DNA of 64,000 nucleotides from Campylobacteraceae bacterium (GTDB taxonomy: Bacteria; Campylobacterota; Campylobacteria; Campylobacterales; Campylobacteraceae), in the NCBI GenBank assembly GCA_031263195.1, contig JAISGD010000024.1, forward strand, positions 1 through 64,000, read 5' to 3'. Of the stretch, positions 1-64,000 are shown one piece after another. The first letter of the stretch is position 1, and each line of letters opens with the position of its first letter. A program made the position numbers and the translations under genes. The notes under the pieces were generated by a model. It was given only the letters and a program-made list of their open reading frames with translations, was not told the DNA's origin and ran no database searches.

Positions 1-420
1 TTTATAAAAGTAAAAAATTCTATAACTTTGGTACTTAATGTTAGGTAAAAAAGTGTTAATTTTTGTGAAAAAGTGAAAAGTAAGATATTTGTTGATGAAA
101 TTGAGGATTATTTTGGTTATAAATGATATTAACACATTTAAAAGATATCGATTTTAGTCTTAGGTTGTTTCCAATTTTTTTTGTATATCCAAGAGCTTTA
201 TCCGCAACTTTTCTCTTTTAACAAGTGCCAAATTTAATTCTACTCGTAAAAAAGGCGTTATTATCAAATATTCATTCCGCCTGTATTCTCTAAAATATTT
301 TCATTTCCAGTGTGTTCATTGGCTTCAAAATCTTTTGTTATGGCATATTGTTGGGTTAATCTTTACAATTTAGACTATATAAATCGTTACTATTTAAAGC
401 AAAGAAGGCGCAGAGAGGAT
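1..420. other. Gene-free AT-rich edge region
   Basis: I see no convincing reading frame with a ribosome-binding site here on either strand. The stretch is AT-rich and full of stop codons. It lies downstream of the minus-strand pcm gene, so it probably holds that transcript's 3' end, but I find no clear hairpin followed by a T-run. Confidence 0.4.
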
Positions 421-1107
421 TTATCCCTTGTTTGTACCGTCTATGATGGGTACAAATAAGCACTCTTCCAATGTCTTTACTCTTATGCCGCTTTTTGTTT
501 TTGTAAATTGCGTGATCAACTGCTGGATACTTTCGGAAGATTTTTGCGGGGATTTTGAAGATACTTCCATAGGAGCTACAAGTATACCGCCATCTCTTAG
601 TTGTTCAAATAGTATGTCCGGTACCTTTTCGATAGATGCTGAGAGCAGTATCCTATCATATGGAGCGTAATCTCGCCAACCCCTTTGACCATCGTCAAAT
701 CTTGCGTGTATATTTGAAATCCCAAGTGTTTTAAAACATTTTTTAGCGTCTAATAGGAGAGATTCTATTCTCTCTATAGTAAAAACTCTTCTTATAAGTT
801 TTGATAAAATTGCCGCTTGATAACCGCTTCCACAGCCAATCTCCAATATAGAATCCACACTCTTATCTATGTCTAATGCCAAAGTCATTTTTGCGACTGT
901 CAAAGGAGAGCTTATCCATTGGTCTTGTGAGAGCGGCAGCGCATCCAACCTGTAGGCATGCTGTTTGAGACCTTTGGAGATAAATATTTCCCTGTCTATG
1001 TTTACAAAAGCGTCATACAAAGTCTTATTTAGCGGTACTTTATCGGCTATCTTATCAGCCATTGTTTGACACTTTTGGATTTTTAGCTTTGAGGCAAACT
1101 CACTCAT
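421..1107 (-). CDS. pcm: Protein-L-isoaspartate O-methyltransferase
   Basis: This cytosolic SAM-dependent enzyme methylates L-isoaspartyl residues so that age-damaged proteins can be repaired. The 228-residue product has the expected size. The SAM-binding glycine motif EIGCGSGYQAAIL sits at about residues 89-101. Before it is the family's substrate-loop region with ALPLSQDQWISSP, close to the usual IGxGQTISxP signature but with the GQT core altered to SQDQW. Post-motif segments (RVFTIERI, HARFDDGQRGW, ILLSAS, LRDGGILVAPM) follow in the usual order. The start codon has an AAGGA-type site a few bases upstream. The gene begins 11 bp after the nrdB stop on the same strand, so the two are probably co-transcribed. 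The family call is firm; the divergent QT motif is the only oddity. Confidence 0.9.
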   Translation of the reverse strand: MSEFASKLKIQKCQTMADKIADKVPLNKTLYDAFVNIDREIFISKGLKQHAYRLDALPLSQDQWISSPLTVAKMTLALDIDKSVDSILEIGCGSGYQAAILSKLIRRVFTIERIESLLLDAKKCFKTLGISNIHARFDDGQRGWRDYAPYDRILLSASIEKVPDILFEQLRDGGILVAPMEVSSKSPQKSSESIQQLITQFTKTKSGIRVKTLEECLFVPIIDGTNKG

Positions 1108-1118
1108 AGCTTAAGTCC

Positions 1119-2141
1119 TTAAAAATCATCAAAAGACAAGCTTCCTTTGCTATAGTTACTGACATTTCCCTCAAAGAAATTTGTTTTTTGGTCGTTAAAA
1201 CGTGAAAAATCATCTACCCATTTAATAGGATGTTTAGAATTATAAAGCTTCTCGAAACCAACTGCTTTGAGTCGTTCGTCTATCAGGTATTGTATATATT
1301 GTTCAATGATATCATCCGTAAATCCCATAATTTGATTTTGTGTGATATATTTTCCCCACTCTATCTCAAGTGCGCCGGCGGTTTTAAACATATCATATAT
1401 TCTATCTTTCAATTCTATTGTAAAGATATCAGGACGTTCTTTTTGGACACTGTTTATCATATTTTGAAAAAGCAGCAGGTGAGTTATCTCGTCTCGCTGG
1501 ATAAATCTTATCATTTGTGCACTGCCAAGCATTTTCCCCGCTCTTGCCAAGGAGTATATAGAGGCAAATCCTGCGTAAAAATAAAGCCCCTCTAATATCT
1601 GATTTGCAAACATTGCAAGCACTATTTTTTCTTCCGTTACATCTCCCGCCAATTGCTCGTAAATACCGGAAATATAGTCGTTCTTTTTACGCAAAACATC
1701 ATCGTGTTTTTCCATCTCATAGATAAGGTCTGTATTGTCGCAAATGGCTTCCGCCATAACAGCATAAGACTTTGAGTGATTTGCTTCTTCATAAGCTTGC
1801 CTTGCAAGACAGGCGTTTATCTCAGGTGCGGTTATATAAGGGTTGATATTGTCGGCTAAGTTGTTAGTTTGAAAGCTGTCCATACTAATCAACTGTGACC
1901 AAACCAAATCGTACATTCTTCTCTCTGAAGCTGTCAGATTTTTATTGTAATCTACAACATCGTTTGTAGTATCAACCTCTCGCGGAAACCAAGTGTTTGC
2001 CTCCATAACGTCCCAAAGTTTCAGTGCCCAAGTGTATTTTGCTTTTGTAAAATTCAGAATACCATGAGGATTGCCGCTAAAAATCCTGCGCTCATTGAGA
2101 GTTTCGTTGGAACTTGGATTGTAGATATGTTTTCTGTCCAT
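1119..2141 (-). CDS. nrdB: Class Ia ribonucleotide reductase beta subunit
   Basis: NrdB carries the di-iron tyrosyl radical that lets NrdA reduce ribonucleotides to deoxyribonucleotides. Starting at the ATG at 2141, which has AAAGGTT just upstream, the protein is 340 residues. An upstream in-frame start at 2183 would add 14 residues but lacks a good ribosome-binding site. Metal and radical residues are visible: Asp88 in SMDSFQTN, and Glu119, His122 and Tyr126 in the run EEANHSKSY; the second-half ligands lie in ANQILEGLYF and RDEITHLLLF. The C-terminal acidic and aromatic tail ending SFDDF fits the NrdA-docking peptide. nrdA is not in this window. The enzyme needs oxygen to form the radical, consistent with microaerobic growth. 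Confidence 0.95.
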   Translation of the reverse strand: MDRKHIYNPSSNETLNERRIFSGNPHGILNFTKAKYTWALKLWDVMEANTWFPREVDTTNDVVDYNKNLTASERRMYDLVWSQLISMDSFQTNNLADNINPYITAPEINACLARQAYEEANHSKSYAVMAEAICDNTDLIYEMEKHDDVLRKKNDYISGIYEQLAGDVTEEKIVLAMFANQILEGLYFYAGFASIYSLARAGKMLGSAQMIRFIQRDEITHLLLFQNMINSVQKERPDIFTIELKDRIYDMFKTAGALEIEWGKYITQNQIMGFTDDIIEQYIQYLIDERLKAVGFEKLYNSKHPIKWVDDFSRFNDQKTNFFEGNVSNYSKGSLSFDDF

Positions 2142-2399
2142 TTTTGTAACCTTTAAATGAGTATGTGGCGATGATTTTATCATATTTTTCTTAGGAAAGA
2201 GTACAAGGTATTAGTTTTAAATTTGTTTAATATGCGCTTGTTTTCCTTTATTGTTCTTGAAATCAACCGATTTATTTTATGGTGATAAAAATCATTATGC
2301 TGCAATTTGCTCGACTTTTACATTTTTTATATTCAACGTCAAAATATTTTTTTACAGGAAAATTGACTTTGTCAAAAATCTATTTATCCTGTTAATGGG

Positions 2400-2939
2400 T
2401 TATTTTTGATAAAATTTTTCTATCTCACCAATATAAATTCTGTGATAATCTTTAGCGGGATAGAGGTTGTCAATATTTTTGTCTGCAAAGTTTTCGGGCT
2501 TAAAATCGCTGATATAGATTTTTTTACAGACAATTATCTCTTTTGCCTCTTCAAAACTTATAACATCGTCGTCAAAATAGATAGGTGTTATCTCGGCTTC
2601 TTTGGCTTTGTCTATATCGCGTCCGGATTTGCTGCCGCAAATTTTGTGGACGCTGCTTTTTAGCTGTTTATCAAAAAATGTTAAGGTAAAATGTTCATTT
2701 TTTCCCATAAAACTGTAAGTGTGTCTCGTGGGTCTGACAAATATAAATACAACACTGCGTTCCCATAGATACCCCACGCTTCCCCATGAAGCCGTCATGG
2801 TATTATAATCGCTCTTAACACCTGAAGTTATAAGCATCCATTCTTTGCTTATGCGCTCAATCACCGAACCCGTAAAGTCTTTAACAATACTTCTCTTTTT
2901 CCACTCTGTTGAGGCTTTTATCGCTTCTGTCTGTTGCAT
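2400..2939 (-). CDS. Flavin reductase-like domain protein
   Basis: The 179-residue product resembles the flavin-reductase / FMN-binding split-barrel family, whose members bind FMN and reduce it with NAD(P)H or act as flavoprotein oxidoreductases. The N-terminal half shows the typical order: a strand with WMLITSG, then NTMTASWGSVGYLW, then VVFIFVRPTRHTYSF and HFTLTFFD. A site at AGGAGAA precedes the ATG. There are no transmembrane segments. It stands alone, about 260 bp from nrdB and about 360 bp from the dus cluster, so context does not name a substrate. The sequence does not allow choosing between a free flavin reductase and a specific oxidoreductase. Confidence 0.7.
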   Translation of the reverse strand: MQQTEAIKASTEWKKRSIVKDFTGSVIERISKEWMLITSGVKSDYNTMTASWGSVGYLWERSVVFIFVRPTRHTYSFMGKNEHFTLTFFDKQLKSSVHKICGSKSGRDIDKAKEAEITPIYFDDDVISFEEAKEIIVCKKIYISDFKPENFADKNIDNLYPAKDYHRIYIGEIEKFYQK

Positions 2940-3303
2940 AGGTTCTCCTTTTTTGACTTTAAAAATTATACTACAAAATTAATAGTCATGCCATATTTTC
3001 TGTAATAACAATTAAATTTTATCGATATAAGCAGTATAGACCATATGATTGTTATCTAAAATTCACCTGTATTTTACGACATAGTCAATATTCACGTCAT
3101 GAAATTGGGAGATTATATTTATCCAAATTTGTAGTTTTTAGAATATATACTATGCAAGAGTCAAAAGAATTTTGCGGAGCATCGCCGCGCATTTTTTATT
3201 TGATCATACACTATTTGTTTCGTTTGTATTCCAAAAGCGATTGGCTTCATTATTGTCATCAATTGTTTGACATATTACTGCTGTTGTGCAGATCTTCTGA
3301 AAT
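2940..3303. other. Intergenic region, no gene seen
   Basis: No supported reading frame is present in this 364-bp gap between two minus-strand genes. A weak GC-rich hairpin (GCGG / CCGC with a 7-nt loop, near 3175-3190) followed by a T-run faces the plus strand, where nothing is transcribed into it. I do not assign it a function. Confidence 0.35.
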
Positions 3304-4236
3304 TTAACGAAAAAACCGTTCAATCTCCTCTTTTACTCTATCTGTACTTTCTATCTGATTTATTAGATAACGGAATGCAGTTGCATTTGGGAAAGACTTT
3401 GAGTAAGCATGCAAATGTTTTCTGAAGATATTAACGCCGATATCGCCATAAAAATCCATCATTAAATCAAAGTGTTCAAGCACTATTTCGCGAATTTTTT
3501 CTTTTGATACCTGTGCTATGTTGTGTTTAAGACAGTGAAATATCCAAGGGTTGCCTACAGCTCCGCGCCCTATCATTACTCCTTCGCATTTTGTAAACTC
3601 TTGAACTTTGCGCGCATTTTCATAAGTTGTGATATCTCCATTTGCAAAAACAGGGATTTTAACTGCCTCTTTTGCAATTTTAATAGCTTCATAATCAACT
3701 TCTGCTTTATATCCGCCACTTCTGGTTCTGCCGTGAATACTAACAAAATCAGCTCCTGCCGCCTCAATAGTTTTAGCGATAACCTCCGGTGTTTTTTCAT
3801 CAAATCCGATGCGGGTTTTGACTGATGTGTAACGTTTGGCGGAGTACTTTTTTATGGTTTCTACAATTTTTGCCAAATGTGTTAAATCTCGCAAAAGCGA
3901 TGAACCGGCATCTTGCGCGACAATCTTTGGCACGGGACAACCACAATTTAAATCAATCCCTGTTATACCGTCTATATCATTTAAAATTTGTATGGCTTTG
4001 ATGATATTTTTTATATCGCTTCCGGCGATCTGGACAATATATGTATCCTCTTCAGGTGCTTTTTTTAACATATGAAATGTTTTTTTGGAGTCATAAGCCA
4101 AAGCGTTTGCGCTAATCATCTCTGAAAATGTTAAATCTACGCCGAATCTTTTGCAGATAGTACGAAAAGGCAGGTCGGTAAAACCGGCCAATGGTGCCAA
4201 AGCTGTTAAACTTTGACCAAAATCAATCTCGCGCAT
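3304..4236 (-). CDS. dus: tRNA-dihydrouridine synthase
   Basis: Dus enzymes use FMN and NADPH to reduce uridines in tRNA D-loops to dihydrouridine. The 310-residue product has the TIM-barrel start LAPLAGFTDLPFR (about residues 13-25). The active-site motif NCGCP lies at 97-101, with Cys100 the likely catalytic acid. SIHGRTRSGGY, FANGDI and GVMIGRGAVGNPWIF are the phosphate and FMN-binding segments. It is the last gene of a minus-strand run and overlaps the upstream membrane-protein gene by 14 bp. The same order (dus, membrane protein, dksA) is known from Campylobacter jejuni. Whether it is DusB or another subclass cannot be fixed by eye. Confidence 0.92.
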   Translation of the reverse strand: MREIDFGQSLTALAPLAGFTDLPFRTICKRFGVDLTFSEMISANALAYDSKKTFHMLKKAPEEDTYIVQIAGSDIKNIIKAIQILNDIDGITGIDLNCGCPVPKIVAQDAGSSLLRDLTHLAKIVETIKKYSAKRYTSVKTRIGFDEKTPEVIAKTIEAAGADFVSIHGRTRSGGYKAEVDYEAIKIAKEAVKIPVFANGDITTYENARKVQEFTKCEGVMIGRGAVGNPWIFHCLKHNIAQVSKEKIREIVLEHFDLMMDFYGDIGVNIFRKHLHAYSKSFPNATAFRYLINQIESTDRVKEEIERFFR

Positions 4237-5251
4237 TACAAATAAAATAGTCAGTATCTATAAATTTTCCATTATCACGTAAAAATAGAAGAATTTTAAA
4301 TTTCTCAAAATCACCTTCATCAGTGCCGTCCAAAAATTCTCTGGCTTTATCGATGAGTCTTAATTCAAAGAGAATATATAAATACGAAAATGCCGCATCG
4401 TGATTTTTAAGCTGTAAATTATCATATAATTTTAAAAGAGTATCCGGCTCAAGCACATTTTTAAGCGTTTTAGCAGTAGTCAAAAATCCATTTGCATCTA
4501 AGTCGTTAGTTTCCAAAAGTTCTTTAATTTCCTCAATGCTTAATGTGAATTTATCCTCTTTGTCGGCGAATCTTTTGAGTAAGTCCAAAACCATTTTGTT
4601 TGTGAGTTTATATTTGTAAATTTTAATATCTGCGTATGAGGCTTGATTTAAAAGCGCGTCAAAAGCTTTTTTGCAAGCTTCACTATCCAGTGTCGGGCAG
4701 TGTTTTAAAATTTCGCTTATGGACTTTTTATCATCTTTAGCGAAATTCAGGCGATTTTGGTTTAATAATTCATTATCGCTTCTGAGACGGAATTTTTTCA
4801 AATCTACATATTCGCCATTTCTTATTTTTTCTAAAATCTCATAAATATCATCAATTTCTTTCTCGCCCGTTTTGGTGTCTTCGCTTTTAGGGTTAAATTT
4901 CATTCTTTTGAGGGCGATAGACAGCACCTTAAAAGGATCCGATTTGTATTCAAACTCTTTTTCTTCACCAAGAAGTGTGTATTTTATCTCAGTAATCAAT
5001 GCTTCATAATCTTTTTTCATCAATCTTTTTATAAAGAAATTTTTAACAGAGTAAAATACCATATGTGCTACGGAAGCTACCAGCAGTATGAATGCCGGAA
5101 CGATAAACCACACAGCTACGGGAAGTTTCAAGGAGTATCCGAACATTGTCAACGTATAATATGTATTTTCACTTGGAACGATAGAGTAGGTATAAATTCC
5201 AACAATCGCCAGCAGTAAAAATGAAAAAAACAGATATGCTTTTATACCCAT
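4223..5251 (-). CDS. Conserved membrane protein of the dksA-dus cluster
   Basis: The 342-residue product has two N-terminal membrane segments, at about residues 4-24 and 45-68. A long charged, largely helical cytoplasmic part follows, rich in Lys, Glu and Asp, without a recognisable catalytic motif. It shares one base with the end of dksA's coding region and overlaps dus by 14 bp, so translation is probably coupled. A membrane protein at the same position is known in C. jejuni, which supports it being a real lineage-specific gene. I do not recognise a family with a known role and assign no function. Confidence 0.75.
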   Translation of the reverse strand: MGIKAYLFFSFLLLAIVGIYTYSIVPSENTYYTLTMFGYSLKLPVAVWFIVPAFILLVASVAHMVFYSVKNFFIKRLMKKDYEALITEIKYTLLGEEKEFEYKSDPFKVLSIALKRMKFNPKSEDTKTGEKEIDDIYEILEKIRNGEYVDLKKFRLRSDNELLNQNRLNFAKDDKKSISEILKHCPTLDSEACKKAFDALLNQASYADIKIYKYKLTNKMVLDLLKRFADKEDKFTLSIEEIKELLETNDLDANGFLTTAKTLKNVLEPDTLLKLYDNLQLKNHDAAFSYLYILFELRLIDKAREFLDGTDEGDFEKFKILLFLRDNGKFIDTDYFICNARD

Positions 5252-5616
5252 TATAAACTCCTCTTATTCTTTGTCTGTTCAACTATTTCGCGGCAAATTA
5301 TGCAGTATTTTGCGTGTGATTTGATTTTAAGGCGCTGAATGCTTATCTCCTCTTCGCACATTTCGCATATGCCGTAAGTACCATTCTCTATTTTACCTAA
5401 CGCGTATTCTATTTCAAATAACTCTTTTGATTGTTGTACGCTTAACGCTTGACCTATAAAACTGCTTATATTTAAATTCGCCAAATCCGCGTCATCTCGC
5501 GCATCCGATATATCCATATCCCTTATCTCTTTAGCCGCGCCGTCTATGTTTTTCAATACCTGTTCCTTGCGGCTTAAAAGCAACTCTTTAAAAAACTCAA
5601 TATCATTTTTTTTCAT
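5251..5616 (-). CDS. dksA: DksA/TraR-family RNA polymerase regulator
   Basis: DksA-type proteins enter the secondary channel of RNA polymerase and, usually with ppGpp, adjust transcription of rRNA and amino-acid genes. The 121-residue protein has an N-terminal helical hairpin with an acidic tip (DARDDADLA, about 39-47). The C-terminal zinc finger has Cys84, Cys87, Cys105 and Cys108. It is somewhat shorter than the 151-residue E. coli DksA, as usual in this phylum. It lies between rlmH (17 bp upstream) and the membrane-protein gene (1-bp overlap), within one minus-strand transcription unit. The call is firm at family level. Confidence 0.9.
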   Translation of the reverse strand: MKKNDIEFFKELLLSRKEQVLKNIDGAAKEIRDMDISDARDDADLANLNISSFIGQALSVQQSKELFEIEYALGKIENGTYGICEMCEEEISIQRLKIKSHAKYCIICREIVEQTKNKRSL

Positions 5617-5633
5617 CGCTGTCCTTTGGTATT

Positions 5634-6092
5634 TTATTCCTTATGATACGGATGGTTATTTTTGATACACAATCCGCGATATATCTGTTCAAGCAATATT
5701 ACCTTTGCTATTTTATGCGCGTATGTTAGTCTACTTAAGCTTATAACTCTTTTAGTGCGATGCAAAAACTGCTCCTCAAAGCCATATGCGCCGCCTATAA
5801 AAAATCTTATATCCGCACTGTTTTCGAAAAGAGTACTAAACTGCATGCTTGTTATCTCTTCACCCTTTTCATCAAGCGCAATAGTATAACCCTTGAGATA
5901 TGGTTCATAAATGAGCGAATATGTGCTTTTTGCTGCATTTGCGCCTTTGCTTTGTGCTTGCGCTATGGATGCATTGAAAAGTGTTATCTCTTCTACTTTG
6001 GCAAATTTGGAGCACATCTTTATAAATTCACTGTTTAACTGTTTTATACTTGTAGACGCGCATTTTTCTATGGAGTAGACGCTAATCTTCAT
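5634..6092 (-). CDS. rlmH: 23S rRNA pseudouridine-1915 N3-methyltransferase
   Basis: RlmH is a SPOUT methyltransferase that modifies pseudouridine 1915 of 23S rRNA on the assembled ribosome. I place the start at the ATG at 6092, giving 152 residues beginning MKISVYSIEK; a longer start four codons upstream has no better site. The SAM-knot segments are visible as RFFIGGAYGFEE and ISLSRLTYAHKIAKVILLEQIYRG. The C-terminus NNHPYHKE is the diagnostic tail of the family. It overlaps the end of the upstream thiE-like gene by 11 bp. The neighbours dksA and accD match the C. jejuni order. Confidence 0.93.
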   Translation of the reverse strand: MKISVYSIEKCASTSIKQLNSEFIKMCSKFAKVEEITLFNASIAQAQSKGANAAKSTYSLIYEPYLKGYTIALDEKGEEITSMQFSTLFENSADIRFFIGGAYGFEEQFLHRTKRVISLSRLTYAHKIAKVILLEQIYRGLCIKNNHPYHKE

Positions 6093-6648
6093 AAAGTCCC
6101 GCACCTATTACAAGATATGCTACGTTAGCTATGCGGTCATTAAGTTTTACACCGCCTATTGCCGCTACGGGCTTTTTTGATAGCAAAGCAAGCGTTGAGA
6201 GTCTCTCTCCTAAAATATTATTGGTATTTTTTGTATAGGTTCTTCTATATGCGCCAAGCCCGATATAATCAACGCTTGTGCTATTTGCTTCCAAAATCTC
6301 TTTTTCATTGTGCGTTGAAATACCAAGTATCTTGCCGCCGATAATTTCACGTACGCATTCCACACTCTTTGCAGTACTGTTTGCATACTTCAAAAGGTCG
6401 TCCTGTCCTAAATGCAGTCCATCGCAAAATGGCGCTAACAATATATCGTCATTTACAATTAAGGATGCATCTAAACTCTCTTTTATCATTAAAATATCGT
6501 CTTTTTTCTCTTCAAAACTACCTGTTTTATTTCTGTACTCCACTATTGTCGCGCCAAGATTGCGCACTGTCTCTATGATCCACGAGAGCGTTTTAGCGTT
6601 TTTTTCCATAGTCGCGATATCTATTAAAGCAAAGAGTCTAGCGTTCAA
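6082..6648 (-). CDS. Thiamine-phosphate synthase-like (TMP-TenI fold) protein
   Basis: ThiE joins the pyrimidine and thiazole halves of thiamine; TenI-like relatives share the fold but not always the reaction. The 188-residue product shows a TIM-barrel order with VEYRNKTG, DDILLAPFCDGLHLGQDDL, the segment VDYIGLGAYRRTYTK, and VAAIGGVKLNDRI. The substrate segment that normally reads GLHLGQxD is kept. The usual phosphate-binding ending (GGI...GADGVAV) is shortened to VIGAGLYED. At 188 residues it is shorter than the roughly 210 of typical ThiE. It overlaps accD and rlmH by 11 bp each, so it belongs to this operon. Enzymatic activity as ThiE is an inference. Confidence 0.65.
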   Translation of the reverse strand: MNARLFALIDIATMEKNAKTLSWIIETVRNLGATIVEYRNKTGSFEEKKDDILMIKESLDASLIVNDDILLAPFCDGLHLGQDDLLKYANSTAKSVECVREIIGGKILGISTHNEKEILEANSTSVDYIGLGAYRRTYTKNTNNILGERLSTLALLSKKPVAAIGGVKLNDRIANVAYLVIGAGLYED

Positions 6649-7498
6649 GCTCCGCCTTTAAATCAGGCAAAAAATATTTTAACAGATCGCATATCGTACG
6701 CTTTAAGTCACCCCTTTTGACTATCATATCAATAAGTCCGTGTTCTAGTAAAAACTCAGCTTTTTGGAAGCCTTCCGGTAGTTCCGAACCTATCGTTTGC
6801 TTGATAACTCTTTGTCCCGCAAATCCTATAAGTGCGCCGGGTTCCGCCATAACTATATCCCCAAGCCATGCGAATGACGCACTCACACCGCCCATTGTCG
6901 GGTCTGTTAAAACGGATATATACGGTAGTTTTGCTTCGGAGAGTTTTGTTAAAACCGCTGATGTTTTCGCCATTTGCATTAAAGAGAATGTACTCTCTTG
7001 CATTCTGGCTCCGCCGCTAGCGCTTACTATGACAACACCTTGTTTTTTCTTGATTGCGCGATTTACGGCTCGCACTATCATTTCGCCTTCCACAGAGCCT
7101 AAACTCCCACCCATAAAGCTAAAATCAAACACTGCAAGCTGTATAGCAATACCATTTATAGTGCATTCGCCACTGATAATGGCGGAGTTGCGTCCCGTTT
7201 TTGCATTCGCTTCCTCTATGCGCTTTTTATATGACTTTTTATCCACAAATTTTAGCGGGTCGACAGCACAAAGATTCTCATCGTAAGATATAAAACTATT
7301 TTTATCGGCTAAAAGTTCTACACGTTCATTTGCGCTGATACGCATGTGAAATCCGCATTTTGGGCAGACGTAAGATTGGAGTATAATCTCTTTTTTATAC
7401 ATTAATGCGCCGCATGATTCGCATTTTATCCAATAGCTTGGCGTCTCTGCTTGTGTAGGCTGGACTCTGCGGCTTTTGAAAAGTTCCGTAAATTTCAT
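6638..7498 (-). CDS. accD: Acetyl-CoA carboxylase carboxyltransferase subunit beta
   Basis: AccD, with AccA, transfers carboxyl groups from carboxybiotin to acetyl-CoA and makes malonyl-CoA for fatty-acid synthesis. The 286-residue protein has the N-terminal zinc ribbon (Cys26, Cys29, Cys45, Cys48). The crotonase-fold core follows with ISGECTING, VFDFSFMGGSLGSVEGE, VIVSASGGARMQE and VLTDPTMGGVSASFA. The acyl-CoA oxyanion glycines are intact. It overlaps the IMPase-family gene upstream by 4 bp and the thiE-like gene downstream by 11 bp. accA is not in this window. Confidence 0.96.
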   Translation of the reverse strand: MKFTELFKSRRVQPTQAETPSYWIKCESCGALMYKKEIILQSYVCPKCGFHMRISANERVELLADKNSFISYDENLCAVDPLKFVDKKSYKKRIEEANAKTGRNSAIISGECTINGIAIQLAVFDFSFMGGSLGSVEGEMIVRAVNRAIKKKQGVVIVSASGGARMQESTFSLMQMAKTSAVLTKLSEAKLPYISVLTDPTMGGVSASFAWLGDIVMAEPGALIGFAGQRVIKQTIGSELPEGFQKAEFLLEHGLIDMIVKRGDLKRTICDLLKYFLPDLKAELER

Positions 7499-8211
7499 AT
7501 AGATAACTCCGCTATAAAATTATGAATTTTATCAAATATTCCCTTATCTTTACTTACAAGCAGTATGTTTTTAGCTTTGAACCTATACAAATCCTCACTC
7601 ATGTACCATCCGGCCGCTATGTCAAACTCTCTCGTGCTGCCGCGGAAAAGCACAAAATCTACTTCATGAGATAGTGCCAAAGAGAGTGCTAATGCGCCCA
7701 TGGTTCTATATTTAAATGAAGCTTGGCATAGTTTACGACTAATATTTTGAGATTGATGAGCTTTTTCAAAAATACCAATACCTTGAAGCGGGTTGGATGT
7801 TATTTTTTCTATTTTGTCTTGAAGAAAAAATCTCCGCTCAAAACGACTCCCATCTTTTATATACATATGTCCGGCGGCAAAATTTGCAACAACGCCACTG
7901 ATAATGTTTCCATCTTTTTTTAAGGCTGCCGAAGAGCCAAAATATGGAATATTTGAAGCGAAATTTTTACTTCCGTCTATCGGGTCAACAATGACAATAT
8001 TTTTGCCATCCCCTATAAACCCGCTCTCTTCGCTGTAAATTTGCCCAAATTGACTCAAATATTTTATAAAAATCGCCTCCGCCATCAAATCAGCTTTCAA
8101 GCTGACATCTCCGCCAAATCCCTTTTTACATTTTTCGCATAAATTCTTTTCATTATTTAAAAGTCGATATATTTCACGATTTGCTTCTATGCAAGATAGT
8201 ATAAAATCCAT
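7495..8211 (-). CDS. Inositol monophosphatase-family phosphatase
   Basis: Proteins of this Mg2+-dependent family dephosphorylate sugar or inositol phosphates, fructose-1,6-bisphosphate or PAP. The 238-residue product has the three metal motifs in order: EESGF (Glu61-Glu62), VDPIDGSKNF (Asp76, Asp79) and the C-terminal EFDIAAGWYMSED in place of the usual WDxAAG. The replacement of WD by FD is conservative. It is the first gene of the accD operon and overlaps accD by 4 bp. A homologue lies beside accD in C. jejuni (called suhB there). The true substrate is unknown. Confidence 0.85.
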   Translation of the reverse strand: MDFILSCIEANREIYRLLNNEKNLCEKCKKGFGGDVSLKADLMAEAIFIKYLSQFGQIYSEESGFIGDGKNIVIVDPIDGSKNFASNIPYFGSSAALKKDGNIISGVVANFAAGHMYIKDGSRFERRFFLQDKIEKITSNPLQGIGIFEKAHQSQNISRKLCQASFKYRTMGALALSLALSHEVDFVLFRGSTREFDIAAGWYMSEDLYRFKAKNILLVSKDKGIFDKIHNFIAELSI

Positions 8212-8282
8212 ACGAACTCCTTTTTTCTATTTTATCTTAGCTAATGTTTGCTAAAATAAATGCATATATTAAAGGGATAAAA

Positions 8283-8903
8283 GTGCAGGGTTTTATCGTA
8301 CATATCAACAGAGTCAAAGATGAGGATTTGATTGTCAGCATACTTTCCGAAGATAAACTGAGAATCGCTTATAGATTTTACGGGGCGCGTCACTCCGTAA
8401 TAAATACGGGTTATTTAATAGATTTTGAAACGCAATTTTCCACCCGTTCCAACCTCGCACAACTAAGAAATGTCATACATTTAGCGCAAAAATGGAATCT
8501 TGACAGAGATCGTTTCTACTTTTGGCAAAGCTTCATTAAACTTTTTTATGAGCATTTAAAAGATGTGGAAAATATAGATAGATTTTACTTTAACTTACTC
8601 AATAGTTCTGCCGACAAGTGGTACAAACAAAATCCTAAGAGAGTTGCCGTAGAGGCATATCTTGAACTTTTGCATTTCGAAGGCAGACTGCACTCTTTAA
8701 AGCAATGTTTTTTATGTGAGGAGAGGATTAAAGATGAGAATATAGCACTTGCCCGCGCATACTTGCCCGCGCATACAATATGCATACATAATACGGGTCT
8801 ATATATAGGCAAATTAAAACAACTTTTTGATACAAAAAAGACACTATTTTTAGATGATGATGAAACGGAGTATCTTTATAGAGTAATGAATGAGGGATTT
8901 TAA
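8283..8903 (+). CDS. recO: DNA repair protein RecO
   Basis: RecO anneals single strands and loads RecA with RecR in the RecFOR pathway. I choose the GTG at 8283, preceded by AAAGGG, giving 206 residues beginning (V/M)QGFIVHINRVKDED, an OB-fold start like other epsilonproteobacterial RecO proteins. An ATG at 8244 would add 13 residues. The central helical region is followed by CFLCEERI, one remaining Cys pair of the zinc site, and a TKKTLFLDDDE ending. It is read divergently from the accD operon, 71 bp away. A perfect 14-bp tandem repeat lies inside the gene near its 3' end. Confidence 0.82.
   Translation: MQGFIVHINRVKDEDLIVSILSEDKLRIAYRFYGARHSVINTGYLIDFETQFSTRSNLAQLRNVIHLAQKWNLDRDRFYFWQSFIKLFYEHLKDVENIDRFYFNLLNSSADKWYKQNPKRVAVEAYLELLHFEGRLHSLKQCFLCEERIKDENIALARAYLPAHTICIHNTGLYIGKLKQLFDTKKTLFLDDDETEYLYRVMNEGF
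8747..8774 (+). repeat. 14-bp perfect tandem repeat within recO
   Basis: Two adjacent exact copies of ACTTGCCCGCGCAT occupy 8747-8760 and 8761-8774. Fourteen is not a multiple of three, so gain or loss of one unit would shift the frame of the last 45 or so codons of recO. With two copies the downstream frame reads as a normal RecO C-terminus. Confidence 0.95.
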
Positions 8904-9027
8904 AAGCAGTGTAAACAAAAGAATTTAATAATATAAAAAATTCAAACATTTTATTTATAGAGCTTGAAAATTGTTTATTTTAAAGAGTTGTTTGATATAA
9001 TATTGCACAAAATTTGCAGGAGAACAC

Positions 9028-10119
9028 ATGAAGCGGCTGTTTTTAGTAATGATATTATTCATTTCGTCTACTATATGTACAGCTAAAGAGAATATGTTTG
9101 CAAATGAAATGAGCAGATTTTGTTTAATAGAATGCGGTTTTTTAAACTCTAAAGGTGAGATAGCGATTGATCCTGTATTTGATTATGTAAACCAATTTTC
9201 ATCTATAGGTTTAGCTCTTGTCGGCAGCGGCTATAAGAGTGTTTTTATCAATTTCAGAGGCGAGAGTATTGTAGATACGAAATTTGACGATGCTGAGGGT
9301 TTTTCTGCTAATTTTTTGGCAGCCGTGAAGTTAAATAACCATTGGGGATATATAAGTGATGACGGACTAATTGCGATAGAGCCTCAATTTACGGAAGCGA
9401 AAAGTTTTGCTGAAAATGGTTTGGCTCCCGTGAGATGGGAAGATGAGTGGGGTTTTATTAATACAAAAGGCGTTGTAGTCATAAGGGCACAGTTTGAAGA
9501 TGTCTACTCGTTTGATGAGAGCGCGCTGGCGAGAGTTAAAAAGAATAACAGGTGGGGTTTTATTAATGAAAAAGGCGCATGGATAACTAAAAATGAATTT
9601 GACTTTGTGTATGGGTTTGCCGATAATTTCTTAGCAGCTGTCAAAAAAGATGGCAAGTATGGTTTTATTGATACAAAAGGCAATACGGTCATACAGCCGC
9701 AGTTTGATTATGCTGCAAATTTCGCGCGTGGTTTGGCGATTGTGCAAAAGAACGGTAAATTGGGCTATATCAACGAAAAAGGTGAAATGGTAATAAAAGC
9801 CGAATTTGATGGTGCGGTGGATTTTAATATAAACGATGTAGCGGCAGTGAAACGCGGAAAAAGCTGGAATCTTATCAACAAAAAAGGTAAGTTGATAGCT
9901 GCACTAAAATATAACGGCTCTATAGAACCGCTTTCTAACGGACTATTTTTAATAGAGGATCGTTTTTATAATCAGTATTGGTACAATTCAAGCGGTGAAC
10001 TGTTGCTATATACAGATGCAGTATGTTCTATGATGACGCTTAAAAAAACAGACGGCACGATAATTTGGCCTAGAACTACAGAAAAAGAACTTTGTAAATA
10101 CTTAACAAAGCTGCGCTGA
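9028..10119 (+). CDS. WG-repeat exported protein
   Basis: The 363-residue product begins with a signal peptide (MKRLFLVMILFISSTICTA, cleavage near residue 19). It then consists of about seven tandem WG (KWG) repeats. Repeat cores visible in order include NHWGYISDDGL, DEWGFINTKGV, NRWGFINEKGA, GKYGFIDTKGN, GKLGYINEKGE and SWNLINKKGK, each followed by an acidic-aromatic segment such as PQFDYA. WG repeats form beta-rich, probably propeller-like or elongated domains of unclear role. Neighbouring repeats are also alike at DNA level (for example GGGGTTTTATTAAT near 9450 and 9555), which favours recombination. A GGAG site precedes the ATG. Periplasmic or surface location is inferred from the signal peptide. 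Confidence 0.85.
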   Translation: MKRLFLVMILFISSTICTAKENMFANEMSRFCLIECGFLNSKGEIAIDPVFDYVNQFSSIGLALVGSGYKSVFINFRGESIVDTKFDDAEGFSANFLAAVKLNNHWGYISDDGLIAIEPQFTEAKSFAENGLAPVRWEDEWGFINTKGVVVIRAQFEDVYSFDESALARVKKNNRWGFINEKGAWITKNEFDFVYGFADNFLAAVKKDGKYGFIDTKGNTVIQPQFDYAANFARGLAIVQKNGKLGYINEKGEMVIKAEFDGAVDFNINDVAAVKRGKSWNLINKKGKLIAALKYNGSIEPLSNGLFLIEDRFYNQYWYNSSGELLLYTDAVCSMMTLKKTDGTIIWPRTTEKELCKYLTKLR

Positions 10120-10343
10120 TTTTACTTCTCAACCTTATGACATAAAATTTAATTTATTTCTATGTTTTTAATAGAATATTTCCTCAAAGCAGCTTTCCAG
10201 TTTGATGCAATTTTAGCAGCTTTGAAGCGTTTTGTCACGCTCGGCATACCGTTTGCGTAATTGTCCTGAAAAGTTGGTATTTTGTCCATTTTTCAAATGG
10301 GATAATTTTCATGAGATATTTTTGAAAGATATCGAGTTTATAG

Positions 10344-10374
10344 AATATTTCGGCGTATTATGCGCCGAAATATT
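10344..10374 (-). terminator. 12-bp perfect hairpin at the end of the 10374-10760 gene
   Basis: AATATTTCGGCG (10344-10355) pairs perfectly with CGCCGAAATATT (10363-10374) around a 7-nt loop. It overlaps the last base of the minus-strand stop codon. There is no strong T-run, so it may act as an mRNA 3'-end stabiliser or a weak terminator. Confidence 0.6.
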
Positions 10375-10760
10375 TATCTATCGATGATGATTACTCTCTG
10401 CTGAATTATGATACGGTCAGCTTGTCTATTGTTTAGATAGTTATGAGTTCTAACCCTTCTATGCATCAGAATATTATCATCATTTTTTACATTCTCTATA
10501 TATATAATTTCCGGTGCATCTCGTTCTATGTTTATGATTGTCGGCTCATCGGGACGAGCATATAAGATGTCTCGGTTTCGATAGTGTCCGCTGTAATATC
10601 TTGCAGGTTCGTAGTGCCTGTGATTAATTAGATGCGGTAGTGTTACAGCGGTAGCCGCTCCCAATAAAAAACCCTGCTCTTTTTTGCCCCATGCATTAGC
10701 AGGAATAGAAAACATAACAACGAACAACAAAGCCATAATAATTGTCTTACCAAAATTCAT
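10374..10760 (-). CDS. Small exported protein of unknown function
   Basis: The 128-residue product has a signal peptide (MNFGKTIIMALLFVVMFSIPANA, cleavage near residue 23). A short hydrophobic, glycine-containing stretch (GFLLGAATAVTLPHLI) follows, then a tail rich in His, Arg, Tyr and Ile. A strong AGGAGG site lies 6 bp before the ATG. I do not recognise the family. It resembles other small periplasmic proteins with a glycine-zipper-like segment, but no conserved motif supports a function. A hairpin closes its transcript, and a separate hairpin isolates it from ccoG. Confidence 0.6.
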   Translation of the reverse strand: MNFGKTIIMALLFVVMFSIPANAWGKKEQGFLLGAATAVTLPHLINHRHYEPARYYSGHYRNRDILYARPDEPTIINIERDAPEIIYIENVKNDDNILMHRRVRTHNYLNNRQADRIIIQQRVIIIDR

Positions 10761-10823
10761 AGTTGCCTCCTATGAGAATCTATAATAGTAATATTAATCC
10801 TTAAATGTAAACTGATTGTAAAT

Positions 10824-10853
10824 TTATGGTGCAATGAGGCAGTTGCACCATAA
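10824..10853 (-). terminator. 11-bp stem-loop downstream of ccoG
   Basis: TTATGGTGCAA (10824-10834) pairs with TTGCACCATAA (10843-10853) around an 8-nt loop, 7 bp past the ccoG stop. On the minus strand it is followed by AT-rich sequence rather than a clean T-run. It probably marks the 3' end of the ccoG transcript. Confidence 0.6.
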
Positions 10854-10859
10854 TAAAAA

Positions 10860-12194
10860 CTATCTAATACTCTCTTTATCGGGATAGATAAATGTAGCCT
10901 CTTTTTCTATAAATATCTTCTCTTTATCATCTGTTGCAAAAGCCCTTATCATCACGGGAAATGGCTTACCATTTTGAGCTTTCAAGGATGAATTAATGTC
11001 GGCAGTGAGTATCACTACTTTGATTTTTACTTCGCCTGCTCTAAGCCTAAACGGTTCCGCAGGTGTTTTTATAGTTATGTCGGGATTTAACACTTCAAAA
11101 TAGAACATATGCTCTTTGGAGTCTATATTTTCAAATTTGAATTTATATGTGTTTTCAACGCTCTGTAAATCTTTTGATATGTGAAATAGTTCCGTATTGC
11201 GATTAATGTTTAAAATCATACTCTTTTTTGTCGTAGTCATAAACAAAAGTCCTACTAAAGCTATTGCAATTACGATTGGATAAGCGATGGTTCTAAAACG
11301 GATAAATTTAACTTTTCCTCTGCTTTGTATCGCATTGGGACTTGTCCAATTTATAAGCGACGGAAGTCCTAATCGCATCATAATTTTTTCACATGCATCA
11401 GAACACTCAAGGCAGTTGATGCATTCTAATTGCATTCCTGCTCTTATATCTATGTGTGTAGGACAGACTTTAATACATGCATCACATCTTGTACACTCGC
11501 CATCGCCTCTTTTACCATCTGTTTTTTGTTTATGCGCGTCGTATATTTCGCCTCCTCTGATTGGATCGTAAATTGTCTGTACGGTATCATTGTCAAGCAT
11601 TGTGGATTGGATTCTTACATACGGACATACATAGGTACAGAATTTCTCTTTTAAAAAAACTGCCGCCGCCATTATGAGTGTGGTAAATATAAACCATATG
11701 ACAAACAAAAGATTATGCTCGGAGGGTTCTTTTATATACGCGAAAAAATCTTCCGGCGGAACAAAATACCACAACAAATCTGCTGCTGCTGCTATTGCAA
11801 ATAGTGCGAATATTAAAAAAGCAAGGATTTTTTGTATATATTTGCCTTTAGAAATTGGTTTTTGTTTATTGTCTATATTTTTATAAAGCCTGAATATTTT
11901 TGTTTGAAGTAAATCGCGGTACACGATTCTAAATATTGTCTGAGGACATGCCCAACCACACCAGACGCGTCCGCCAAGTGTGGTTATAAAAAATATTCCC
12001 ATAAACAAAATGATAAGCAAAAAAAGCATAGGCCAGAGTTCCGACATATTGAATGTAGTGAAAAATAGCTGCAACTGTTTTTTGTCAAAACTAAGCAAGA
12101 AAAAATGTTTGCCGTTTATGGTTATCCATGGTAATATTAAACTTACCAAAGTTATGATGCTAAATCCTATATAGCGCATTTTCCTGTATGTCAT
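10860..12194 (-). CDS. ccoG: Cytochrome cbb3 oxidase accessory iron-sulfur protein CcoG
   Basis: CcoG is an inner-membrane protein with 4Fe-4S centres that reduces copper on its way into cbb3 oxidase. The 444-residue product has several membrane helices (about 8-26, 52-72, 120-145, 160-185 and 300-320). An N-terminal CGWACPQ motif contains Cys79 and Cys83. A later CTYVCPYVRIQ and a ferredoxin-like pair (CTRCDACIKVCP, then CINCLECSDACEK) complete the metal sites. The C-terminal periplasmic immunoglobulin-like domain ends the protein. It lies 9 bp after the resolvase-like gene on the same strand. It neighbours rpsU, as in C. jejuni (Cj0369c/Cj0370). The oxidase genes themselves are not in this window. 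Confidence 0.93.
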   Translation of the reverse strand: MTYRKMRYIGFSIITLVSLILPWITINGKHFFLLSFDKKQLQLFFTTFNMSELWPMLFLLIILFMGIFFITTLGGRVWCGWACPQTIFRIVYRDLLQTKIFRLYKNIDNKQKPISKGKYIQKILAFLIFALFAIAAAADLLWYFVPPEDFFAYIKEPSEHNLLFVIWFIFTTLIMAAAVFLKEKFCTYVCPYVRIQSTMLDNDTVQTIYDPIRGGEIYDAHKQKTDGKRGDGECTRCDACIKVCPTHIDIRAGMQLECINCLECSDACEKIMMRLGLPSLINWTSPNAIQSRGKVKFIRFRTIAYPIVIAIALVGLLFMTTTKKSMILNINRNTELFHISKDLQSVENTYKFKFENIDSKEHMFYFEVLNPDITIKTPAEPFRLRAGEVKIKVVILTADINSSLKAQNGKPFPVMIRAFATDDKEKIFIEKEATFIYPDKESIR

Positions 12195-12203
12195 AGGTAT
12201 CCT

Positions 12204-12881
12204 TTAAATTTGTGCTATTAAAGCGCACTCTTTTGACGGGTTTTCACTGTTTTGGTGCACTGTTAATTTATTTATTTTTTTATTGTCGTGTTTGGGCAGC
12301 GTTTTTTTAATTGCCGCTAACTCTTTTAATTCTCTTGAATTTATATAATCCTTTAAAGAACTGCGACTAAATCCAAGCTTTGCAGCAATACAATTTACCG
12401 ATATACCTGCCTCAAGCATATCCACTATTTGCGTTCTATTATCATCGAATTTTGACCTTGACATTCTGCCTTTCGGACGTCCTGCGCGAGCTTCTTTTGC
12501 CGGATTCAGATTTAATTCGCGTTGTTTTGCCAAAAGTTCCAAAACATCAAAGAGTGGTGTCTGTCTTGTTATGATAAAATGTTTGTTGCAGATATGAAGC
12601 GCGATATTACGGCGTAATAAACACTCAAATATTTTCACGAGCTCGTCCACTTTGTGCGTAAGCGACCAAAGATCATATATAAGTACGGTATCGTTTGGTT
12701 TCAAAGAACGCAAAAATCCTTTTAAACTTTTTCTCTCCTCCAAAAGTACCTCATTTGAAGAATTATCTATCTCTGTGGCGTGTATACTAAAACCGTTAGA
12801 GAGAGCATATTTTAGAATCTGCTTTTGTTGTATTGTGATATTATTTTGAAAATCCATATTTTTCAAAAGAATGACAGCCAC
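12204..12881 (-). CDS. Resolvase-like protein lacking the catalytic serine
   Basis: The 225-residue product has the layout of a serine recombinase. An N-terminal resolvase fold is seen in segments such as LKGFLRSLKPNDTVLIYDLWSLTHKVDELVKI, matching the family's LxxGDxLxVxxLDRLxR block. A linker reads AKEARAGRPKGR, and a helix-turn-helix (DMLEAGISVNCIAAKLGFSRSSLKDYI) follows. The start MAVILLKNMDFQNN does not contain the YxRVS motif, so the nucleophilic serine is absent, and no inverted repeats flank the gene. It therefore looks like a domesticated DNA-binding protein, perhaps a regulator, not an active recombinase. It probably heads a two-gene unit with ccoG (9-bp gap). Confidence 0.75.
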   Translation of the reverse strand: MAVILLKNMDFQNNITIQQKQILKYALSNGFSIHATEIDNSSNEVLLEERKSLKGFLRSLKPNDTVLIYDLWSLTHKVDELVKIFECLLRRNIALHICNKHFIITRQTPLFDVLELLAKQRELNLNPAKEARAGRPKGRMSRSKFDDNRTQIVDMLEAGISVNCIAAKLGFSRSSLKDYINSRELKELAAIKKTLPKHDNKKINKLTVHQNSENPSKECALIAQI

Positions 12882-13007
12882 TGACTACCTTTTACTTGAT
12901 TTGTAAACTCAAGTATAATCTTTTTGGCGTAAAAAGTCAATAAAAAATGATATATTTTCGTCAATTTTTCCAAGAATAAAAACATAGTTGCAATTTATCG
13001 TGCTTTT

Positions 13008-13016
13008 TGATACAAT
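13008..13016 (+). promoter_or_regulatory. Likely -10 region of rpsU
   Basis: TGATACAAT lies about 48 bp before the rpsU start. It is close to the TATAAT-type -10 box that dominates promoters in this phylum, with an AT-rich stretch upstream and no strong -35. Assignment is by position and consensus only. Confidence 0.4.
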
Positions 13017-13063
13017 GCCGCCTTACGCTTTTAGCGGAATTTTAACGAAAGGCGGTGATAAGG

Positions 13064-13276
13064 ATGCCTGGAATCAAGGTTCATCCGAATGAGTCTTTTG
13101 AAGAAGCGTACAGAAAGTTTAAAAAGCAAGTCGACAGAAACTTAGTTGTTACTGAAGTTAGAGCTAGAAAACATTTTGAAACGAAAACTGAAAAACGTAA
13201 AAAACAGAAAATCAGTGCTCGTAAAAAAATGCTTAAAAAACTTTATATGTTACGCAGATATGAGTCAAGACTCTAA
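13064..13276 (+). CDS. rpsU: 30S ribosomal protein S21
   Basis: S21 is a small basic protein of the 30S platform needed for efficient initiation. From the ATG at 13064 the product is 70 residues, [10 protein letters not shown] to [10 protein letters not shown], very like its Campylobacter counterpart. An in-frame GTG nine bases upstream (13055) is possible but would add three residues not typical of the family. An AAAGGCGG site lies just before. The gene is monocistronic, bounded by a promoter-like box and a strong hairpin. Confidence 0.96.
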
Positions 13277-13283
13277 TCACACA

Positions 13284-13310
13284 AAGTAGCCAAGGAAGTC
13301 TTGGCTACTT
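13284..13310. terminator. Bidirectional terminator between rpsU and the M48 gene
   Basis: AAGTAGCCAAG (13284-13294) pairs perfectly with CTTGGCTACTT (13300-13310) around a 5-nt loop. It lies 8 bp after the rpsU stop and covers the stop codon of the convergent M48 peptidase gene, so it can serve both transcripts. Confidence 0.8.
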
Positions 13311-14309
13311 CGCATTTTCTCTGAAATTCTCTATTCTCTCTTCTATCGCCGGATGTGAACTTAGTATTGAATGCTCCATCGTTGCATTGCCTAATTTTTC
13401 ATGTGATTTTTTGACTATTTCGTCAAATATATTTGCCATATATTGCGTGGATATATTATTTTCTTTTATCGTTTTTACAGCATATGAGTCTGCTTCATTT
13501 TCATAGTTACGAGAGTATTTAGCCTCAATAATAACTGTTGTAAATGTTGTTAAAAATCCGGAAAAATCTCCCCAAAAATAGCCCACAAGCGCAGACGAAA
13601 CAGAAGATTTTATCAATAATTTAATGCCATGCATATGAACCACGTGCCCGCTCTCATGGGCTAAAACTCCGATAACACCTCTAAACTCAGGGTCTTTATC
13701 AAGTTCTATCAAATCATCAAGAAGAATAATATCTCCGTTTGGCAGTGCAAACGCATTGGCACCTAAAATTTCGGAGCTACGAAAATGGAGCTTAAAATTG
13801 GAATTTTTATTTAAAATATCGTCGAAACGTTTTTTTATAAAATCCTGCTTCTCTATGCTCAAGTTTGATTCCGACATATAATGCCTGTCCAGGAATTCAA
13901 GAGTTTGTTTGCTTATATTTTCTACTATGTTTTGTGGAATTTTCGGAGCTAATGTATCCGCCAGCATTGTGGTACCATAAGTTAAACAAAATGTGATAAA
14001 TGCACATAACACGATAAATGAGACGAGAGCATATCTCATTTTTGATTCCATTTTCAGGATAAATTTATCATTATTATTGTTTGGCAGAAAGAAAGAGTCT
14101 CCGGCATCAAGCTCACAGTATGAACCATCCGAAAAGTTTATGCTTTGAGGAGTATTTTTCAATTTTGCTTTTACTTCAATATCTTTAAACAGATACGAGA
14201 GGTTAAACTCTTGTATTCGCACAAAATTATCATACAGCTCCAAAGTAACACTTTTTGGCGCAGATGATTTACCATCAAAATAGTATGCTTTAAAATTTTG
14301 CAAAATCAA
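13305..14309 (-). CDS. M48-family membrane metallopeptidase
   Basis: The 334-residue product is a zinc peptidase of the Ste24/HtpX-like M48 clan. An N-terminal soluble beta-rich part (1-85) precedes a membrane helix at about 93-115. The zinc motif HESGH (218-222) follows, with a third-ligand Glu in NYENEADSYA. A second hydrophobic stretch (SSALVGYFWGDFSGFLTTF) lies between them. Such enzymes degrade misfolded or periplasmic proteins. The gene starts 15 bp downstream of the DUF898 gene on the same strand, and this pairing suggests co-expression. Substrate unknown. Confidence 0.88.
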   Translation of the reverse strand: MILQNFKAYYFDGKSSAPKSVTLELYDNFVRIQEFNLSYLFKDIEVKAKLKNTPQSINFSDGSYCELDAGDSFFLPNNNNDKFILKMESKMRYALVSFIVLCAFITFCLTYGTTMLADTLAPKIPQNIVENISKQTLEFLDRHYMSESNLSIEKQDFIKKRFDDILNKNSNFKLHFRSSEILGANAFALPNGDIILLDDLIELDKDPEFRGVIGVLAHESGHVVHMHGIKLLIKSSVSSALVGYFWGDFSGFLTTFTTVIIEAKYSRNYENEADSYAVKTIKENNISTQYMANIFDEIVKKSHEKLGNATMEHSILSSHPAIEERIENFRENAK

Positions 14310-14324
14310 AAACCTTAATTTATA

Positions 14325-15392
14325 TTAAAAGCCTATATCAAAATCAAAAAAGTCTGCTGCCTCTTCTCCGACAGCGCTCCTATCCTGCTCTATTTGTCCG
14401 TCGAAAGTATTGAGATTAAGATTTTCAAAACCTATATTTTCAAGTTTATATTTGACGGTCCTAATTTTTGTCCATGGATATAATAAGCCAAGCGAGACTA
14501 TTATGACAAAAAAATTGCTTAAGTATATCCATGAGAGTTTAAATGCGTTCCATTCGTTCAGCATTCTATACTCTTTAATTGATGTGTTATTGTAAACGAC
14601 CCTTCCTATCCATGCCTCAAATGAACCTCGCAATATAAATGAAAAAATAATAACTCCAAAGTAAAGCATAAGACTAATCGTCCCAAGAATAATTAATACT
14701 CCGCCATTATTAAGCTCTTCTATTCCAGTCCGTGTTATTGCAAGTAATGCAACGGTAGACAGTACCACAACAACAAAAAGAACGACATATAGAAGCATTA
14801 TCTTTACATAATATATAAAAAAGAATTGTGGTGCTTGACTTTGGAAATAGAAATTACTATTTCCATAATAGGTATGATTAATAACGAGTTTTTTAAATTC
14901 ACTGTGAGTATACGGAAATATGATACCTATCGTTATAAGATTTAAAAAAGTATGAAATAAAAAAAACTTGTAAAAATCACCGACAGAGGCTCTATACCTA
15001 AAGTTAAGCCCGTGAAATCTTGTATATTTCGCATTAAAAATCAAAGATTGCCTTATAATAAGCGGTATTAAAAATATGAATATGATAAAAATTATCGCAG
15101 CGGCTCCAATAAACATTAATTCACTCGCTATAAAAAATGCCGCATATATTCCCACTACTATTAATCTGCCTATTAATATTTTAACAGGATTTGCAGTGTA
15201 TTCAAAAGGGTGATTACCAAGAAAAGTATTGCTGTATATATAGCGGTTATTTCTTACTTTAGCCCACGCTCCGTAGATACCGAACGTTATAACGGTAAAA
15301 ATTGTATTAACAAACCAGATTTGGAAAAAATCCGAAGCATTACCTCTAAACTCAAATGGTGTATTTTGGATATTTAAACTTTCATTATTCAT
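14325..15392 (-). CDS. DUF898 (YjgN-like) multi-pass membrane protein
   Basis: I choose the ATG at 15392, with a GGGG-containing site upstream, giving 355 residues starting MNNESLNIQNTPFEFRGN; a longer start at 15467 lacks a site. The protein repeats a characteristic block: F(R/S)G, FFQIWFVN, TFGIYGAWAKVRNNRY, TFLGNHPFEYT. A similar block recurs near the C-terminus (LSWIYLSNFFVIIVSLGLLYPWTKIRTVKYKLEN). There are about six to eight membrane helices. This is the DUF898 pattern; function is unknown in the family. It sits directly upstream of the M48 peptidase gene, so a shared membrane-quality role is plausible but inferred. Confidence 0.85.
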   Translation of the reverse strand: MNNESLNIQNTPFEFRGNASDFFQIWFVNTIFTVITFGIYGAWAKVRNNRYIYSNTFLGNHPFEYTANPVKILIGRLIVVGIYAAFFIASELMFIGAAAIIFIIFIFLIPLIIRQSLIFNAKYTRFHGLNFRYRASVGDFYKFFLFHTFLNLITIGIIFPYTHSEFKKLVINHTYYGNSNFYFQSQAPQFFFIYYVKIMLLYVVLFVVVVLSTVALLAITRTGIEELNNGGVLIILGTISLMLYFGVIIFSFILRGSFEAWIGRVVYNNTSIKEYRMLNEWNAFKLSWIYLSNFFVIIVSLGLLYPWTKIRTVKYKLENIGFENLNLNTFDGQIEQDRSAVGEEAADFFDFDIGF

Positions 15393-15527
15393 ATTTGCAG
15401 CCCCTATAAGAAAATGCGGTATTTTAACATACGATATATTGGTAAATAACTTAAAAAATAGCAGCAAAAACTGATTTTTTTATTATTTTACATATAATAT
15501 CAAAGTAAAAATTATAAATATATGCCT

Positions 15528-15542
15528 AACTAACTGTTAGTT
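15528..15542. promoter_or_regulatory. 15-bp palindrome upstream of the DNA-binding protein gene
   Basis: AACTAACTGTTAGTT is a perfect 7-1-7 inverted repeat in the intergenic region before the gene at 15655. The half-site GTTAGTT recurs at 15583-15589, and its complement AACTAAC at 15662-15668. The pattern suggests an operator, perhaps autoregulatory; binding is not shown. Confidence 0.5.
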
Positions 15543-15618
15543 GTGCGCTGATAAACTCAACTATACATGTTTAACGTTATTTGTTAGTTCTTTTTAGAGC
15601 TATTTTATGCGGTTTTGC

Positions 15619-15624
15619 TATAAT
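15619..15624 (+). promoter_or_regulatory. Consensus -10 box
   Basis: TATAAT preceded by TTTGC lies 31 bp before the ATG at 15655. It is a perfect consensus -10 element and lies between the GTTAGTT half-site at 15583 and the one at the start of the gene. Confidence 0.6.
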
Positions 15625-15654
15625 AACACGCAAACAAACAAAAAGGTTAGTGCC

Positions 15655-16341
15655 ATGAGAAAACTAACAGTAACCAGTGCCGCTTTAGAACTTGGGATAA
15701 CAAAAGAGGCTATTTACAACCGTATTAGGCGTGGTTCTTTGAAAAGTGTACAGGAAAAAGATGAAAGATACATACTTTTAGATGACGAGCCGATCAAGCC
15801 GCCATCACTTGTTAAAAATGCGAATATCCATAAAAGAGTTGTAGTACCCGACGAGCGGTATATCAATCTTTTAATTACTCAGATAGAGGAACTGAAAGCG
15901 ACTAATTCCGAGCTTAATAAAGAAAAAGAGCGGCTCATAAAAGAGAAAGAGCAGCTTTTAATCGAACAAAGAGTAGCGTTGGAGACTATCTATAAAGAGC
16001 GTGATGAACAGTTAAAAGCGATATTAACGCTTGCTAACCGTTCATTGTTGGCGAAACCTGTGAATGACGCCGAAAAAGTTACGATAGAGGCAAATTTTGA
16101 AGAGCGAATGGGGAAGTGGCATGCCAAAAAAGATGAGAATATTTCCGAGACAAATCAAGAAAGCAGTGATTTCTCGGATTGGCGTGAGCTAAAAAGCTAT
16201 TTGAGGGCGAAAGGCTTTTCAAAAAAAGAGAAGAAGAAAATTATTTCAAATATAAAAGAGTCAGCAGCATCAGGTATTGACATACAAGAAGACGAAGGTG
16301 TTTTATATATCAAAAAAGAGAAAATAGAGAGATTTATATAA
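15655..16341 (+). CDS. MerR/excisionase-like DNA-binding coiled-coil protein
   Basis: From the ATG at 15655 (AAAAGG upstream) the product has 228 residues. Residues 1-45 form a helix-turn-helix of the excisionase/MerR kind (MRKLTVTSAALELGITKEAIYNRIRRGSL). Residues about 75-130 are a long coiled coil rich in Glu and Lys (LKATNSELNKEKERLIKE). The C-terminal part contains FSDWRELKSYLRAKGFSKKEKKKI and a short beta-like ending. This layout suggests a dimeric or oligomeric chromosomal DNA-binding protein. It lies 19 bp before the UPF0323 lipoprotein gene, so it may be the first gene of that run. AACTAAC-type repeats around its promoter suggest autoregulation (inference). Confidence 0.7.
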   Translation: MRKLTVTSAALELGITKEAIYNRIRRGSLKSVQEKDERYILLDDEPIKPPSLVKNANIHKRVVVPDERYINLLITQIEELKATNSELNKEKERLIKEKEQLLIEQRVALETIYKERDEQLKAILTLANRSLLAKPVNDAEKVTIEANFEERMGKWHAKKDENISETNQESSDFSDWRELKSYLRAKGFSKKEKKKIISNIKESAASGIDIQEDEGVLYIKKEKIERFI

Positions 16342-16360
16342 AAATTACAGAAGGTAAAAC

Positions 16361-16945
16361 ATGAAACACATAAGAAAAATTTCCGACTATGCTATAGCCG
16401 GCGGTATAGGGGCGATTGCTGTTTTTGGTATTTTAGGGTGCGAGAGCAGCGAAAACAGCGTACAAGAGCAAAAACAGGGCGCTTTTGTCATAATAGAAGA
16501 GGGAGCTGATGGGAGTTACAAAATATTAGAAGAGTATCCCAGCAGCGTTACAAGAGTAGTTTTGAAGGATAAAAACGGGGTTGAGAAAATGCTAAGCGAA
16601 GATGAGATAAACGCTTTGCTTAAAATTGAATCCGACAAGATAGACAGCGGTACATCCTCTTTGACAGATCCGCAAATCTCAAGCGGTATGCCATCACTAG
16701 GTTCGGTTATACTCTCAAGCGCGGCGGGTGCGATAATAGGAAGTTGGATAGGAAATAAACTATTTGGAAATGCAAACTATCAGCAACAAAGACAAGCATC
16801 TTACAAAACACCGCAAACTTATTCAAGAAGTGCAGACAGTTTCAATAAAGCAAACCCCACAAATGCGAAAAGTTCCTCCTCAAAAAGCGGCGGATTTTTC
16901 GGAGGCGGAAGTAAAAGCTCAAGCAGCGGTTCTGTTGGCGGTTGA
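16361..16945 (+). CDS. UPF0323 family lipoprotein
   Basis: The 194-residue product has a lipobox FGILGC with Cys27 as the lipidated residue, after a hydrophobic N-terminus. A small domain contains GAFVIIEEGADGSYKILEEYPS and ends near LLKIES. A glycine-rich hydrophobic hairpin (SAAGAIIGSWIGNKLFG, about 126-142) is followed by a low-complexity Ser/Gly/Lys tail. This is the UPF0323 lipoprotein of epsilonproteobacteria (Cj0371 in C. jejuni, from memory). The next gene starts 1 bp after its stop, so the two are translationally coupled. The pair resembles YgiB-YgiC of E. coli in layout. The role is unknown. Confidence 0.85.
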   Translation: MKHIRKISDYAIAGGIGAIAVFGILGCESSENSVQEQKQGAFVIIEEGADGSYKILEEYPSSVTRVVLKDKNGVEKMLSEDEINALLKIESDKIDSGTSSLTDPQISSGMPSLGSVILSSAAGAIIGSWIGNKLFGNANYQQQRQASYKTPQTYSRSADSFNKANPTNAKSSSSKSGGFFGGGSKSSSSGSVGG

Positions 16946-16946
16946 A

Positions 16947-18122
16947 ATGGTAAAACTTTTAAAATTACAACCGTTAACCAAAGAGTATTTAGAGTCGATT
17001 GATTGCTATTGGCATACGGATCTTGATGATACGCCGTATATTAGCGACGAGCTTGTGGAGATTAGTGAAAGCGAGGCGGAAGCGTATTATAACGCGGCAA
17101 ATGAACTATATGACATGTACATAAACGCGGCGCAATATGTAATCGATAATAATCTTTTTCATGAAATCGGCATTCCGTTTAATCTTGTGGAGTTAATTAA
17201 AAATTCGTGGGAAAATGACGTTCATTGGCATTTGTACGGCAGATTTGACTTGGCGGGCGGAATAGATGACAAACCTATAAAATTGATAGAGTTTAACGCC
17301 GATACGCCCACGTCGCTTTATGAGAGTTCCATCATACAATGGGCTATACTTAAAAAAAATAATCTTGATGAAGCTTCGCAGTTTAATAACATATATGAAG
17401 CTTTGAAAGAAAATTTTCGCCGCTTAGTTGTTTTGCATAGCTCTACGGATGATTTTGCCAATTATTACGAAGGCTGGAAAATACTATTTAGTTCTGTGGC
17501 GGGAAGTTTGGAGGATGAGGTAACGACCAAATTTTTACAAAGCGCGGCTAATGAAGCGGGATTTAACACAGACTTTGCTTATGTGGACGAAGTTAATTTT
17601 TCGGAAGAAGAGGGGATATTTAAAAATGACAATAATTTTGAATTTTGGTTCAAACTTATTCCGTGGGAAGATATCGCCATTAAAGAGCCAAATCTCGCTT
17701 TAATACTAAAGGATATTGTTCAAAATCAAAAAGCTATAGTGTTAAATCCGGCGTATACGCTTTTGTTTCAAAGTAAAGCTATGATGAAAATTTTATGGGA
17801 TTTGTATCCAAATCATTCTTTACTGCTTGAAACTTCATTTGAACCTCTACATGTAAAGCATGTAAAAAAACATAGCTTTGGCAGAGAGGGCGCTAATACG
17901 ACTATTTTTGAGGCTGATGGAAAAGTTGCAGAAAAAACTGACGGAGAATACGAAAATTTCGTACCTATTTATCAAGAATATATAGATTTTCCAAAAGACT
18001 CTTTGGGCAATTCTTATCAAGCCGGAGTATTTTTCGCTTATGAGGGGTGCGGACTTGGGTTTAGACGCGGAGGGCAGATATTAAATAATTATGCCAAATT
18101 TGTGGGACACATTATAAAATAA
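16947..18122 (+). CDS. Glutathionylspermidine synthase-like ATP-grasp ligase
   Basis: From the ATG at 16947, one base after the UPF0323 stop, the protein has 391 residues, the usual size for YgiC/YjfC-type members. A longer frame opening at 16764 runs through the upstream gene and is not needed. Family segments are present: IDCYWHTDLDDTPYISDELVEISESEAEAYYN at the start, GRFDLAGGIDDKPIKLIEFNADTPTSLYE, then the ATP-grasp part LNPAYTLLFQSKAMMKILWDLYPN and KKHSFGREGANTTIF, and VFFAYEGCGLGFRRGGQI. True Gsp synthases ligate spermidine and glutathione; stand-alone YgiC-like members have an unproven substrate. The dehydrogenase follows after 1 bp. Confidence 0.88.
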   Translation: MVKLLKLQPLTKEYLESIDCYWHTDLDDTPYISDELVEISESEAEAYYNAANELYDMYINAAQYVIDNNLFHEIGIPFNLVELIKNSWENDVHWHLYGRFDLAGGIDDKPIKLIEFNADTPTSLYESSIIQWAILKKNNLDEASQFNNIYEALKENFRRLVVLHSSTDDFANYYEGWKILFSSVAGSLEDEVTTKFLQSAANEAGFNTDFAYVDEVNFSEEEGIFKNDNNFEFWFKLIPWEDIAIKEPNLALILKDIVQNQKAIVLNPAYTLLFQSKAMMKILWDLYPNHSLLLETSFEPLHVKHVKKHSFGREGANTTIFEADGKVAEKTDGEYENFVPIYQEYIDFPKDSLGNSYQAGVFFAYEGCGLGFRRGGQILNNYAKFVGHIIK

Positions 18123-18123
18123 A

Positions 18124-19062
18124 ATGAAAATAGCGCTACTGGATGCACAAACTTTAGGCAAAGACGCGGATTTGTCCATTTTTTATAAACTCGGCGAATT
18201 TAACGTATACCAAACTACGCAAGACGACGAGAAGTTTGAAAGAGTTAAAGACGCTGACATAGTTATAACAAACAAAGTTATTTTTGACCGCGAGCTTTTG
18301 GGAAAATTGCCCAATTTAAAACTTATAGCATTGACTGCTACGGGTATGAACAATGTGGATTTGCAAGCGGCAAAAGAGTTTGGCGTAATCGTAAAAAACG
18401 TCGAGGGATACTCTACAAGATCCGTCGCGCAACACACGTTCGCTTTAGCTTTGTCGCTTGTTGGCAGACTTGGTTTTTACGAACAATATGTAAAAAGCGG
18501 CGAATGGCAAAAAAGCGAGATTTTTACAAATCTGGATAAGCCTTTTTTTGAGCTTTATGGTAAAAGATGGGGAATTATAGGACTTGGAGCGATAGGCAGA
18601 CAAACTGCTAAAATAGCGCGCGCTTTTGGAATGAAAGTAGCGTATTACTCAACTTCGGGAGTGCAAAGGGAAGAGAAGTACCCCGCTTTACTGCTGAAAG
18701 AACTTTTGAAAATATCGGATATAATATCCATTCATGCGCCTTTAAATGAAAATACGAAAAATCTTATAAGCGAACAAGAACTTGACCTTATGAAGCAAGA
18801 CGCTATTATTATAAACGTGGGGCGTGGCGGCATTGTTAATGAGAAAGATTTAAAAGATGCGATAGAGAACAAGAAAATATATGCCGCGTCTGATGTTTTA
18901 GAAGTTGAACCGATGCAAAAAGATTCGTATTTGGCAAATTTAAAACAAAAAGAGAGATACATTATAACTCCACATGTAGCATGGGGAAGCGTGGAAGCTA
19001 GAAAAAGATTGATAAAAGCGGTTTATAAAAATATAAAAATATTCATAAAAGAGGGTAGATAA
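18124..19062 (+). CDS. D-isomer-specific 2-hydroxyacid dehydrogenase
   Basis: This NAD-dependent enzyme interconverts a 2-keto acid and its D-2-hydroxy acid. The 312-residue protein has the substrate-domain segment TATGMNNVDL, the Rossmann motif GLGAIG (153-158), and catalytic Arg234 (NVGRGG), Glu262 (VEP) and His284 (TPHVAWGS). The gene matches the Cj0373 position in C. jejuni between the Gsp-like gene and yajQ. Stop and start of neighbours are adjacent on both sides, so it is mid-operon. Lactate, glycerate or another acid could be the substrate; the sequence alone does not decide. Confidence 0.9.
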   Translation: MKIALLDAQTLGKDADLSIFYKLGEFNVYQTTQDDEKFERVKDADIVITNKVIFDRELLGKLPNLKLIALTATGMNNVDLQAAKEFGVIVKNVEGYSTRSVAQHTFALALSLVGRLGFYEQYVKSGEWQKSEIFTNLDKPFFELYGKRWGIIGLGAIGRQTAKIARAFGMKVAYYSTSGVQREEKYPALLLKELLKISDIISIHAPLNENTKNLISEQELDLMKQDAIIINVGRGGIVNEKDLKDAIENKKIYAASDVLEVEPMQKDSYLANLKQKERYIITPHVAWGSVEARKRLIKAVYKNIKIFIKEGR

Positions 19063-19563
19063 ATGGCGGCAAAAGAACATAGTTTTGATATAAGCGCGGA
19101 ATTAAATGCACAAGAGTTTAAAAATGCGTTGGAGCAAGCTAAAAAAGAGATAGCGAGCAGATTTGATTTTAAAGGTGTAACGGCGGAGTTGGACTATAAC
19201 GAAAAGGCTAAAACTCTCACCGTTATCACTTCAAGCGATGCGAAAGCTGATGCGATATACGACTTGCTGCTTGGCAAAATTATCAAACGCAACCTATCCG
19301 CAAGCGTGCTTAAAGAGAGCAAAAAAGAGGATGCGAGCAAAGGAAATGTACGCATAATATACAATATCGTAGATAGTATAAGCGGCGAAGACGCGAAGTT
19401 AATCGTAAAAACCATCAAAGATGAAAACTTAAAAGTACAAGCGTCTATAAGGGGCGACGTTGTGAGGGTTACGGGAAAATCTATCGATGATTTGCAAGCT
19501 TGTATAAAAGTGGTACGCGCAAAAGAGTTGCCGTTGCCTTTGAGTTTTATAAATTTAAAATAG
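19063..19563 (+). CDS. yajQ: YajQ family nucleotide-binding protein
   Basis: The 166-residue product is a full-length YajQ (DUF520) protein: HSFDISAELNAQEFKNALEQAKKE, SRFDFKGV, an internal SSDAKADAIYDLL, and the ending DLQACIKVVRAKELPLPLSFIN. Two ferredoxin-like domains bind nucleotides or RNA; in some bacteria a homologue binds cyclic di-GMP and acts as a transcription co-regulator. The ATG abuts the preceding stop. A hairpin 3 bp downstream may end the operon. Same order as Cj0373-Cj0374. Confidence 0.93.
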   Translation: MAAKEHSFDISAELNAQEFKNALEQAKKEIASRFDFKGVTAELDYNEKAKTLTVITSSDAKADAIYDLLLGKIIKRNLSASVLKESKKEDASKGNVRIIYNIVDSISGEDAKLIVKTIKDENLKVQASIRGDVVRVTGKSIDDLQACIKVVRAKELPLPLSFINLK

Positions 19564-19566
19564 TTG

Positions 19567-19593
19567 TTTGATTATCGCGGTTATGTAATCAAA
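19567..19593 (+). terminator. Weak terminator after yajQ
   Basis: TTTGATTA (19567-19574) pairs with TAATCAAA (19586-19593) around an 11-nt loop. The 3' arm is followed by an AT-rich run with TTTTT. The stem is AT-rich, so strength is uncertain. Confidence 0.4.
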
Positions 19594-19779
19594 AATATAT
19601 TTTTAAGCGGTATGATGGCATAAAATCGCATTGGAAAATTTTTTATCTAAAAAATAAATTTATTGTTTTTAGCGCAAAAAAAAGTAAAATCTATTTTTAT
19701 ATTTAGCGGATAAATTTTCTACACTTGATTAACACATGTAGGATAACATTATAAACTCTTTTTCAGGATGGAGATCGTA

Positions 19780-20907
19780 TTGAATAGTCGTAATTTACTT
19801 TTTTTTATTATTGCCGTTATTTTTTTAGGATGTCAAAACAATAATGTTGTTGTAGAAAGCAAGCCAGTTGAGGTTGGCATAGTTTTATTAAAAGAGCAAA
19901 CTATTCCCTTAGAACAAGAGTTGTCCGGCAGAACCAAAGCATCCGTAATTGCTGAAGTTAGACCGGAAGTTAGCGGCATTGTTAAAAAAGTGGTGTTTAA
20001 AGAGGGTCAAAAAGTTAAAAAAGGAGATATTCTTTACGAAATTAACCCCGACGTTTACAAAAGCGCATATGACGGCGCAAACGCTTCGCTTCAAAGCGCT
20101 AAAGCTAACTTTGAGGCATTAAAACTTAAAAAAGCCAGATATGACGAACTTATAAAATTTGAAGGTATTTCAAAACAAGAGCATGACGATATAGTAGCCG
20201 CATATTTGCAAGCTGAAGCGTTTGTCGGCGAAAAAGAGGCGGCGTTAAATAAAGCGAAAATTGATTTGCAAAAAACAAAGATTTCAGCCGCAATTTCAGG
20301 AATTATAGGTATTTCGAGCGTAACGGAAGGCGCTTTGGTAACCGCTTTGCAAAACGAACCTTTGAGTACAATTCGCTTTATAGATACGATGTATGTGGAT
20401 CTGTCGCAATCAAGCAATCAATTGCTTGCTTTAAAAAAACTTTTAAATGAACAACATGTACAAAAAGGTAGCATGGAAGTAAGATTGAAACTGCTTGACG
20501 ATTCGTTTTATGAGCACAAAGGGGTTTTAAAATTACAAGAGATTGCGGTAGACGAGGGCACTTCAACCGTAACCTTAAGAGCCGAATTTCCAAATCCAAA
20601 CAGTGTTTTATTGCCCGGAATGTACGTAAGGGCGGTGATAGAGGAGGCTGTGAGCACAAAAGCTTTTTTGGTGCCTCAGCAAGCGGTTTCCAGAGATTCG
20701 CGCGCAAACCCTATAATAACAATCGTAAATAAAGACAACAGTACTGTGACGAAAATCATTGAGACAAAAAGGGTTATAGGCAATAAATGGCTTGTTACTG
20801 GCGGAGTGGAAAATACGGATAAGATTATTATCGAAGGACTTAATAAAATCAACAGCCGAAGCAAAGTAACAGCCGTAGATGTTACAGACAAATATATCGG
20901 TGAATAG
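19780..20907 (+). CDS. cmeA: RND efflux periplasmic adaptor lipoprotein (CmeA/AcrA type)
   Basis: This membrane-fusion protein bridges an RND pump to an outer-membrane channel. I prefer the TTG at 19780, which has GGAG at ideal spacing, giving 375 residues; an ATG at 19768 exists but has no separate site. The lipobox FLGC lies at about residue 19. A biotinyl-lipoyl-like hairpin holds GIVKKVVFKEGQKVKKGDILYEI and an alpha-helical coiled coil (ANASLQSAKANFEALKLKK). Beta-barrel and membrane-proximal domains follow, with SGIIGISSVTEGALV. It lies 4 bp before the pump gene. Its position beside yajQ matches the cme locus of C. jejuni. Substrates are unknown. Confidence 0.9.
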   Translation: MNSRNLLFFIIAVIFLGCQNNNVVVESKPVEVGIVLLKEQTIPLEQELSGRTKASVIAEVRPEVSGIVKKVVFKEGQKVKKGDILYEINPDVYKSAYDGANASLQSAKANFEALKLKKARYDELIKFEGISKQEHDDIVAAYLQAEAFVGEKEAALNKAKIDLQKTKISAAISGIIGISSVTEGALVTALQNEPLSTIRFIDTMYVDLSQSSNQLLALKKLLNEQHVQKGSMEVRLKLLDDSFYEHKGVLKLQEIAVDEGTSTVTLRAEFPNPNSVLLPGMYVRAVIEEAVSTKAFLVPQQAVSRDSRANPIITIVNKDNSTVTKIIETKRVIGNKWLVTGGVENTDKIIIEGLNKINSRSKVTAVDVTDKYIGE

Positions 20908-20911
20908 ATAG

Positions 20912-23900
20912 ATGTTAGCGCGATTTTTTGTAAACAGACCGATTTTTGCGTGGGTTATATCTTTGGTTATTATGATAATTGGATCAGTTTCCGTGTATAC
21001 GCTCTCTGTTGAGCAGTATCCGGACATCGCGCCTCCTCGCATAAATATCAGCTCAACATACAACGGAGCGTCTGCTGAGGCGGTTGAAAATAGCGTAACG
21101 CAAGTTATAGAGCAACAATTGGTCGGATTAGACGGACTTTTGTATTTTTCTTCAACTTCAAGCAGTTCGGGCTCTTCGAGAATATCGGTCTCTTTTGAGC
21201 AAGGGGTAAATCCCGATATTGCGCAAGTGCAAGTGCAAAATAAAGTCAGTCAAGTACTTTCGCGTTTGCCTGAAGACGTGAGAAGACAAGGCGTTACGGT
21301 CGTAAAAGCGCAGACAGATTTTTTGATGATGGCTAGCATATATGATTCGTTAAATCGTGTTGAAGGGATAGATGTAGCCGATTATCTTGTGAGTAATTTG
21401 CAAGACGCTATCTCCAGATTAGACGGAGTTGGCGGAGTGCAAGTTTTCGGCGGACAATACGCTATGAGAATATGGCTTAATCCTCTAAAACTGGAAGCTT
21501 ACGGTTTAATGCCTTCGGATATAGAATCTGCTGTAAATTTACAAAACGCGCAAGTGTCGGCTGGAAAAATTGGCGAACGTCCGTTTGAGAGCGATCAAGA
21601 GTTAAATACGGTTGTTGTCGCGAGGTCAAAACTTCGCACCGCGGAAGAGTTTAAAAATATTATAGTAAAAAGTAACAAAGACGGTTCGGTTATATATTTA
21701 AAAGATGTTGCCAGAGTGGAACTTGGAAGCCAAAATTATGGGACAATCACAAAATTAAACGGATATCCCTCTTCTGGCATAGCTATACAGTTAGCTTCCG
21801 GAGCAAACGCCGTGCAAACGGCTAACGATGTCAAAAAGTTGTTAGCGCAATATGAGCATAACTTACCCGAAGGTTTTAAGATAGCCTATCCAAGAGACAC
21901 TACTCTTTTTATAGAATCCTCGATAAAAGAGGTTGTTAAAACGCTTTTTGAAGCTATCTTGTTAGTTGTGCTTGTAATGTATCTGTTTTTAAAGAGTTGG
22001 AGAGCTACGATTATTCCGGCTGTTGCTGTTCCTGTAGTACTTCTTGGAACATTCGCGGTATTAAATATTTTCGGATATACGATAAACACGCTAACAATGT
22101 TTGCTATGGTGTTATCTATAGGTTTGTTAGTTGACGACGCTATTGTAGTTGTGGAAAATGTAGAAAGAAACATGAGAGAGAAAAAACTTCCTCCAAAAGA
22201 GGCTACAATCGTATCTATGGGAGAGATAACAAGCGCGCTTATAGGTATCGCCACAGTTTTATCGGTTGTATTTTTGCCAATGTCTTTTTTTGGCGGCTCA
22301 ACCGGAGTAATCTACAAACAATTTTCCATAACCATAGTCTCATCTATGCTTCTTTCGGTTGTTGTCGCGCTAACGCTAACGCCCGCTCTTTGCGCCTCAA
22401 TACTAAAACCGTACGATGAAAATGTCAAAAAAAAGGGTTTCATGGCGTGGTTTCACGAAAAATTTGATAAATTCACGCAAAATTATAAAAATAGTATACT
22501 TAATGTTTTAAACAGACCTGTTCGCTGGATTTGCGGATATATCGCAATAATAGCCGTTTTGTCGGTTATTTTCATTAATCTTCCCACCAGTTTTTTACCA
22601 AAAGAAGATCAAGCCGGCATTATGGTGCAATTTACGCTGCCAATTGGTGCGTCAAGCACAAGAACCGCCGAAGTTGCCGATAAAGTAAAAGATTATTTTA
22701 TGATGCAAGAAGCGAATAATACAAATGCTGTTTTTACTATAGCGGGTTTTAGATTTGGAGGCAGCGGACAAAACGGCGGTATGGCATTCGTGTCTTTAAA
22801 AGGCTGGGACGAGAGAAAAGGGGATTATAATAGAGCCGACGTTATCGCAGAAAGAGTATCTAAAACATTCGCCGACAGCAGTTCAGAATATTTCATCAGA
22901 GACGCCAAAGTTATCGCTATGAATCCGCCAGTTATTCAAGGATTGGGACAAACGGACGGTTTTGAAATGCAAATACAAGCGGATGCATCCGTTAGCAGAG
23001 ACGAGTTAAGAGTAGTTAGAGATGCTATAATGCAAGAAGCCGAGACAAATAGCAAAATATCGTCCATAAGGGCGGAAAATGCGGAAGAAAATCCGCAGTT
23101 AAGAGTATTATACGATGAAGGAAAAGCGTTTGCTTCTGGATTGACGTTAAACGATATAGACAAAACTTTAAGCGCGGCATGGTCTGGGGTTTATATAAAC
23201 GATTTTATAGACAGAGCCAGAGTAAAAAGAGTTTATATGCAAGGCGATATGCAATTTCGTTCAAAACCCGAAGATTTATATCTTTGGAGCGTTAGAAATA
23301 AAGATGGTAAAATGACACCCTTTTCGGTATTTTCAGATACAAAATGGGAGTTTGGTTCGGATAGTCTTACAAGATATAACGGACTTGCTTCATATGAGTT
23401 GCAAGGCGCCGCCGCTTTTGGAACGAGTTCGGGTGCGGCTATGGATGAGATGGATAAAATCGCCCTTGAAAACTCAAGAGGAACTGTGCATTCGTGGAGT
23501 GGTCTTTCGTTTCAAGAACGTTTAGCAGGCGGGCAATCTTTTCAACTTTATAGTATATCCGTTTTGATAGTATTTTTATGTTTAGCTGCTCTTTACGAGA
23601 GTTGGTCTATACCGTTTTCTGTTTTAATGGTAATTCCTCTTGGCATAATAGGCACAGTAAGCGCGGCATATTTTAGAGGGCTCGATAATGACGTATATTT
23701 TCAAGTGGCGCTTTTAACGACTATAGGATTGGCTTCCAAAAACGCGATTTTAATAGTGGAGTTTGTGGAAAACGCTTACAGTAAAGGAAAGCCCTTGTTT
23801 GCAGCCGCCATCGAAGGAGCGTCTTTAAGATTAAGACCGATACTCATGACTTCGTTAGCGTTTATAGCGGGAGTTTTGCCGCTTGCCGTATCCGCAGGAG

Positions 23901-24034
23901 CCGGAGCTAACAGCAGAACGTCAATAGGAACGGGTATAGTAGGCGGAACGTTAAGCGCTACAGCGTTAGCTATATTTTTTGTACCTCTATTTTATGTTAT
24001 TATCAAATCAATTGCGCCTAAGAAAGCAAAATAA
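20912..24034 (+). CDS. cmeB: RND multidrug efflux transporter (CmeB/AcrB type)
   Basis: This 1,040-residue inner-membrane pump exports hydrophobic compounds using the proton gradient. It has the usual twelve helices and two large periplasmic loops. The N-terminus MLARFFVNRPIFAWVISLVIM is typical. The proton-relay aspartates sit in GLLVDDAIVVVENVERN, and the second-half motif reads GLASKNAILIVEFVENA. The porter and funnel segments (GVQVFGGQYAMRIWLNP, SVSFEQG) are complete. The size matches the HAE1 family. It is co-transcribed with the adaptor gene. No outer-membrane channel (cmeC/tolC) follows and no tetR-type repressor lies upstream, unlike the C. jejuni cmeRABC locus. Confidence 0.94.
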   Translation: MLARFFVNRPIFAWVISLVIMIIGSVSVYTLSVEQYPDIAPPRINISSTYNGASAEAVENSVTQVIEQQLVGLDGLLYFSSTSSSSGSSRISVSFEQGVNPDIAQVQVQNKVSQVLSRLPEDVRRQGVTVVKAQTDFLMMASIYDSLNRVEGIDVADYLVSNLQDAISRLDGVGGVQVFGGQYAMRIWLNPLKLEAYGLMPSDIESAVNLQNAQVSAGKIGERPFESDQELNTVVVARSKLRTAEEFKNIIVKSNKDGSVIYLKDVARVELGSQNYGTITKLNGYPSSGIAIQLASGANAVQTANDVKKLLAQYEHNLPEGFKIAYPRDTTLFIESSIKEVVKTLFEAILLVVLVMYLFLKSWRATIIPAVAVPVVLLGTFAVLNIFGYTINTLTMFAMVLSIGLLVDDAIVVVENVERNMREKKLPPKEATIVSMGEITSALIGIATVLSVVFLPMSFFGGSTGVIYKQFSITIVSSMLLSVVVALTLTPALCASILKPYDENVKKKGFMAWFHEKFDKFTQNYKNSILNVLNRPVRWICGYIAIIAVLSVIFINLPTSFLPKEDQAGIMVQFTLPIGASSTRTAEVADKVKDYFMMQEANNTNAVFTIAGFRFGGSGQNGGMAFVSLKGWDERKGDYNRADVIAERVSKTFADSSSEYFIRDAKVIAMNPPVIQGLGQTDGFEMQIQADASVSRDELRVVRDAIMQEAETNSKISSIRAENAEENPQLRVLYDEGKAFASGLTLNDIDKTLSAAWSGVYINDFIDRARVKRVYMQGDMQFRSKPEDLYLWSVRNKDGKMTPFSVFSDTKWEFGSDSLTRYNGLASYELQGAAAFGTSSGAAMDEMDKIALENSRGTVHSWSGLSFQERLAGGQSFQLYSISVLIVFLCLAALYESWSIPFSVLMVIPLGIIGTVSAAYFRGLDNDVYFQVALLTTIGLASKNAILIVEFVENAYSKGKPLFAAAIEGASLRLRPILMTSLAFIAGVLPLAVSAGAGANSRTSIGTGIVGGTLSATALAIFFVPLFYVIIKSIAPKKAK

Positions 24035-24237
24035 ACAATACGATTGATTAAAAAACAGATAACGGGTTCGTTTTGACGACCGTCTATAAGCTATTTATTT
24101 AAAACGTGAATTAAAGTTTTCAAAGAGTTTGCTGGACAGAGAAGGATTTAATTTTTTTGGGTTTTATAAGTGATAAACGTGATATATATGCAAGCTTTTA
24201 TTATCACAAGTTGATGAAATCAGTGAAGCAATCCATC

Positions 24238-24249
24238 TTTACATGTAAA
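24238..24249. repeat. TTACATGTAA-type palindrome (copy 1)
   Basis: TTTACATGTAAA is a 12-bp perfect palindrome in the repeat-rich gap after cmeB. The same core recurs at 24566, 30180, 45598 and 55479, always between genes. Confidence 0.7.
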
Positions 24250-24281
24250 AGTGACTTTATACTATCTTACATATATAAAGA

Positions 24282-24312
24282 TGGATTACCGCGCTTGCTA
24301 ACTTACAATGAC
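24282..24312 (-). repeat. Dispersed short repeat, copy A
   Basis: TGGATTACCGCGC and TTACAATGAC flank a variable middle. This is a degenerate, minus-oriented copy of the element best seen at 24453. Confidence 0.55.
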
Positions 24313-24452
24313 AAAGTGAAAAATGCAGTTCACAATGACAGAAAAGCCTATATGTGAAAAGTATCATAAACGATGAAAGTTTTTATGGCAACAAACGTAA
24401 GTTATCCTTAAATATAGAAGAGGATTTGTTGGTTTTTAATAATATCTCTCTT

Positions 24453-24488
24453 TCGTCATTGCGAGGAGCGTTAGTGACATGGCAATCT
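24453..24488 (+). repeat. Dispersed short repeat, copy B
   Basis: This is the best-preserved copy: TCGTCATTGCGAGGAGCG followed by TTAGTGACATGGCAATCT. The layout (ATTGCGAGG ... GGCAATC) resembles the short intergenic repeats found in many unrelated bacterial genomes. Confidence 0.75.
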
Positions 24489-24565
24489 AAAAATGCAATT
24501 TTATATGTGAGAGATAGGATTTAATAAGTCAATATGAACAAAAATTTACTTGTTTTATGAAAAAA

Positions 24566-24577
24566 CTTACATGTAAG
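24566..24577. repeat. TTACATGTAA-type palindrome (copy 2)
   Basis: CTTACATGTAAG is a 12-bp perfect palindrome between repeat copies B and C. Confidence 0.7.
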
Positions 24578-24795
24578 AGCTAAAAACAAAACCAGATTTT
24601 TTGCTTTAAGATTATACATATCAAGAATTGAAAACTCAACTTTTTTAAATATAGTTTTTTGTCATTATAAATCAATGAAATCAACGCGGCAATTCGTAAA
24701 AACACAAATCAAAGCCATATTTTCTAAAAAGAGCTATTTGTATTATTTATGTCATCATTATTACATGCAAGATGATTTTAGGAATATTTTATATG

Positions 24796-24831
24796 TGGAT
24801 TGCTTCGTCACTTTGTTTCTCGCAATGACGA
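24796..24831 (-). repeat. Dispersed short repeat, copy C
   Basis: TGGATTGCTTCGTCACTTTG then TTTCTCGCAATGACGA: the reverse complement of the copy-B pattern with minor changes. Confidence 0.75.
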
Positions 24832-24882
24832 AAACCTCAAACTTATACATCCAGTCCCTACATATAAAATATTTCGTACTTC

Positions 24883-24917
24883 TGGATTGCCATATCACTA
24901 ACGCTTCTCACAATGGC
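24883..24917 (-). repeat. Dispersed short repeat, copy D
   Basis: TGGATTGCCATATCACTAAC then GCTTCTCACAATGGC. Its middle matches the copy-B middle in reverse complement (CACTAACGC versus GCGTTAGTG), so B and D are close relatives in opposite orientation. Confidence 0.75.
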
Positions 24918-24930
24918 ACAATTTATTTTC

Positions 24931-24958
24931 CATTATTGCGAACGAAGCGAGGCAATCT
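24931..24958 (+). repeat. Dispersed short repeat, copy E
   Basis: CATTATTGCGAACGAAGCG then AGGCAATCT: a plus-oriented, shorter copy 13 bp after copy D. Confidence 0.6.
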
Positions 24959-25086
24959 GCAAAAATAGTTTTGATATTAACGGTTTTGTAGTTTGAAATT
25001 AACGCGATGCCAGCTCTTACATATAAGGCGATTTTGTTACTAAATAAAAGTTGCTCTTGACCTTAAGACCAAGAGCGCTATTTTTG

Positions 25087-25416
25087 TTATTCTGCCGTTG
25101 TGTCCGGAGTATCTTGTTTGGTTTCAGAAACTTCTTGCTGTGTATCTTCAGGAGAGACAACAACAGTTGTTTCGGAAGCTGCTTCTGCAGGTTTACCCTT
25201 ATAGTATATTATGTCTTTAGTGCCTTCCGCGCAAACGCCGACTATTTTTTTATCGGTAGGCGCGCCTTTGTCTATAGCTTCAAGTGTAAACTCTTTGACG
25301 CCGTTTCCTTTGATTTTTTCGGCTATCATTTGCATAACCTCTTCGCAAGGCGTTGCGTAAACAGCAGTAGACGCCAACAGTAAACAACTTAAAATTAATG
25401 ATATTTTTTTCATCAT
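25087..25416 (-). CDS. DUF1161 family periplasmic protein
   Basis: The 109-residue product starts with a signal peptide (MKKISLILSCLLLASTAVYA). The DUF1161 pattern follows: TPCEEVMQMIAEKIKGNGVK, FTLEAIDKG, KKIVGVCAEGTKDIIYYKG, with the two cysteines that probably form a disulfide. An acidic, Thr/Glu-rich tail of about 35 residues is extra to the family core. GGAGTGA lies before the start. The family has no proven function. It stands alone downstream of the repeat region. Confidence 0.82.
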   Translation of the reverse strand: MMKKISLILSCLLLASTAVYATPCEEVMQMIAEKIKGNGVKEFTLEAIDKGAPTDKKIVGVCAEGTKDIIYYKGKPAEAASETTVVVSPEDTQQEVSETKQDTPDTTAE

Positions 25417-25631
25417 TCACTCCATATTAAATTTATTTTCAATTTATTATATCATAAAAAACATTGCCGTTTCGCATATTTTGCAAAACTAAGATTAATA
25501 GGTTATTAATTGCCGCTAAAATATATTCTTACATGTCAGCTTTAGGCTATCATTTTACTTTAAAATATAAAGCCACATGTAGATAACTTGATATCAATCT
25601 TGGTTTAAAATAACAAGTTAAAAGCACTGTT

Positions 25632-27047
25632 TTACGGTTTTTGCGTTTGCCAATACAATGTCGGATATGGGTAATCTTCAAACGCATTCCAAACCCAGGG
25701 ATTGTCGTTATCGCTTCCAAAAACCCATCCCAAACCAGATCTATTTTCATAAGTATTTTTCAGCAAAAAGTCATTATCGCTTTTTTCAACGCCGGAATAT
25801 CCATTGCCGTTTGACAAATCGGAAAATCCTAAACTTAGCTCCTTTCTGACAAAATTATTTAATACTGCGCTATTATCGATGATACCGACTATACGGTTTA
25901 CTTCGCTATTTCCCGCGATAGACGGATTAATAGCGGCGTTACTTTGGATTATCGAATCATTGGCGTATCCGGCTATACCGCCGATATATTTGCCGGCCCC
26001 AATGATGTTGCCCTTAACGTAACTATTTTTTACCAAACCGTTATCGGCAGTACCAACGATACCTCCTATATATTCGCTTCCATTGATATTTGCAGCAGAA
26101 TAACTGTTTGTCACAAAACCGCCCAAGACATATCCCGCGATACCGCCAATATAAAGTTCTCCGCTAACATTTCCATTAGAATAACTGTTTGTTATTAAAG
26201 AGTCAACATCAACCCATCCGTTTAAACCGCCTACATGTCGAGTACCGTTGAGATTCCCATTAAAATAACTATTTTTTACAAAACCTTCGCGAATAAAACC
26301 GCTTATGCCGCCGACATTACGATGAGCGTTAATATTTCCGATAGAATAACTGTTTTCTATAGAACCGCTATGTATAAGTCCGACAATAATGCCGACATAG
26401 TCGCGTCCTTTTATATCTTTATCAGTTGTTTTAACGCCTAGATTTTTTATTTGAGCGTCGCTAATGATGCTAAAAAGACCTACATAATCGCTATTTTGCC
26501 TATCTATCCATAAACCGTCTATTTTGTGATGATTTCCATTAAAAACACCGCTGAAGTGTAAATTAAAATTTTTAGAGGAGTTACTGCCTATTGGTTTCCA
26601 GCCAAAAACATCAAAACCAGCCTCGTTTTTGTTCAACGCTATATCGTTTATAAGAATATATTTGCCTGTCAAATCGTACCTAACGGTGTTTAGTTCAATT
26701 TGATTTCGTATCTCTTTGACATTCGGAATAGCGTAAAAGTTGATATCATCTATTAATTTGTACGTCTCATACGCAGTGTCCGTCATAATATCCGCAGAAC
26801 TGTTAGCTGTGTATAAAGGAGCAATAATATTAAACCGTTTGGCAAGTGAAGCGACGTTAATTTCTTCATTCGCTTGCAATTCAATGGATTTATTTATATT
26901 AAGTTCGCTATCGTAAAATGAGACGGAGTAGTTAATCGGAACATTTGGAGCCGCGCAACTTATTAAAAAAAGAGGGATTAAAATATAAAGAAAAAAAGAT
27001 TTCAACTTAGACAAAATTAAGATACTGTTGTTTGAAACACTGAACAC
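25632..27047 (-). CDS. GLUG-motif repeat lipoprotein
   Basis: The 471-residue product has a hydrophobic N-terminus ending in FLISC (lipid Cys near residue 31), so it is probably a lipoprotein. From about residue 185 it carries tandem GLUG-type repeats: NVGGISGFIREGFVKNSYFN, HVGGLNGWVD, YIGGIAGYVLGGFVTNSYSA and YIGGIVGTADNGLVKNSYVK. These are predicted to fold as a right-handed beta-helix, as in surface adhesins and IgA-peptidase-like proteins. The C-terminal GLGWVFGSDNDNPWVWN ends with YPTLYWQTQ, a typical GLUG-protein ending. A surface binding role is inferred. Isolated gene; no secretion partner nearby. Confidence 0.82.
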   Translation of the reverse strand: MFSVSNNSILILSKLKSFFLYILIPLFLISCAAPNVPINYSVSFYDSELNINKSIELQANEEINVASLAKRFNIIAPLYTANSSADIMTDTAYETYKLIDDINFYAIPNVKEIRNQIELNTVRYDLTGKYILINDIALNKNEAGFDVFGWKPIGSNSSKNFNLHFSGVFNGNHHKIDGLWIDRQNSDYVGLFSIISDAQIKNLGVKTTDKDIKGRDYVGIIVGLIHSGSIENSYSIGNINAHRNVGGISGFIREGFVKNSYFNGNLNGTRHVGGLNGWVDVDSLITNSYSNGNVSGELYIGGIAGYVLGGFVTNSYSAANINGSEYIGGIVGTADNGLVKNSYVKGNIIGAGKYIGGIAGYANDSIIQSNAAINPSIAGNSEVNRIVGIIDNSAVLNNFVRKELSLGFSDLSNGNGYSGVEKSDNDFLLKNTYENRSGLGWVFGSDNDNPWVWNAFEDYPYPTLYWQTQKP

Positions 27048-27250
27048 TGTTAATCCTTTACGCTTTGATTTAATTTATTTTTGCAATTTTGTGGTATTTT
27101 AGCAGAAAAATAGCATAAAGTTGATAAAAAATTATATTTTGTAAATAAGTTTTTCTATATTTGTTATGAATTTTGTCTATTGTTTATATAAGCTGTCAAA
27201 AATGAGCGATTTATATTAATACATGTAAGCAGTTTTAGCCATTTGCTAAA

Positions 27251-27664
27251 TCATTTTATTTTTTTAAAAATAAGTGAATCGTTTGCTCCGTAAATAGTCA
27301 AAAAGTCGTCTTTCAATTCAAAAAAATCTGTGCTCAAAAGAGTGTTTGTAAATCTCTCTTCTATCTTTGAAAGCTCAAAAGATAGAGCTGCCATACGCGT
27401 CGATACCATATCTGAGAATATGAGATTATTATTCGATAATTTGTAGTTTGCGTTAAAATTATTCACGCTGTTAAAGCCCGACGCTCTATTTTGTAAAAAT
27501 TGAATAGTGGGCGCCTTTTTGAGATTTAAACTCTCATTTGAAATGCCCACAAGCGTCCATGATGAATTTTCAAGTATATCGGCGTTTGATGCTTGTCCGT
27601 TACGTGGTATTGCGCATCCGACAATAAATAATCCTATAAAAATGATAAATATTACTTTTTTCAC
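27251..27664 (-). CDS. META-domain lipoprotein
   Basis: The 137-residue product has a short signal peptide with lipobox FIVGC (Cys17). Its mature part is one META domain (HslJ-like): SSWTLVGISNESLN, a glycine/asparagine-rich FNSVNNFNANYKLSNNNLIF, TRMA, and the ending FFELKDDFLTIYGANDSLIF. HslJ has been linked to heat and novobiocin tolerance in E. coli, but members are diverse. The gene stands alone in AT-rich DNA. Family is fairly clear, role is not. Confidence 0.78.
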   Translation of the reverse strand: MKKVIFIIFIGLFIVGCAIPRNGQASNADILENSSWTLVGISNESLNLKKAPTIQFLQNRASGFNSVNNFNANYKLSNNNLIFSDMVSTRMAALSFELSKIEERFTNTLLSTDFFELKDDFLTIYGANDSLIFKKIK

Positions 27665-27839
27665 GAATTTGTCCTTTTAAAAATCATATGATACCAAAGT
27701 AGTATAAACAGATAGCAAGATAAAGTATCGCGAGTAAACTACATATCAACACACACCTATTTTGTTGAAAATTAAGATATAGGGAATATTATCTGATAGT
27801 AACGCATATGTAAAGCAATATGCCGTACATGTGCGTTAT

Positions 27840-28811
27840 TTAAATCGGTAAGACTCTAATATTCGAATAAAGTTTTTCTTGCAAAATAGATTCTATCGCA
27901 AACAGCGTTCCAGTAGCTCCGCTGGCGCAGCCGCTACAAGCGCCGAGATATCTGATGTAAACATCTATATTTTCGCCATCCTCTTTGATATCTATCACTT
28001 CCATATCGCCGCCATCCATAACAAGCATAGGTCTTATATCAGCGTCCAGTATCTTATCAATCTCTTTAAATTTTTGTATTGCGCTCATATTTACAAAATC
28101 TACAGCGCTTGGTTGCGCGCTTTTTGCCAATTTCTCATATTCCATTTCAGCTCTTACCTCCTTTAATATATCAACCAGATAATACTCTCTGGCTTCGTGA
28201 CCGCCTGGCTTGATACAGGATTTGCAAAACGCGCCGGCTTTTGTATATCTTGTAATATCCTCAACGCTCTTAAGGTCATTCAATCGTATAACCTCTTTTA
28301 TCGTTCCAAGGCTTACTCTGGCGCATTCACAGACAATTATCTCATCCTCAAAACTATTCGCGTCCACGCCTTTATATTGCGCGGCAGCAGCTTTTATGAC
28401 ATCATACGCCATAACCGAACAGTGCATTTTTTGCGGAGGAACCGCTGGAATATCAGGCGTATCTCGCATAGCGAACTCTACGTCAAGATTTGTTATTTTT
28501 ACCGCTTCATCTACTGTTTTTCCTATGCAAAGTTCCGCCATAGTGTCAGAACTCGCTATTGCCGTTCCACAGCCAAAACTTTTAAATTTCGCGTTTTTTA
28601 TAATATCCGTTTTAGGATCAACCGCCCAATATAATCTAACGGCGTCGCCGCAGCTTTCAGCTCCAAAATCGGCGACTATAAGTTTTAAGTTTTGAGCGTT
28701 CGCCTCTTCTTCGGTTATCTCGCCTCTATGCTTCGGGTTATCCATAAGTTCGGCTACTTTTTTACTATATTCTTCCCAGATAGATCCGCCTATCAAATCA
28801 GACTTTGCCAT
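27840..28811 (-). CDS. nifU: Iron-sulfur cluster scaffold NifU (three-domain)
   Basis: NifU assembles Fe-S clusters from sulfur supplied by NifS. All three domains are present in 323 residues. An IscU-like scaffold has Cys54, Cys81 and Cys131. A central 2Fe-2S BFD-like domain has Cys161, Cys163, Cys196 and Cys199. A C-terminal Nfu domain has CSGC (Cys292, Cys295). In epsilonproteobacteria this pair is the general Fe-S system, so no link to nitrogen fixation is implied. The gene lies 12 bp after nifS on the same strand. Confidence 0.95.
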   Translation of the reverse strand: MAKSDLIGGSIWEEYSKKVAELMDNPKHRGEITEEEANAQNLKLIVADFGAESCGDAVRLYWAVDPKTDIIKNAKFKSFGCGTAIASSDTMAELCIGKTVDEAVKITNLDVEFAMRDTPDIPAVPPQKMHCSVMAYDVIKAAAAQYKGVDANSFEDEIIVCECARVSLGTIKEVIRLNDLKSVEDITRYTKAGAFCKSCIKPGGHEAREYYLVDILKEVRAEMEYEKLAKSAQPSAVDFVNMSAIQKFKEIDKILDADIRPMLVMDGGDMEVIDIKEDGENIDVYIRYLGACSGCASGATGTLFAIESILQEKLYSNIRVLPI

Positions 28812-28823
28812 TTTATTATCCTT

Positions 28824-30026
<1,203 letters not shown>

Positions 30027-30179
30027 CTAAAAAAATTTCTTTTTTAATTCGGATATTTTTTGTCTTTTTAACGATAGTATAATAAATAAAGATTGATTAA
30101 AATAAAATTAAAATTTTCAGTAATTGAACGATTTTTGTTATATTTTATTATCAATAGTGGTTCCATATATGTTTTTACG

Positions 30180-30193
30180 GCTTACATGTAAGC
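30180..30193. repeat. TTACATGTAA-type palindrome (copy 3)
   Basis: GCTTACATGTAAGC is a 14-bp perfect palindrome in the gap between folE (its 3' side) and nifS (its 5' side). It is the longest of the five copies. Confidence 0.75.
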
Positions 30194-30244
30194 GATTAGT
30201 TTTATTTGCTGCCAAAATATTTAACGATTTTTAAGTTCAAAAGT

Positions 30245-30829
30245 CTAATATCTTTTATACGTGCCGGCGTTTATAAGCGAAAAAAACTCTTTTCTTGTGT
30301 CCGTATTTTTGATAAATATACCGCGCAATGCCGAAGTTGTAGTGGTAGAGTTTATCTTTTCAACGCCTCTCATCTCCACACACATGTGTCTTGCCTCGAT
30401 CACTACACCGACCCCTTTTGGCTTTATCACATCGTCTATAGCGCAAGCTATCTGTTCGGTTAGCTGTTCTTGTATTTGAAGACGGCGGGCGAAAATATTG
30501 ACCATTCGCGGAATTTTTGAAAGTCCCACAACTTTGCCATTTGGTATATAAGCTACATGTGCTCGTCCGATAATTGGCAAAAGATGATGTTCGCACATAG
30601 AATAAAACTCAATATCGCGGATTAGAACCATTTCATTGTTTGAACTTTGGAAAAGCGCGTCGTTTAGAACGGCTTTTGGATCAAGCGCGTAACCTTCCGT
30701 CATAAATTCAAATGCTTTCGCAACGCGCATTGGCGTTTTTAAAAGCCCCTCTCTATCGGTATTTTCGCCGACTAATTCTAATATTTTTTTAATTGCTTGT
30801 TCAAACTCTTGTTGTTTTGATGTTTCCAT
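30245..30829 (-). CDS. folE: GTP cyclohydrolase I
   Basis: FolE turns GTP into dihydroneopterin triphosphate, the first step to folate (and in many bacteria to queuosine). The 194-residue product has zinc ligands Cys79 and His82 in [10 protein letters not shown], and Cys150 in [11 protein letters not shown]. The family segments [19 protein letters not shown] and [19 protein letters not shown] are intact. The gene is read divergently from tig, 143 bp apart, which places both promoters between them. Confidence 0.95.
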
Positions 30830-30972
30830 TTTATCGCTTTTAAGAAATTGGTGAAAATTAGATTTTACTAAAAAATTGTTTATATGTAAATATATAAAAG
30901 TGGTATAAATGAGTTATTAAAGAAAACTTTGATATATTCACAAGAAAATTTTTATTACGTAAGAGGAAATCT

Positions 30973-32277
30973 ATGGAAGTTAAAGTAGTTAAAGTTAATG
31001 GCGCGAATGCGTCCGCAACGGCAACGATAAGCAATGAAATTATAGAGCAAAAAGAGAATAAAATCTTAAAAACATTAGCAAAAGATGCTCGCATTGACGG
31101 TTTTAGAAAAGGCAAAGTTCCGACTTTAGTTTTAAAAGCCAGATACGGCGACAAAGTAAAAGTAGACGCCGAGCAAGAAGCCGTAAAAGAGTTATACGAT
31201 ATTGCAATAAAAGAGTTGGGACTTGGAGAAAGCAGCGTAATCGGAGAGCCGACATTCTCAAAATTTGATAAAAAAGAGAACGAGATAGACGTGGAGTTGA
31301 AAATATCTTTTAAACCGCAAATGGAACTTAACGGATATGAAGAGTGTATTCCGGAATTTGAAATGCCAAAAGTTACAAAGAGCGAGATTGACGAAAGAGT
31401 GTCGAAGCTTTTAGAGACGATCGCTCCTTTGAAAACGATGGAGAGCAAGCGAGCTTTAAAAAAAGGCGATTTTGCCTTGATTGATTTTGAAGGCTTTATT
31501 GACGATGTCGCTTTTGAGGGAGGAGAGGCTAAAAATCATACTCTTGAAATCGGTAGCAAAAGTTTTATAGACGGATTTGAAGACGGATTAATAGGTTTAA
31601 AAGCCGGCGGACAAAAGGATATAAAAGTTACTTTTCCGGAAAATTACGGCAATAAAGATTTAGCGGGCAAAGAAGCGGTTTTTAAAGTAACACTTCATGA
31701 GATAAAAGAGAAAGATATACCAAAAGAAGTTAGCGAAGAACTTTTGAAAAAGTTTTTGCCAAATGAGGAAAAGCCTACGAAAGAGTTATTGGAAGATAAA
31801 ATCAAAGAGCAGATAAAAAATGAAAAAACCTCAAAACTTTATCATGAAGAGTTAAAACCAAAATTTGTTGAAGCGATAGTTAAAAAATTTACTTTTGATT
31901 TGCCTGAAAGCATTGTAGAGCAAGAGATGGATATCCATTTTAGAAACGCGTTTGTCAATATCGGCAAAGAGGATTTGGAAGAGTACAAGAAAGACCCTCA
32001 AAAAGCGCGGGATAAAAGAGAGACATTTAGAAAAGACGCCGAAGATAGCGTAAGACTCACATTTATTGTAAATGAATTGGCGATTTTGAACAGTGTCGGC
32101 GTAACAGACCAAGAGGTTACGCAGATGTTGTATTATGAGGCGTTACAATACGGACAAGAACCAAAAGCGCATCTTGAAAATTATAAAAAACAAGGCGTTT
32201 TACCTGCCGTTAAGATGGCTATGATTGAGGACAGGTTGTTTCAGACGCTATTTGATAGAGCAAATAAAGGAAAATAA
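30973..32277 (+). CDS. tig: Trigger factor
   Basis: Trigger factor is the ribosome-bound chaperone and peptidyl-prolyl isomerase. The 434-residue protein has the ribosome-docking loop DGFRKGKVP near residues 37-45. An FKBP-type PPIase domain (about 150-240) contains [22 protein letters not shown] and [25 protein letters not shown], and a long helical C-terminal arm follows. The start has GGAAA upstream. It is the first gene of tig-clpP-def: the clpP ATG overlaps the tig stop by one base. This order is common in the phylum. Confidence 0.95.
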
Positions 32278-32867
32278 TGAGTTACTATATTCCTGTTGTC
32301 ATTGAAAAAACCGGACGCGGCGAGCGCAGTTACGATATATATTCCAGACTTTTAAAAGACAGGATAGTTATGTTAAGCGGCGAGATACATGATGATGTCG
32401 CGTCGTCTATCGTCGCTCAAATGTTATTTTTGGAAGCGGAAGACCCTGAAAAAGATATATATCTTTATATAAATTCTCCGGGCGGCGTTGTCACAAGCGG
32501 ACTTAGCATATACGATACTATGAACTATATTAAGCCCGATATCGTTACTATTTGTATAGGACAAGCGGCGTCTATGGGAGCGTTTTTACTAAGTTGCGGC
32601 GCAAAAGGCAAGAGATTTGCGCTTCCAAACGCCAGAATTATGATACATCAACCCTTAGGTGGCGCGCAAGGACAAGCTACCGATATAGAGATACAAGCAA
32701 AAGAGATTTTGAGGATTAAAGAGACGTTAAATGATATCTTGGCAAAAAACACAAGTCAAAAAGTGGCAAAAATAGCTAAAGATACCGATAGAGATTTTTT
32801 TATGAGTTCATATGAGGCAAAAGAGTACGGACTTATAGATAAAGTTTTGGAGAAAAGTTTCAAGTAA
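32277..32867 (+). CDS. clpP: ATP-dependent Clp protease proteolytic subunit
   Basis: ClpP forms the fourteen-subunit chamber in which unfolded proteins delivered by ClpX or ClpA are cut. The 196-residue protein shows the triad Ser99 (GQAASMGAF), His124 (MIHQPLGG) and an Asp near residue 173 (KDTDRDFFM). The hydrophobic docking and handle regions are complete. It overlaps tig and def by one base each, so the three are translationally coupled. Confidence 0.97.
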
Positions 32868-33382
32868 TGATTAAAGAGATTTTGATTTACCCCAATCCGA
32901 AACTTCGTGAAATTTCCAAAGATGTCATATCTTTTGATGAGAAACTTCATGTACTGCTGGATGAGATGTATGAGACAATGATTGAATATAACGGTGTAGG
33001 ACTTGCTGCGATACAAGTTGGCATACCACTTAATGTACTTGTTATCAATCCTATCAATGAAGATAATGAACAGAAAAAAGAGGATTTAATGGAACTGATA
33101 AATCCGCAAATTGTAGAAGGCAGCGGAACGATACTGTTTCAAGAAGGCTGCCTTAGTGTACCTAGTATATATGAAGAGATAGAGCGATTTGAGAACGTAA
33201 AAGTACGCTTTTTCGACCGTAACGGCAATGAGTATATAAAAGATTATAGCGGGTTTATGTCTGTTGCCGTACAGCACGAGATCGACCATTTGCGAGGACA
33301 TCTTTTTATAGAAAAATTATCATATCTAAAACGCAAAAAATTTGAAAAAGAATGGAAAAAACAGCTCAAGACTAAAGCTTAA
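32867..33382 (+). CDS. def: Peptide deformylase
   Basis: Def removes the formyl group from the starting methionine of new proteins. The 171-residue product has the three metal motifs GVGLAAIQVG, EGCLSVPS and QHEIDHLRG, which provide the Cys and two His ligands and the catalytic Glu. It is the last gene of tig-clpP-def. The C-terminal basic tail (KRKKFEKEWKKQLKTKA) may help ribosome binding. Confidence 0.95.
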   Translation: MIKEILIYPNPKLREISKDVISFDEKLHVLLDEMYETMIEYNGVGLAAIQVGIPLNVLVINPINEDNEQKKEDLMELINPQIVEGSGTILFQEGCLSVPSIYEEIERFENVKVRFFDRNGNEYIKDYSGFMSVAVQHEIDHLRGHLFIEKLSYLKRKKFEKEWKKQLKTKA

Positions 33383-33784
33383 AAATATCCAAACAACAAA
33401 AATCAGCAACTATACGTAGTGATTTATTAAGTAGATCCATTAATGTAGCGGCACCGGTATGTTTGTAAAACTTTGTTGACACGCTTTTGCGACCGGCATT
33501 TATTTACCGGTGTAGTACTTCTCCACGATATACATTGGTTGTTCTATTAAGTATCGCCAAAAATAAAAGCGACCCCTTGTCTTACAAAGCGGCATCGCAA
33601 GATCATACAAAGAGTTAAAAAATAGTGTTTTTACAAAAATGAACAATTAAAAAAATTGCTTTTTTGGAAAAGAGTTTATTTTATGCAAAGCAAACTATTG
33701 TTAATATCACGGCTAATTTTAAAGGATGAAGAGAGGCACATATAATTTGCAGTGCGTCGTAAGATTTCAATAAAAAGGACATAT
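33383..33784. other. Intergenic region upstream of metE with a long-range inverted repeat
   Basis: No gene is seen. CACCGGTA (33452-33459) and TACCGGTG (33505-33512) can pair around a 45-nt loop that itself contains GACCGGCA. The region could be the end of the def transcript or the start of the metE leader. I do not see the conserved boxes of a cobalamin or SAM riboswitch. Confidence 0.35.
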
Positions 33785-36046
33785 ATGCCAAAAAATAGTA
33801 TCATAGGTTTTCCCAGAATTGGGAAGCAAAGAGAACTAAAGTTTGCTCTTGAGGCTTTTTGGACGGGCAAAATAAATAAAGGCGAGCTTTTAAAAAGCGC
33901 GGAGGAGTTGCGTTTAAAGCGCCTCAAGCATCAAAGCAGTGTAGATTTGGTAAGCGTGAACGATTTTAGTCTGTATGACACTATGCTTGATATGATAGTT
34001 ATGTTAGGCGCTATACCTCAAAGATTTGCTGACATCAAAGATGATCTGACACTATATTTTGCTATGGCAAGAGGCGATAAAACGCATACTGCTATGGAGA
34101 TGACAAAGTGGTTTAACACAAATTATCATTACATTGTTCCCGAATTATCTAAGAGTACACGATTTTTTCTTAATCCATCAAAAATTGTACATGAATATAA
34201 AGAGGCGAAAACTTTAGGAATAACTCCAAAAATCAATATCATAGGTTTACTGACATTTTTGAGTTTGTCAAAAAGCGTAGATGAGAGTAACCCATATGAA
34301 CATTTTGAGAAAGTGCTTGGTATTTACGAAGAGTTGTTAAATACTATCGCAGCATTAGATGACGAAGTGTTTGTGCAATTTGACGAACCGATTGTCGTTA
34401 TGGATTTGACTGAAGAGCAAAAGACATTGCTAAGGCTAACATACGAAAAACTTTCAAAAATTTCACCCAAACTCAAACTTATAGTTCAAACGTATTTTGA
34501 TTATGTAGACAAAGAGAGTATAGAAATTTTGGCTGATACGGATATTTGGGGTATAGGACTTGATTTTGTGCACGGTAAAGAAAATATTGAAAATCTAAAA
34601 AGCATAAACGATAAACATTTGATAGCAGGCGTAGTTGATGGCAGAAATATATGGATAAGCGATATCAAAAGCGTTGCAGGATTTTTAGAAGAGATAACCA
34701 AAACAGTTAGCAAAGAGCGCGTGATAGTTTCAACTTCTTGTTCGCTCTTACACGTTCCATACTCATTGTGCTACGAAAATAAGATAGATACAGATATTAA
34801 AGAATGGCTTTCATTCTCGCTTGAAAAATTAGATGAAATTGTGTTAATAACAAAACTGTTTAACAATCAAGTTCTAAATAACAGCGAAAAATTTAAGATA
34901 GAAACTAATGAAAAAGCTAATATATCAAGAAAAAATTCACCAAAGATACACAACAGTGCTCTTAGCGAAAAACTAAAATCTTTTACCAATATATCAAGAA
35001 GCCTTTCATTTAAAGAGCGCATTAAAATACAAAAAAAAGCTTTAAATTATCAGCCGCTTGCTACTACTACGATAGGCTCTTTTCCTCAGACAAGCGAACT
35101 TAGAAATTTGAGAAGTGCTTTTAAAAAAGGTGAAATTTCGCTTGAACTCTATGAAGAGGGTATTAAAAATCTTATTAAAGAGTGTATCAAAATTCAAGAA
35201 ACGATAGGACTTGATATATTGGTGCACGGAGAATTTGAGCGAAATGATATGGTGGAATATTTTGGCGAACAGCTTGAAGGGTATGCATTTACACAAAATG
35301 GCTGGGTGCAAAGTTATGGCAGCAGATGCGTGAAGCCGCCGTTGCTTTTTGGTGATATCACAAGAATAAATCCGATGACTCTCAAGTGGATAACTTACGC
35401 ACAGTCTTTGACGGATAAAGTTGTAAAAGGTATGCTTACAGGTCCTGTTACGATACTTAACTGGTCTTTTGTGCGAAATGATATACCAAGAGAACAGACA
35501 GCTAAACAGCTCGCTTTTGTTTTGCACAACGAGATAGAGGATTTGCAAAATGCCGGTATTAAAATAATACAGGTAGATGAAGCCGCTTTTAAAGAAGGAT
35601 ATCCTTTACGCGAAAGTAAAAAGAGAAATTATGAAACATGGGCAGTAGAATCTTTCAAGCTTGCAACAAGCGGCGCAAAGGAAAGCGTGCAGATTCACAC
35701 GCATATGTGTTATAGTAATTTTAATGATATCATTAAAACAATTGAGGCTATGGATGCCGATGTGATTTCTATAGAAACAGCCAGAGCAGGCAACAAAATA
35801 TTGAAGATTTTTAAAGAGACAGATTATGGTCAAGAAATAGGTCCCGGTATTTACGATATCCACTCCCCAAGAATTCCAAGTATAGAAGAGATGACTGTCC
35901 AGATAAAGGCTCTTTTAGAGATTTTTCCCAAAGAGAAGCTCTGGATAAATCCTGATTGCGGACTAAAGACAAGAAAATGGGAAGAAGTTACACCGTCTTT
36001 GAAAAATATGGTAGAAGCTGTAAAAATTATTCGTTCCTTAAAATAG
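33785..36046 (+). CDS. metE: Cobalamin-independent methionine synthase
   Basis: MetE transfers a methyl group from methyl-tetrahydrofolate to homocysteine and makes methionine without vitamin B12. I choose the ATG at 33785 (AAAGGA upstream), giving 753 residues starting MPKNSIIGFPRIGKQRELKF; an upstream start would add 11 untypical residues. The C-terminal barrel holds the zinc ligands in QIHTHMCYSNF and NPDCGLKTRKW, the homocysteine site in TTIGSFPQTSELR, and the folate-binding IHSPRIPS. The linker between halves includes a variable polar stretch (NEKANISRKNSPKIHN). It is monocistronic and followed by a strong terminator. Confidence 0.95.
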   Translation: MPKNSIIGFPRIGKQRELKFALEAFWTGKINKGELLKSAEELRLKRLKHQSSVDLVSVNDFSLYDTMLDMIVMLGAIPQRFADIKDDLTLYFAMARGDKTHTAMEMTKWFNTNYHYIVPELSKSTRFFLNPSKIVHEYKEAKTLGITPKINIIGLLTFLSLSKSVDESNPYEHFEKVLGIYEELLNTIAALDDEVFVQFDEPIVVMDLTEEQKTLLRLTYEKLSKISPKLKLIVQTYFDYVDKESIEILADTDIWGIGLDFVHGKENIENLKSINDKHLIAGVVDGRNIWISDIKSVAGFLEEITKTVSKERVIVSTSCSLLHVPYSLCYENKIDTDIKEWLSFSLEKLDEIVLITKLFNNQVLNNSEKFKIETNEKANISRKNSPKIHNSALSEKLKSFTNISRSLSFKERIKIQKKALNYQPLATTTIGSFPQTSELRNLRSAFKKGEISLELYEEGIKNLIKECIKIQETIGLDILVHGEFERNDMVEYFGEQLEGYAFTQNGWVQSYGSRCVKPPLLFGDITRINPMTLKWITYAQSLTDKVVKGMLTGPVTILNWSFVRNDIPREQTAKQLAFVLHNEIEDLQNAGIKIIQVDEAAFKEGYPLRESKKRNYETWAVESFKLATSGAKESVQIHTHMCYSNFNDIIKTIEAMDADVISIETARAGNKILKIFKETDYGQEIGPGIYDIHSPRIPSIEEMTVQIKALLEIFPKEKLWINPDCGLKTRKWEEVTPSLKNMVEAVKIIRSLK

Positions 36047-36054
36047 ATATGCAT

Positions 36055-36079
36055 AAAAGCCCGAATTATCGGGCTTTTT
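36055..36079 (+). terminator. Rho-independent terminator of metE
   Basis: AAAAGCCCGA (36055-36064) pairs with TCGGGCTTTT (36069-36078) around the tetraloop ATTA, with the 3' arm running into a T-run. It lies 8 bp after the metE stop. Confidence 0.9.
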
Positions 36080-36876
36080 CAAAGTAATTTTAAAATTAAT
36101 CCGTTAAATATTGTGTATAAAATACTCAAACTTAAAAAAGATACGTTTGGATACTTTCATAATAAGATAAATTACAACTTCTTTTATTTGTCTATTGTGC
36201 GCAAAGAAAAAATAAAGATTTTTACTGTCTTGAAGAAATTTAGCTAATCTGCTGGAAAAAATTTGAAGTTTAAATTTAAAGCTTATAATGATGGATTTTT
36301 CAATAAATAGCTTTGCGGACAACACGCGTAAAAAACAAGAAAAATATATCTCAACTGATGAGTTTTGATAACTAGATGAATTTATACAAAGGCAAATACA
36401 TCTTGTTAATGGAATTTTGGCGTCTGTATGCCAGTCTCTTTTTTGATGAATTTTTTGTAAAATTTGGGAGAACCATGTATATTTATCTATCTTTATACAA
36501 AATTCATCCACGCTAAATTTTCAAATGATAAAAAAGATCGACAGAGAAATTTTATGTAATAAGTAATGAAGCAAATAAAATATCAAAAAACTTCACATGT
36601 TTTAGTCTGTTGCATGAGCTTAGATATATTGGCAATTAAAGCTACGATGATACATTGTAGCCAACGTTTGAATCTTTGATATTTTTCTAAATTTTTTCAT
36701 TGTTTTACTCTCCGTAAAGTAAATATTATAGATGGAGAATTAAAAGAGTATTTTAATATATATTGGATTTGAGGATAACAATAATAACGCTTATATCGGT
36801 TCAGCTCAAATTTGGAATAGAACAAACACATAAACCACACGAACACTGACGACGGTATTTTCCGTCGCAAGCTCCA
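36080..36876. other. Gene-poor gap with possible decayed reading frames
   Basis: A minus-strand open frame of 135 codons (36104-36511) has no ribosome-binding site and a composition dominated by Phe, Ile, Lys and Ser. Short plus-strand frames around 36290-36520 are broken by stops. Nothing here can be matched to a family by eye. It may be a remnant of a lost gene, but I do not annotate a coding sequence. Confidence 0.4.
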
Positions 36877-38553
36877 TCAATCGATTTTTAAAACTGCGCC
36901 GTTACTGGCATTTGAGACTAATTGTCTATATTGTTTTAACCAACTGCTTGTGATATTTTTAACTTTAGGTTTGAAATCAGTGCGGCGTACAGCTATTTCC
37001 TCTTCACTTAAAAGAGCATTTATTGTGTATTTATCTACATCTATTTCTATAATATCGCCATCTTTTAAAAGACCGATAATACCGCCCTCTGCCGCTTCCG
37101 GACTTACATGTCCTATACTAAGACCTCTTGTTGCACCTGAAAATCTACCATCAGTTATGAGTGCGACATCAGCCCCCAATCCCATACCGACAATCAATGA
37201 AGTAGGTACTAACATTTCTTGCATTCCCGGTCCGCCTTTTGGTCCTTCGTATCGCAAAACTACAACATTGCCTTTTTGAACTTTGCCATCTGTAATACCA
37301 TTTATTGCTTCTTGCTGCGAATCAAAGCATATAGCTTTACCCTTAAAGCTTTTATTGCCTATAATGCCCGCAGTTTTTATAACGCAGCCCTCATATGCCA
37401 GATTGCCGAATAGTATCGCAAGTCCGCCTACTTTTGAATAAGCATTATCAAGTGTGTGTATAACGGATGTATCTTTTATCTTAGCGTTTTTGATGCGTTC
37501 CCCTATACTTTCACCGGTAATTGTGAGATTGTCAAGATAGAGCGTACCATTATCCAGTTTGGATATTTCGTTCATAATAGCATTCATGCCACCGGCTCTA
37601 TTTACATCTTCCATATGTACAGTGCCTAAAGATGGAGCGACTTTTGCTATATGGGCGATTTTTTTACTTATCTCATTTATATCTTTAATGTTGAAATTTA
37701 CACATGCTTCTTTGGCTATCGCTAACATATGAAGTACTGTATTTGAACTGCCACCCATAGCCATATCAACAGCGAACGCATTTCGTATCGCTTTTTCATT
37801 CAAAATATTGCGTATCTTAAATTTCTCATCAAGTGCGATTTCACAGATCCTTCTTGCAGCTTTTCGTATAAGCTCTTCGCGCTCTTTTGTCAAAGCCAGT
37901 ATAGTACCGTTACCGCTGAGAGCTATTCCCATTGCCTCCATTAGTGTATTCATGGAGTTAGCTGTGAACATTCCTGAACATGACCCTCCGCCAGGGCAAG
38001 CGCGACACTCTATATCGTGCAACTCTTCTGCGCTTATTTCACCTTTATTATATTTGCCGACGGCCTCAAAAGTGGAATTCAAATCTAAAGCCTTGCCTTC
38101 TTTGTCGCGTCCTTTACTCATTGGTCCGCCGCTTACAAAGATAGTCGGAACATTAACTCTTAGTGCTCCCATTATCATGCCTGGTACTATTTTATCACAG
38201 TTTGGGATACAAATCAGAGCATCCAAGCAATGCGCGTTCATCATGGACTCAATAGAGTTGGCAATCAGTTCGCGACTTGGCAGCGAGTAGAGCATACCGT
38301 CATGCGCCATAGCGATACCGTCGTCTATGCCGATAGTGTTAAACTCGAATGGTATACAGCCCGCTTCTCTTATCTCTTGTTTGATAATCTCGGCATATTT
38401 ATTCAAAAAAAAGTGTCCGGGGATTATCTCTACAAATGAATTTGCTACACCAATAAAAGGCTTATCAAAATCTTCATCTTTAAGCCCTGCTGCTCTAAGT
38501 AAACTTCTGTGCGGAGTTCTGTCTGTGCCTTTTTTAATCATATCACTGCGCAT
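36877..38553 (-). CDS. ilvD: Dihydroxy-acid dehydratase
   Basis: IlvD is an Fe-S enzyme that makes the 2-keto acid precursors of valine, leucine and isoleucine. From the ATG at 38553 (AAAGG upstream) the product is 558 residues, beginning [21 protein letters not shown]. Cluster and substrate motifs are [16 protein letters not shown] and [17 protein letters not shown], and the C-terminal [24 protein letters not shown] is intact. A TTG two codons upstream is a less likely start. The gene stands alone on the minus strand; ilvC and ilvBN are not in the window. Confidence 0.95.
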
Positions 38554-39081
38554 AATCAACCTTTGTATGTAGATAAAATATTATTATAACGAAAATATTG
38601 GGATAAGAATACCTTAAAGCCTTTTTGGTATGTAAATGGACATAGTTTATTTTTCCTGTCATTCTCAAGTAACGATTAATGCGCTTTTTTGACTTTCTTT
38701 TTAGTGATAAGCTCATCTTATAACTCTTTTTGTACTTTTTATTAGAAAAGTTAGAGGTAAAAAACATCCCATATTTTTAGTGTCTTCATAAATTTTTGCT
38801 ATTTTACTACTATTTAAACTAAAAATATCAAATATTGTTTACCGGTATTATTTGTATTTTCAAGTCCTTGATGCGTAATGATTTTTAAGCACTACCAAAA
38901 ATTTGCTCATCATTGTTTTATTAAAATCAATAAAGAGATAATGTTTAGCGCAAGTTATTTAAGATTAAATATAAATGTTTGGTTATAGCGTATGTACTTA
39001 AAGGTCTTTTTACTATTTTGATTAGAATGACTTTACATTTCAAAAAACTTTTGCTATACTTTCCGTCTTATTTTTTTATAA
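38554..39081. other. Intergenic region between ilvD and the tRNA cluster
   Basis: About 530 bp of AT-rich DNA without a supported gene. It should contain the ilvD promoter on the minus side and the promoter of the tRNA genes on the plus side (a TTGCTATACTT-like box lies near 39051). Open frames here are short and lack ribosome-binding sites. Confidence 0.4.
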
Positions 39082-39156
39082 GCGGGAATAGCTCAGTGGT
39101 AGAGCACAACCTTGCCATGGTTGGGGTCGCGAGTTCGAACCTCGTTTCCCGCTCCA
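39082..39156 (+). tRNA. tRNA-Gly (GCC)
   Basis: The acceptor arms GCGGGAA and TTCCCGC pair, the T-arm contains GAGTTCGAACCTC, and CCA is encoded at 39154-39156. The anticodon loop reads CTTGCCATG, giving GCC. It is the first of four clustered tRNA genes. Confidence 0.95.
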
Positions 39157-39173
39157 GTTATTTTGGATTTTTG

Positions 39174-39260
39174 GCCCGAGTGGCGGAATGGTAGACGCAA
39201 GGGACTTAAAATCCCTCGAACTTTTTGTTCGTGCCGGTTCAAGTCCGGCCTCGGGCACCA
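39174..39260 (+). tRNA. tRNA-Leu (TAA)
   Basis: GCCCGAG pairs with CTCGGGC, a long variable arm (TCGAACTTTTTGTTCG) is present, and CCA is encoded. The anticodon stem AGGGA/TCCCT encloses CTTAAAA, so the anticodon is TAA. It lies 17 bp after tRNA-Gly. Confidence 0.95.
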
Positions 39261-39266
39261 TCATCC

Positions 39267-39340
39267 GGCGACATAGCCAAGCGGTAAGGCACGGGCCTGC
39301 AAAGCCTTGATCCCCGGTTCGAATCCGGGTGTCGCCTCCA
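39267..39340 (+). tRNA. tRNA-Cys (GCA)
   Basis: GGCGACA pairs with TGTCGCC, the anticodon loop CTGCAAA gives GCA, the T-arm reads CCCGGTTCGAATCCGGG, and CCA is encoded. It starts 6 bp after tRNA-Leu, which implies a shared transcript. Confidence 0.95.
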
Positions 39341-39497
39341 AAAAGATGGAGAAGGAAGAGAATTAAGTTGCGTATTTGTTGATTCTAGTTTTTAATCCGA
39401 TGCTAAATAGGCGGCGGATTTGAATAAAAGAGAAAACAAACTAAACGCCGTACATATTATGAAGATAAAACCGAGCAGGTTTTTCAAAATTGTTATT

Positions 39498-39585
39498 CGG
39501 GAGATGGCTGAGCGGTTTAAAGCGGCGGTCTTGAAAACCGTTGAGGTGAGAGCCTCCGGGGGTTCGAATCCCTCTCTCCCGGCCA
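39498..39585 (+). tRNA. tRNA-Ser (TGA)
   Basis: CGGGAGA pairs with TCTCCCG, a long variable arm (GAGGTGAGAGCCTC region) marks the type II class, and CCA is encoded. The anticodon stem GCGGT encloses CTTGAAA, giving TGA. A membrane-protein gene starts only 22 bp downstream. Confidence 0.95.
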
Positions 39586-39607
39586 CTATATACAAGAGCG
39601 GCGCAAG

Positions 39608-40168
39608 ATGACGACTTCGGCAAAAAGAGTAACAACAACTCTTTTTATATTTATATTACTGCTTTTTATTGCTTATAAACCATATGACCAACCTTTATAT
39701 GGCGATACTCTTTTAAAAAAGCTTTTTATGCTTTATTCATATATATTCAACCAAACTTTGGGCATGGTACATGAGGCAGGACACGGAGTTTGCTATATAG
39801 TGCACTGTCCGGAATTTATTATGGTAATTAACGGAACTATTTTTCAACTGCTTTTCCCTTTTTTATTGGGGTTTATTAGCAAAAAGCACGGCAATATCTT
39901 CGGCTATTTTATAGGGTTATTTTTCGTAGGTTTTTCTATGCAATATGCTGCATGGTACATCTCTACTGCTCACGAAGGGTTGTATATTAGCGCAGAAAAT
40001 TCGTTTTTAGGTATAGACGGATACCACGACTTTAATTATATACTCTCAATATTTAATCTTGTAAACTTTGACTGGTTTATCAGTGGACTGGTAAAATTTG
40101 GCGGATATATAATAATGATATATGCTTGTTTTAAAATGTGGGTTTTAGCGTTTGTGAAAAAAGAGTAG
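39608..40168 (+). CDS. Membrane protein with an HExxH metalloprotease motif
   Basis: The 186-residue product has four to five hydrophobic segments (about 10-23, 75-93, 98-117 and 160-180). An HEAGH motif at residues 55-59 lies at the end of a membrane segment, as in M50-like intramembrane zinc proteases. I see no NxxPxxxxDG-type second motif, though DGYHDFNYILSIFNLVNFDWF contains an Asp that might complete the site. It starts 22 bp after tRNA-Ser with no room for a separate promoter, so it is probably read through from the tRNA transcript. Protease activity is inferred only from the motif. Confidence 0.6.
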   Translation: MTTSAKRVTTTLFIFILLLFIAYKPYDQPLYGDTLLKKLFMLYSYIFNQTLGMVHEAGHGVCYIVHCPEFIMVINGTIFQLLFPFLLGFISKKHGNIFGYFIGLFFVGFSMQYAAWYISTAHEGLYISAENSFLGIDGYHDFNYILSIFNLVNFDWFISGLVKFGGYIIMIYACFKMWVLAFVKKE

Positions 40169-40312
40169 CTTATATCGACAAGAGAAAATAGGATATTTTA
40201 AATAGAGACCTGATATTTTTACTTTGACGTTCCATTGGCGGTTGCTGTTATTATTTATCTTTTGGTTTTTTACTGTTGCAACATGTAATTAGGAATATTT
40301 TAATTGCAGTAG

Positions 40313-41374
40313 TTACAATCCCGCGTTTTTTATCTGTTCGGCTTGAAAATGTGCGACAATAGGGTCTATCACTTCATCAAACAGTCCGTTTTCCATTATC
40401 GCCTCAAGCCTGTAAAGTGTAAGCCCAACTCTATGATCGCTTATGCGGTTTTGCGGAAAGTTGTAAGTACGTATGCGTTCGCTTCTATCACCTGAACCAA
40501 CTTGAGATTTTCTATCAGCTGTCTCTTTTTTGAGACGTTCTTCCTCTTGCAATTCATAAAGCCTTGCTCTCAAGACTTTCATGGCGGCATCTTTATTTTT
40601 GTGCTGTGATTTACCGTCTTGATTGACAACTACTATGCCTGTGGGTAAGTGAGTAATTCTAACAGCACTATCGGTTGTGTTTACGGACTGACCGCCGTGA
40701 CCGGAGCTTCTCATAACATCGATTTTCAGATCATTCGGATTTATTTGTATGTCAACTTCGTCAATTTCAGGCATAACCGCAACCGTAACAGCCGAAGTGT
40801 GAACTCTGCCTTGAGATTCAGTTTCCGGCACCCTCTGCACTCTATGGGTACCGCCTTCATATTTTAAGCGACTATATGCACCCTTGCCTTGTATAAGAGC
40901 GATGATTTCTTTATAACCTCCCAAAATGCCTTCACTTTGACTTACTATCTCTATTTTCCATCGCTTACTTTCAGCATATCTTATATATGCTTTAAAAAGG
41001 TCTGCTACAAAAAGCGCGGCTTCATCTCCACCCGTACCGGCTCTGATTTCAAGGAAAATATTTTTATCGTCATTTGGATCTCTGGGAAGCAGTAAAACTC
41101 TTATCTCGTCTTCAAGCGTTTCAATTTTTTTTTCTAAAAGTTTCAGTTCTTCTTTTGCTAATTCACCAAGTTCAATATCATCTAAAAGTTCTTTATTGCT
41201 GTTTATATTCTCAAATACGGTGATATATTCGCATGATTTGGTATAAATATCCTCAAGTGTTGATTGCTCTTTGGAGAGTTCGGTCATCTTCTTAATGTCT
41301 AAAGATGCAGATGCCAATAGTGCGGATATTTCATCATAGCGATTTATAAAAGGGAGCAATTTGTCTTGCAGCAT
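40313..41374 (-). CDS. prfA: Peptide chain release factor 1
   Basis: RF1 reads UAA and UAG stop codons and frees the finished peptide. The 353-residue protein has the PxT-type recognition tripeptide PET (183-185) and the catalytic GGQ (227-229) in [21 protein letters not shown]. The absence of RF2's SPF identifies RF1. It lies 26 bp after rpsT on the same strand, a pairing also seen in relatives. Confidence 0.96.
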
Positions 41375-41400
41375 TAAATTAATAAATGGGGAAACCGCTT

Positions 41401-41676
41401 TTAAGCGGCTTTGATTTCTAAAGAATTAACAAGTTTAGCTAATCTGCTGACTTTTCTTGCAGCTGTATTTTTTGTTAAAATGCCTTTACTAACATATGAG
41501 TGAATACTTTTGTTAGCTGCTTTTAAAGCCGTGTTTGCAGTCTCTTTGTCGTTTGCGCTAACAGCGGATAGTACTGTTTTCGTAAGATTTCTAATACGAG
41601 TTTTATAAAATCTATTTCTATCTGTTTTAACTTTAGTCTGTCGCGCGCGTTTTTCCGCTGACTTGTGATTTGCCAT
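41401..41676 (-). CDS. rpsT: 30S ribosomal protein S20
   Basis: S20 binds the 5' and 3' minor domains of 16S rRNA. The 91-residue basic product starts [21 protein letters not shown] and ends in [12 protein letters not shown], as in the family. It is the first gene of an rpsT-prfA unit and is divergent from glmM, with about 165 bp between them for both promoters. Confidence 0.95.
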
Positions 41677-41842
41677 TGTAAAATGCCTTTTATAAAATTT
41701 TAGTCTTGGATTATACAGAATTAAAAATTATACAAAACTTAATTTAAGTGAAAATTAATTATTTTTTAGACTTTTGTAGACCTTTGAGTAAATCTTACCG
41801 TTTATTTGCTAAAATACGCAAAAAACTTATCAAGGACGGATG

Positions 41843-43183
41843 ATGAAACTCTTCGGAACGGATGGCGTACGAGGTAAAGCGGGTGCAAAGTTGGATGCAT
41901 ATACTGCTATGAGACTTGCGATGGCTGCCGGGATATTTTTTAGAAAAAATTCTATTACAAATAAAATCTTGGTTGGTAAAGATACGCGTCGCAGCGGTTA
42001 CATGATAGAAAATGCGATAGTATCCGGATTAACTGCAGTCGGGTATGATGTGGTGCAAATAGGTCCTATGCCTACGCCCGCAATCGCTTTTTTGACAGAA
42101 GATATGCGTTGCGATGCAGGCATAATGATAAGCGCATCACACAATAGTTATTTTGATAATGGCATAAAGTTTTTTGATCATACAGGACATAAGATTGATA
42201 TAAAAGATGAGAAAACGATAGAGAGTATCTATGATGATGAAGCATTGATAGCTAAAAATCAAAAAACAGAGCTTGAAATCGGTACTTCCAAAAGAATAGA
42301 TGATGTTATTGGGCGATATATTGTACATATTAAGAACTCTTTTCCAAAAAATTTGACGCTTCACGGTACAAGAGTTGTGCTTGATACTGCAAATGGCGCG
42401 GCATATAAAGTGGCTCCTACGATTTTTAGCGAACTTGGAGCCGATGTTTTTGTAATAAATGATGAGCCTAACGGAAGCAATATAAATCTTTCATGTGGTG
42501 CTTTACATCCGCAAAAGCTTGGTGAGGAGGTTGTGAAATTTCGCGCTGATATAGGTTTTGCGTTTGACGGAGACGCTGACAGGCTTGTTGTAGTAAATGA
42601 AAAAGGTAAAGTTGTAGAGGGAGATAAGCTTTTAGGTATTTTGGCTAACTATCTGAAAACTAACTCTTTATTAAAAAGCGACTATGTAGTGGCAACTGAT
42701 ATGAGCAATCAAGCTTTAGAGGATTTTTTGAAAACCAAAAACATTAAACTTGTACGCTGCAATGTAGGCGATAAATATGTCTTGGAAAAATTAAAAGAGC
42801 TTGGTTCAAATTTTGGAGGCGAACAGAGCGGACATATTATCTTTTCAAATTTTGCCAAAACCGGTGACGGACTTGTAGCTGCTTTGCAACTTATGGCACA
42901 TCTTCTAAATGAGTCAAAAAAGAATGATGATAAATTAAATCCATTTGAGCTTTACCCACAAAAACTTGTCAATCTGCACATTGCTAAAAAGATACCGCTT
43001 AATGAGATAGTGGGATACAATGAACTTTTGAGCGAATTTAAAGCCAAGAATATAAGAGCTCTTATAAGATATTCGGGAACGGAAAATCTTTTGCGTATAC
43101 TTTTAGAGGCAAAAGATGAAAAAAATATGAATAGTGCTATGGAGCAAGCTGAAGTTTTTTTTAAAAGAGTGTTAAATGGCTAA
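41843..43183 (+). CDS. glmM: Phosphoglucosamine mutase
   Basis: GlmM converts glucosamine-6-phosphate to glucosamine-1-phosphate for cell-wall and LPS precursors. Two ATGs are adjacent (41840 and 41843); AAGGA is spaced better for the second, giving 446 residues from [14 protein letters not shown]. The phosphoserine is Ser99 in [17 protein letters not shown], the Mg site is [10 protein letters not shown], and the sugar-binding loop is GGEQSGHII. The phosphate-binding [11 protein letters not shown] ends the protein. It overlaps lspA by 8 bp. Confidence 0.96.
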
Positions 43184-43637
43184 ATTTGTATTAAAAGCAA
43201 CTGCTTTTGTAATGATTATTTTTATATTGGATAGAATTATTAAATCATTTTTTCTAAGTGGGTTTGAGTGGCATGGCGAAGTTTTTTCACTCTACTTGGT
43301 GATAAATAAAGGCGTAGCATTCTCTATGTTTGCGTTTTTGGGAGAATGGCTGAAATTTATACAAATAGCTATTATTTTGTTGCTTTTAGTGTTTATATAT
43401 AGAGAGAAAAGTTTTTTTGAGCGGCATGCTGTTGCCGTAGGTATACTTTTTGGTGCCGGATGTTCAAATGTGCTTGATAGATTTTTGTATGGTGGCGTTG
43501 TGGACTACTTTGCGTGGCATTATTGGTTTAACTTCGCCGTATTCAATTTTGCCGATGTGATGATAGATTTAGCAGTTGTTATGATAGCGGTAAAGATGAT
43601 TTTTGAAAGACAGGACAAGGCTATTAAAGCAAAATAG
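43176..43637 (+). CDS. lspA: Lipoprotein signal peptidase II
   Basis: LspA cuts the signal peptide from lipid-modified prolipoproteins in the inner membrane. The 153-residue protein has four membrane helices, and its catalytic aspartates lie in [15 protein letters not shown] and [26 protein letters not shown] is the conserved N-proximal segment. It starts within the last codons of glmM, so the two are coupled. Several lipoprotein substrates occur in this same window. Confidence 0.94.
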
Positions 43638-44128
43638 AAATGAGGCATGATTGCACTGAAAACAGCCAAAACTGTAAAATTACAATAATCTAGCTTATAT
43701 TCAGACAAACTTTTAAAAATTAACTTTAAGTAACAATATAAAATGATGGCAAAAAAAGTAATAATGTCTTACTTGTTCGGTTTGTATACAACTTTTACTG
43801 CTTTGTCTTGTATATGAAAAATAATCCGATTTTTATAATCAGCCATATAATTATTTACTCTAGTTGATTTAATCTCTTTATATTTTTCAATCTCTCAACT
43901 TTAGTTTTAATTATTTATTGATGTATTTTTTGCATTGTTTAGACCTTATTATCCGCATAAATTTGTTTTTCTCTTGCACGGCACAATATTTTTTGTATTA
44001 AAAATAATCAGTTTTTCTATGAAGAAAATTTTGAAATACAAATCACTTTGGAATTGACAAAATAAATAAATATTAGTATAATTAAATATTTTCAAAAAAA
44101 ATTTTAAAAGCAAAGGTAGGGCAAAGAA
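43638..44128. other. Gene-poor gap downstream of lspA
   Basis: Apart from a short RelE-like remnant on the minus strand (43769-43894), I see no supported gene. The DNA is strongly AT-rich, and all longer frames are interrupted. Confidence 0.45.
43769..43894 (-). pseudogene. Degraded RelE/ParE-type toxin fragment
   Basis: An open stretch of about 41 codons with no start site reads YKEIKSTRVNNYMADYKNR then IIFHIQDKAVKVVYKPNK before a stop. This resembles the central and C-terminal part of RelE/ParE toxins (typical: YRxRxGDYRIIFxIxDxxVxVLxI). Stops lie immediately upstream in the same frame, and no antitoxin is found. Treat as a probable remnant. Confidence 0.35.
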
Positions 44129-44323
44129 ATGAATGTGAAAAAAGAATATAAAAAAATCATGAGAAAGAAAAAGTTTCTATGGCTAGCAATAATGATTTTT
44201 CTTTATAATACTAATTTTCAATATACATGTGAAGATATTACTCAGCCAATATCCTTTGAAGTGTTTTTAGTAGCCATAATAATTCTGCAAATAACCCACA
44301 AAATTAGGAATAAATACTTCTAA
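44129..44323 (+). CDS. Possible small membrane peptide
   Basis: A 64-codon frame preceded by AGGTAGGG at plausible spacing. The product has a basic N-terminus (MNVKKEYKKIMRKKK) and two hydrophobic stretches (FLWLAIMIFLYNTNF and FEVFLVAIIILQI). No family is recognised, and AT-rich DNA easily yields such frames. It lies in a gene-poor gap, so chance is a real alternative. Confidence 0.3.
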   Translation: MNVKKEYKKIMRKKKFLWLAIMIFLYNTNFQYTCEDITQPISFEVFLVAIIILQITHKIRNKYF

Positions 44324-44800
44324 TTTTTTACAAAATATTTGTTGGTGACAATATACTGAAAAATATCTACTATTAACTACAAACCGTTTTTAGTATTGCA
44401 GTATTTTTGCTTGTTTTACGGTACTCTCCAAATTTTTTCGAGCCAAATTCGCCATTATATTAGCAAGCAAGATTTTAGTTATATACTACTTGTTTTTGCA
44501 CTTTTCTTGAAGAACATGTTTCATTTATCTTACTTCTTTATTATCACAAGTGATTTGTAAGTAAAGAGCCATCTCGCTTTGCCCTATATTTTTCTAATCA
44601 AGTCACCATTTTATACCGTTAGAGCTTATTGTGAAACATATATCTATTATCATCAAGCAGCTTTATGTTTTTGATTTGCTTGAGTAAGTGCAAGTTTAAA
44701 TTTTCTATATTTTTATAGTAGAAATACAAAAATTATAAAGTGCTACTGCTAAAAGATAAAATTTTATACGATAGCGAATTTCAGAGATGAAGTTGTTTTA
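44324..44800. other. Gene-poor gap before tRNA-Ser
   Basis: No supported gene. On the minus strand short interrupted frames (for example QSEMALYLQITCDNKEVR near 44530-44590) look like they might once have been coding, but I cannot name a family. Confidence 0.4.
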
Positions 44801-44893
44801 TGGCGGACAGAGAGGGATTCGAACCCTCGAAGCCCGATTAAGACTTGCACCCTTAGCAGGGGTGTGGTTTCAGCCAGCTCACCCATCTGTCCG
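44801..44893 (-). tRNA. tRNA-Ser (GCT)
   Basis: On the minus strand CGGACAG pairs with CTGTCCG, with GCCA at the 3' end. The long variable arm is present, and the anticodon stem CCC/GGG region encloses CTGCTAA, giving GCT. It is the only minus-strand tRNA in the window. Confidence 0.93.
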
Positions 44894-45047
44894 TAAAAAA
44901 GTAAGAGTTGGATTATATAAGAGTGTTGATAATAATAGGCTTAAATTTTTTATCAATCAAATTATCTGCTTTTTTCAAACAGATTTAATAATAAAAATAG
45001 TTTTTATGTTATACTAATACTTTAAAATTTATATTTAAGGAATAAAT

Positions 45048-45383
45048 GTGAGCGATATCACAAAAGGAATCGACGAAAAGTTTTGCAGCGAATGCGGCAA
45101 TATTATAAAGTTAAAAGCTGAAATTTGTCCCAAATGCGGTGTTAGACAACACCAAGTACCATCCAATCAAGGAGGTAAAATAAGGGTAACTGCCGCATTG
45201 TTTGCAGTTTTTCTCGGCGGTTTTGGAGCACATAAATTTTATCTTGGTCAAGCAGGACAAGGTATTATATATCTACTTTTCTTTTGGACGTTTATCCCGG
45301 CTATTATAGCTTTTATTGAGTTCATCTTATATCTTACAATGAGCGATGAAGAGTTTAACGCCAAATACAATAATGGGCAATAA
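45048..45383 (+). CDS. Zinc-ribbon TM2-domain membrane protein
   Basis: The 111-residue product starts at a GTG (AAGG 7 bp upstream). It has an N-terminal zinc ribbon (FCSECGN and CPKCGVRQH). A TM2 domain follows: two membrane helices (TAALFAVFLGGFGAHKFYLG and IIYLLFFWTFIPAIIAFIEFI) joined by a GQAGQG turn. TM2 proteins are widespread and of unknown role. It stands alone between two tRNA genes and ends at a large hairpin. Confidence 0.88.
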   Translation: MSDITKGIDEKFCSECGNIIKLKAEICPKCGVRQHQVPSNQGGKIRVTAALFAVFLGGFGAHKFYLGQAGQGIIYLLFFWTFIPAIIAFIEFILYLTMSDEEFNAKYNNGQ

Positions 45384-45384
45384 A

Positions 45385-45429
45385 TTTATCTGCTAACCAG
45401 TAAGATATGTTTGTTGGTTAGCAGATAAA
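45385..45429 (+). terminator. 15-bp perfect stem-loop after the TM2 gene
   Basis: TTTATCTGCTAACCA (45385-45399) pairs with TGGTTAGCAGATAAA (45415-45429) around a 15-nt loop, 1 bp past the stop codon. The 3' arm runs into A-rich DNA, not a T-run, so it may be a processing or stability element instead of a classic terminator. Confidence 0.55.
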
Positions 45430-45518
45430 AAATTAAAGTCAAACGAAAGATTTCGTTGGGTATAATCTTTGCCTTAAAATGTATTTGAGCAATAATATAG
45501 TGCTATTGCAAGTTTTTT

Positions 45519-45594
45519 GGTCGCGTAGCTCAGTTGGTAGAGCACTACCTTGACATGGTAGTGGTCGGAGGTTCAAGTCCTCTCGTGGCCACCA
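45519..45594 (+). tRNA. tRNA-Val (GAC)
   Basis: GGTCGCG pairs with CGTGGCC (with two G-U pairs), the T-arm is GGAGGTTCAAGTCCTC, and CCA is encoded at 45592-45594. The anticodon stem CTACC/GGTAG encloses TTGACAT, giving GAC. Confidence 0.95.
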
Positions 45595-45597
45595 TTT

Positions 45598-45609
45598 ATT
45601 ACATGTAAT
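45598..45609. repeat. TTACATGTAA-type palindrome (copy 4)
   Basis: ATTACATGTAAT is a 12-bp perfect palindrome 4 bp after tRNA-Val and 113 bp before thrS. Confidence 0.7.
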
Positions 45610-45721
45610 GCATATGTAGGTTTTGCGCCTTAATAAAAATTAGACAAAGCGTGAAATCAGTTTCAAATTTTATGTTCTTCCGTTGGTTTGGAAGTTCGTT
45701 TGGTAAAGGAAAATTTTACAA

Positions 45722-47536
45722 GTGAGAGAAGATATTTTAGCTTACAAAGCAGACGATATTATAGTAGATACGCAAACCGCTCCGCAAAAACCGCAAAATG
45801 CCAAAGATATATATTTTGATAATTTAGCCGATGCGCTTGAGATTATTCGTCATTCCACCGCTCATTTGATGGCACACGCGATAAAAAGATTGTACCCTGA
45901 AGCGAAATTTTTTGTAGGACCGGTGATAGAAGACGGATTTTATTACGATTTTAGAGTTGGAGCGAAAATAGGCGAAGAAGACCTAAAAGCCATAGAACAA
46001 GAGATGCAAAAAATCGCAAATGAAAAGCTTCCGATTATAAAAAATGCTTACACAAAACAAGAGATAATTAAAAAATTTAAAGACGACGATTTAAAACAAG
46101 AAGTGTTACTAAGAATTCCTGACGGTACAGTTACTACCTATACGCAAGGCGACTTTGAGGATTTGTGTCGCGGACCGCATGTGCCAAACACAAAATATCT
46201 GAAATTTTTCAAACTTACAAGAGTTTCAGGCGCGTATCTTGGTGGGGACGAAAAAAAAGAGATGTTAACGCGCATTTACGGAACGGCGTTTGCAGATAAG
46301 CAAAGTTTAGTAGAACATATCGCTATGATAGAGGAAGCGAAAAAGAGAGACCATAGAAAACTCGGAACTGAGCTTAAACTGTTTACGTTTGACGATGAGG
46401 TCGGAGGAGGGTTACCTATATGGTTGCCAAACGGCGCTAAACTTAGAAGTAAACTTGAGAGTTTGCTTTTTAAAGCGCATAGAAGTAGAGGTTATCAGCC
46501 TGTAAGAGGACCTGAGCTTTTAAAATCAGACGCGTGGAAAACAAGCGGACACTATCAAAACTACGGCGAAAATATGTATTTTACGACCATAGACGAGACC
46601 GAATATGGCATAAAACCTATGAATTGCTTAGGACATATCAAAGTTTTTCAAAATGATGTAAGAAGTTATCGCGACTTGCCTTTGAAATTTTTTGAATATG
46701 GAGTAGTACATAGACACGAAAAAAGCGGCGTTTTGCACGGACTTTTCAGAGTACGCGAATTTACGCAGGATGACGCTCATATATTTTGCAGACCCGATCA
46801 GATAAAAGAGAATATTTTGGAGATTTTAAATTTTGTTGACAAGATAATGAAAAGTTTTGATTTTACTTACGAGATGGAGATTTCAACAAAGCCGACCAAA
46901 GCGATAGGCGACGACGCTATATGGGAAAAAGCTACAAAAGGGCTTAAAGACGCGCTTGATGAAAATGGATTGAAATATGGCATAGACGAAGGCGGCGGCG
47001 CATTTTACGGTCCTAAAATAGATATAAAGATAACGGATGCACTAAAGAGAAAATGGCAGTGCGGAACAATACAAGTAGACTTCAATCTGCCGGAGCGTTT
47101 TGATTTATCGTATATAGATAATAATAATGAAAAAGCGCGTCCTGTCATGATACATCGCGCGATTTTAGGGTCATTTGAGAGATTTATAGGAATTTTAACC
47201 GAACATACAGGCGGAGAGTTTCCGCTTTTTATCGCTCCTACGGCGGTAGTTATTGTTCCTATAGGAGACGCTCATTTGGATTATTCTAAAGAGTTGGCAA
47301 ACGAACTTTTGGCTTTAGAGATAGATGTTGAGATTTCAAGCAAAAACGAGAGCCTAAATAAGCGTATCAGAACGGCTGAAAAACAGAAAGTTCCGATAAT
47401 TTTGGTTATAGGAGATGAGGAAATTAATACAAAAAGTGTCGCCTTAAGAGATAGACGAGAAAGAAAACAGTATAATTTAACGAAAGAGAAATTATTCCAA
47501 TTTATAAAGGAGAAAATAGATGGGGTACATTTTTGA
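45722..47536 (+). CDS. thrS: Threonyl-tRNA synthetase
   Basis: ThrS charges tRNA-Thr and edits mischarged serine. The 604-residue protein starts at a GTG and lacks the full TGS domain of longer ThrS proteins, as in other epsilonproteobacteria. The editing domain has [16 protein letters not shown] and the distal CRGPHV. The catalytic core holds the zinc ligands in MNCLGH, HRHEKSG...[17 protein letters not shown] and [13 protein letters not shown]. The anticodon-binding domain begins near [14 protein letters not shown]. It overlaps infC by 4 bp. Confidence 0.96.
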
Positions 47537-48054
47537 GTAGAGAGAAAGAAAAAGATATATTGCTAAATCAGCAAATAAGAGCGAACGAAGTTCGTTGTGT
47601 TGGAGATGACGGCACGCAGTACGGTATCATAAGTCGAAATGAAGCGTTAAGAAAAGCTGATGAGCTTGGACTTGATTTGGTGCTTATTTCGCCGAATGCC
47701 AATCCGCCCGTATGTAAAATAATGGATTATGGCAAGTTTAAATATCAACAAGAAAAGAAACAAAAAGAAGCCAAAAAGAAACAAAAAATTATAGAGATAA
47801 AAGAGATAAAACTATCTGTCAAGATCGCTCAAAATGACATAAGTTACAAAATCAAACAAGCAAGAGAGTTTATCCAATCAGGCAAACATGTACGTTTCCG
47901 CGTTTTTTTAAAAGGACGCGAAATGTCAAATCCTGACGCTGGAGTAGCTGTCCTTAATAATGTTTGGGGTTTGATGAACGACATTGCCGATAGAGACCAT
48001 GAACCAAACTTTGAAGGACGATATGTAAATATGCTGACCGTGCCGAAGAAGTAA
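47533..48054 (+). CDS. infC: Translation initiation factor IF-3
   Basis: IF-3 keeps ribosomal subunits apart and checks the start codon. The 173-residue protein runs [21 protein letters not shown] to [14 protein letters not shown], with the linker rich in Lys and Gln between the two domains ([14 protein letters not shown]). The start is a TTG inside the four-base overlap with the thrS stop. Rare start codons on infC are known from other bacteria, where IF-3 discriminates against its own start and thereby autoregulates. That mechanism here is inferred. Confidence 0.94.
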
Positions 48055-48208
48055 ACTCATAAAGTCTTTTTATGTAAAGCAAATCGCGATTAAAACTTAA
48101 ATTACATATACTTTCAGATCGAAAGTGTCTATATATTTTTTATTATAAATTTATTACATACCTCAAAAACTTATGATATACTAAACAAAATATTTCATAG
48201 GGGTAAAT

Positions 48209-48631
48209 GTGAAAAAGTTTTTAAGTTTTTTGACTTTTGGGATAGTGGTTTTAAGTCTAAGCGGCTGTAGTACAAAACAGATTATAACGCCTGTGACGGA
48301 CGTTGAGGAAAAAGAGGTTTGCATCACGGAAAACAAACTTGTTAAAGGCAGCTTTTTGCAAGTGTTTGTAGATACGCTTAAGGAAAAGGAGTATCAAGTT
48401 ACGCTCAAACAAGCATATGATGATGTTGGGGATTGTTATCTTGTGGCTAACTATACGGCAAATTGGTCTTGGGATTTAGCTGTGTATATGATATACGCCA
48501 ATATAAAAGTTTTTGAAAAAGGCACTCTCAAAGGCGAAGCGGTATACGATGCCAGAGGTAATATCGGATTTGGTAAATTTATTAATGGCGACGATAAAGT
48601 CAGAGAGTTGGTAAGAGAACTTTTTAAATAA
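48209..48631 (+). CDS. Small lipoprotein, Sbal_3080-like
   Basis: The 140-residue product starts at a GTG and has a lipobox SLSGC with Cys20. The mature part contains CITENKLVKGSFLQVFVDTLKEKEYQV and a second Cys in DDVGDCYLVANYTANWSWDLAVYMIYANI, ending EAVYDARGNIGFGKF. This resembles the Sbal_3080 family of lipoproteins, of unknown role, from memory. It interrupts the usual infC-rpmI-rplT neighbourhood and has its own upstream space of about 150 bp, so it may be transcribed separately. Confidence 0.7.
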   Translation: MKKFLSFLTFGIVVLSLSGCSTKQIITPVTDVEEKEVCITENKLVKGSFLQVFVDTLKEKEYQVTLKQAYDDVGDCYLVANYTANWSWDLAVYMIYANIKVFEKGTLKGEAVYDARGNIGFGKFINGDDKVRELVRELFK

Positions 48632-48835
48632 TATTTATGCAACAAAAAAGCTTTGTCAAAGCGTTAAAGCCATATAGTCGAACCTACGAAGCATTTTTCA
48701 ATTTAATAGCATATAAAGATTAATCGTTGAAATTACTACTTTTACCGCTACTTAAGAAAATTTAAGCTAAAATTATCCCCTTTGAAAAATGGCTGCAATA
48801 CCAGCTTTTCAGGATAATTACGCAAGGAGTTTAGC

Positions 48836-49030
48836 ATGCCGAAAATGAAAACGGTACGCGGAGCGGCAAAACGCTTCAAAGCTGCTAAAAATCGCATTAA
48901 GCGAGGAGCTGCTTTTAGAAGCCATATTTTGACTAAAAAACCTACAAAACGTATGCGTGGGTTGAAAGAGGCGAAATATGTTGATAGCACTAATGAGAAA
49001 TCTGTCAAAATAATGCTTTGCCAAAGCTAA
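48836..49030 (+). CDS. rpmI: 50S ribosomal protein L35
   Basis: The 64-residue, strongly basic product ([20 protein letters not shown]) is full-length L35. An AAGGAG site lies 7 bp before the ATG. It precedes rplT by 109 bp, and that gap holds a predicted RNA pseudoknot. Confidence 0.95.
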
Positions 49031-49077
49031 TTTATTTTAGAGTTTTTGATTTTAAATCATTCAATTTTTGCAAATCC

Positions 49078-49113
49078 CCCTATTTGAGATAGGGCAAGTC
49101 CTCAAACTAGAGG
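49078..49113 (+). promoter_or_regulatory. Predicted pseudoknot leader of rplT
   Basis: CCCTAT (49078-49083) pairs with ATAGGG (49089-49094), leaving the loop TTGAG. That loop can pair with CTCAA (49101-49105) downstream, forming an H-type pseudoknot. A competing small hairpin CCTC (49100-49103) / GAGG (49110-49113) uses the same bases. The whole element ends 26 bp before the rplT start. L20 in E. coli represses its operon through a pseudoknot, so autoregulation is an attractive inference. Confidence 0.45.
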
Positions 49114-49139
49114 CACCAAAAGGTTAAGGAGACGATAAA

Positions 49140-49499
49140 ATGGCAAGAGTAAAAACAGGCGTTGTTAGACGCAAACGGCATAAAAAAGTTTTAAAGTTAG
49201 CGCGCGGTTTTTTTAGCGGACGCAGAAAACACTTTAGAAAAGCAAAAGAGCAATTAGAGAGAAGTTTAGTTTACGCATATCGCGATAGACGCGCTAAAAA
49301 GCGAGATTTTAGGAGACTTTGGATAACAAGAATTAACGCCGCGTGCAGACTAAACGATATCAGTTATTCAAGATTTATTAATGGCTTAAGCAAAGCAAAC
49401 ATTGAGCTTGATAGAAAGATTTTAGCGCATTTAGCTATGAATGATGCTGAAGCTTTTAGCGCAGTAGTTGTCAAAGCAAAAGCCGCTTTGGAAAAATAG
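49140..49499 (+). CDS. rplT: 50S ribosomal protein L20
   Basis: L20 binds 23S rRNA early in assembly and represses its own operon in several bacteria. The 119-residue product runs [20 protein letters not shown] to the C-terminal globular part [20 protein letters not shown]. The gene has an AAGGAG site, an upstream predicted pseudoknot and a downstream terminator. Confidence 0.96.
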
Positions 49500-49518
49500 T
49501 TCAATCTACAATTTATAT

Positions 49519-49547
49519 AACAAGCCGAATTTAACAATCGGCTTGTT
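49519..49547 (+). terminator. Terminator of rplT
   Basis: AACAAGCCGA (49519-49528) pairs with TCGGCTTGTT (49538-49547) around a 9-nt loop, 19 bp past the rplT stop, followed by AT-rich DNA with T-runs near 49557. Confidence 0.75.
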
Positions 49548-49692
49548 AGTAATCTTTATATTTTTTATATAATGCATTATAATATTAAAAAACAGTCAAG
49601 CATTTTTAAAATTACACTCAAGTTTTTATGATTCTCGCATAAAAAAATATGAATTAACATTTATATAAGAAAATAAGTAATAGAATCATTTA

Positions 49693-49723
49693 ATAATAAT
49701 TATCTTCTAGAAATAATTATTAT
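49693..49723. promoter_or_regulatory. Fur/PerR-like operator before katA
   Basis: ATAATAATTAT (49693-49703) and ATAATTATTAT (49713-49723) form perfect 11-bp arms around a 9-bp centre that includes TTCTAGAA. The left arm matches most of the Helicobacter Fur box TAATAATNATTATTA and PerR-like boxes. It lies just before the katA ribosome-binding site. Control by PerR or Fur is inferred. Confidence 0.55.
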
Positions 49724-49738
49724 ATATTGGAGGATTTT

Positions 49739-51166
49739 ATGAAAAAGTTTATAACAACAACGGCAGGCAGTAAAGTTGCGGACAATCAAAATTCATTGAC
49801 CGCAGGCGCAAGAGGTCCTCTTTTGGTGCAAGATTATCAGCTTCTCGAAAAACTTGCCCATCAAAACAGAGAAAGAGTGCCTGAAAGAGTAGTCCATGCA
49901 AAAGGCAGCGGCGCATACGGAGAGCTTACTATAACTCATGATATTTCAAAATATACAAAAGCGAAAGTTTTGCAAAAAGGCGAGAAAACCAGAATTTTGA
50001 TTAGATTTTCAACCGTTGCTGGGGAGCGAGGTGCGGCAGATGCCGAAAGAGATGTGAGAGGATTTGCTATCAAATTTTACACAAAAGAGGGAAATTGGGA
50101 TTTGGTTGGCAATAATACGCCCGTCTTTTTCGTCAGAGACGCTTATAAATTTCCCGATTTCATACATACGCAAAAAAGACATCCGCACTCAAATCTCAGA
50201 AGTAATACCGCCGCGTGGGATTTTTGGTCTTTGTCGCCGGAGAGTATCCATCAAGTAACGATTCTTATGTCTGATAGAGGAATCCCGAAAAGTTACAGAC
50301 ATATGCATGGATTCGGCTCGCATACATACAGCCTTATAAATGCTAATAATGAGAGGGTTTGGGTCAAATTTCACTTTAAAACTTTGCAGGGCATTCAAAA
50401 TCTTACAAATAAAGAAGCCGAAGCTGTGATAGCAAAAGATAGAGAGAGCAACCAGCGAGACCTTTTTGAGAGTATAGAGAAAAAGGATTTTCCAAGATGG
50501 AAATTTCAGATTCAGATAATGAGCGAAGAAGAGGCTAAAAAAGTTGATTTCAATCCGTTTGATTTGACAAAAGTGTGGTCTCACAAAGAGTATCCGCTGA
50601 TAGACGTCGGCGAGTTGGTTTTGAACGAAAATCCTAAAAACTATTTTAATGAGATAGAGCAATCGTCATTCAGCCCGTCAAATGTAGTGCCAGGTATCAG
50701 CTTTTCGCCCGACAAAATGCTTCAAGCGCGCATATTTTCATACGCAGACGCCCATAGATACAGAGTGGGGACGTATTACGAATCACTGCCCGTAAATAGA
50801 CCGATAGTAGATGTAAATACTTACTACTTGGACGGCAGTTTAAATCATGAGATGAAAGAGCCGACGGATGCTTATTACGAACCAAACAGTTTCGGCGGTT
50901 TTGTGGAAGATAAAAGCGTTCTTGAGCCGCCTCTTGAATTAGATGGTTACGCAAACAGATACGACCATAGAGAAGATAACGACGACTTTTCACAGGCACG
51001 CGCACTGTTTAATCTTATGAGCAGCGAACAAAAAAAGCAGCTGTTTAGCAATATAGCAGAATCCATGAGCGGTGTTCCGCGAGAGATAGTAAATAGACAA
51101 ATAGCTTTGTTTGAAAAAGTTGACTCTCTTTACGCAAATGGCGTCAAAAATGCGCTTGGAATTTAA
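49739..51166 (+). CDS. katA: Heme catalase
   Basis: KatA splits hydrogen peroxide into water and oxygen. I choose the ATG at 49739 (GGAGG 5 bp upstream), giving 475 residues, a small-subunit clade 3 catalase. The catalytic His53 lies in [13 protein letters not shown], the catalytic Asn in [11 protein letters not shown] (125-126), [17 protein letters not shown] is the signature, and the heme-ligating Tyr lies in [14 protein letters not shown]. The ankyrin gene follows after 2 bp. An operator-like palindrome lies upstream. No signal peptide is present, so it is cytosolic. Confidence 0.96.
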
Positions 51167-51168
51167 AA

Positions 51169-51648
51169 ATGTCTTTGGATGATGCGGCGAATATAAAGCG
51201 ATACGAAGAGCTGCTTGCCATAGCTCTTGATTTTGCAAGGCACGGGCAGACAAAAGAACTTGAGAGTATGCTGAAAGCAAAACTGCCGATAAATCTTAAA
51301 GACCACAAAGGAAATACCCTCTTGATGCTCGCCGCATATAACGGCAACGCAGATACGGTTGAAATGCTCATCAATACGGGAGCAGATGTAAACCTGAGAA
51401 ACGACCGAGGACAGACTCCGCTTGCCGGAGTCTGCTTCAAAGGTTATCTTGACATCGTAAAGCTTTTAGTCCGAAACAGCGCAAATATCGATGAAGATAA
51501 CGGCTTTGGCATGAGAGCCGTGATGTTTGCTTCCATGTTCGGCAATTACGATATAGTAGAGTATCTGACGAAGCAAAAAGGCGGATTGAAATCAAAAATT
51601 TATCTTTATATTTCAAAATTTATATCGTTTTTTAAAAAGAGGGGATAG
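51169..51648 (+). CDS. Ankyrin-repeat protein of the catalase operon
   Basis: The 159-residue product has three to four ankyrin repeats: HKGNTLLMLAAYNGNADTVE, RGQTPLAGVCFKGYLDIVK and FGMRAVMFASMFGNYDIVE, followed by a hydrophobic-basic tail. The ATG is 2 bp after the katA stop, so the genes are co-transcribed. In C. jejuni the ankyrin protein Cj1386, also next to katA, helps deliver heme to the catalase; AnkB plays a related role in Pseudomonas. The same role here is inferred from family and position. Confidence 0.88.
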   Translation: MSLDDAANIKRYEELLAIALDFARHGQTKELESMLKAKLPINLKDHKGNTLLMLAAYNGNADTVEMLINTGADVNLRNDRGQTPLAGVCFKGYLDIVKLLVRNSANIDEDNGFGMRAVMFASMFGNYDIVEYLTKQKGGLKSKIYLYISKFISFFKKRG

Positions 51649-51673
51649 CTTTTTCATCCATCCATTCCATATA

Positions 51674-51736
51674 TTTTCTCTTTACAACTTTTAATACATC
51701 TACTAAACTCATTTTTTAGTTTTGGAGGTTGATATG
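51674..51736 (+). repeat. Duplicated 5' leader, copy 1
   Basis: This 63-bp segment ends at an ATG. It shares the exact 19-mer TTTTCTCTTTACAACTTTT, then after 10 variable bases the exact 15-mer CTAAACTCATTTTTT, then TTGGAGG with the segment at 54412-54474. Confidence 0.8.
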
Positions 51737-52210
51737 TCGCTGCAAAAGGTAAAAGAGTTTTTCAGGCAGTTTGGTTTGGAAGATGAGATAATAGAGCTTG
51801 AAGTTTCAAGCGCAACTCTAGAGCTTGCAGCAAAAGCTCTTAACTGCGAAGTTAAAAGGATAGCGAAAACTTTGTCTTTGAAACTGGCAGATAGATATAT
51901 TCTTATCGTTATGGCAGGAGACGCAAAGATAGACAACGCCAAATACAGAGCAGAATTTGGTGCAAAAACCAAAATGCTATCCGCGGACGAAGTTTTGACA
52001 AACATTGGATATAAAGTTGGCGGGTATTTGTCCTTTTGGTGTAAACGACGATATAGATATTTACCTTGACATATCATTGAAAAACGCTTCACAACCGTTT
52101 TCCTCGCATACGACAGCACAAACAGCGCGATTGAACTAACTATAGATGATATGCAAAAATACACACACAACAAAAAGTGGATAAATGTATGTAAAGATTG
52201 GAATAAATAA
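51734..52210 (+). pseudogene. Frameshifted YbaK/EbsC-like aminoacyl-tRNA deacylase
   Basis: YbaK-like proteins deacylate mischarged tRNA. Reading begins at the ATG 51734 (GGAGG upstream) with SLQKVKEFFRQFGLEDEIIE and continues to NIGYKVGG. The family sequence then resumes in a second frame as CPFGVNDDIDIYLDISLK. It finishes in a third frame as FTTVFLAYDSTNSAIELTID and ending INVCKDWNK, with a stop at 52208-52210. The two frame changes fall near GGG (about 52023) and AAAAA (about 52082). All parts of the protein can be found, so the damage is recent or a sequencing error. Confidence 0.82.
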
Positions 52211-52230
52211 CTATCGCATTGGAGAAATGA

Positions 52231-52971
52231 ATGGGTACAAAAGATTGGGCGGGCGAACTGATAGAATGGGCGGATAACAATAATATTGCGCAGGCGGTTT
52301 TTGACAATGCGGGCGAGTGCGTAAATGGTTTTCCGCGCGATAAACAGATATTGCCGAGATTAACGACGCTTTATATTATCAACGGCAAGATAACTGAACT
52401 GCCAGAATCAATCGGCGCGCTTGTTAATTTGCAAAGGCTTATCGTCTCCGCTAATTTAACTAAACTGCCTGAGTCGATAGGTAATCTATCAAAATTAACA
52501 TATATGAGCGTTTCGCATAATAGATTAACGGAACTTCCGCAATCAATGAGCAAACTTACAAGTCTGACCGATCTAGATCTTTTTTCCAATAGGATAGTCG
52601 AATTTCCAGAATCAATCGGCGTTTTGACAAACCTAATAAATCTTGATCTAGGCGCTAACGCGCTAACTGAACTGCCAGAATCAATCGGCTCTTTGACAAA
52701 ACTGAATAATCTTGGACTTCATTTTAACCATTTAACTAAACTGTCAGAATCAATCGGCGCTCTAGCTAATTTATGGTCTCTTGATCTATGCGCCAACGAG
52801 CTAACTAAACTACCCGATTTAATAGCCAATATGTCTGAATTGCGCTGGATTAAGCTTGGCGGCAACAACCTTACGGAAGTCAATCTGAGCCCATTGCTGC
52901 TTGAAATTATCAAAAGCGGCAGATTAAAGATCAGTTTTGACCAACCTTCCAGACTTAGTTATATGTGGTAA
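52231..52971 (+). CDS. Leucine-rich-repeat protein
   Basis: The 246-residue product has a short N-terminal part (DWAGELIEWADNNNIAQAVF). About seven LRR units of 23 residues follow, each with a form of LPESIGxLxNLxxLxLxxNxLTE. No signal peptide, catalytic domain or E3-ligase domain is visible. The repeats are also near-identical at DNA level; for example GAACTGCCAGAATCAATCGG occurs at 52396 and again at 52669. This suggests recent internal duplication. GGAG precedes the ATG. Bacterial LRR proteins bind other proteins; a partner is unknown. Confidence 0.85.
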   Translation: MGTKDWAGELIEWADNNNIAQAVFDNAGECVNGFPRDKQILPRLTTLYIINGKITELPESIGALVNLQRLIVSANLTKLPESIGNLSKLTYMSVSHNRLTELPQSMSKLTSLTDLDLFSNRIVEFPESIGVLTNLINLDLGANALTELPESIGSLTKLNNLGLHFNHLTKLSESIGALANLWSLDLCANELTKLPDLIANMSELRWIKLGGNNLTEVNLSPLLLEIIKSGRLKISFDQPSRLSYMW

Positions 52972-53228
52972 TCAAACAACCGTGTTAGTCGTAATTCTCA
53001 TAAATTTTCTCGTATAATTAATACACGAATTTGCTTTCACGATAATTGAATGATAACAGCAAACATAAATGAACGCGGAAAAGGCAACAATAACACTCTA
53101 TACAATTAAGATATAAACTACATGAAAGCAATCGTAATAAAATGGATTCCCACCTTTCCTCATGATGCGCGCTTTTTTGGAAATTTGTCATGCGGGAATA
53201 ACGAAAAACAATGCCTTTATTGGATTTC

Positions 53229-54341
53229 TTAATTTGGCATTAGCCGCAGTAGATTTATCTCGTTACTTGAACCCAATCTAGATCGCACCATATAAGTTCC
53301 CGCGCCCTGAGTAACAAAAACCTGCATTTTATCTTCTTGGTAAAGACCGCGATTGAATGGAAAAATAATATTCACAAGCAGAGTAAAAGGAAATACCTGA
53401 CCAGCGTGAGTGTGACCCGATAACATCAGGTCAATCCCCTTAGATTTAACATATTTTATACCTATCGGACTGTGGTGCATTAACAGTGTTGGCATATTCG
53501 ATTTTAGTGTTAGATTTGCTAAAATTGATTTAATTGTTCGCGTATCGTTTGATAAGTGCATATCAAAAGTGTTTTCATCTGCATTCATATAGTCAAGTCC
53601 GACTATTTGGACACCATTTTCATAGACTATCTTGTTATGAAGAATGTGTACGCCGTATCGTTCTATCAGCTCTAACGCCAATTTGGTATCTATGTATGTT
53701 TCATGATTGCCGATTACAAAATAAACGGGCGCGATAAATTTCGCAAGCGGTTCAAAAGTATCTGGATTTAAAGCCACGTTGGAGTCTGCTATATCGCCCG
53801 CAATAAGTATTATATCAGGTTTTATAAGATTGGTTTCATTGACTATTTTTTCAAGATATTCCCGCCCGCGATGCCAGCCAAGATGTACATCCGAGATAAG
53901 CATTACGGAGATTTCTTTTGTAAGCTTTGGAAGTTTAATCCTGATCTCATTGACTGCAAAGGAGTTGGCTCTAAAGGAGCCAGCCATGGTTAGCATAAAC
54001 GCAAATGCAACTGTTCCTGCTGCGCACCATCTTAAGGGCAGATTCCATTTCAGACTGATAACGTGAATTAGAGCAAATAAAACAAATACATAAATATAAA
54101 ATATTAAAATATATCCGCCAATTATACTAAGAGCTCCAACAAATGCGCTTGACGATCTTGCTGCCAACATCATAGCTGTCATGGTGCCAATAACGGTGAG
54201 CGTTACGCAAATGAATCGGCAACATATAGATTTAAGTCCAAAATAAACTCGCAGCCTGTTGCTTGTATAATATATCGATAGAACAAATAGAGCAAGAATG
54301 ACAATAGTAAAACCGATAGAAAGCAGCTTATTTATTTCCAT
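53229..54341 (-). CDS. Membrane-anchored metallophosphoesterase
   Basis: The 370-residue product has about four N-terminal membrane helices (roughly 8-26, 40-60, 67-95 and 108-125). A calcineurin-like phosphoesterase domain follows with the metal motifs SDVHLGWHRG, AGDIADSN, VIGNHETY, MHHSP and LSGHTHAGQVFP. This is the YkuE/YpbG-like layout; relatives have been linked to lipid-headgroup hydrolysis, but substrate is not shown here. The gene lies alone, convergent with the LRR gene and divergent from the thioesterase gene. Confidence 0.88.
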   Translation of the reverse strand: MEINKLLSIGFTIVILALFVLSIYYTSNRLRVYFGLKSICCRFICVTLTVIGTMTAMMLAARSSSAFVGALSIIGGYILIFYIYVFVLFALIHVISLKWNLPLRWCAAGTVAFAFMLTMAGSFRANSFAVNEIRIKLPKLTKEISVMLISDVHLGWHRGREYLEKIVNETNLIKPDIILIAGDIADSNVALNPDTFEPLAKFIAPVYFVIGNHETYIDTKLALELIERYGVHILHNKIVYENGVQIVGLDYMNADENTFDMHLSNDTRTIKSILANLTLKSNMPTLLMHHSPIGIKYVKSKGIDLMLSGHTHAGQVFPFTLLVNIIFPFNRGLYQEDKMQVFVTQGAGTYMVRSRLGSSNEINLLRLMPN

Positions 54342-54411
54342 AATAAACCTTTTATCACAATAAGTATATGAACCAAATAGATATTTTATGTTAAAAAGTC
54401 TTAATGTTGGA

Positions 54412-54474
54412 TTTTCTCTTTACAACTTTTGCCAAATTTGCTAAACTCATTTTTTCACTTGGAGGAGATTTATG
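54412..54474 (+). repeat. Duplicated 5' leader, copy 2
   Basis: This 63-bp segment ends at the ATG of the thioesterase gene. It shares its 19-mer and 15-mer blocks exactly with 51674-51736. The two downstream genes are unrelated. Confidence 0.8.
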
Positions 54475-54903
54475 TCGCAAATAGTTTATGAATACAAGAT
54501 AGTAGTTTCGCAAAGCGCGATTGATACGAATATGCATGTAAATAATGTAGTTTATGTCCAATGGATGCAAGACGCGGCTACGGCGCATTCGGATTCGTTG
54601 GGATTTACTGCTGAATTTTATGACAAAATAGGCGGTACTTGGGTGGCTAGATCACACTATATAGAGTATTTGAGTCCCGCATTTTTGGGAGAAGAACTTA
54701 TTGTACAGACATGGATAAGTTCTATAAAACGCTCCAGTTCCAATCGTGAATATGCATTTTTTAGAAAAAGTGACAAAACTCTTTTGGCAAGGGCAAAAAC
54801 CGTGTGGATATATTTAAATGTTGCAAATGGACGACCTGCTAAAATAAAAGATGAGCTTTTGGAAAAATATATGGCTTGCGAAGATTACGAACCTAAAATT
54901 TAA
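54472..54903 (+). CDS. Hotdog-fold acyl-CoA thioesterase
   Basis: The 143-residue product is a 4-hydroxybenzoyl-CoA/YbgC-like thioesterase. It starts with VSQSAIDTNMHVNNVVYVQWMQDAATAHSD, where the family's catalytic Asp is near DTNMHVNN. SHYIEYLSPAFLGEELIVQTWI and a beta-strand with NREYAFFRKSDKTLLARAKTVWIYLN follow. Such enzymes release fatty acids from CoA. TTGGAGGAG gives a strong site. The gene is alone, preceded by a leader duplicated from the ybaK-like gene region. Confidence 0.88.
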   Translation: MSQIVYEYKIVVSQSAIDTNMHVNNVVYVQWMQDAATAHSDSLGFTAEFYDKIGGTWVARSHYIEYLSPAFLGEELIVQTWISSIKRSSSNREYAFFRKSDKTLLARAKTVWIYLNVANGRPAKIKDELLEKYMACEDYEPKI

Positions 54904-54920
54904 TGTTAAAGTGCAAATTT

Positions 54921-55055
54921 TTACAGTGATTTTGTGTATTCATATGTAAGCTGCCCGCTTATATCTATGTTTTGATTATTGGCGGAGATATTTGTGCAGC
55001 CTGAAAATAGAATGCCAATTAATATAAAAATTAGAGCGATAGATATTTTTGTCAT
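54921..55055 (-). CDS. Very small lipoprotein beside the zinc locus
   Basis: A 44-codon gene with AGGA 7 bp before its ATG at 55055. The product starts MTKISIALIFILIGI, has a lipobox LFSGC with Cys20, and ends in a polar stretch with YEYTKSL. It lies 39 bp downstream of the Fur-family regulator gene on the same strand and may share its transcript. No family is recognised; short lipoproteins of this kind often act as entericidin-like or envelope-stress peptides, but that is speculative. Confidence 0.55.
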   Translation of the reverse strand: MTKISIALIFILIGILFSGCTNISANNQNIDISGQLTYEYTKSL

Positions 55056-55094
55056 GTCATTTCCTGATTTTTGAGTATTTTAACACATTAACGG

Positions 55095-55469
55095 TTATTT
55101 GCATCTTTTACAGATACCTTTTAAGATGATATTTTTAATCTGATGCTCCTCAATATCGGAATTAATTTCAAAATCTATACATGTAACGCTATGGCAGCTT
55201 TCGCAAACAAAATGAGCGTGAGTTTTTTTAAAAAATTCAAAATACCATTTTCTCTCGTCGGATTCAAATTTTTGAACGATATTCGCTTCTTCAAACAGCG
55301 ATATATTTCTATAAAATGTCGCCTTATCCATATCTATGTTCATTTTAGAACGAATTTGTTCATAACTCAAAGGACTTTTTGCTTGACTTAAGATATCAAG
55401 TATCATCTCTCTGGCAGTTGTAAATTTGATATTTTTGTCTTTAAATAGCTTTTTTATACCGTAGCTCAT
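55095..55469 (-). CDS. zur: Fur-family metal regulator, probably Zur
   Basis: The 124-residue product has a winged-helix domain (FTTAREMILDILSQAKSPLSYEQIRSKM, then DMDKATFYRNISLFEEANIVQK). A C-terminal dimer domain holds the regulatory site HAHFVCESCHSVTCIDFE and the structural Cys pair CKRC. It is read divergently from znuACB with two identical palindromes between, which points to zinc-dependent repression of uptake genes. Fur or PerR identity is possible on sequence alone; the neighbours make Zur the better inference. Confidence 0.8.
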   Translation of the reverse strand: MSYGIKKLFKDKNIKFTTAREMILDILSQAKSPLSYEQIRSKMNIDMDKATFYRNISLFEEANIVQKFESDERKWYFEFFKKTHAHFVCESCHSVTCIDFEINSDIEEHQIKNIILKGICKRCK

Positions 55470-55478
55470 ATTTTTCCT

Positions 55479-55488
55479 TTACATGTAA
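55479..55488. repeat. TTACATGTAA palindrome (copy 5)
   Basis: TTACATGTAA lies 10 bp before the start of the Fur-family gene, in the position of its ribosome-binding region. It is the only copy this close to a start codon. Confidence 0.7.
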
Positions 55489-55514
55489 GAATGATAGCGA
55501 AATTCTTATTAAGC

Positions 55515-55529
55515 TGCAACTAAGTTGCA
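55515..55529. promoter_or_regulatory. Zinc-locus palindrome, copy 1
   Basis: TGCAACTAAGTTGCA is a perfect 7-1-7 palindrome between the Fur-family gene and znuA, 46 bp from the regulator's start. It is identical to the copy at 55558. Fur-family dimers bind 7-1-7 inverted repeats, so it is a likely Zur operator. Confidence 0.75.
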
Positions 55530-55557
55530 TTTATATATTATGTTTTTTCAAAAATTT

Positions 55558-55572
55558 TGCAACTAAGTTGCA
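55558..55572. promoter_or_regulatory. Zinc-locus palindrome, copy 2
   Basis: An exact second copy of TGCAACTAAGTTGCA, centred 43 bp (about four helical turns) from the first. It ends 19 bp before the znuA ATG, so bound repressor would block transcription or early elongation of znuA. Confidence 0.75.
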
Positions 55573-55591
55573 CAACAAAAGGAGTTTAGCG

Positions 55592-56500
55592 ATGTTTCGT
55601 ACAATGCTTTTTATATGTTTTGGCGTATTTACGCTCTGCGCAAAACCAGCGGTTACTGTTAGTATCTTGCCGCAACAGTATATGGTGGAGAAAATCGCAG
55701 GCGATACGGTAGATATTTTAGTTATGGTTAGTCCGAATGCCAACCATGAAACTTATGAACCAAAGCCCAGCCAAATGAAGTTTTTAGCGAAATCGGATAT
55801 ATATTTCGCTGTTGGTTTGCCATTTGAAAGAGTATGGCTCGATAGATTTGCCGCCGCTTCGCCTAAAATGAATATAATCGATACGGGAGACGGGATCGAA
55901 AAGATAGAGCTACTCAATCATCATCACGATGAACATCATGAGCATGCAGACCATCATGAACATGATGCGGAGCATAACCACAATGCAAATCACGATGAAG
56001 ACAAACATGATGAGCATGATGAGCTTGACCCGCATATTTGGCTTGATCCTACTTTAGTTAAAGTTCAATCCAAAACCATAGCCGATGCGCTTTCTTTGAA
56101 ATATCCGCAAAACGCCGCGCTTTATGCGAAAAATTATGAGAATTTCACTAAAGAGTTGAACGAATTGGATGCAAATCTTTCTAAAAAACTTAGCGCTTTG
56201 AAAAATAGAAGTTTTTTTGTATTTCATCCTTCGTGGGGTTATTTTGCCAAGAGGTACGATTTGGAGCAGATATTTGTTGAAGTTGAGGGCAAAGAGCCAA
56301 AAGCCGCCGAGCTTATAGAGATAGTGAAAAAAGCTAAAGCTAAAAACATAAAAGCTCTTTTGGTCGAACCTCAGGTTTCAGAAAAAAACGCTAAAATAAT
56401 AGCCGATGAAATAGGGGCGAAACTCATTAAAGTTGATCCTATGAAAAAAGATTTAAGTGAAAATTTGAATGAATTGGCAGATATGTTGTTGGGATTTTAA
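55592..56500 (+). CDS. znuA: Zinc ABC transporter substrate-binding protein
   Basis: ZnuA captures periplasmic zinc for import. From the ATG at 55592 (AAGGAG upstream) the product has 302 residues with a signal peptide (MFRTMLFICFGVFTLCA). Zinc ligands are His52 (PNANHETYEP), His148 (DPHIW), a His in VFHPSWGY and a late acidic residue. Between them lies a long His/Asp/Glu-rich loop at about 110-143, typical of zinc-specific ZnuA and less so of manganese proteins. It is the first gene of znuACB. Confidence 0.94.
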   Translation: MFRTMLFICFGVFTLCAKPAVTVSILPQQYMVEKIAGDTVDILVMVSPNANHETYEPKPSQMKFLAKSDIYFAVGLPFERVWLDRFAAASPKMNIIDTGDGIEKIELLNHHHDEHHEHADHHEHDAEHNHNANHDEDKHDEHDELDPHIWLDPTLVKVQSKTIADALSLKYPQNAALYAKNYENFTKELNELDANLSKKLSALKNRSFFVFHPSWGYFAKRYDLEQIFVEVEGKEPKAAELIEIVKKAKAKNIKALLVEPQVSEKNAKIIADEIGAKLIKVDPMKKDLSENLNELADMLLGF

Positions 56501-56503
56501 TAT

Positions 56504-57274
56504 ATGAAAATGGTGCGAGTTCGCGATCTGTCTTTTGCGTACGATAAAGAGAACATATTGGAAAATGTGAATTTTGAGTACGACAGCAACGATTTTTTAG
56601 CTCTTGTGGGACCAAACGGCGGCGGAAAAAGCACGCTTTTAAAGCTTATTTTGGGGCTTTTAAAGCAAACGAGCGGAAAGATAGAGCTGTTTTCTCGAAA
56701 TTTTGGTTACGTTCCGCAAAATACTATGCCAAACGGCGAATTTCCCATAAGCGTTTTAGACGTCGCGCTTATGGGAAGATTGAAAAACAATATTTTTGGT
56801 TTTTACAAAAAAGATGATAAAAAAAAAGCGTTTGAAGCGCTTGAGAAAGTTGACATGCAAAATTACGCGCATAAAAAAATAGGCGAGTTGTCAATAGGTC
56901 AACGGCAAAAAGTTTTTATCGCTCGCGCGCTTACATGTGAGGCGGAATTGTTGATATTGGACGAACCTACTGCCAGCGTTGATATGCAAGGACAAGTGCA
57001 AATTTATAATATTTTAAAATCACTGAATAAAGATAAAGGCGTCATTGTGGTAAGCCACGATGTCGATGTGGTTTTGGGGTACGCGACAAAAATAGCTTAT
57101 CTTAGCCGTACGCTTTTTATGCACGAACCTTCAGCTCTCACCAAAGAGGCGTTTTTTGAAAAATTACAATCAAACAGCACGCATAATTGTCCCGTTGACA
57201 TACTGATGGCAAACACTTGCACGCACAATCACGAACCGAAAAAACACGATAGAATATTTAAAGGCAAATCGTGA
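56504..57274 (+). CDS. znuC: Zinc ABC transporter ATPase
   Basis: ZnuC powers zinc import. The 256-residue product has Walker A GPNGGGKST (36-44), the signature LSIGQRQKV, Walker B ELLILDEPTA and the switch VVSHDVDVV. Its C-terminal tail is rich in Cys and His (THNCPVDIL, NTCTHNHEPKKHD), which could sense or hold zinc on the cytosolic side. It starts 3 bp after znuA and overlaps znuB by 4 bp. Confidence 0.94.
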   Translation: MKMVRVRDLSFAYDKENILENVNFEYDSNDFLALVGPNGGGKSTLLKLILGLLKQTSGKIELFSRNFGYVPQNTMPNGEFPISVLDVALMGRLKNNIFGFYKKDDKKKAFEALEKVDMQNYAHKKIGELSIGQRQKVFIARALTCEAELLILDEPTASVDMQGQVQIYNILKSLNKDKGVIVVSHDVDVVLGYATKIAYLSRTLFMHEPSALTKEAFFEKLQSNSTHNCPVDILMANTCTHNHEPKKHDRIFKGKS

Positions 57275-58086
57275 TAGAGGCTTTGTCCTTTGGATTTGTG
57301 CAAAATGCTTTAATAGCCGGAATATTAGTTAGCATAGCGTGCGGAATTGTTGGAAGTTTAGTGGTGGTAAACCGTATGGTTTTTATCGCGGGAGGCATAG
57401 CGCATGGAGCTTACGGCGGACTTGGACTGGCATTGTTTTTGAGTATATCGCCTCTTTTTGGCGCGTTGGGATTTTCTATAGCACTAGCTGTCGTTATAGC
57501 GTTTTTAACTTATGTCAACAAAGAAAGAGCGGACGCTGTAATAGGCGCTATCTGGGCATTTGGAATGGCTGTTGGTATTATATTCGCCGATATGAGCAAA
57601 GGCTACAATACCGATTTAACAAGTTTTTTATTCGGCGCAATTTTAAGCGTTTCAAGCGGCGATTTATGGCTGATGAGCGTTACATGTATCCTAATAATAG
57701 CAATTATCGCCATTTTTTATAAAGAGTTTTTAGCTATCAGTTTTGATATGGAGTTTTCAAAACTTCAAGGGTTAAACACCAGATTTTTTTACACGCTCTT
57801 ACTTATTATAACAGCGCTTTGCATAGTGGCTTGCATTCGCGCGGTGGGGCTTATTTTGGTTGTGGCGCTTTTAAGCATTCCTCCTTACATCGCTGAAAAG
57901 TTTTGCGTAAGGTTGTCGCGAATGATGATACTTTCATCCGTATTATCCATTGTATTTACACTGACGGGGCTTGCTCTTTCTTACATGTTAGATTTGACTT
58001 CGGGCGCTTCAATTATCTTGGTCGCTTCATTTGCTTTTTTTCTGACAAAAGCGAAACTTGTACTGCGCCGCGGTAACGGTTTATAA
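57271..58086 (+). CDS. znuB: Zinc ABC transporter permease
   Basis: ZnuB is the membrane channel of the importer. The 271-residue product starts at a GTG inside the 4-bp overlap with znuC. It has about eight helices, starting FVQNALIAGILVSIACGIVG and VVVNRMVFIAGGIAHGAYGGLGLA, with the family's RADAVIGAIWAFGMAVGIIF and VGLILVVALLSIPPYIAEKF segments. It ends the operon; the TonB receptor follows after about 180 bp with its own control region. Confidence 0.93.
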   Translation: MIEALSFGFVQNALIAGILVSIACGIVGSLVVVNRMVFIAGGIAHGAYGGLGLALFLSISPLFGALGFSIALAVVIAFLTYVNKERADAVIGAIWAFGMAVGIIFADMSKGYNTDLTSFLFGAILSVSSGDLWLMSVTCILIIAIIAIFYKEFLAISFDMEFSKLQGLNTRFFYTLLLIITALCIVACIRAVGLILVVALLSIPPYIAEKFCVRLSRMMILSSVLSIVFTLTGLALSYMLDLTSGASIILVASFAFFLTKAKLVLRRGNGL

Positions 58087-58185
58087 AGTGAAGCAAATTT
58101 ATAAAATAACGATAAAATCAATTTTGCTCGTAAGCTTAAGCGTCTTAATAAATCCTAAAATATTTTCATAGAAAATTATTCTCAT

Positions 58186-58200
58186 TGATAACTATTATTA
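58186..58200. promoter_or_regulatory. Fur-like box before the TonB receptor gene
   Basis: TGATAACTATTATTA matches the Helicobacter Fur consensus TAATAATNATTATTA at all but two positions. It lies 64 bp before the receptor's start. The znu palindrome TGCAACTAAGTTGCA is not repeated here. Confidence 0.5.
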
Positions 58201-58263
58201 AGTTCTATTTTATACCATTTCTGATATTATTGCCAGAATTTGTTTAAGAAGGAACAATAAATA

Positions 58264-60213
58264 TTGAAAAATTATATTTTAATATGCGCTATAGTCGCGT
58301 CTTTTGCTAATTTGGCTTTAGCTCAAACGGATAATGAGAGTGTAAAACTGGAAGGCATTACCGTGATAGCGCCGCAAGATAAGAGCTCTTATGTTCATAT
58401 AAATCCCAAATCCACTATTCAACCTATTCCTTCATCTGATGGCGCGGAACTTTTAAAAAGTATTCCAAATTTTAGCGTCACAAGAAAAGGCGGCAGTTCG
58501 GGCGATCCGCTGTTTCGCGGGCTTGGAGGTTCGCGTCTTGCCATCACTGCGAACGATGATTTTTTATACGGCGGCTGCGGCGGTCGTATGGATCCTCCCA
58601 CAGCGTATATTTTTCCAAGTTCCTATGATAGAGTGGTGATAACAAAGGGTCCGCAAACAGTAATATATCCGGGCGTAATCGCGGGTTCAGTGCAGTTTTT
58701 AAGATACGATAGCTATTTTGAAAAAGCGGGAGCCAACGGGGAAGCTGGAATTACCGTTGGAAGTTTTGGTAGATTTGACACATTTGCGGACGTTACCGCT
58801 GGGATAAATCAAGGCTACATAAGAGTCAATGGCGTATATAACAAGCAAGATGATTATAAAGATGGCGAAGGGCAGGAGATACATTCGCGGTTTGAACGAA
58901 ATTCTCAAATGGCGCAAATCGGTTTGACGCCTGATGAGTATAGTCTTATAGAGTTTACATACGATAGATCGCGAGGCGAAGCGGCATATGCGGACAGAAC
59001 AATGGACGGTTCAAAATTTGACAGAGACGCTTATAGAGTTAGGCTTTCAAAAGATGATATAAGCGACACTTTTAAAAAAATAAATTTTCAGTACGGATAC
59101 AGCTATGTCGATCATGTGATGGATAACTATAATCTAAGACAAAAACCTGCGGCAAGTAATTTTACGGCTTCAAATCCGGATCGCACGACGCAAAGCGCGT
59201 CTTTGAACGCGGAGTTTGATACGGATATGATTAATATTAAAGTCGGCGCGGATTGGCTGGGTGATAAACATAGAAGTAGATCCGGCAACGGAATAGACAA
59301 AGCGGCTGCTAACGCTTATAAAAGTAAGGATAGAGCTACCAATCAAAAGGCAGACGATATAGGCGTTTTTGCCGAAGCTAACATTGAGCTAACCGACAAA
59401 CATTTGTTAGTTACGGGATTGCGCTATGATAGAAGCGGCATTGATTATTTTACTAACAGTACAAAGAGTAAAAAAGAGGAGTTTGATTTGGGCGCCGCGT
59501 TTTTGCGATACGAATATTATCAAAAAAGCTTTACTTATTTTGCGGGCATTGGACTTGCGCAAAGAGCGCCTGATTTTTGGGAACGCAATAGAAATAAAGA
59601 GTTAAACAAAGAGAGCAATGTAGAGTTTGACGCGGGTATTTTGTATAAAAATGACGGCGTAAGAGGTTCGTTTAATGTATTTGCAAGTCAAATCAACGAT
59701 TTTATTTTGATTTATTCCAATAGCACCGCAAGAAATATAAATGCTAGACGCTATGGTTTTGAAGGCGAAGCCGAGTGGGAATTTGTAAAAAATTATAAAT
59801 TAGGTTTGGCAGCCGCTTATACTTACGGCAAAAACAAAAGTGAGGATAAAGCATTGGCTCAAACGCCACCTTTTGAAATGAGGGGTTTGTTTGGATATGA
59901 CAATGACGTCGTAGCCGCCGCTATTATCGCTCGATATGTTGCGCCTCAGCACAGAGTTGCTGTGGGCGAGGGAAATATAATAGGACAAGATATCAAAAAA
60001 AGCAGCGATTTCGCGGTGATTTCAGTCAATGGAAGTTGGAAAATCAACAAAAATATCAGTCTGTTTTTGGGCGTGGACAATATTTTTGATAAAGCGTACA
60101 GCGAATTTATAAATAAAGGCTCCGTTGATGTGGCGGGATACAATCAGCCGACAGGCATTCAAATACAAGAAGCGGGACGTCAGTTTTGGGTGAGGATACA
60201 AGGGAAGTTTTAA
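58264..60213 (+). CDS. TonB-dependent receptor, copper-receptor (OprC/NosA) type
   Basis: The 649-residue product is an outer-membrane beta-barrel with an N-terminal plug. It starts at a TTG with AAGGAA upstream and has a signal peptide (MKNYILICAIVASFANLALA). The plug contains GGCGGRMDPPTAYIFPSSYD followed by RVVITKGPQTVIYPG, the diagnostic stretch of the TonB-copper family. The barrel ends in an aromatic residue (QFWVRIQGKF). Family members carry copper ions, but its place after znuACB makes zinc an equal candidate. Energising TonB/ExbBD genes are not in the window. Confidence 0.9.
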   Translation: MKNYILICAIVASFANLALAQTDNESVKLEGITVIAPQDKSSYVHINPKSTIQPIPSSDGAELLKSIPNFSVTRKGGSSGDPLFRGLGGSRLAITANDDFLYGGCGGRMDPPTAYIFPSSYDRVVITKGPQTVIYPGVIAGSVQFLRYDSYFEKAGANGEAGITVGSFGRFDTFADVTAGINQGYIRVNGVYNKQDDYKDGEGQEIHSRFERNSQMAQIGLTPDEYSLIEFTYDRSRGEAAYADRTMDGSKFDRDAYRVRLSKDDISDTFKKINFQYGYSYVDHVMDNYNLRQKPAASNFTASNPDRTTQSASLNAEFDTDMINIKVGADWLGDKHRSRSGNGIDKAAANAYKSKDRATNQKADDIGVFAEANIELTDKHLLVTGLRYDRSGIDYFTNSTKSKKEEFDLGAAFLRYEYYQKSFTYFAGIGLAQRAPDFWERNRNKELNKESNVEFDAGILYKNDGVRGSFNVFASQINDFILIYSNSTARNINARRYGFEGEAEWEFVKNYKLGLAAAYTYGKNKSEDKALAQTPPFEMRGLFGYDNDVVAAAIIARYVAPQHRVAVGEGNIIGQDIKKSSDFAVISVNGSWKINKNISLFLGVDNIFDKAYSEFINKGSVDVAGYNQPTGIQIQEAGRQFWVRIQGKF

Positions 60214-60748
60214 CGTTTAAATAATTGCAGGTTGACAAAATCAGCGATACTGTCCAAATAAATTGCAAATAAAGGCGGCATGTAATTTGATATTCTAATT
60301 TAAAATATTTTACATTGCCGTATTGGATTTATAAACTTGCAAATTTATATTTGTCTTTAAGATTTTGGATGATTTATAAACGCTTTTTGCCTATTGCCAT
60401 GTCGTTTTCAGGTTCATAATAAAACATACATGCAAAAAATATCTTACATGTAGAAAAATACCGCGTTTATAATAAGCGAAAAAGCCTCACATTAAAAGTC
60501 TTTTATGCTTTGCCATATTAATTTAATAGCGCAGCGATTAATTCCTCGCTAAATAAAACACTTAAAATATTTTTTCATATATTTTTACATTTCGATTTTA
60601 ACGGCGTTATTTTCCGCATCTGTCCACTAAAAAGCAAAACATTATTTTCAATTTCAGTGTTATTTAAGAAAAATATGCATAATATTCCATTTACAATATA
60701 TCTTAAGTATGTTTATCAAAATAGTCAAGTTACATTGAGGAGGTAATA
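60214..60748. other. Intergenic region upstream of the leader peptide
   Basis: No supported gene. It is AT-rich and includes a TTACATGTAG half-palindrome near 60444. It should contain the promoter of the leader-peptide/StyA-like operon, and AT-rich boxes near 60680-60730 are candidates, but no clear -10/-35 pair stands out. Confidence 0.4.
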
Positions 60749-60820
60749 ATGACATATTTTAATTTACTCGGAAATCTCCGTTCGCATCACACTTTCACAT
60801 TGCCTAAGACCTGTTGTTAA
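60749..60820 (+). CDS. Leader peptide ending in Cys-Cys
   Basis: A 23-codon frame has a very strong site (GAGGAGG, 5 bp spacing). The peptide begins MTYFNLLGN and ends RSHHTFTLPKTCC directly before TAA. It lies 55 bp before the StyA-like gene, and a GC-rich hairpin sits between. Two terminal cysteine codons suggest a sensor of charged tRNA-Cys: ribosome stalling would alter folding of the following RNA. Cysteine-responsive leader ORFs of this kind are known from mycobacteria; regulation here is inferred. Confidence 0.6.
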   Translation: MTYFNLLGNLRSHHTFTLPKTCC

Positions 60821-60839
60821 TCATTTAATGACAAACAAC

Positions 60840-60852
60840 GCAGCGCCGCTGC
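60840..60852 (+). promoter_or_regulatory. GC-rich hairpin between leader peptide and StyA-like gene
   Basis: GCAGCGCCGCTGC is a perfect inverted repeat in an otherwise AT-rich stretch, 19 nt after the leader stop and 10 nt before the AAGGAGAG site of the next gene. It could mask or release that site depending on ribosome position. Confidence 0.45.
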
Positions 60853-60875
60853 AAAAACTACATAAGGAGAGTTTT

Positions 60876-62219
60876 ATGTCTAATGCAAAAAGGAAAGTTG
60901 CTGTTATAGGCGCGGGAATAGCCGGTTCAAGCGCAGCTTTGGGATTGCTGGAAGCAGGTTTTGACGTAACGCTTTACAGCGATAAGGACAGAAAAACCTT
61001 ACGTGACAATGTTCCTGCTACCGGCACCGCTATCTATTTTGGCAAACCTTCGCAAGAGGCGGATGCGCAAATCGTAGAAAATATTTACGGCGAGGATAGT
61101 TTTACCGACGGTTTTTCGGTGCGAGGATACGACGCTGACAAAAAGCCGATTTTGTCTTTTGACGTTGATTTTCGCTACTTCAGGGCGCAAGGAGTGGATC
61201 CGCGCATTCGCGCCGACGATAGAATCGGTCGTTTTATAGACAAAGGCGGTAAGTTCAAAGTAGAGCAGATAGACTTTGACAGGCTTGACGAGATTGCTAA
61301 GAAAAGCGATTTGACTCTTATAGGTACAGGCAAAGGCGGTTTGTCGGAGTTATTCGGAGTTGACGACAGTCGCACCGTCTACAACGAGCCGCAGCGATAT
61401 CTTTTGACGGTCAATGTCGCGGGATTGCCTTTTGACGATAAGGCGTTTGACTATCGCAGTAAAGTCGGCTGGAAACACAATCTTTTTACCTCTAACCAAA
61501 AACAAGGCGAGATATTTACCGGCGCTTTTTTACACAAGGATGTAGGTCATAGCTGGATACTCTTGGGCTTTGCAAAACCCGAAAGCGAATGGCGGCAAAG
61601 GTTTGAGCAGGCTGTGGACGCCGCGTCCGCTTTACAGATTTTTAAAGATATTTTCAGCGATTATTTTCCGCAGGACGCGAAAGAGATCGCGAAATTTACT
61701 CTTATCAAAAGTGATCCGTATTCATGGTTGAAAGGCGCAGTTACGCCGCTTGTGCGCAATGCGGTCGGCTTTACCAAAAGCGGTGTACCGGTCGCGGCAC
61801 TTGGCGATACGGCTATTATTTTTGACCCGATTGCAGGACAAGGGGCGCAAAATGTATCCGTGCAAGTCGCAGCTTTAGTAAAAGCGGCGAAATCGCATAA
61901 GGGCGAATTTGACGCGGAGTGGATAAAAGCGCAGTTTGACGCGCATTGGTTAAATCACGGTCATGGTGCGACGGAAGCGACAAGACTTTATTTGGAAGAT
62001 CCCAAATACGCCGCTCATCTTGAAGCGCTATTTCCTGCCGCAGCGGTAAATGAGCACGCCGGCTCGGCATTTTTTCGCTTTCAATCCGAACCTTCGCTTA
62101 TCTTAAATCTACAAACAAGAGAGGCGATTGAGCGGTATATCGAAGAGGAGTCCGGCGAGCGTTTTGGCGAATTAATCGAACGTTTCAAGCCAGATGAAAA
62201 ATTTTCCGGCAGAGATTAG
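60876..62219 (+). CDS. StyA-like FAD-dependent monooxygenase
   Basis: From the ATG at 60876 (AAGGAGAG upstream) the product has 447 residues. An in-frame ATG at 60828 lacks a site. The N-terminal Rossmann motif GAGIAG (12-17) binds FAD. Segments like the styrene/indole monooxygenase StyA are DVTLYSDKD, LIGTGKGGLSELF, YNEPQRYLL and the C-terminal FAD motif GDTAIIFDPIAGQGAQN. StyA-type enzymes oxidise an alkene, indole or sulfide with FADH2 from a separate reductase; no StyB reductase is in the window. With a DszC/SfnB-like gene nearby and a Cys-Cys leader in front, sulfur scavenging is the likely theme (inference). Confidence 0.8.
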   Translation: MSNAKRKVAVIGAGIAGSSAALGLLEAGFDVTLYSDKDRKTLRDNVPATGTAIYFGKPSQEADAQIVENIYGEDSFTDGFSVRGYDADKKPILSFDVDFRYFRAQGVDPRIRADDRIGRFIDKGGKFKVEQIDFDRLDEIAKKSDLTLIGTGKGGLSELFGVDDSRTVYNEPQRYLLTVNVAGLPFDDKAFDYRSKVGWKHNLFTSNQKQGEIFTGAFLHKDVGHSWILLGFAKPESEWRQRFEQAVDAASALQIFKDIFSDYFPQDAKEIAKFTLIKSDPYSWLKGAVTPLVRNAVGFTKSGVPVAALGDTAIIFDPIAGQGAQNVSVQVAALVKAAKSHKGEFDAEWIKAQFDAHWLNHGHGATEATRLYLEDPKYAAHLEALFPAAAVNEHAGSAFFRFQSEPSLILNLQTREAIERYIEEESGERFGELIERFKPDEKFSGRD

Positions 62220-62237
62220 AGTAAAAAGGAGCGAGAA

Positions 62238-62555
62238 GTGAGCAAAATAGTTGTTTTTATCGCTTTTATCAAGACGGCGGCATTTTTGTCTTTTAGTTCC
62301 GTTGTCATGATTTTGAGATATACACAAAGATGGTTTGAGCGAGCGGACATAGAGTTAAAAGTTTTACATGTCTTAAAAGAGCACTCTGCTTACAGTCTTG
62401 ATAATCTGTTTTGTCAAAATAGCAATGCGTCGCTTAAATCAACAGGCGCGACATTACTAAGTGGTTTTATCAAAAATGACTTTGACGATAGAAAGCAGAT
62501 AAAATTTGTAAAGGTTGAAGCCGATGAGTTTTTGGTTACACACAGATTTTATTAA
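62238..62555 (+). CDS. Small protein of the StyA-like operon, unknown
   Basis: The 105-residue product starts at a GTG with AAAGGAG upstream, 18 bp after the StyA-like gene. The N-terminus is hydrophobic (VVFIAFIKTAAFLSFSSVVM), possibly one membrane anchor. The rest is polar with HVLKEHSAYSLDNLFCQNS and KQIKFVKVEADEFLVTHRFY. I do not recognise a family. It overlaps the next small gene by 32 bp in another frame. The composition is like its neighbours, so it is probably real. Confidence 0.55.
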   Translation: MSKIVVFIAFIKTAAFLSFSSVVMILRYTQRWFERADIELKVLHVLKEHSAYSLDNLFCQNSNASLKSTGATLLSGFIKNDFDDRKQIKFVKVEADEFLVTHRFY

Positions 62556-62757
62556 ACGCGAATTTGACGTAAATGCGAGCGAACGGCTTATAAGGATGAG
62601 GTTTGCGGGTGTGAGCGCGGAGCAAACGGAGGCGATTTTGGCTGTGGCGGCAAAGATAAACGCGGCAGGCGAGATACGAAAGACAGGCGGTGCGGCGATG
62701 AGTTTTGATGTTAGGCTAATTGGTACAAAAGATGGTGAAGGGCGGATTTTAGCGTAG
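62524..62757 (+). CDS. Second small protein of the StyA-like operon
   Basis: From the ATG at 62524 the product has 77 residues starting MSFWLHTDFIKREFDVNASE. The middle AGVSAEQTEAILAVAAKINA resembles, loosely, the helical segment of DUF1640-type coiled-coil proteins. The ending FDVRLIGTKDGEGRILA is polar. It lies partly inside the end of the preceding gene (32-bp overlap). It could be a separate protein or the displaced C-terminus of a longer one split by a frameshift; the two readings cannot be separated by eye. Confidence 0.45.
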   Translation: MSFWLHTDFIKREFDVNASERLIRMRFAGVSAEQTEAILAVAAKINAAGEIRKTGGAAMSFDVRLIGTKDGEGRILA

Positions 62758-63327
62758 CTTTTTCATTTCGCCAATCAGTGCCCGACGCCATGTTCTTTGA
62801 TAATGTATTTGGTTTAGGCGCGAAATGCATCGTAATATTGCGGCTTATGCATCCAAATTATCAAGCTGTACCGTGTAGGTTGCAATAGCAAAACATATAT
62901 GCTAAAGGATATTGCGCGACAAAACTTTACATATGAGAGTTTCTACATGTAAAGATAGATTGTCATTTGGTTTGTGATTATGCCTTTCTTGTTGTGAGGA
63001 AGCAGGCGGCGCGCCAACCCAAATAGGCGTTATCAGTAGCGGCAATACGGATTATTTGACGATTTGAGAGATTTATTTCGTCATTGACAGAGGTTTTTAT
63101 TGCGAAATATTTGCAAGGATGAACGGCGCGGATTTATCTGTTGCAGATGTGATTTAGCGTATTTTTCAAATTGTCCGCATAACGCCCGCTATAACAGAAC
63201 GGATTATTTATCTTTTTAAAAACTGATAGATTTGTCCGTTTCAAAAGTTTGGATTTGACAAAAATTAAGGCTTTTATTGCGTTGGAATGATTGACATGTA
63301 CGGATTAAATATTTAAAGGAGGTTTAT
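62758..63327. other. Intergenic region before the DszC/SfnB-like gene
   Basis: About 570 bp without a supported gene. It includes an inverted pair CTTTACAT (62925-62932) / ATGTAAAG (62947-62954) that could form a stem, and more GC-rich patches near 63000. A nine-codon frame at 63287-63316 ends at the ribosome-binding site of the next gene but has no site of its own. Confidence 0.4.
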
Positions 63328-64000
63328 ATGAGTATTGAGGCGTTAAGAGAGCGTTTCGCTCCGATTTTTGAGAAAATTGCGGCAAGCGCGGCAGAACGTG
63401 AAAACAAACGCGAACTGGCTTATGATGAGGTTAAAGAGCTTTTAGTTGCGGGGTTTGGCGCGCTTAGAGTTCCTAAGGAGTTTGGCGGGCTTGGCGCGAC
63501 TATTCGCGAGCAGTTTGAATTGTTGATTGATTTGGCGGCGGCGGATTCCAATCTTTCACAATCGTTTCGTCCGCACTTGATATTTGTTGAGGAGCAGCGA
63601 CTTTATGCGCTTAAAGGTTCTGATAACGCTAAGAATTGGCTCAAACGTGCAGTTAAGGGTAAATTTTTCGGCAATGCTGTAACAGAGCTTGGTTTTGGAG
63701 CGTCAAAGCGTTATCAAACGGCGGTTACGCGTGCAAAGGACGGTTCTTTGCGTTTGAACGGCGAAAAGTTTTACAGCACCGGTTCGCTTTATGCCGACTA
63801 TATAGCGGTTGCGGCAGATTTGGATGGAAAACGTGTGAGCGTCGCGGTCGCGGCGAATGCTGAAGGGTTAACGCAAAAGGACGATTGGGACGGCTTCGGA
63901 CAAAGACTTACCGCAAGTGGCTCATCTACATATAACAATGTTCTTGTGAATGAGGAGGATATTTTGGGAGACGGCTACGGCAGGGCTGGACGTTCATGGG
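63328..64000 (+). CDS. Acyl-CoA dehydrogenase-fold flavin monooxygenase, SfnB/DszC-like (partial)
   Basis: The gene starts at the ATG 63328 (AAAGGAGG upstream) and runs off the window after 224 codons. The visible part shows the N-terminal helical domain (LRERFAPIFEKIAASAAERE, VLVAGFGALRVPKEFGGLGA-like region) and the flavin-domain pattern NAVTELGFGASKRYQTAVTR with the strand LRLNGEKFYSTGSLYADYIA. This matches the acyl-CoA dehydrogenase fold of DszC/SfnB flavin enzymes, which act on organosulfur compounds with reduced FMN. Its codon usage is more GC-rich than most of the window. The exact substrate is unknown. Confidence 0.8.
   Translation, partial: MSIEALRERFAPIFEKIAASAAERENKRELAYDEVKELLVAGFGALRVPKEFGGLGATIREQFELLIDLAAADSNLSQSFRPHLIFVEEQRLYALKGSDNAKNWLKRAVKGKFFGNAVTELGFGASKRYQTAVTRAKDGSLRLNGEKFYSTGSLYADYIAVAADLDGKRVSVAVAANAEGLTQKDDWDGFGQRLTASGSSTYNNVLVNEEDILGDGYGRAGRSW

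Follow-up and report, generated by a model that had tools for sequence, protein, structure and literature searches.

The znu locus and its palindromic boxes

Within the window (the whole 64-kb stretch of DNA that was analysed) a gene for a Fur-family protein and the znuACB genes for zinc uptake diverge from a short intergenic region, and in this region a 15-bp palindrome, TGCAACTAAGTTGCA, is present twice. The features of the locus are listed here, the two promoter elements being candidates placed by conservation.

55095..55469, minus strand: Fur-family regulator, Zur candidate, 124 aa (PF01475, E 7e-16)
55491..55496, minus strand: candidate -10 of the regulator gene, TATCAT, 18 bp from box 1
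55515..55529, no strand: box 1, TGCAACTAAGTTGCA, between the two divergent candidate promoters; extended form TTAAGnTGCAACTAAGTTGCATT
55536..55541, plus strand: candidate -10 of znuACB, TATTAT, 6 bp past box 1
55558..55572, no strand: box 2, TGCAACTAAGTTGCA, in the predicted znuA leader, just 5' of the ribosome-binding site
55592..56500, plus strand: znuA, zinc-binding protein with a His-rich loop (PF01297, E 7e-68)
56504..57274, plus strand: znuC, ATPase (PF00005, E 5e-29)
57271..58086, plus strand: znuB, permease (PF00950, E 3e-69)

An earlier note on this DNA had described two identical 15-bp palindromes between a Fur-family gene and znuACB, and the copies prove to be exact, to sit where that note had placed them (55515-55529 and 55558-55572) and to be flanked by the genes it named. 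Their starts are 43 bp apart, with a gap of 28 bp between them. From base composition about 0.007 copies of TGCAACTAAGTTGCA would be expected by chance in the 1.79-Mb genome, where these two are the only exact ones and both are at znu; perfect 7-1-7 palindromes of any sequence number five within the window. Three more sites with two mismatches exist elsewhere in the genome, and of the two of these that were read neither is at a zinc promoter: one falls within a coding frame, and the second is not near a zinc gene.

The start codon of znuA is most plausibly the ATG at 55592, behind an AAGGAG at 55579-55584, and so box 2 is in the leader and outside the gene. Box 2 would then lie between the predicted znuA transcript start and the ribosome-binding site, and box 1 upstream of the predicted start. 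A consensus promoter scan of the region returned nothing above threshold, the TATCAT of the regulator included, and so the promoter positions are taken from conservation: a AATGATAGC block at the regulator's candidate -10 is conserved in 12 genomes of the window's genus, and a T-rich TATATTAT block at the znuACB candidate -10 is conserved in relatives.

Downstream of znuB, TTGATAACTATTATTAA at 58185-58201 resembles a Fur box and precedes a TonB receptor gene (58264-60213) upstream of which the zinc box is absent, and so iron, not zinc, may control this receptor. Elsewhere in the window (49727-51648) a catalase gene is followed directly by a short ankyrin-repeat gene, as read from the translation.

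Conservation of the boxes and their loss with the regulator

The regulator was collected from 60 relatives and the upstream regions read. All 12 loci read from the window's genus have two boxes between the regulator gene and znuA; in the family's other genera the number is one or two, and many relatives have a single box. All 27 readable regulator-znuA regions of the same family carry the box with at most two mismatches, a count that leaves out locus L019 because it is masked by N; at L027 an exact box is found further upstream of the regulator, 42 bp before znuA. A box that differs at no more than two positions is present within 420 bp upstream at 65 of 80 named regulator loci from across the phylum, among them loci of Sulfurospirillum, Arcobacter, Aliarcobacter, Sulfurovum and Sulfurimonas. 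The close named relatives are metagenome assemblies called 'Campylobacteraceae bacterium', and the isolate names of the relatives seem to resemble a termite-gut series.

Same-family relatives that lack the regulator retain znuA in 18 of 18 cases and have the box upstream of it in none of the 18, the best 15-mers there being four to six mismatches away. Across 299 genomes of the order, with the regulator clade cut at a clean profile-score gap between E 6e-25 and 4e-21, exact box and regulator clade are found together in 47, the regulator only in 62, the box only in 8 and neither in 182, and a reversed control pattern is found in 1 of the 299. The co-occurrence has a Fisher P of 1e-16, which ignores kinship and is too small since the genomes are related and their independence is overstated, but its direction is plain. 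Many of the regulator-only genomes belong to families with one-base variants of the box, and 7 of the 8 box-only genomes belong to one family (f15, loci L137-L143) that has its own very divergent Fur-family gene, with the sequence HNPIHPHFxC, directly before znuA and the same 15-mer in front. In f15 a different regulator clade is thus found with the window's operator; a tree places this divergent Zur clade without confidence. Separately, genome G041 has an exact box without the regulator clade (L144:1501), lying some 40 bp from a gene for a membrane protein with a CGWACP motif, on its upstream side, and this copy is perhaps due to chance.

In one species of the window's genus, G009, about nine copies of the palindrome with C or G at the centre occur within a dispersed repeat, and raw box counts in that species are inflated by it. 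The palindromes at znu might then be pieces of such a repeat, incidental in their position; but the window genome has just the two copies at znu, where the flanks are conserved and the flanks of the repeat are absent, and this origin is most improbable. The G009 repeat itself is intergenic and reads TGCAACTCAGTTGCA then CCCCTCCTGCGGAGGGG, one copy having 45-bp inverted arms (copies at L228:350, L232:1121, L233:247, L229:2539 and L231:29).

Box anatomy and spacing

Across 52 two-box regions the box on the regulator side has a near-invariant znuA-side arm followed by TT, with a weaker TTAAG before it, and the flanks of the box on the znuA side are random. Overall the boxes are spaced 29-51 bp apart (35-43 bp within the genus and its nearest sister), with scattered helical phase, and so two dimers need not share a face of the helix. 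The suggestion that the spacing sets both sites on one helix face thus describes a coincidence of this genome and does not extend to relatives, many of which have the single box.

Departures from the box sequence affect one arm in 111 cases and both arms in 1, where the two changes are unpaired, a pattern that a site read by a protein would show and an RNA stem would not. A scan does mark both palindromes as weak stems of terminator type (with 3 G-C pairs out of 6), and each could in principle form an RNA hairpin working as a leader terminator or attenuator. The changes are not compensatory, however, the central CTnAG, which would partly be loop, is conserved as strongly as the stem, and the predicted znuA transcript start comes only after box 1. 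The hairpin reading is ruled out by the non-compensatory changes.

The regulator

The AlphaFold model of the regulator has a pLDDT of 87, and its best PDB matches are Fur, PerR and Zur folds. Against the E. coli-type Zur model NF008646 (an equivalog) the protein scores 24.8 bits for a cut-off of 167, and so is not filed as a Zur of that type. Four cysteines (C89, C92, C120 and C123) make up the structural Cys4 site and are invariant across 33 orthologues, and E78, H84 and H86 match regulatory metal ligands when aligned with PerR. In sister genera H84 is replaced by K or N and position 86 is Y, H or L, such that KAYF, KAHF or NALF takes the place of HAHF in orthologues from the family's other genera (L024, L026-L032 and L034; columns 84-86 and 97-99 of alignments A1 and A3), with the operator and the Cys4 site retained. 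The usual regulatory metal ligands therefore appear to be missing from those Zur orthologues.

The recognition helix of the window's regulator reads DKATFYRN, its core (DKAT or NKTT) is common to all orthologues, and the divergent f15 clade has DKATIYRN or DKTTIYRN. The genome encodes two further Fur-family proteins, and since 7-1-7 symmetry suits any Fur dimer the boxes might instead be bound by one of these, a Fur or a PerR. Their helices differ from that of the regulator, being GIATVYR in Fur and SLATVYK in PerR, and relatives without the regulator have Fur-family paralogues and znuA yet no box, all of which makes reading by Fur or PerR very unlikely. A helix core shared by the orthologues and unlike that of Fur or PerR makes the region of K49 a good candidate for reading the box.

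Box targets in Arcobacteraceae

Family f9, assigned to Arcobacteraceae by named loci, gave 40 regions, and in most of its genomes the exact box is present two to seven times. Each of the 42 box clusters sampled has a gene start no more than 260 bp downstream of it, which holds for 9.8% of positions drawn at random from that DNA. A small set of recurring targets adjoins 38 of the 42, a figure that is descriptive because the target labels were chosen after viewing the loci. These targets are zur, znuA, znuC, a second znu system, TonB-dependent receptors, a hisI-ribA fusion facing pyrC, ribA, queD beside a DUF1007 gene, dksA, a NikA-like binding protein and a SnoaL-like gene that elsewhere lies behind queD. 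Zur regulons elsewhere comprise znuABC, TonB receptors, pyrC2, hisI2, ribA and dksA (PMC6103462), and by gene content the Arcobacteraceae set is a classic zinc-starvation regulon that matches them. The earlier note had proposed a genome-wide search for the motif near other zinc genes, and the expectation is borne out at the zinc promoters of relatives; the window's own genome yielded no zinc promoter with the box besides that of znu.

These targets also bear on which metal is sensed. Operators of the adjacent regulator could belong to a sensor of nickel or manganese, as in Nur or Mur, given that the TGCAA-N5-TTGCA core is the same as that of the Streptomyces Nur box (consensus tTGCaa-N5-ttGCAA, PMC3919588) and that the NikA-like binding protein is among the sampled targets. 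The constant partner, however, is znuACB with its His-rich ZnuA, and the hisI-ribA, ribA, pyrC, queD and dksA paralogues of the relatives include counterparts of known Zur targets (hisI2, pyrC2, ribA and dksA, PMC6103462); no superoxide dismutase was seen beside the box among the sampled targets. A nickel or manganese sensor is therefore unlikely, if less so than the readings by Fur or PerR or as a repeat.

Probable operator function

The boxes, their gene neighbourhood, their conservation, their joint loss with the regulator and the relatives' zinc regulon can all be read in the DNA, and from these the two palindromes are very probably (roughly 0.88) operators for a dimer of the adjacent Fur-family protein, acting as the Zur of Campylobacterota. 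The proposal of a lineage-specific Zur operator with 7-1-7 symmetry is supported, since the motif stands at zinc promoters of relatives and is lost together with the regulator.

Quite how the two operators would act can be sketched, and here we infer binding of the protein to the box, zinc as the co-repressor and autoregulation, along with the promoter positions. With ample zinc a metal-bound dimer would occupy box 1, between the divergent -10 elements, and so repress both znuACB and the regulator's own gene, and a second dimer on box 2, some 10 bp past the predicted znuA transcript start, would tighten the repression of znuACB. When zinc runs short the dimer would leave and the importer be made.

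A wider and more speculative proposal, for which the odds are rather against, is that TGCAACTnAGTTGCA may be an old phylum-wide code for zinc starvation, with two highly divergent Zur clades as its readers, and that in part of Campylobacteraceae a reader without the usual regulatory zinc ligands may keep the operator and have to sense zinc otherwise. As it is, one operator sequence is maintained across very divergent regulators, and that some members of the family seem to have lost the regulatory metal site raises the question of how Fur-family proteins sense zinc. The box can serve as a query for zinc-starvation genes in Campylobacterota, and predicts that some Campylobacteraceae have lost Zur and box and yet kept the zinc importer.

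Comparison with known systems

Zur, 7-1-7 Zur boxes and the two-box znuA promoter are all well known (PMC6103462). That review mentions neither Campylobacter, Helicobacter, Arcobacter nor epsilonproteobacteria and names no member of the phylum, and a proteobacterial regulon survey has epsilonproteobacteria outside its analysis (PMC5343134). No earlier description of a Zur operator in Campylobacterota was found in the literature on Campylobacter, Arcobacter and epsilonproteobacteria (a search that did not cover RegPrecise), nor was the sequence TGCAACTAAGTTGCA itself found in the literature searched.

The window's system resembles the known Zur regulators and boxes (PMC6103462) in its Fur-fold dimer, its Cys4 site, a 7-1-7 palindrome that overlaps the predicted promoter, likely autoregulation and a regulon of znuABC, TonB receptors and zinc-sparing paralogues, and two boxes at the znuA promoter are also found with the Zur of S. 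coelicolor (PMC6103462). It differs from them in the box, TGCAACTnAGTTGCA, and in a protein that resembles the E. coli-type Zur model only remotely. The E. coli Zur box, TRWNAYRWTATAWYRTNWCA (PMC6103462), is likewise a pseudo-palindrome at znu with a dimeric reading, but its sequence is different, and at znuABC the E. coli protein binds as two adjacent cooperating dimers, whereas window-type boxes stand 29-51 bp apart and keep no constant phase. By sequence the nearest known box is the Nur box of Streptomyces coelicolor (PMC3919588), which has the same outer pentamers and spacing of five; however, Nur controls nickel transport and superoxide dismutase, whereas the window-type box marks zinc uptake and zinc-sparing genes.
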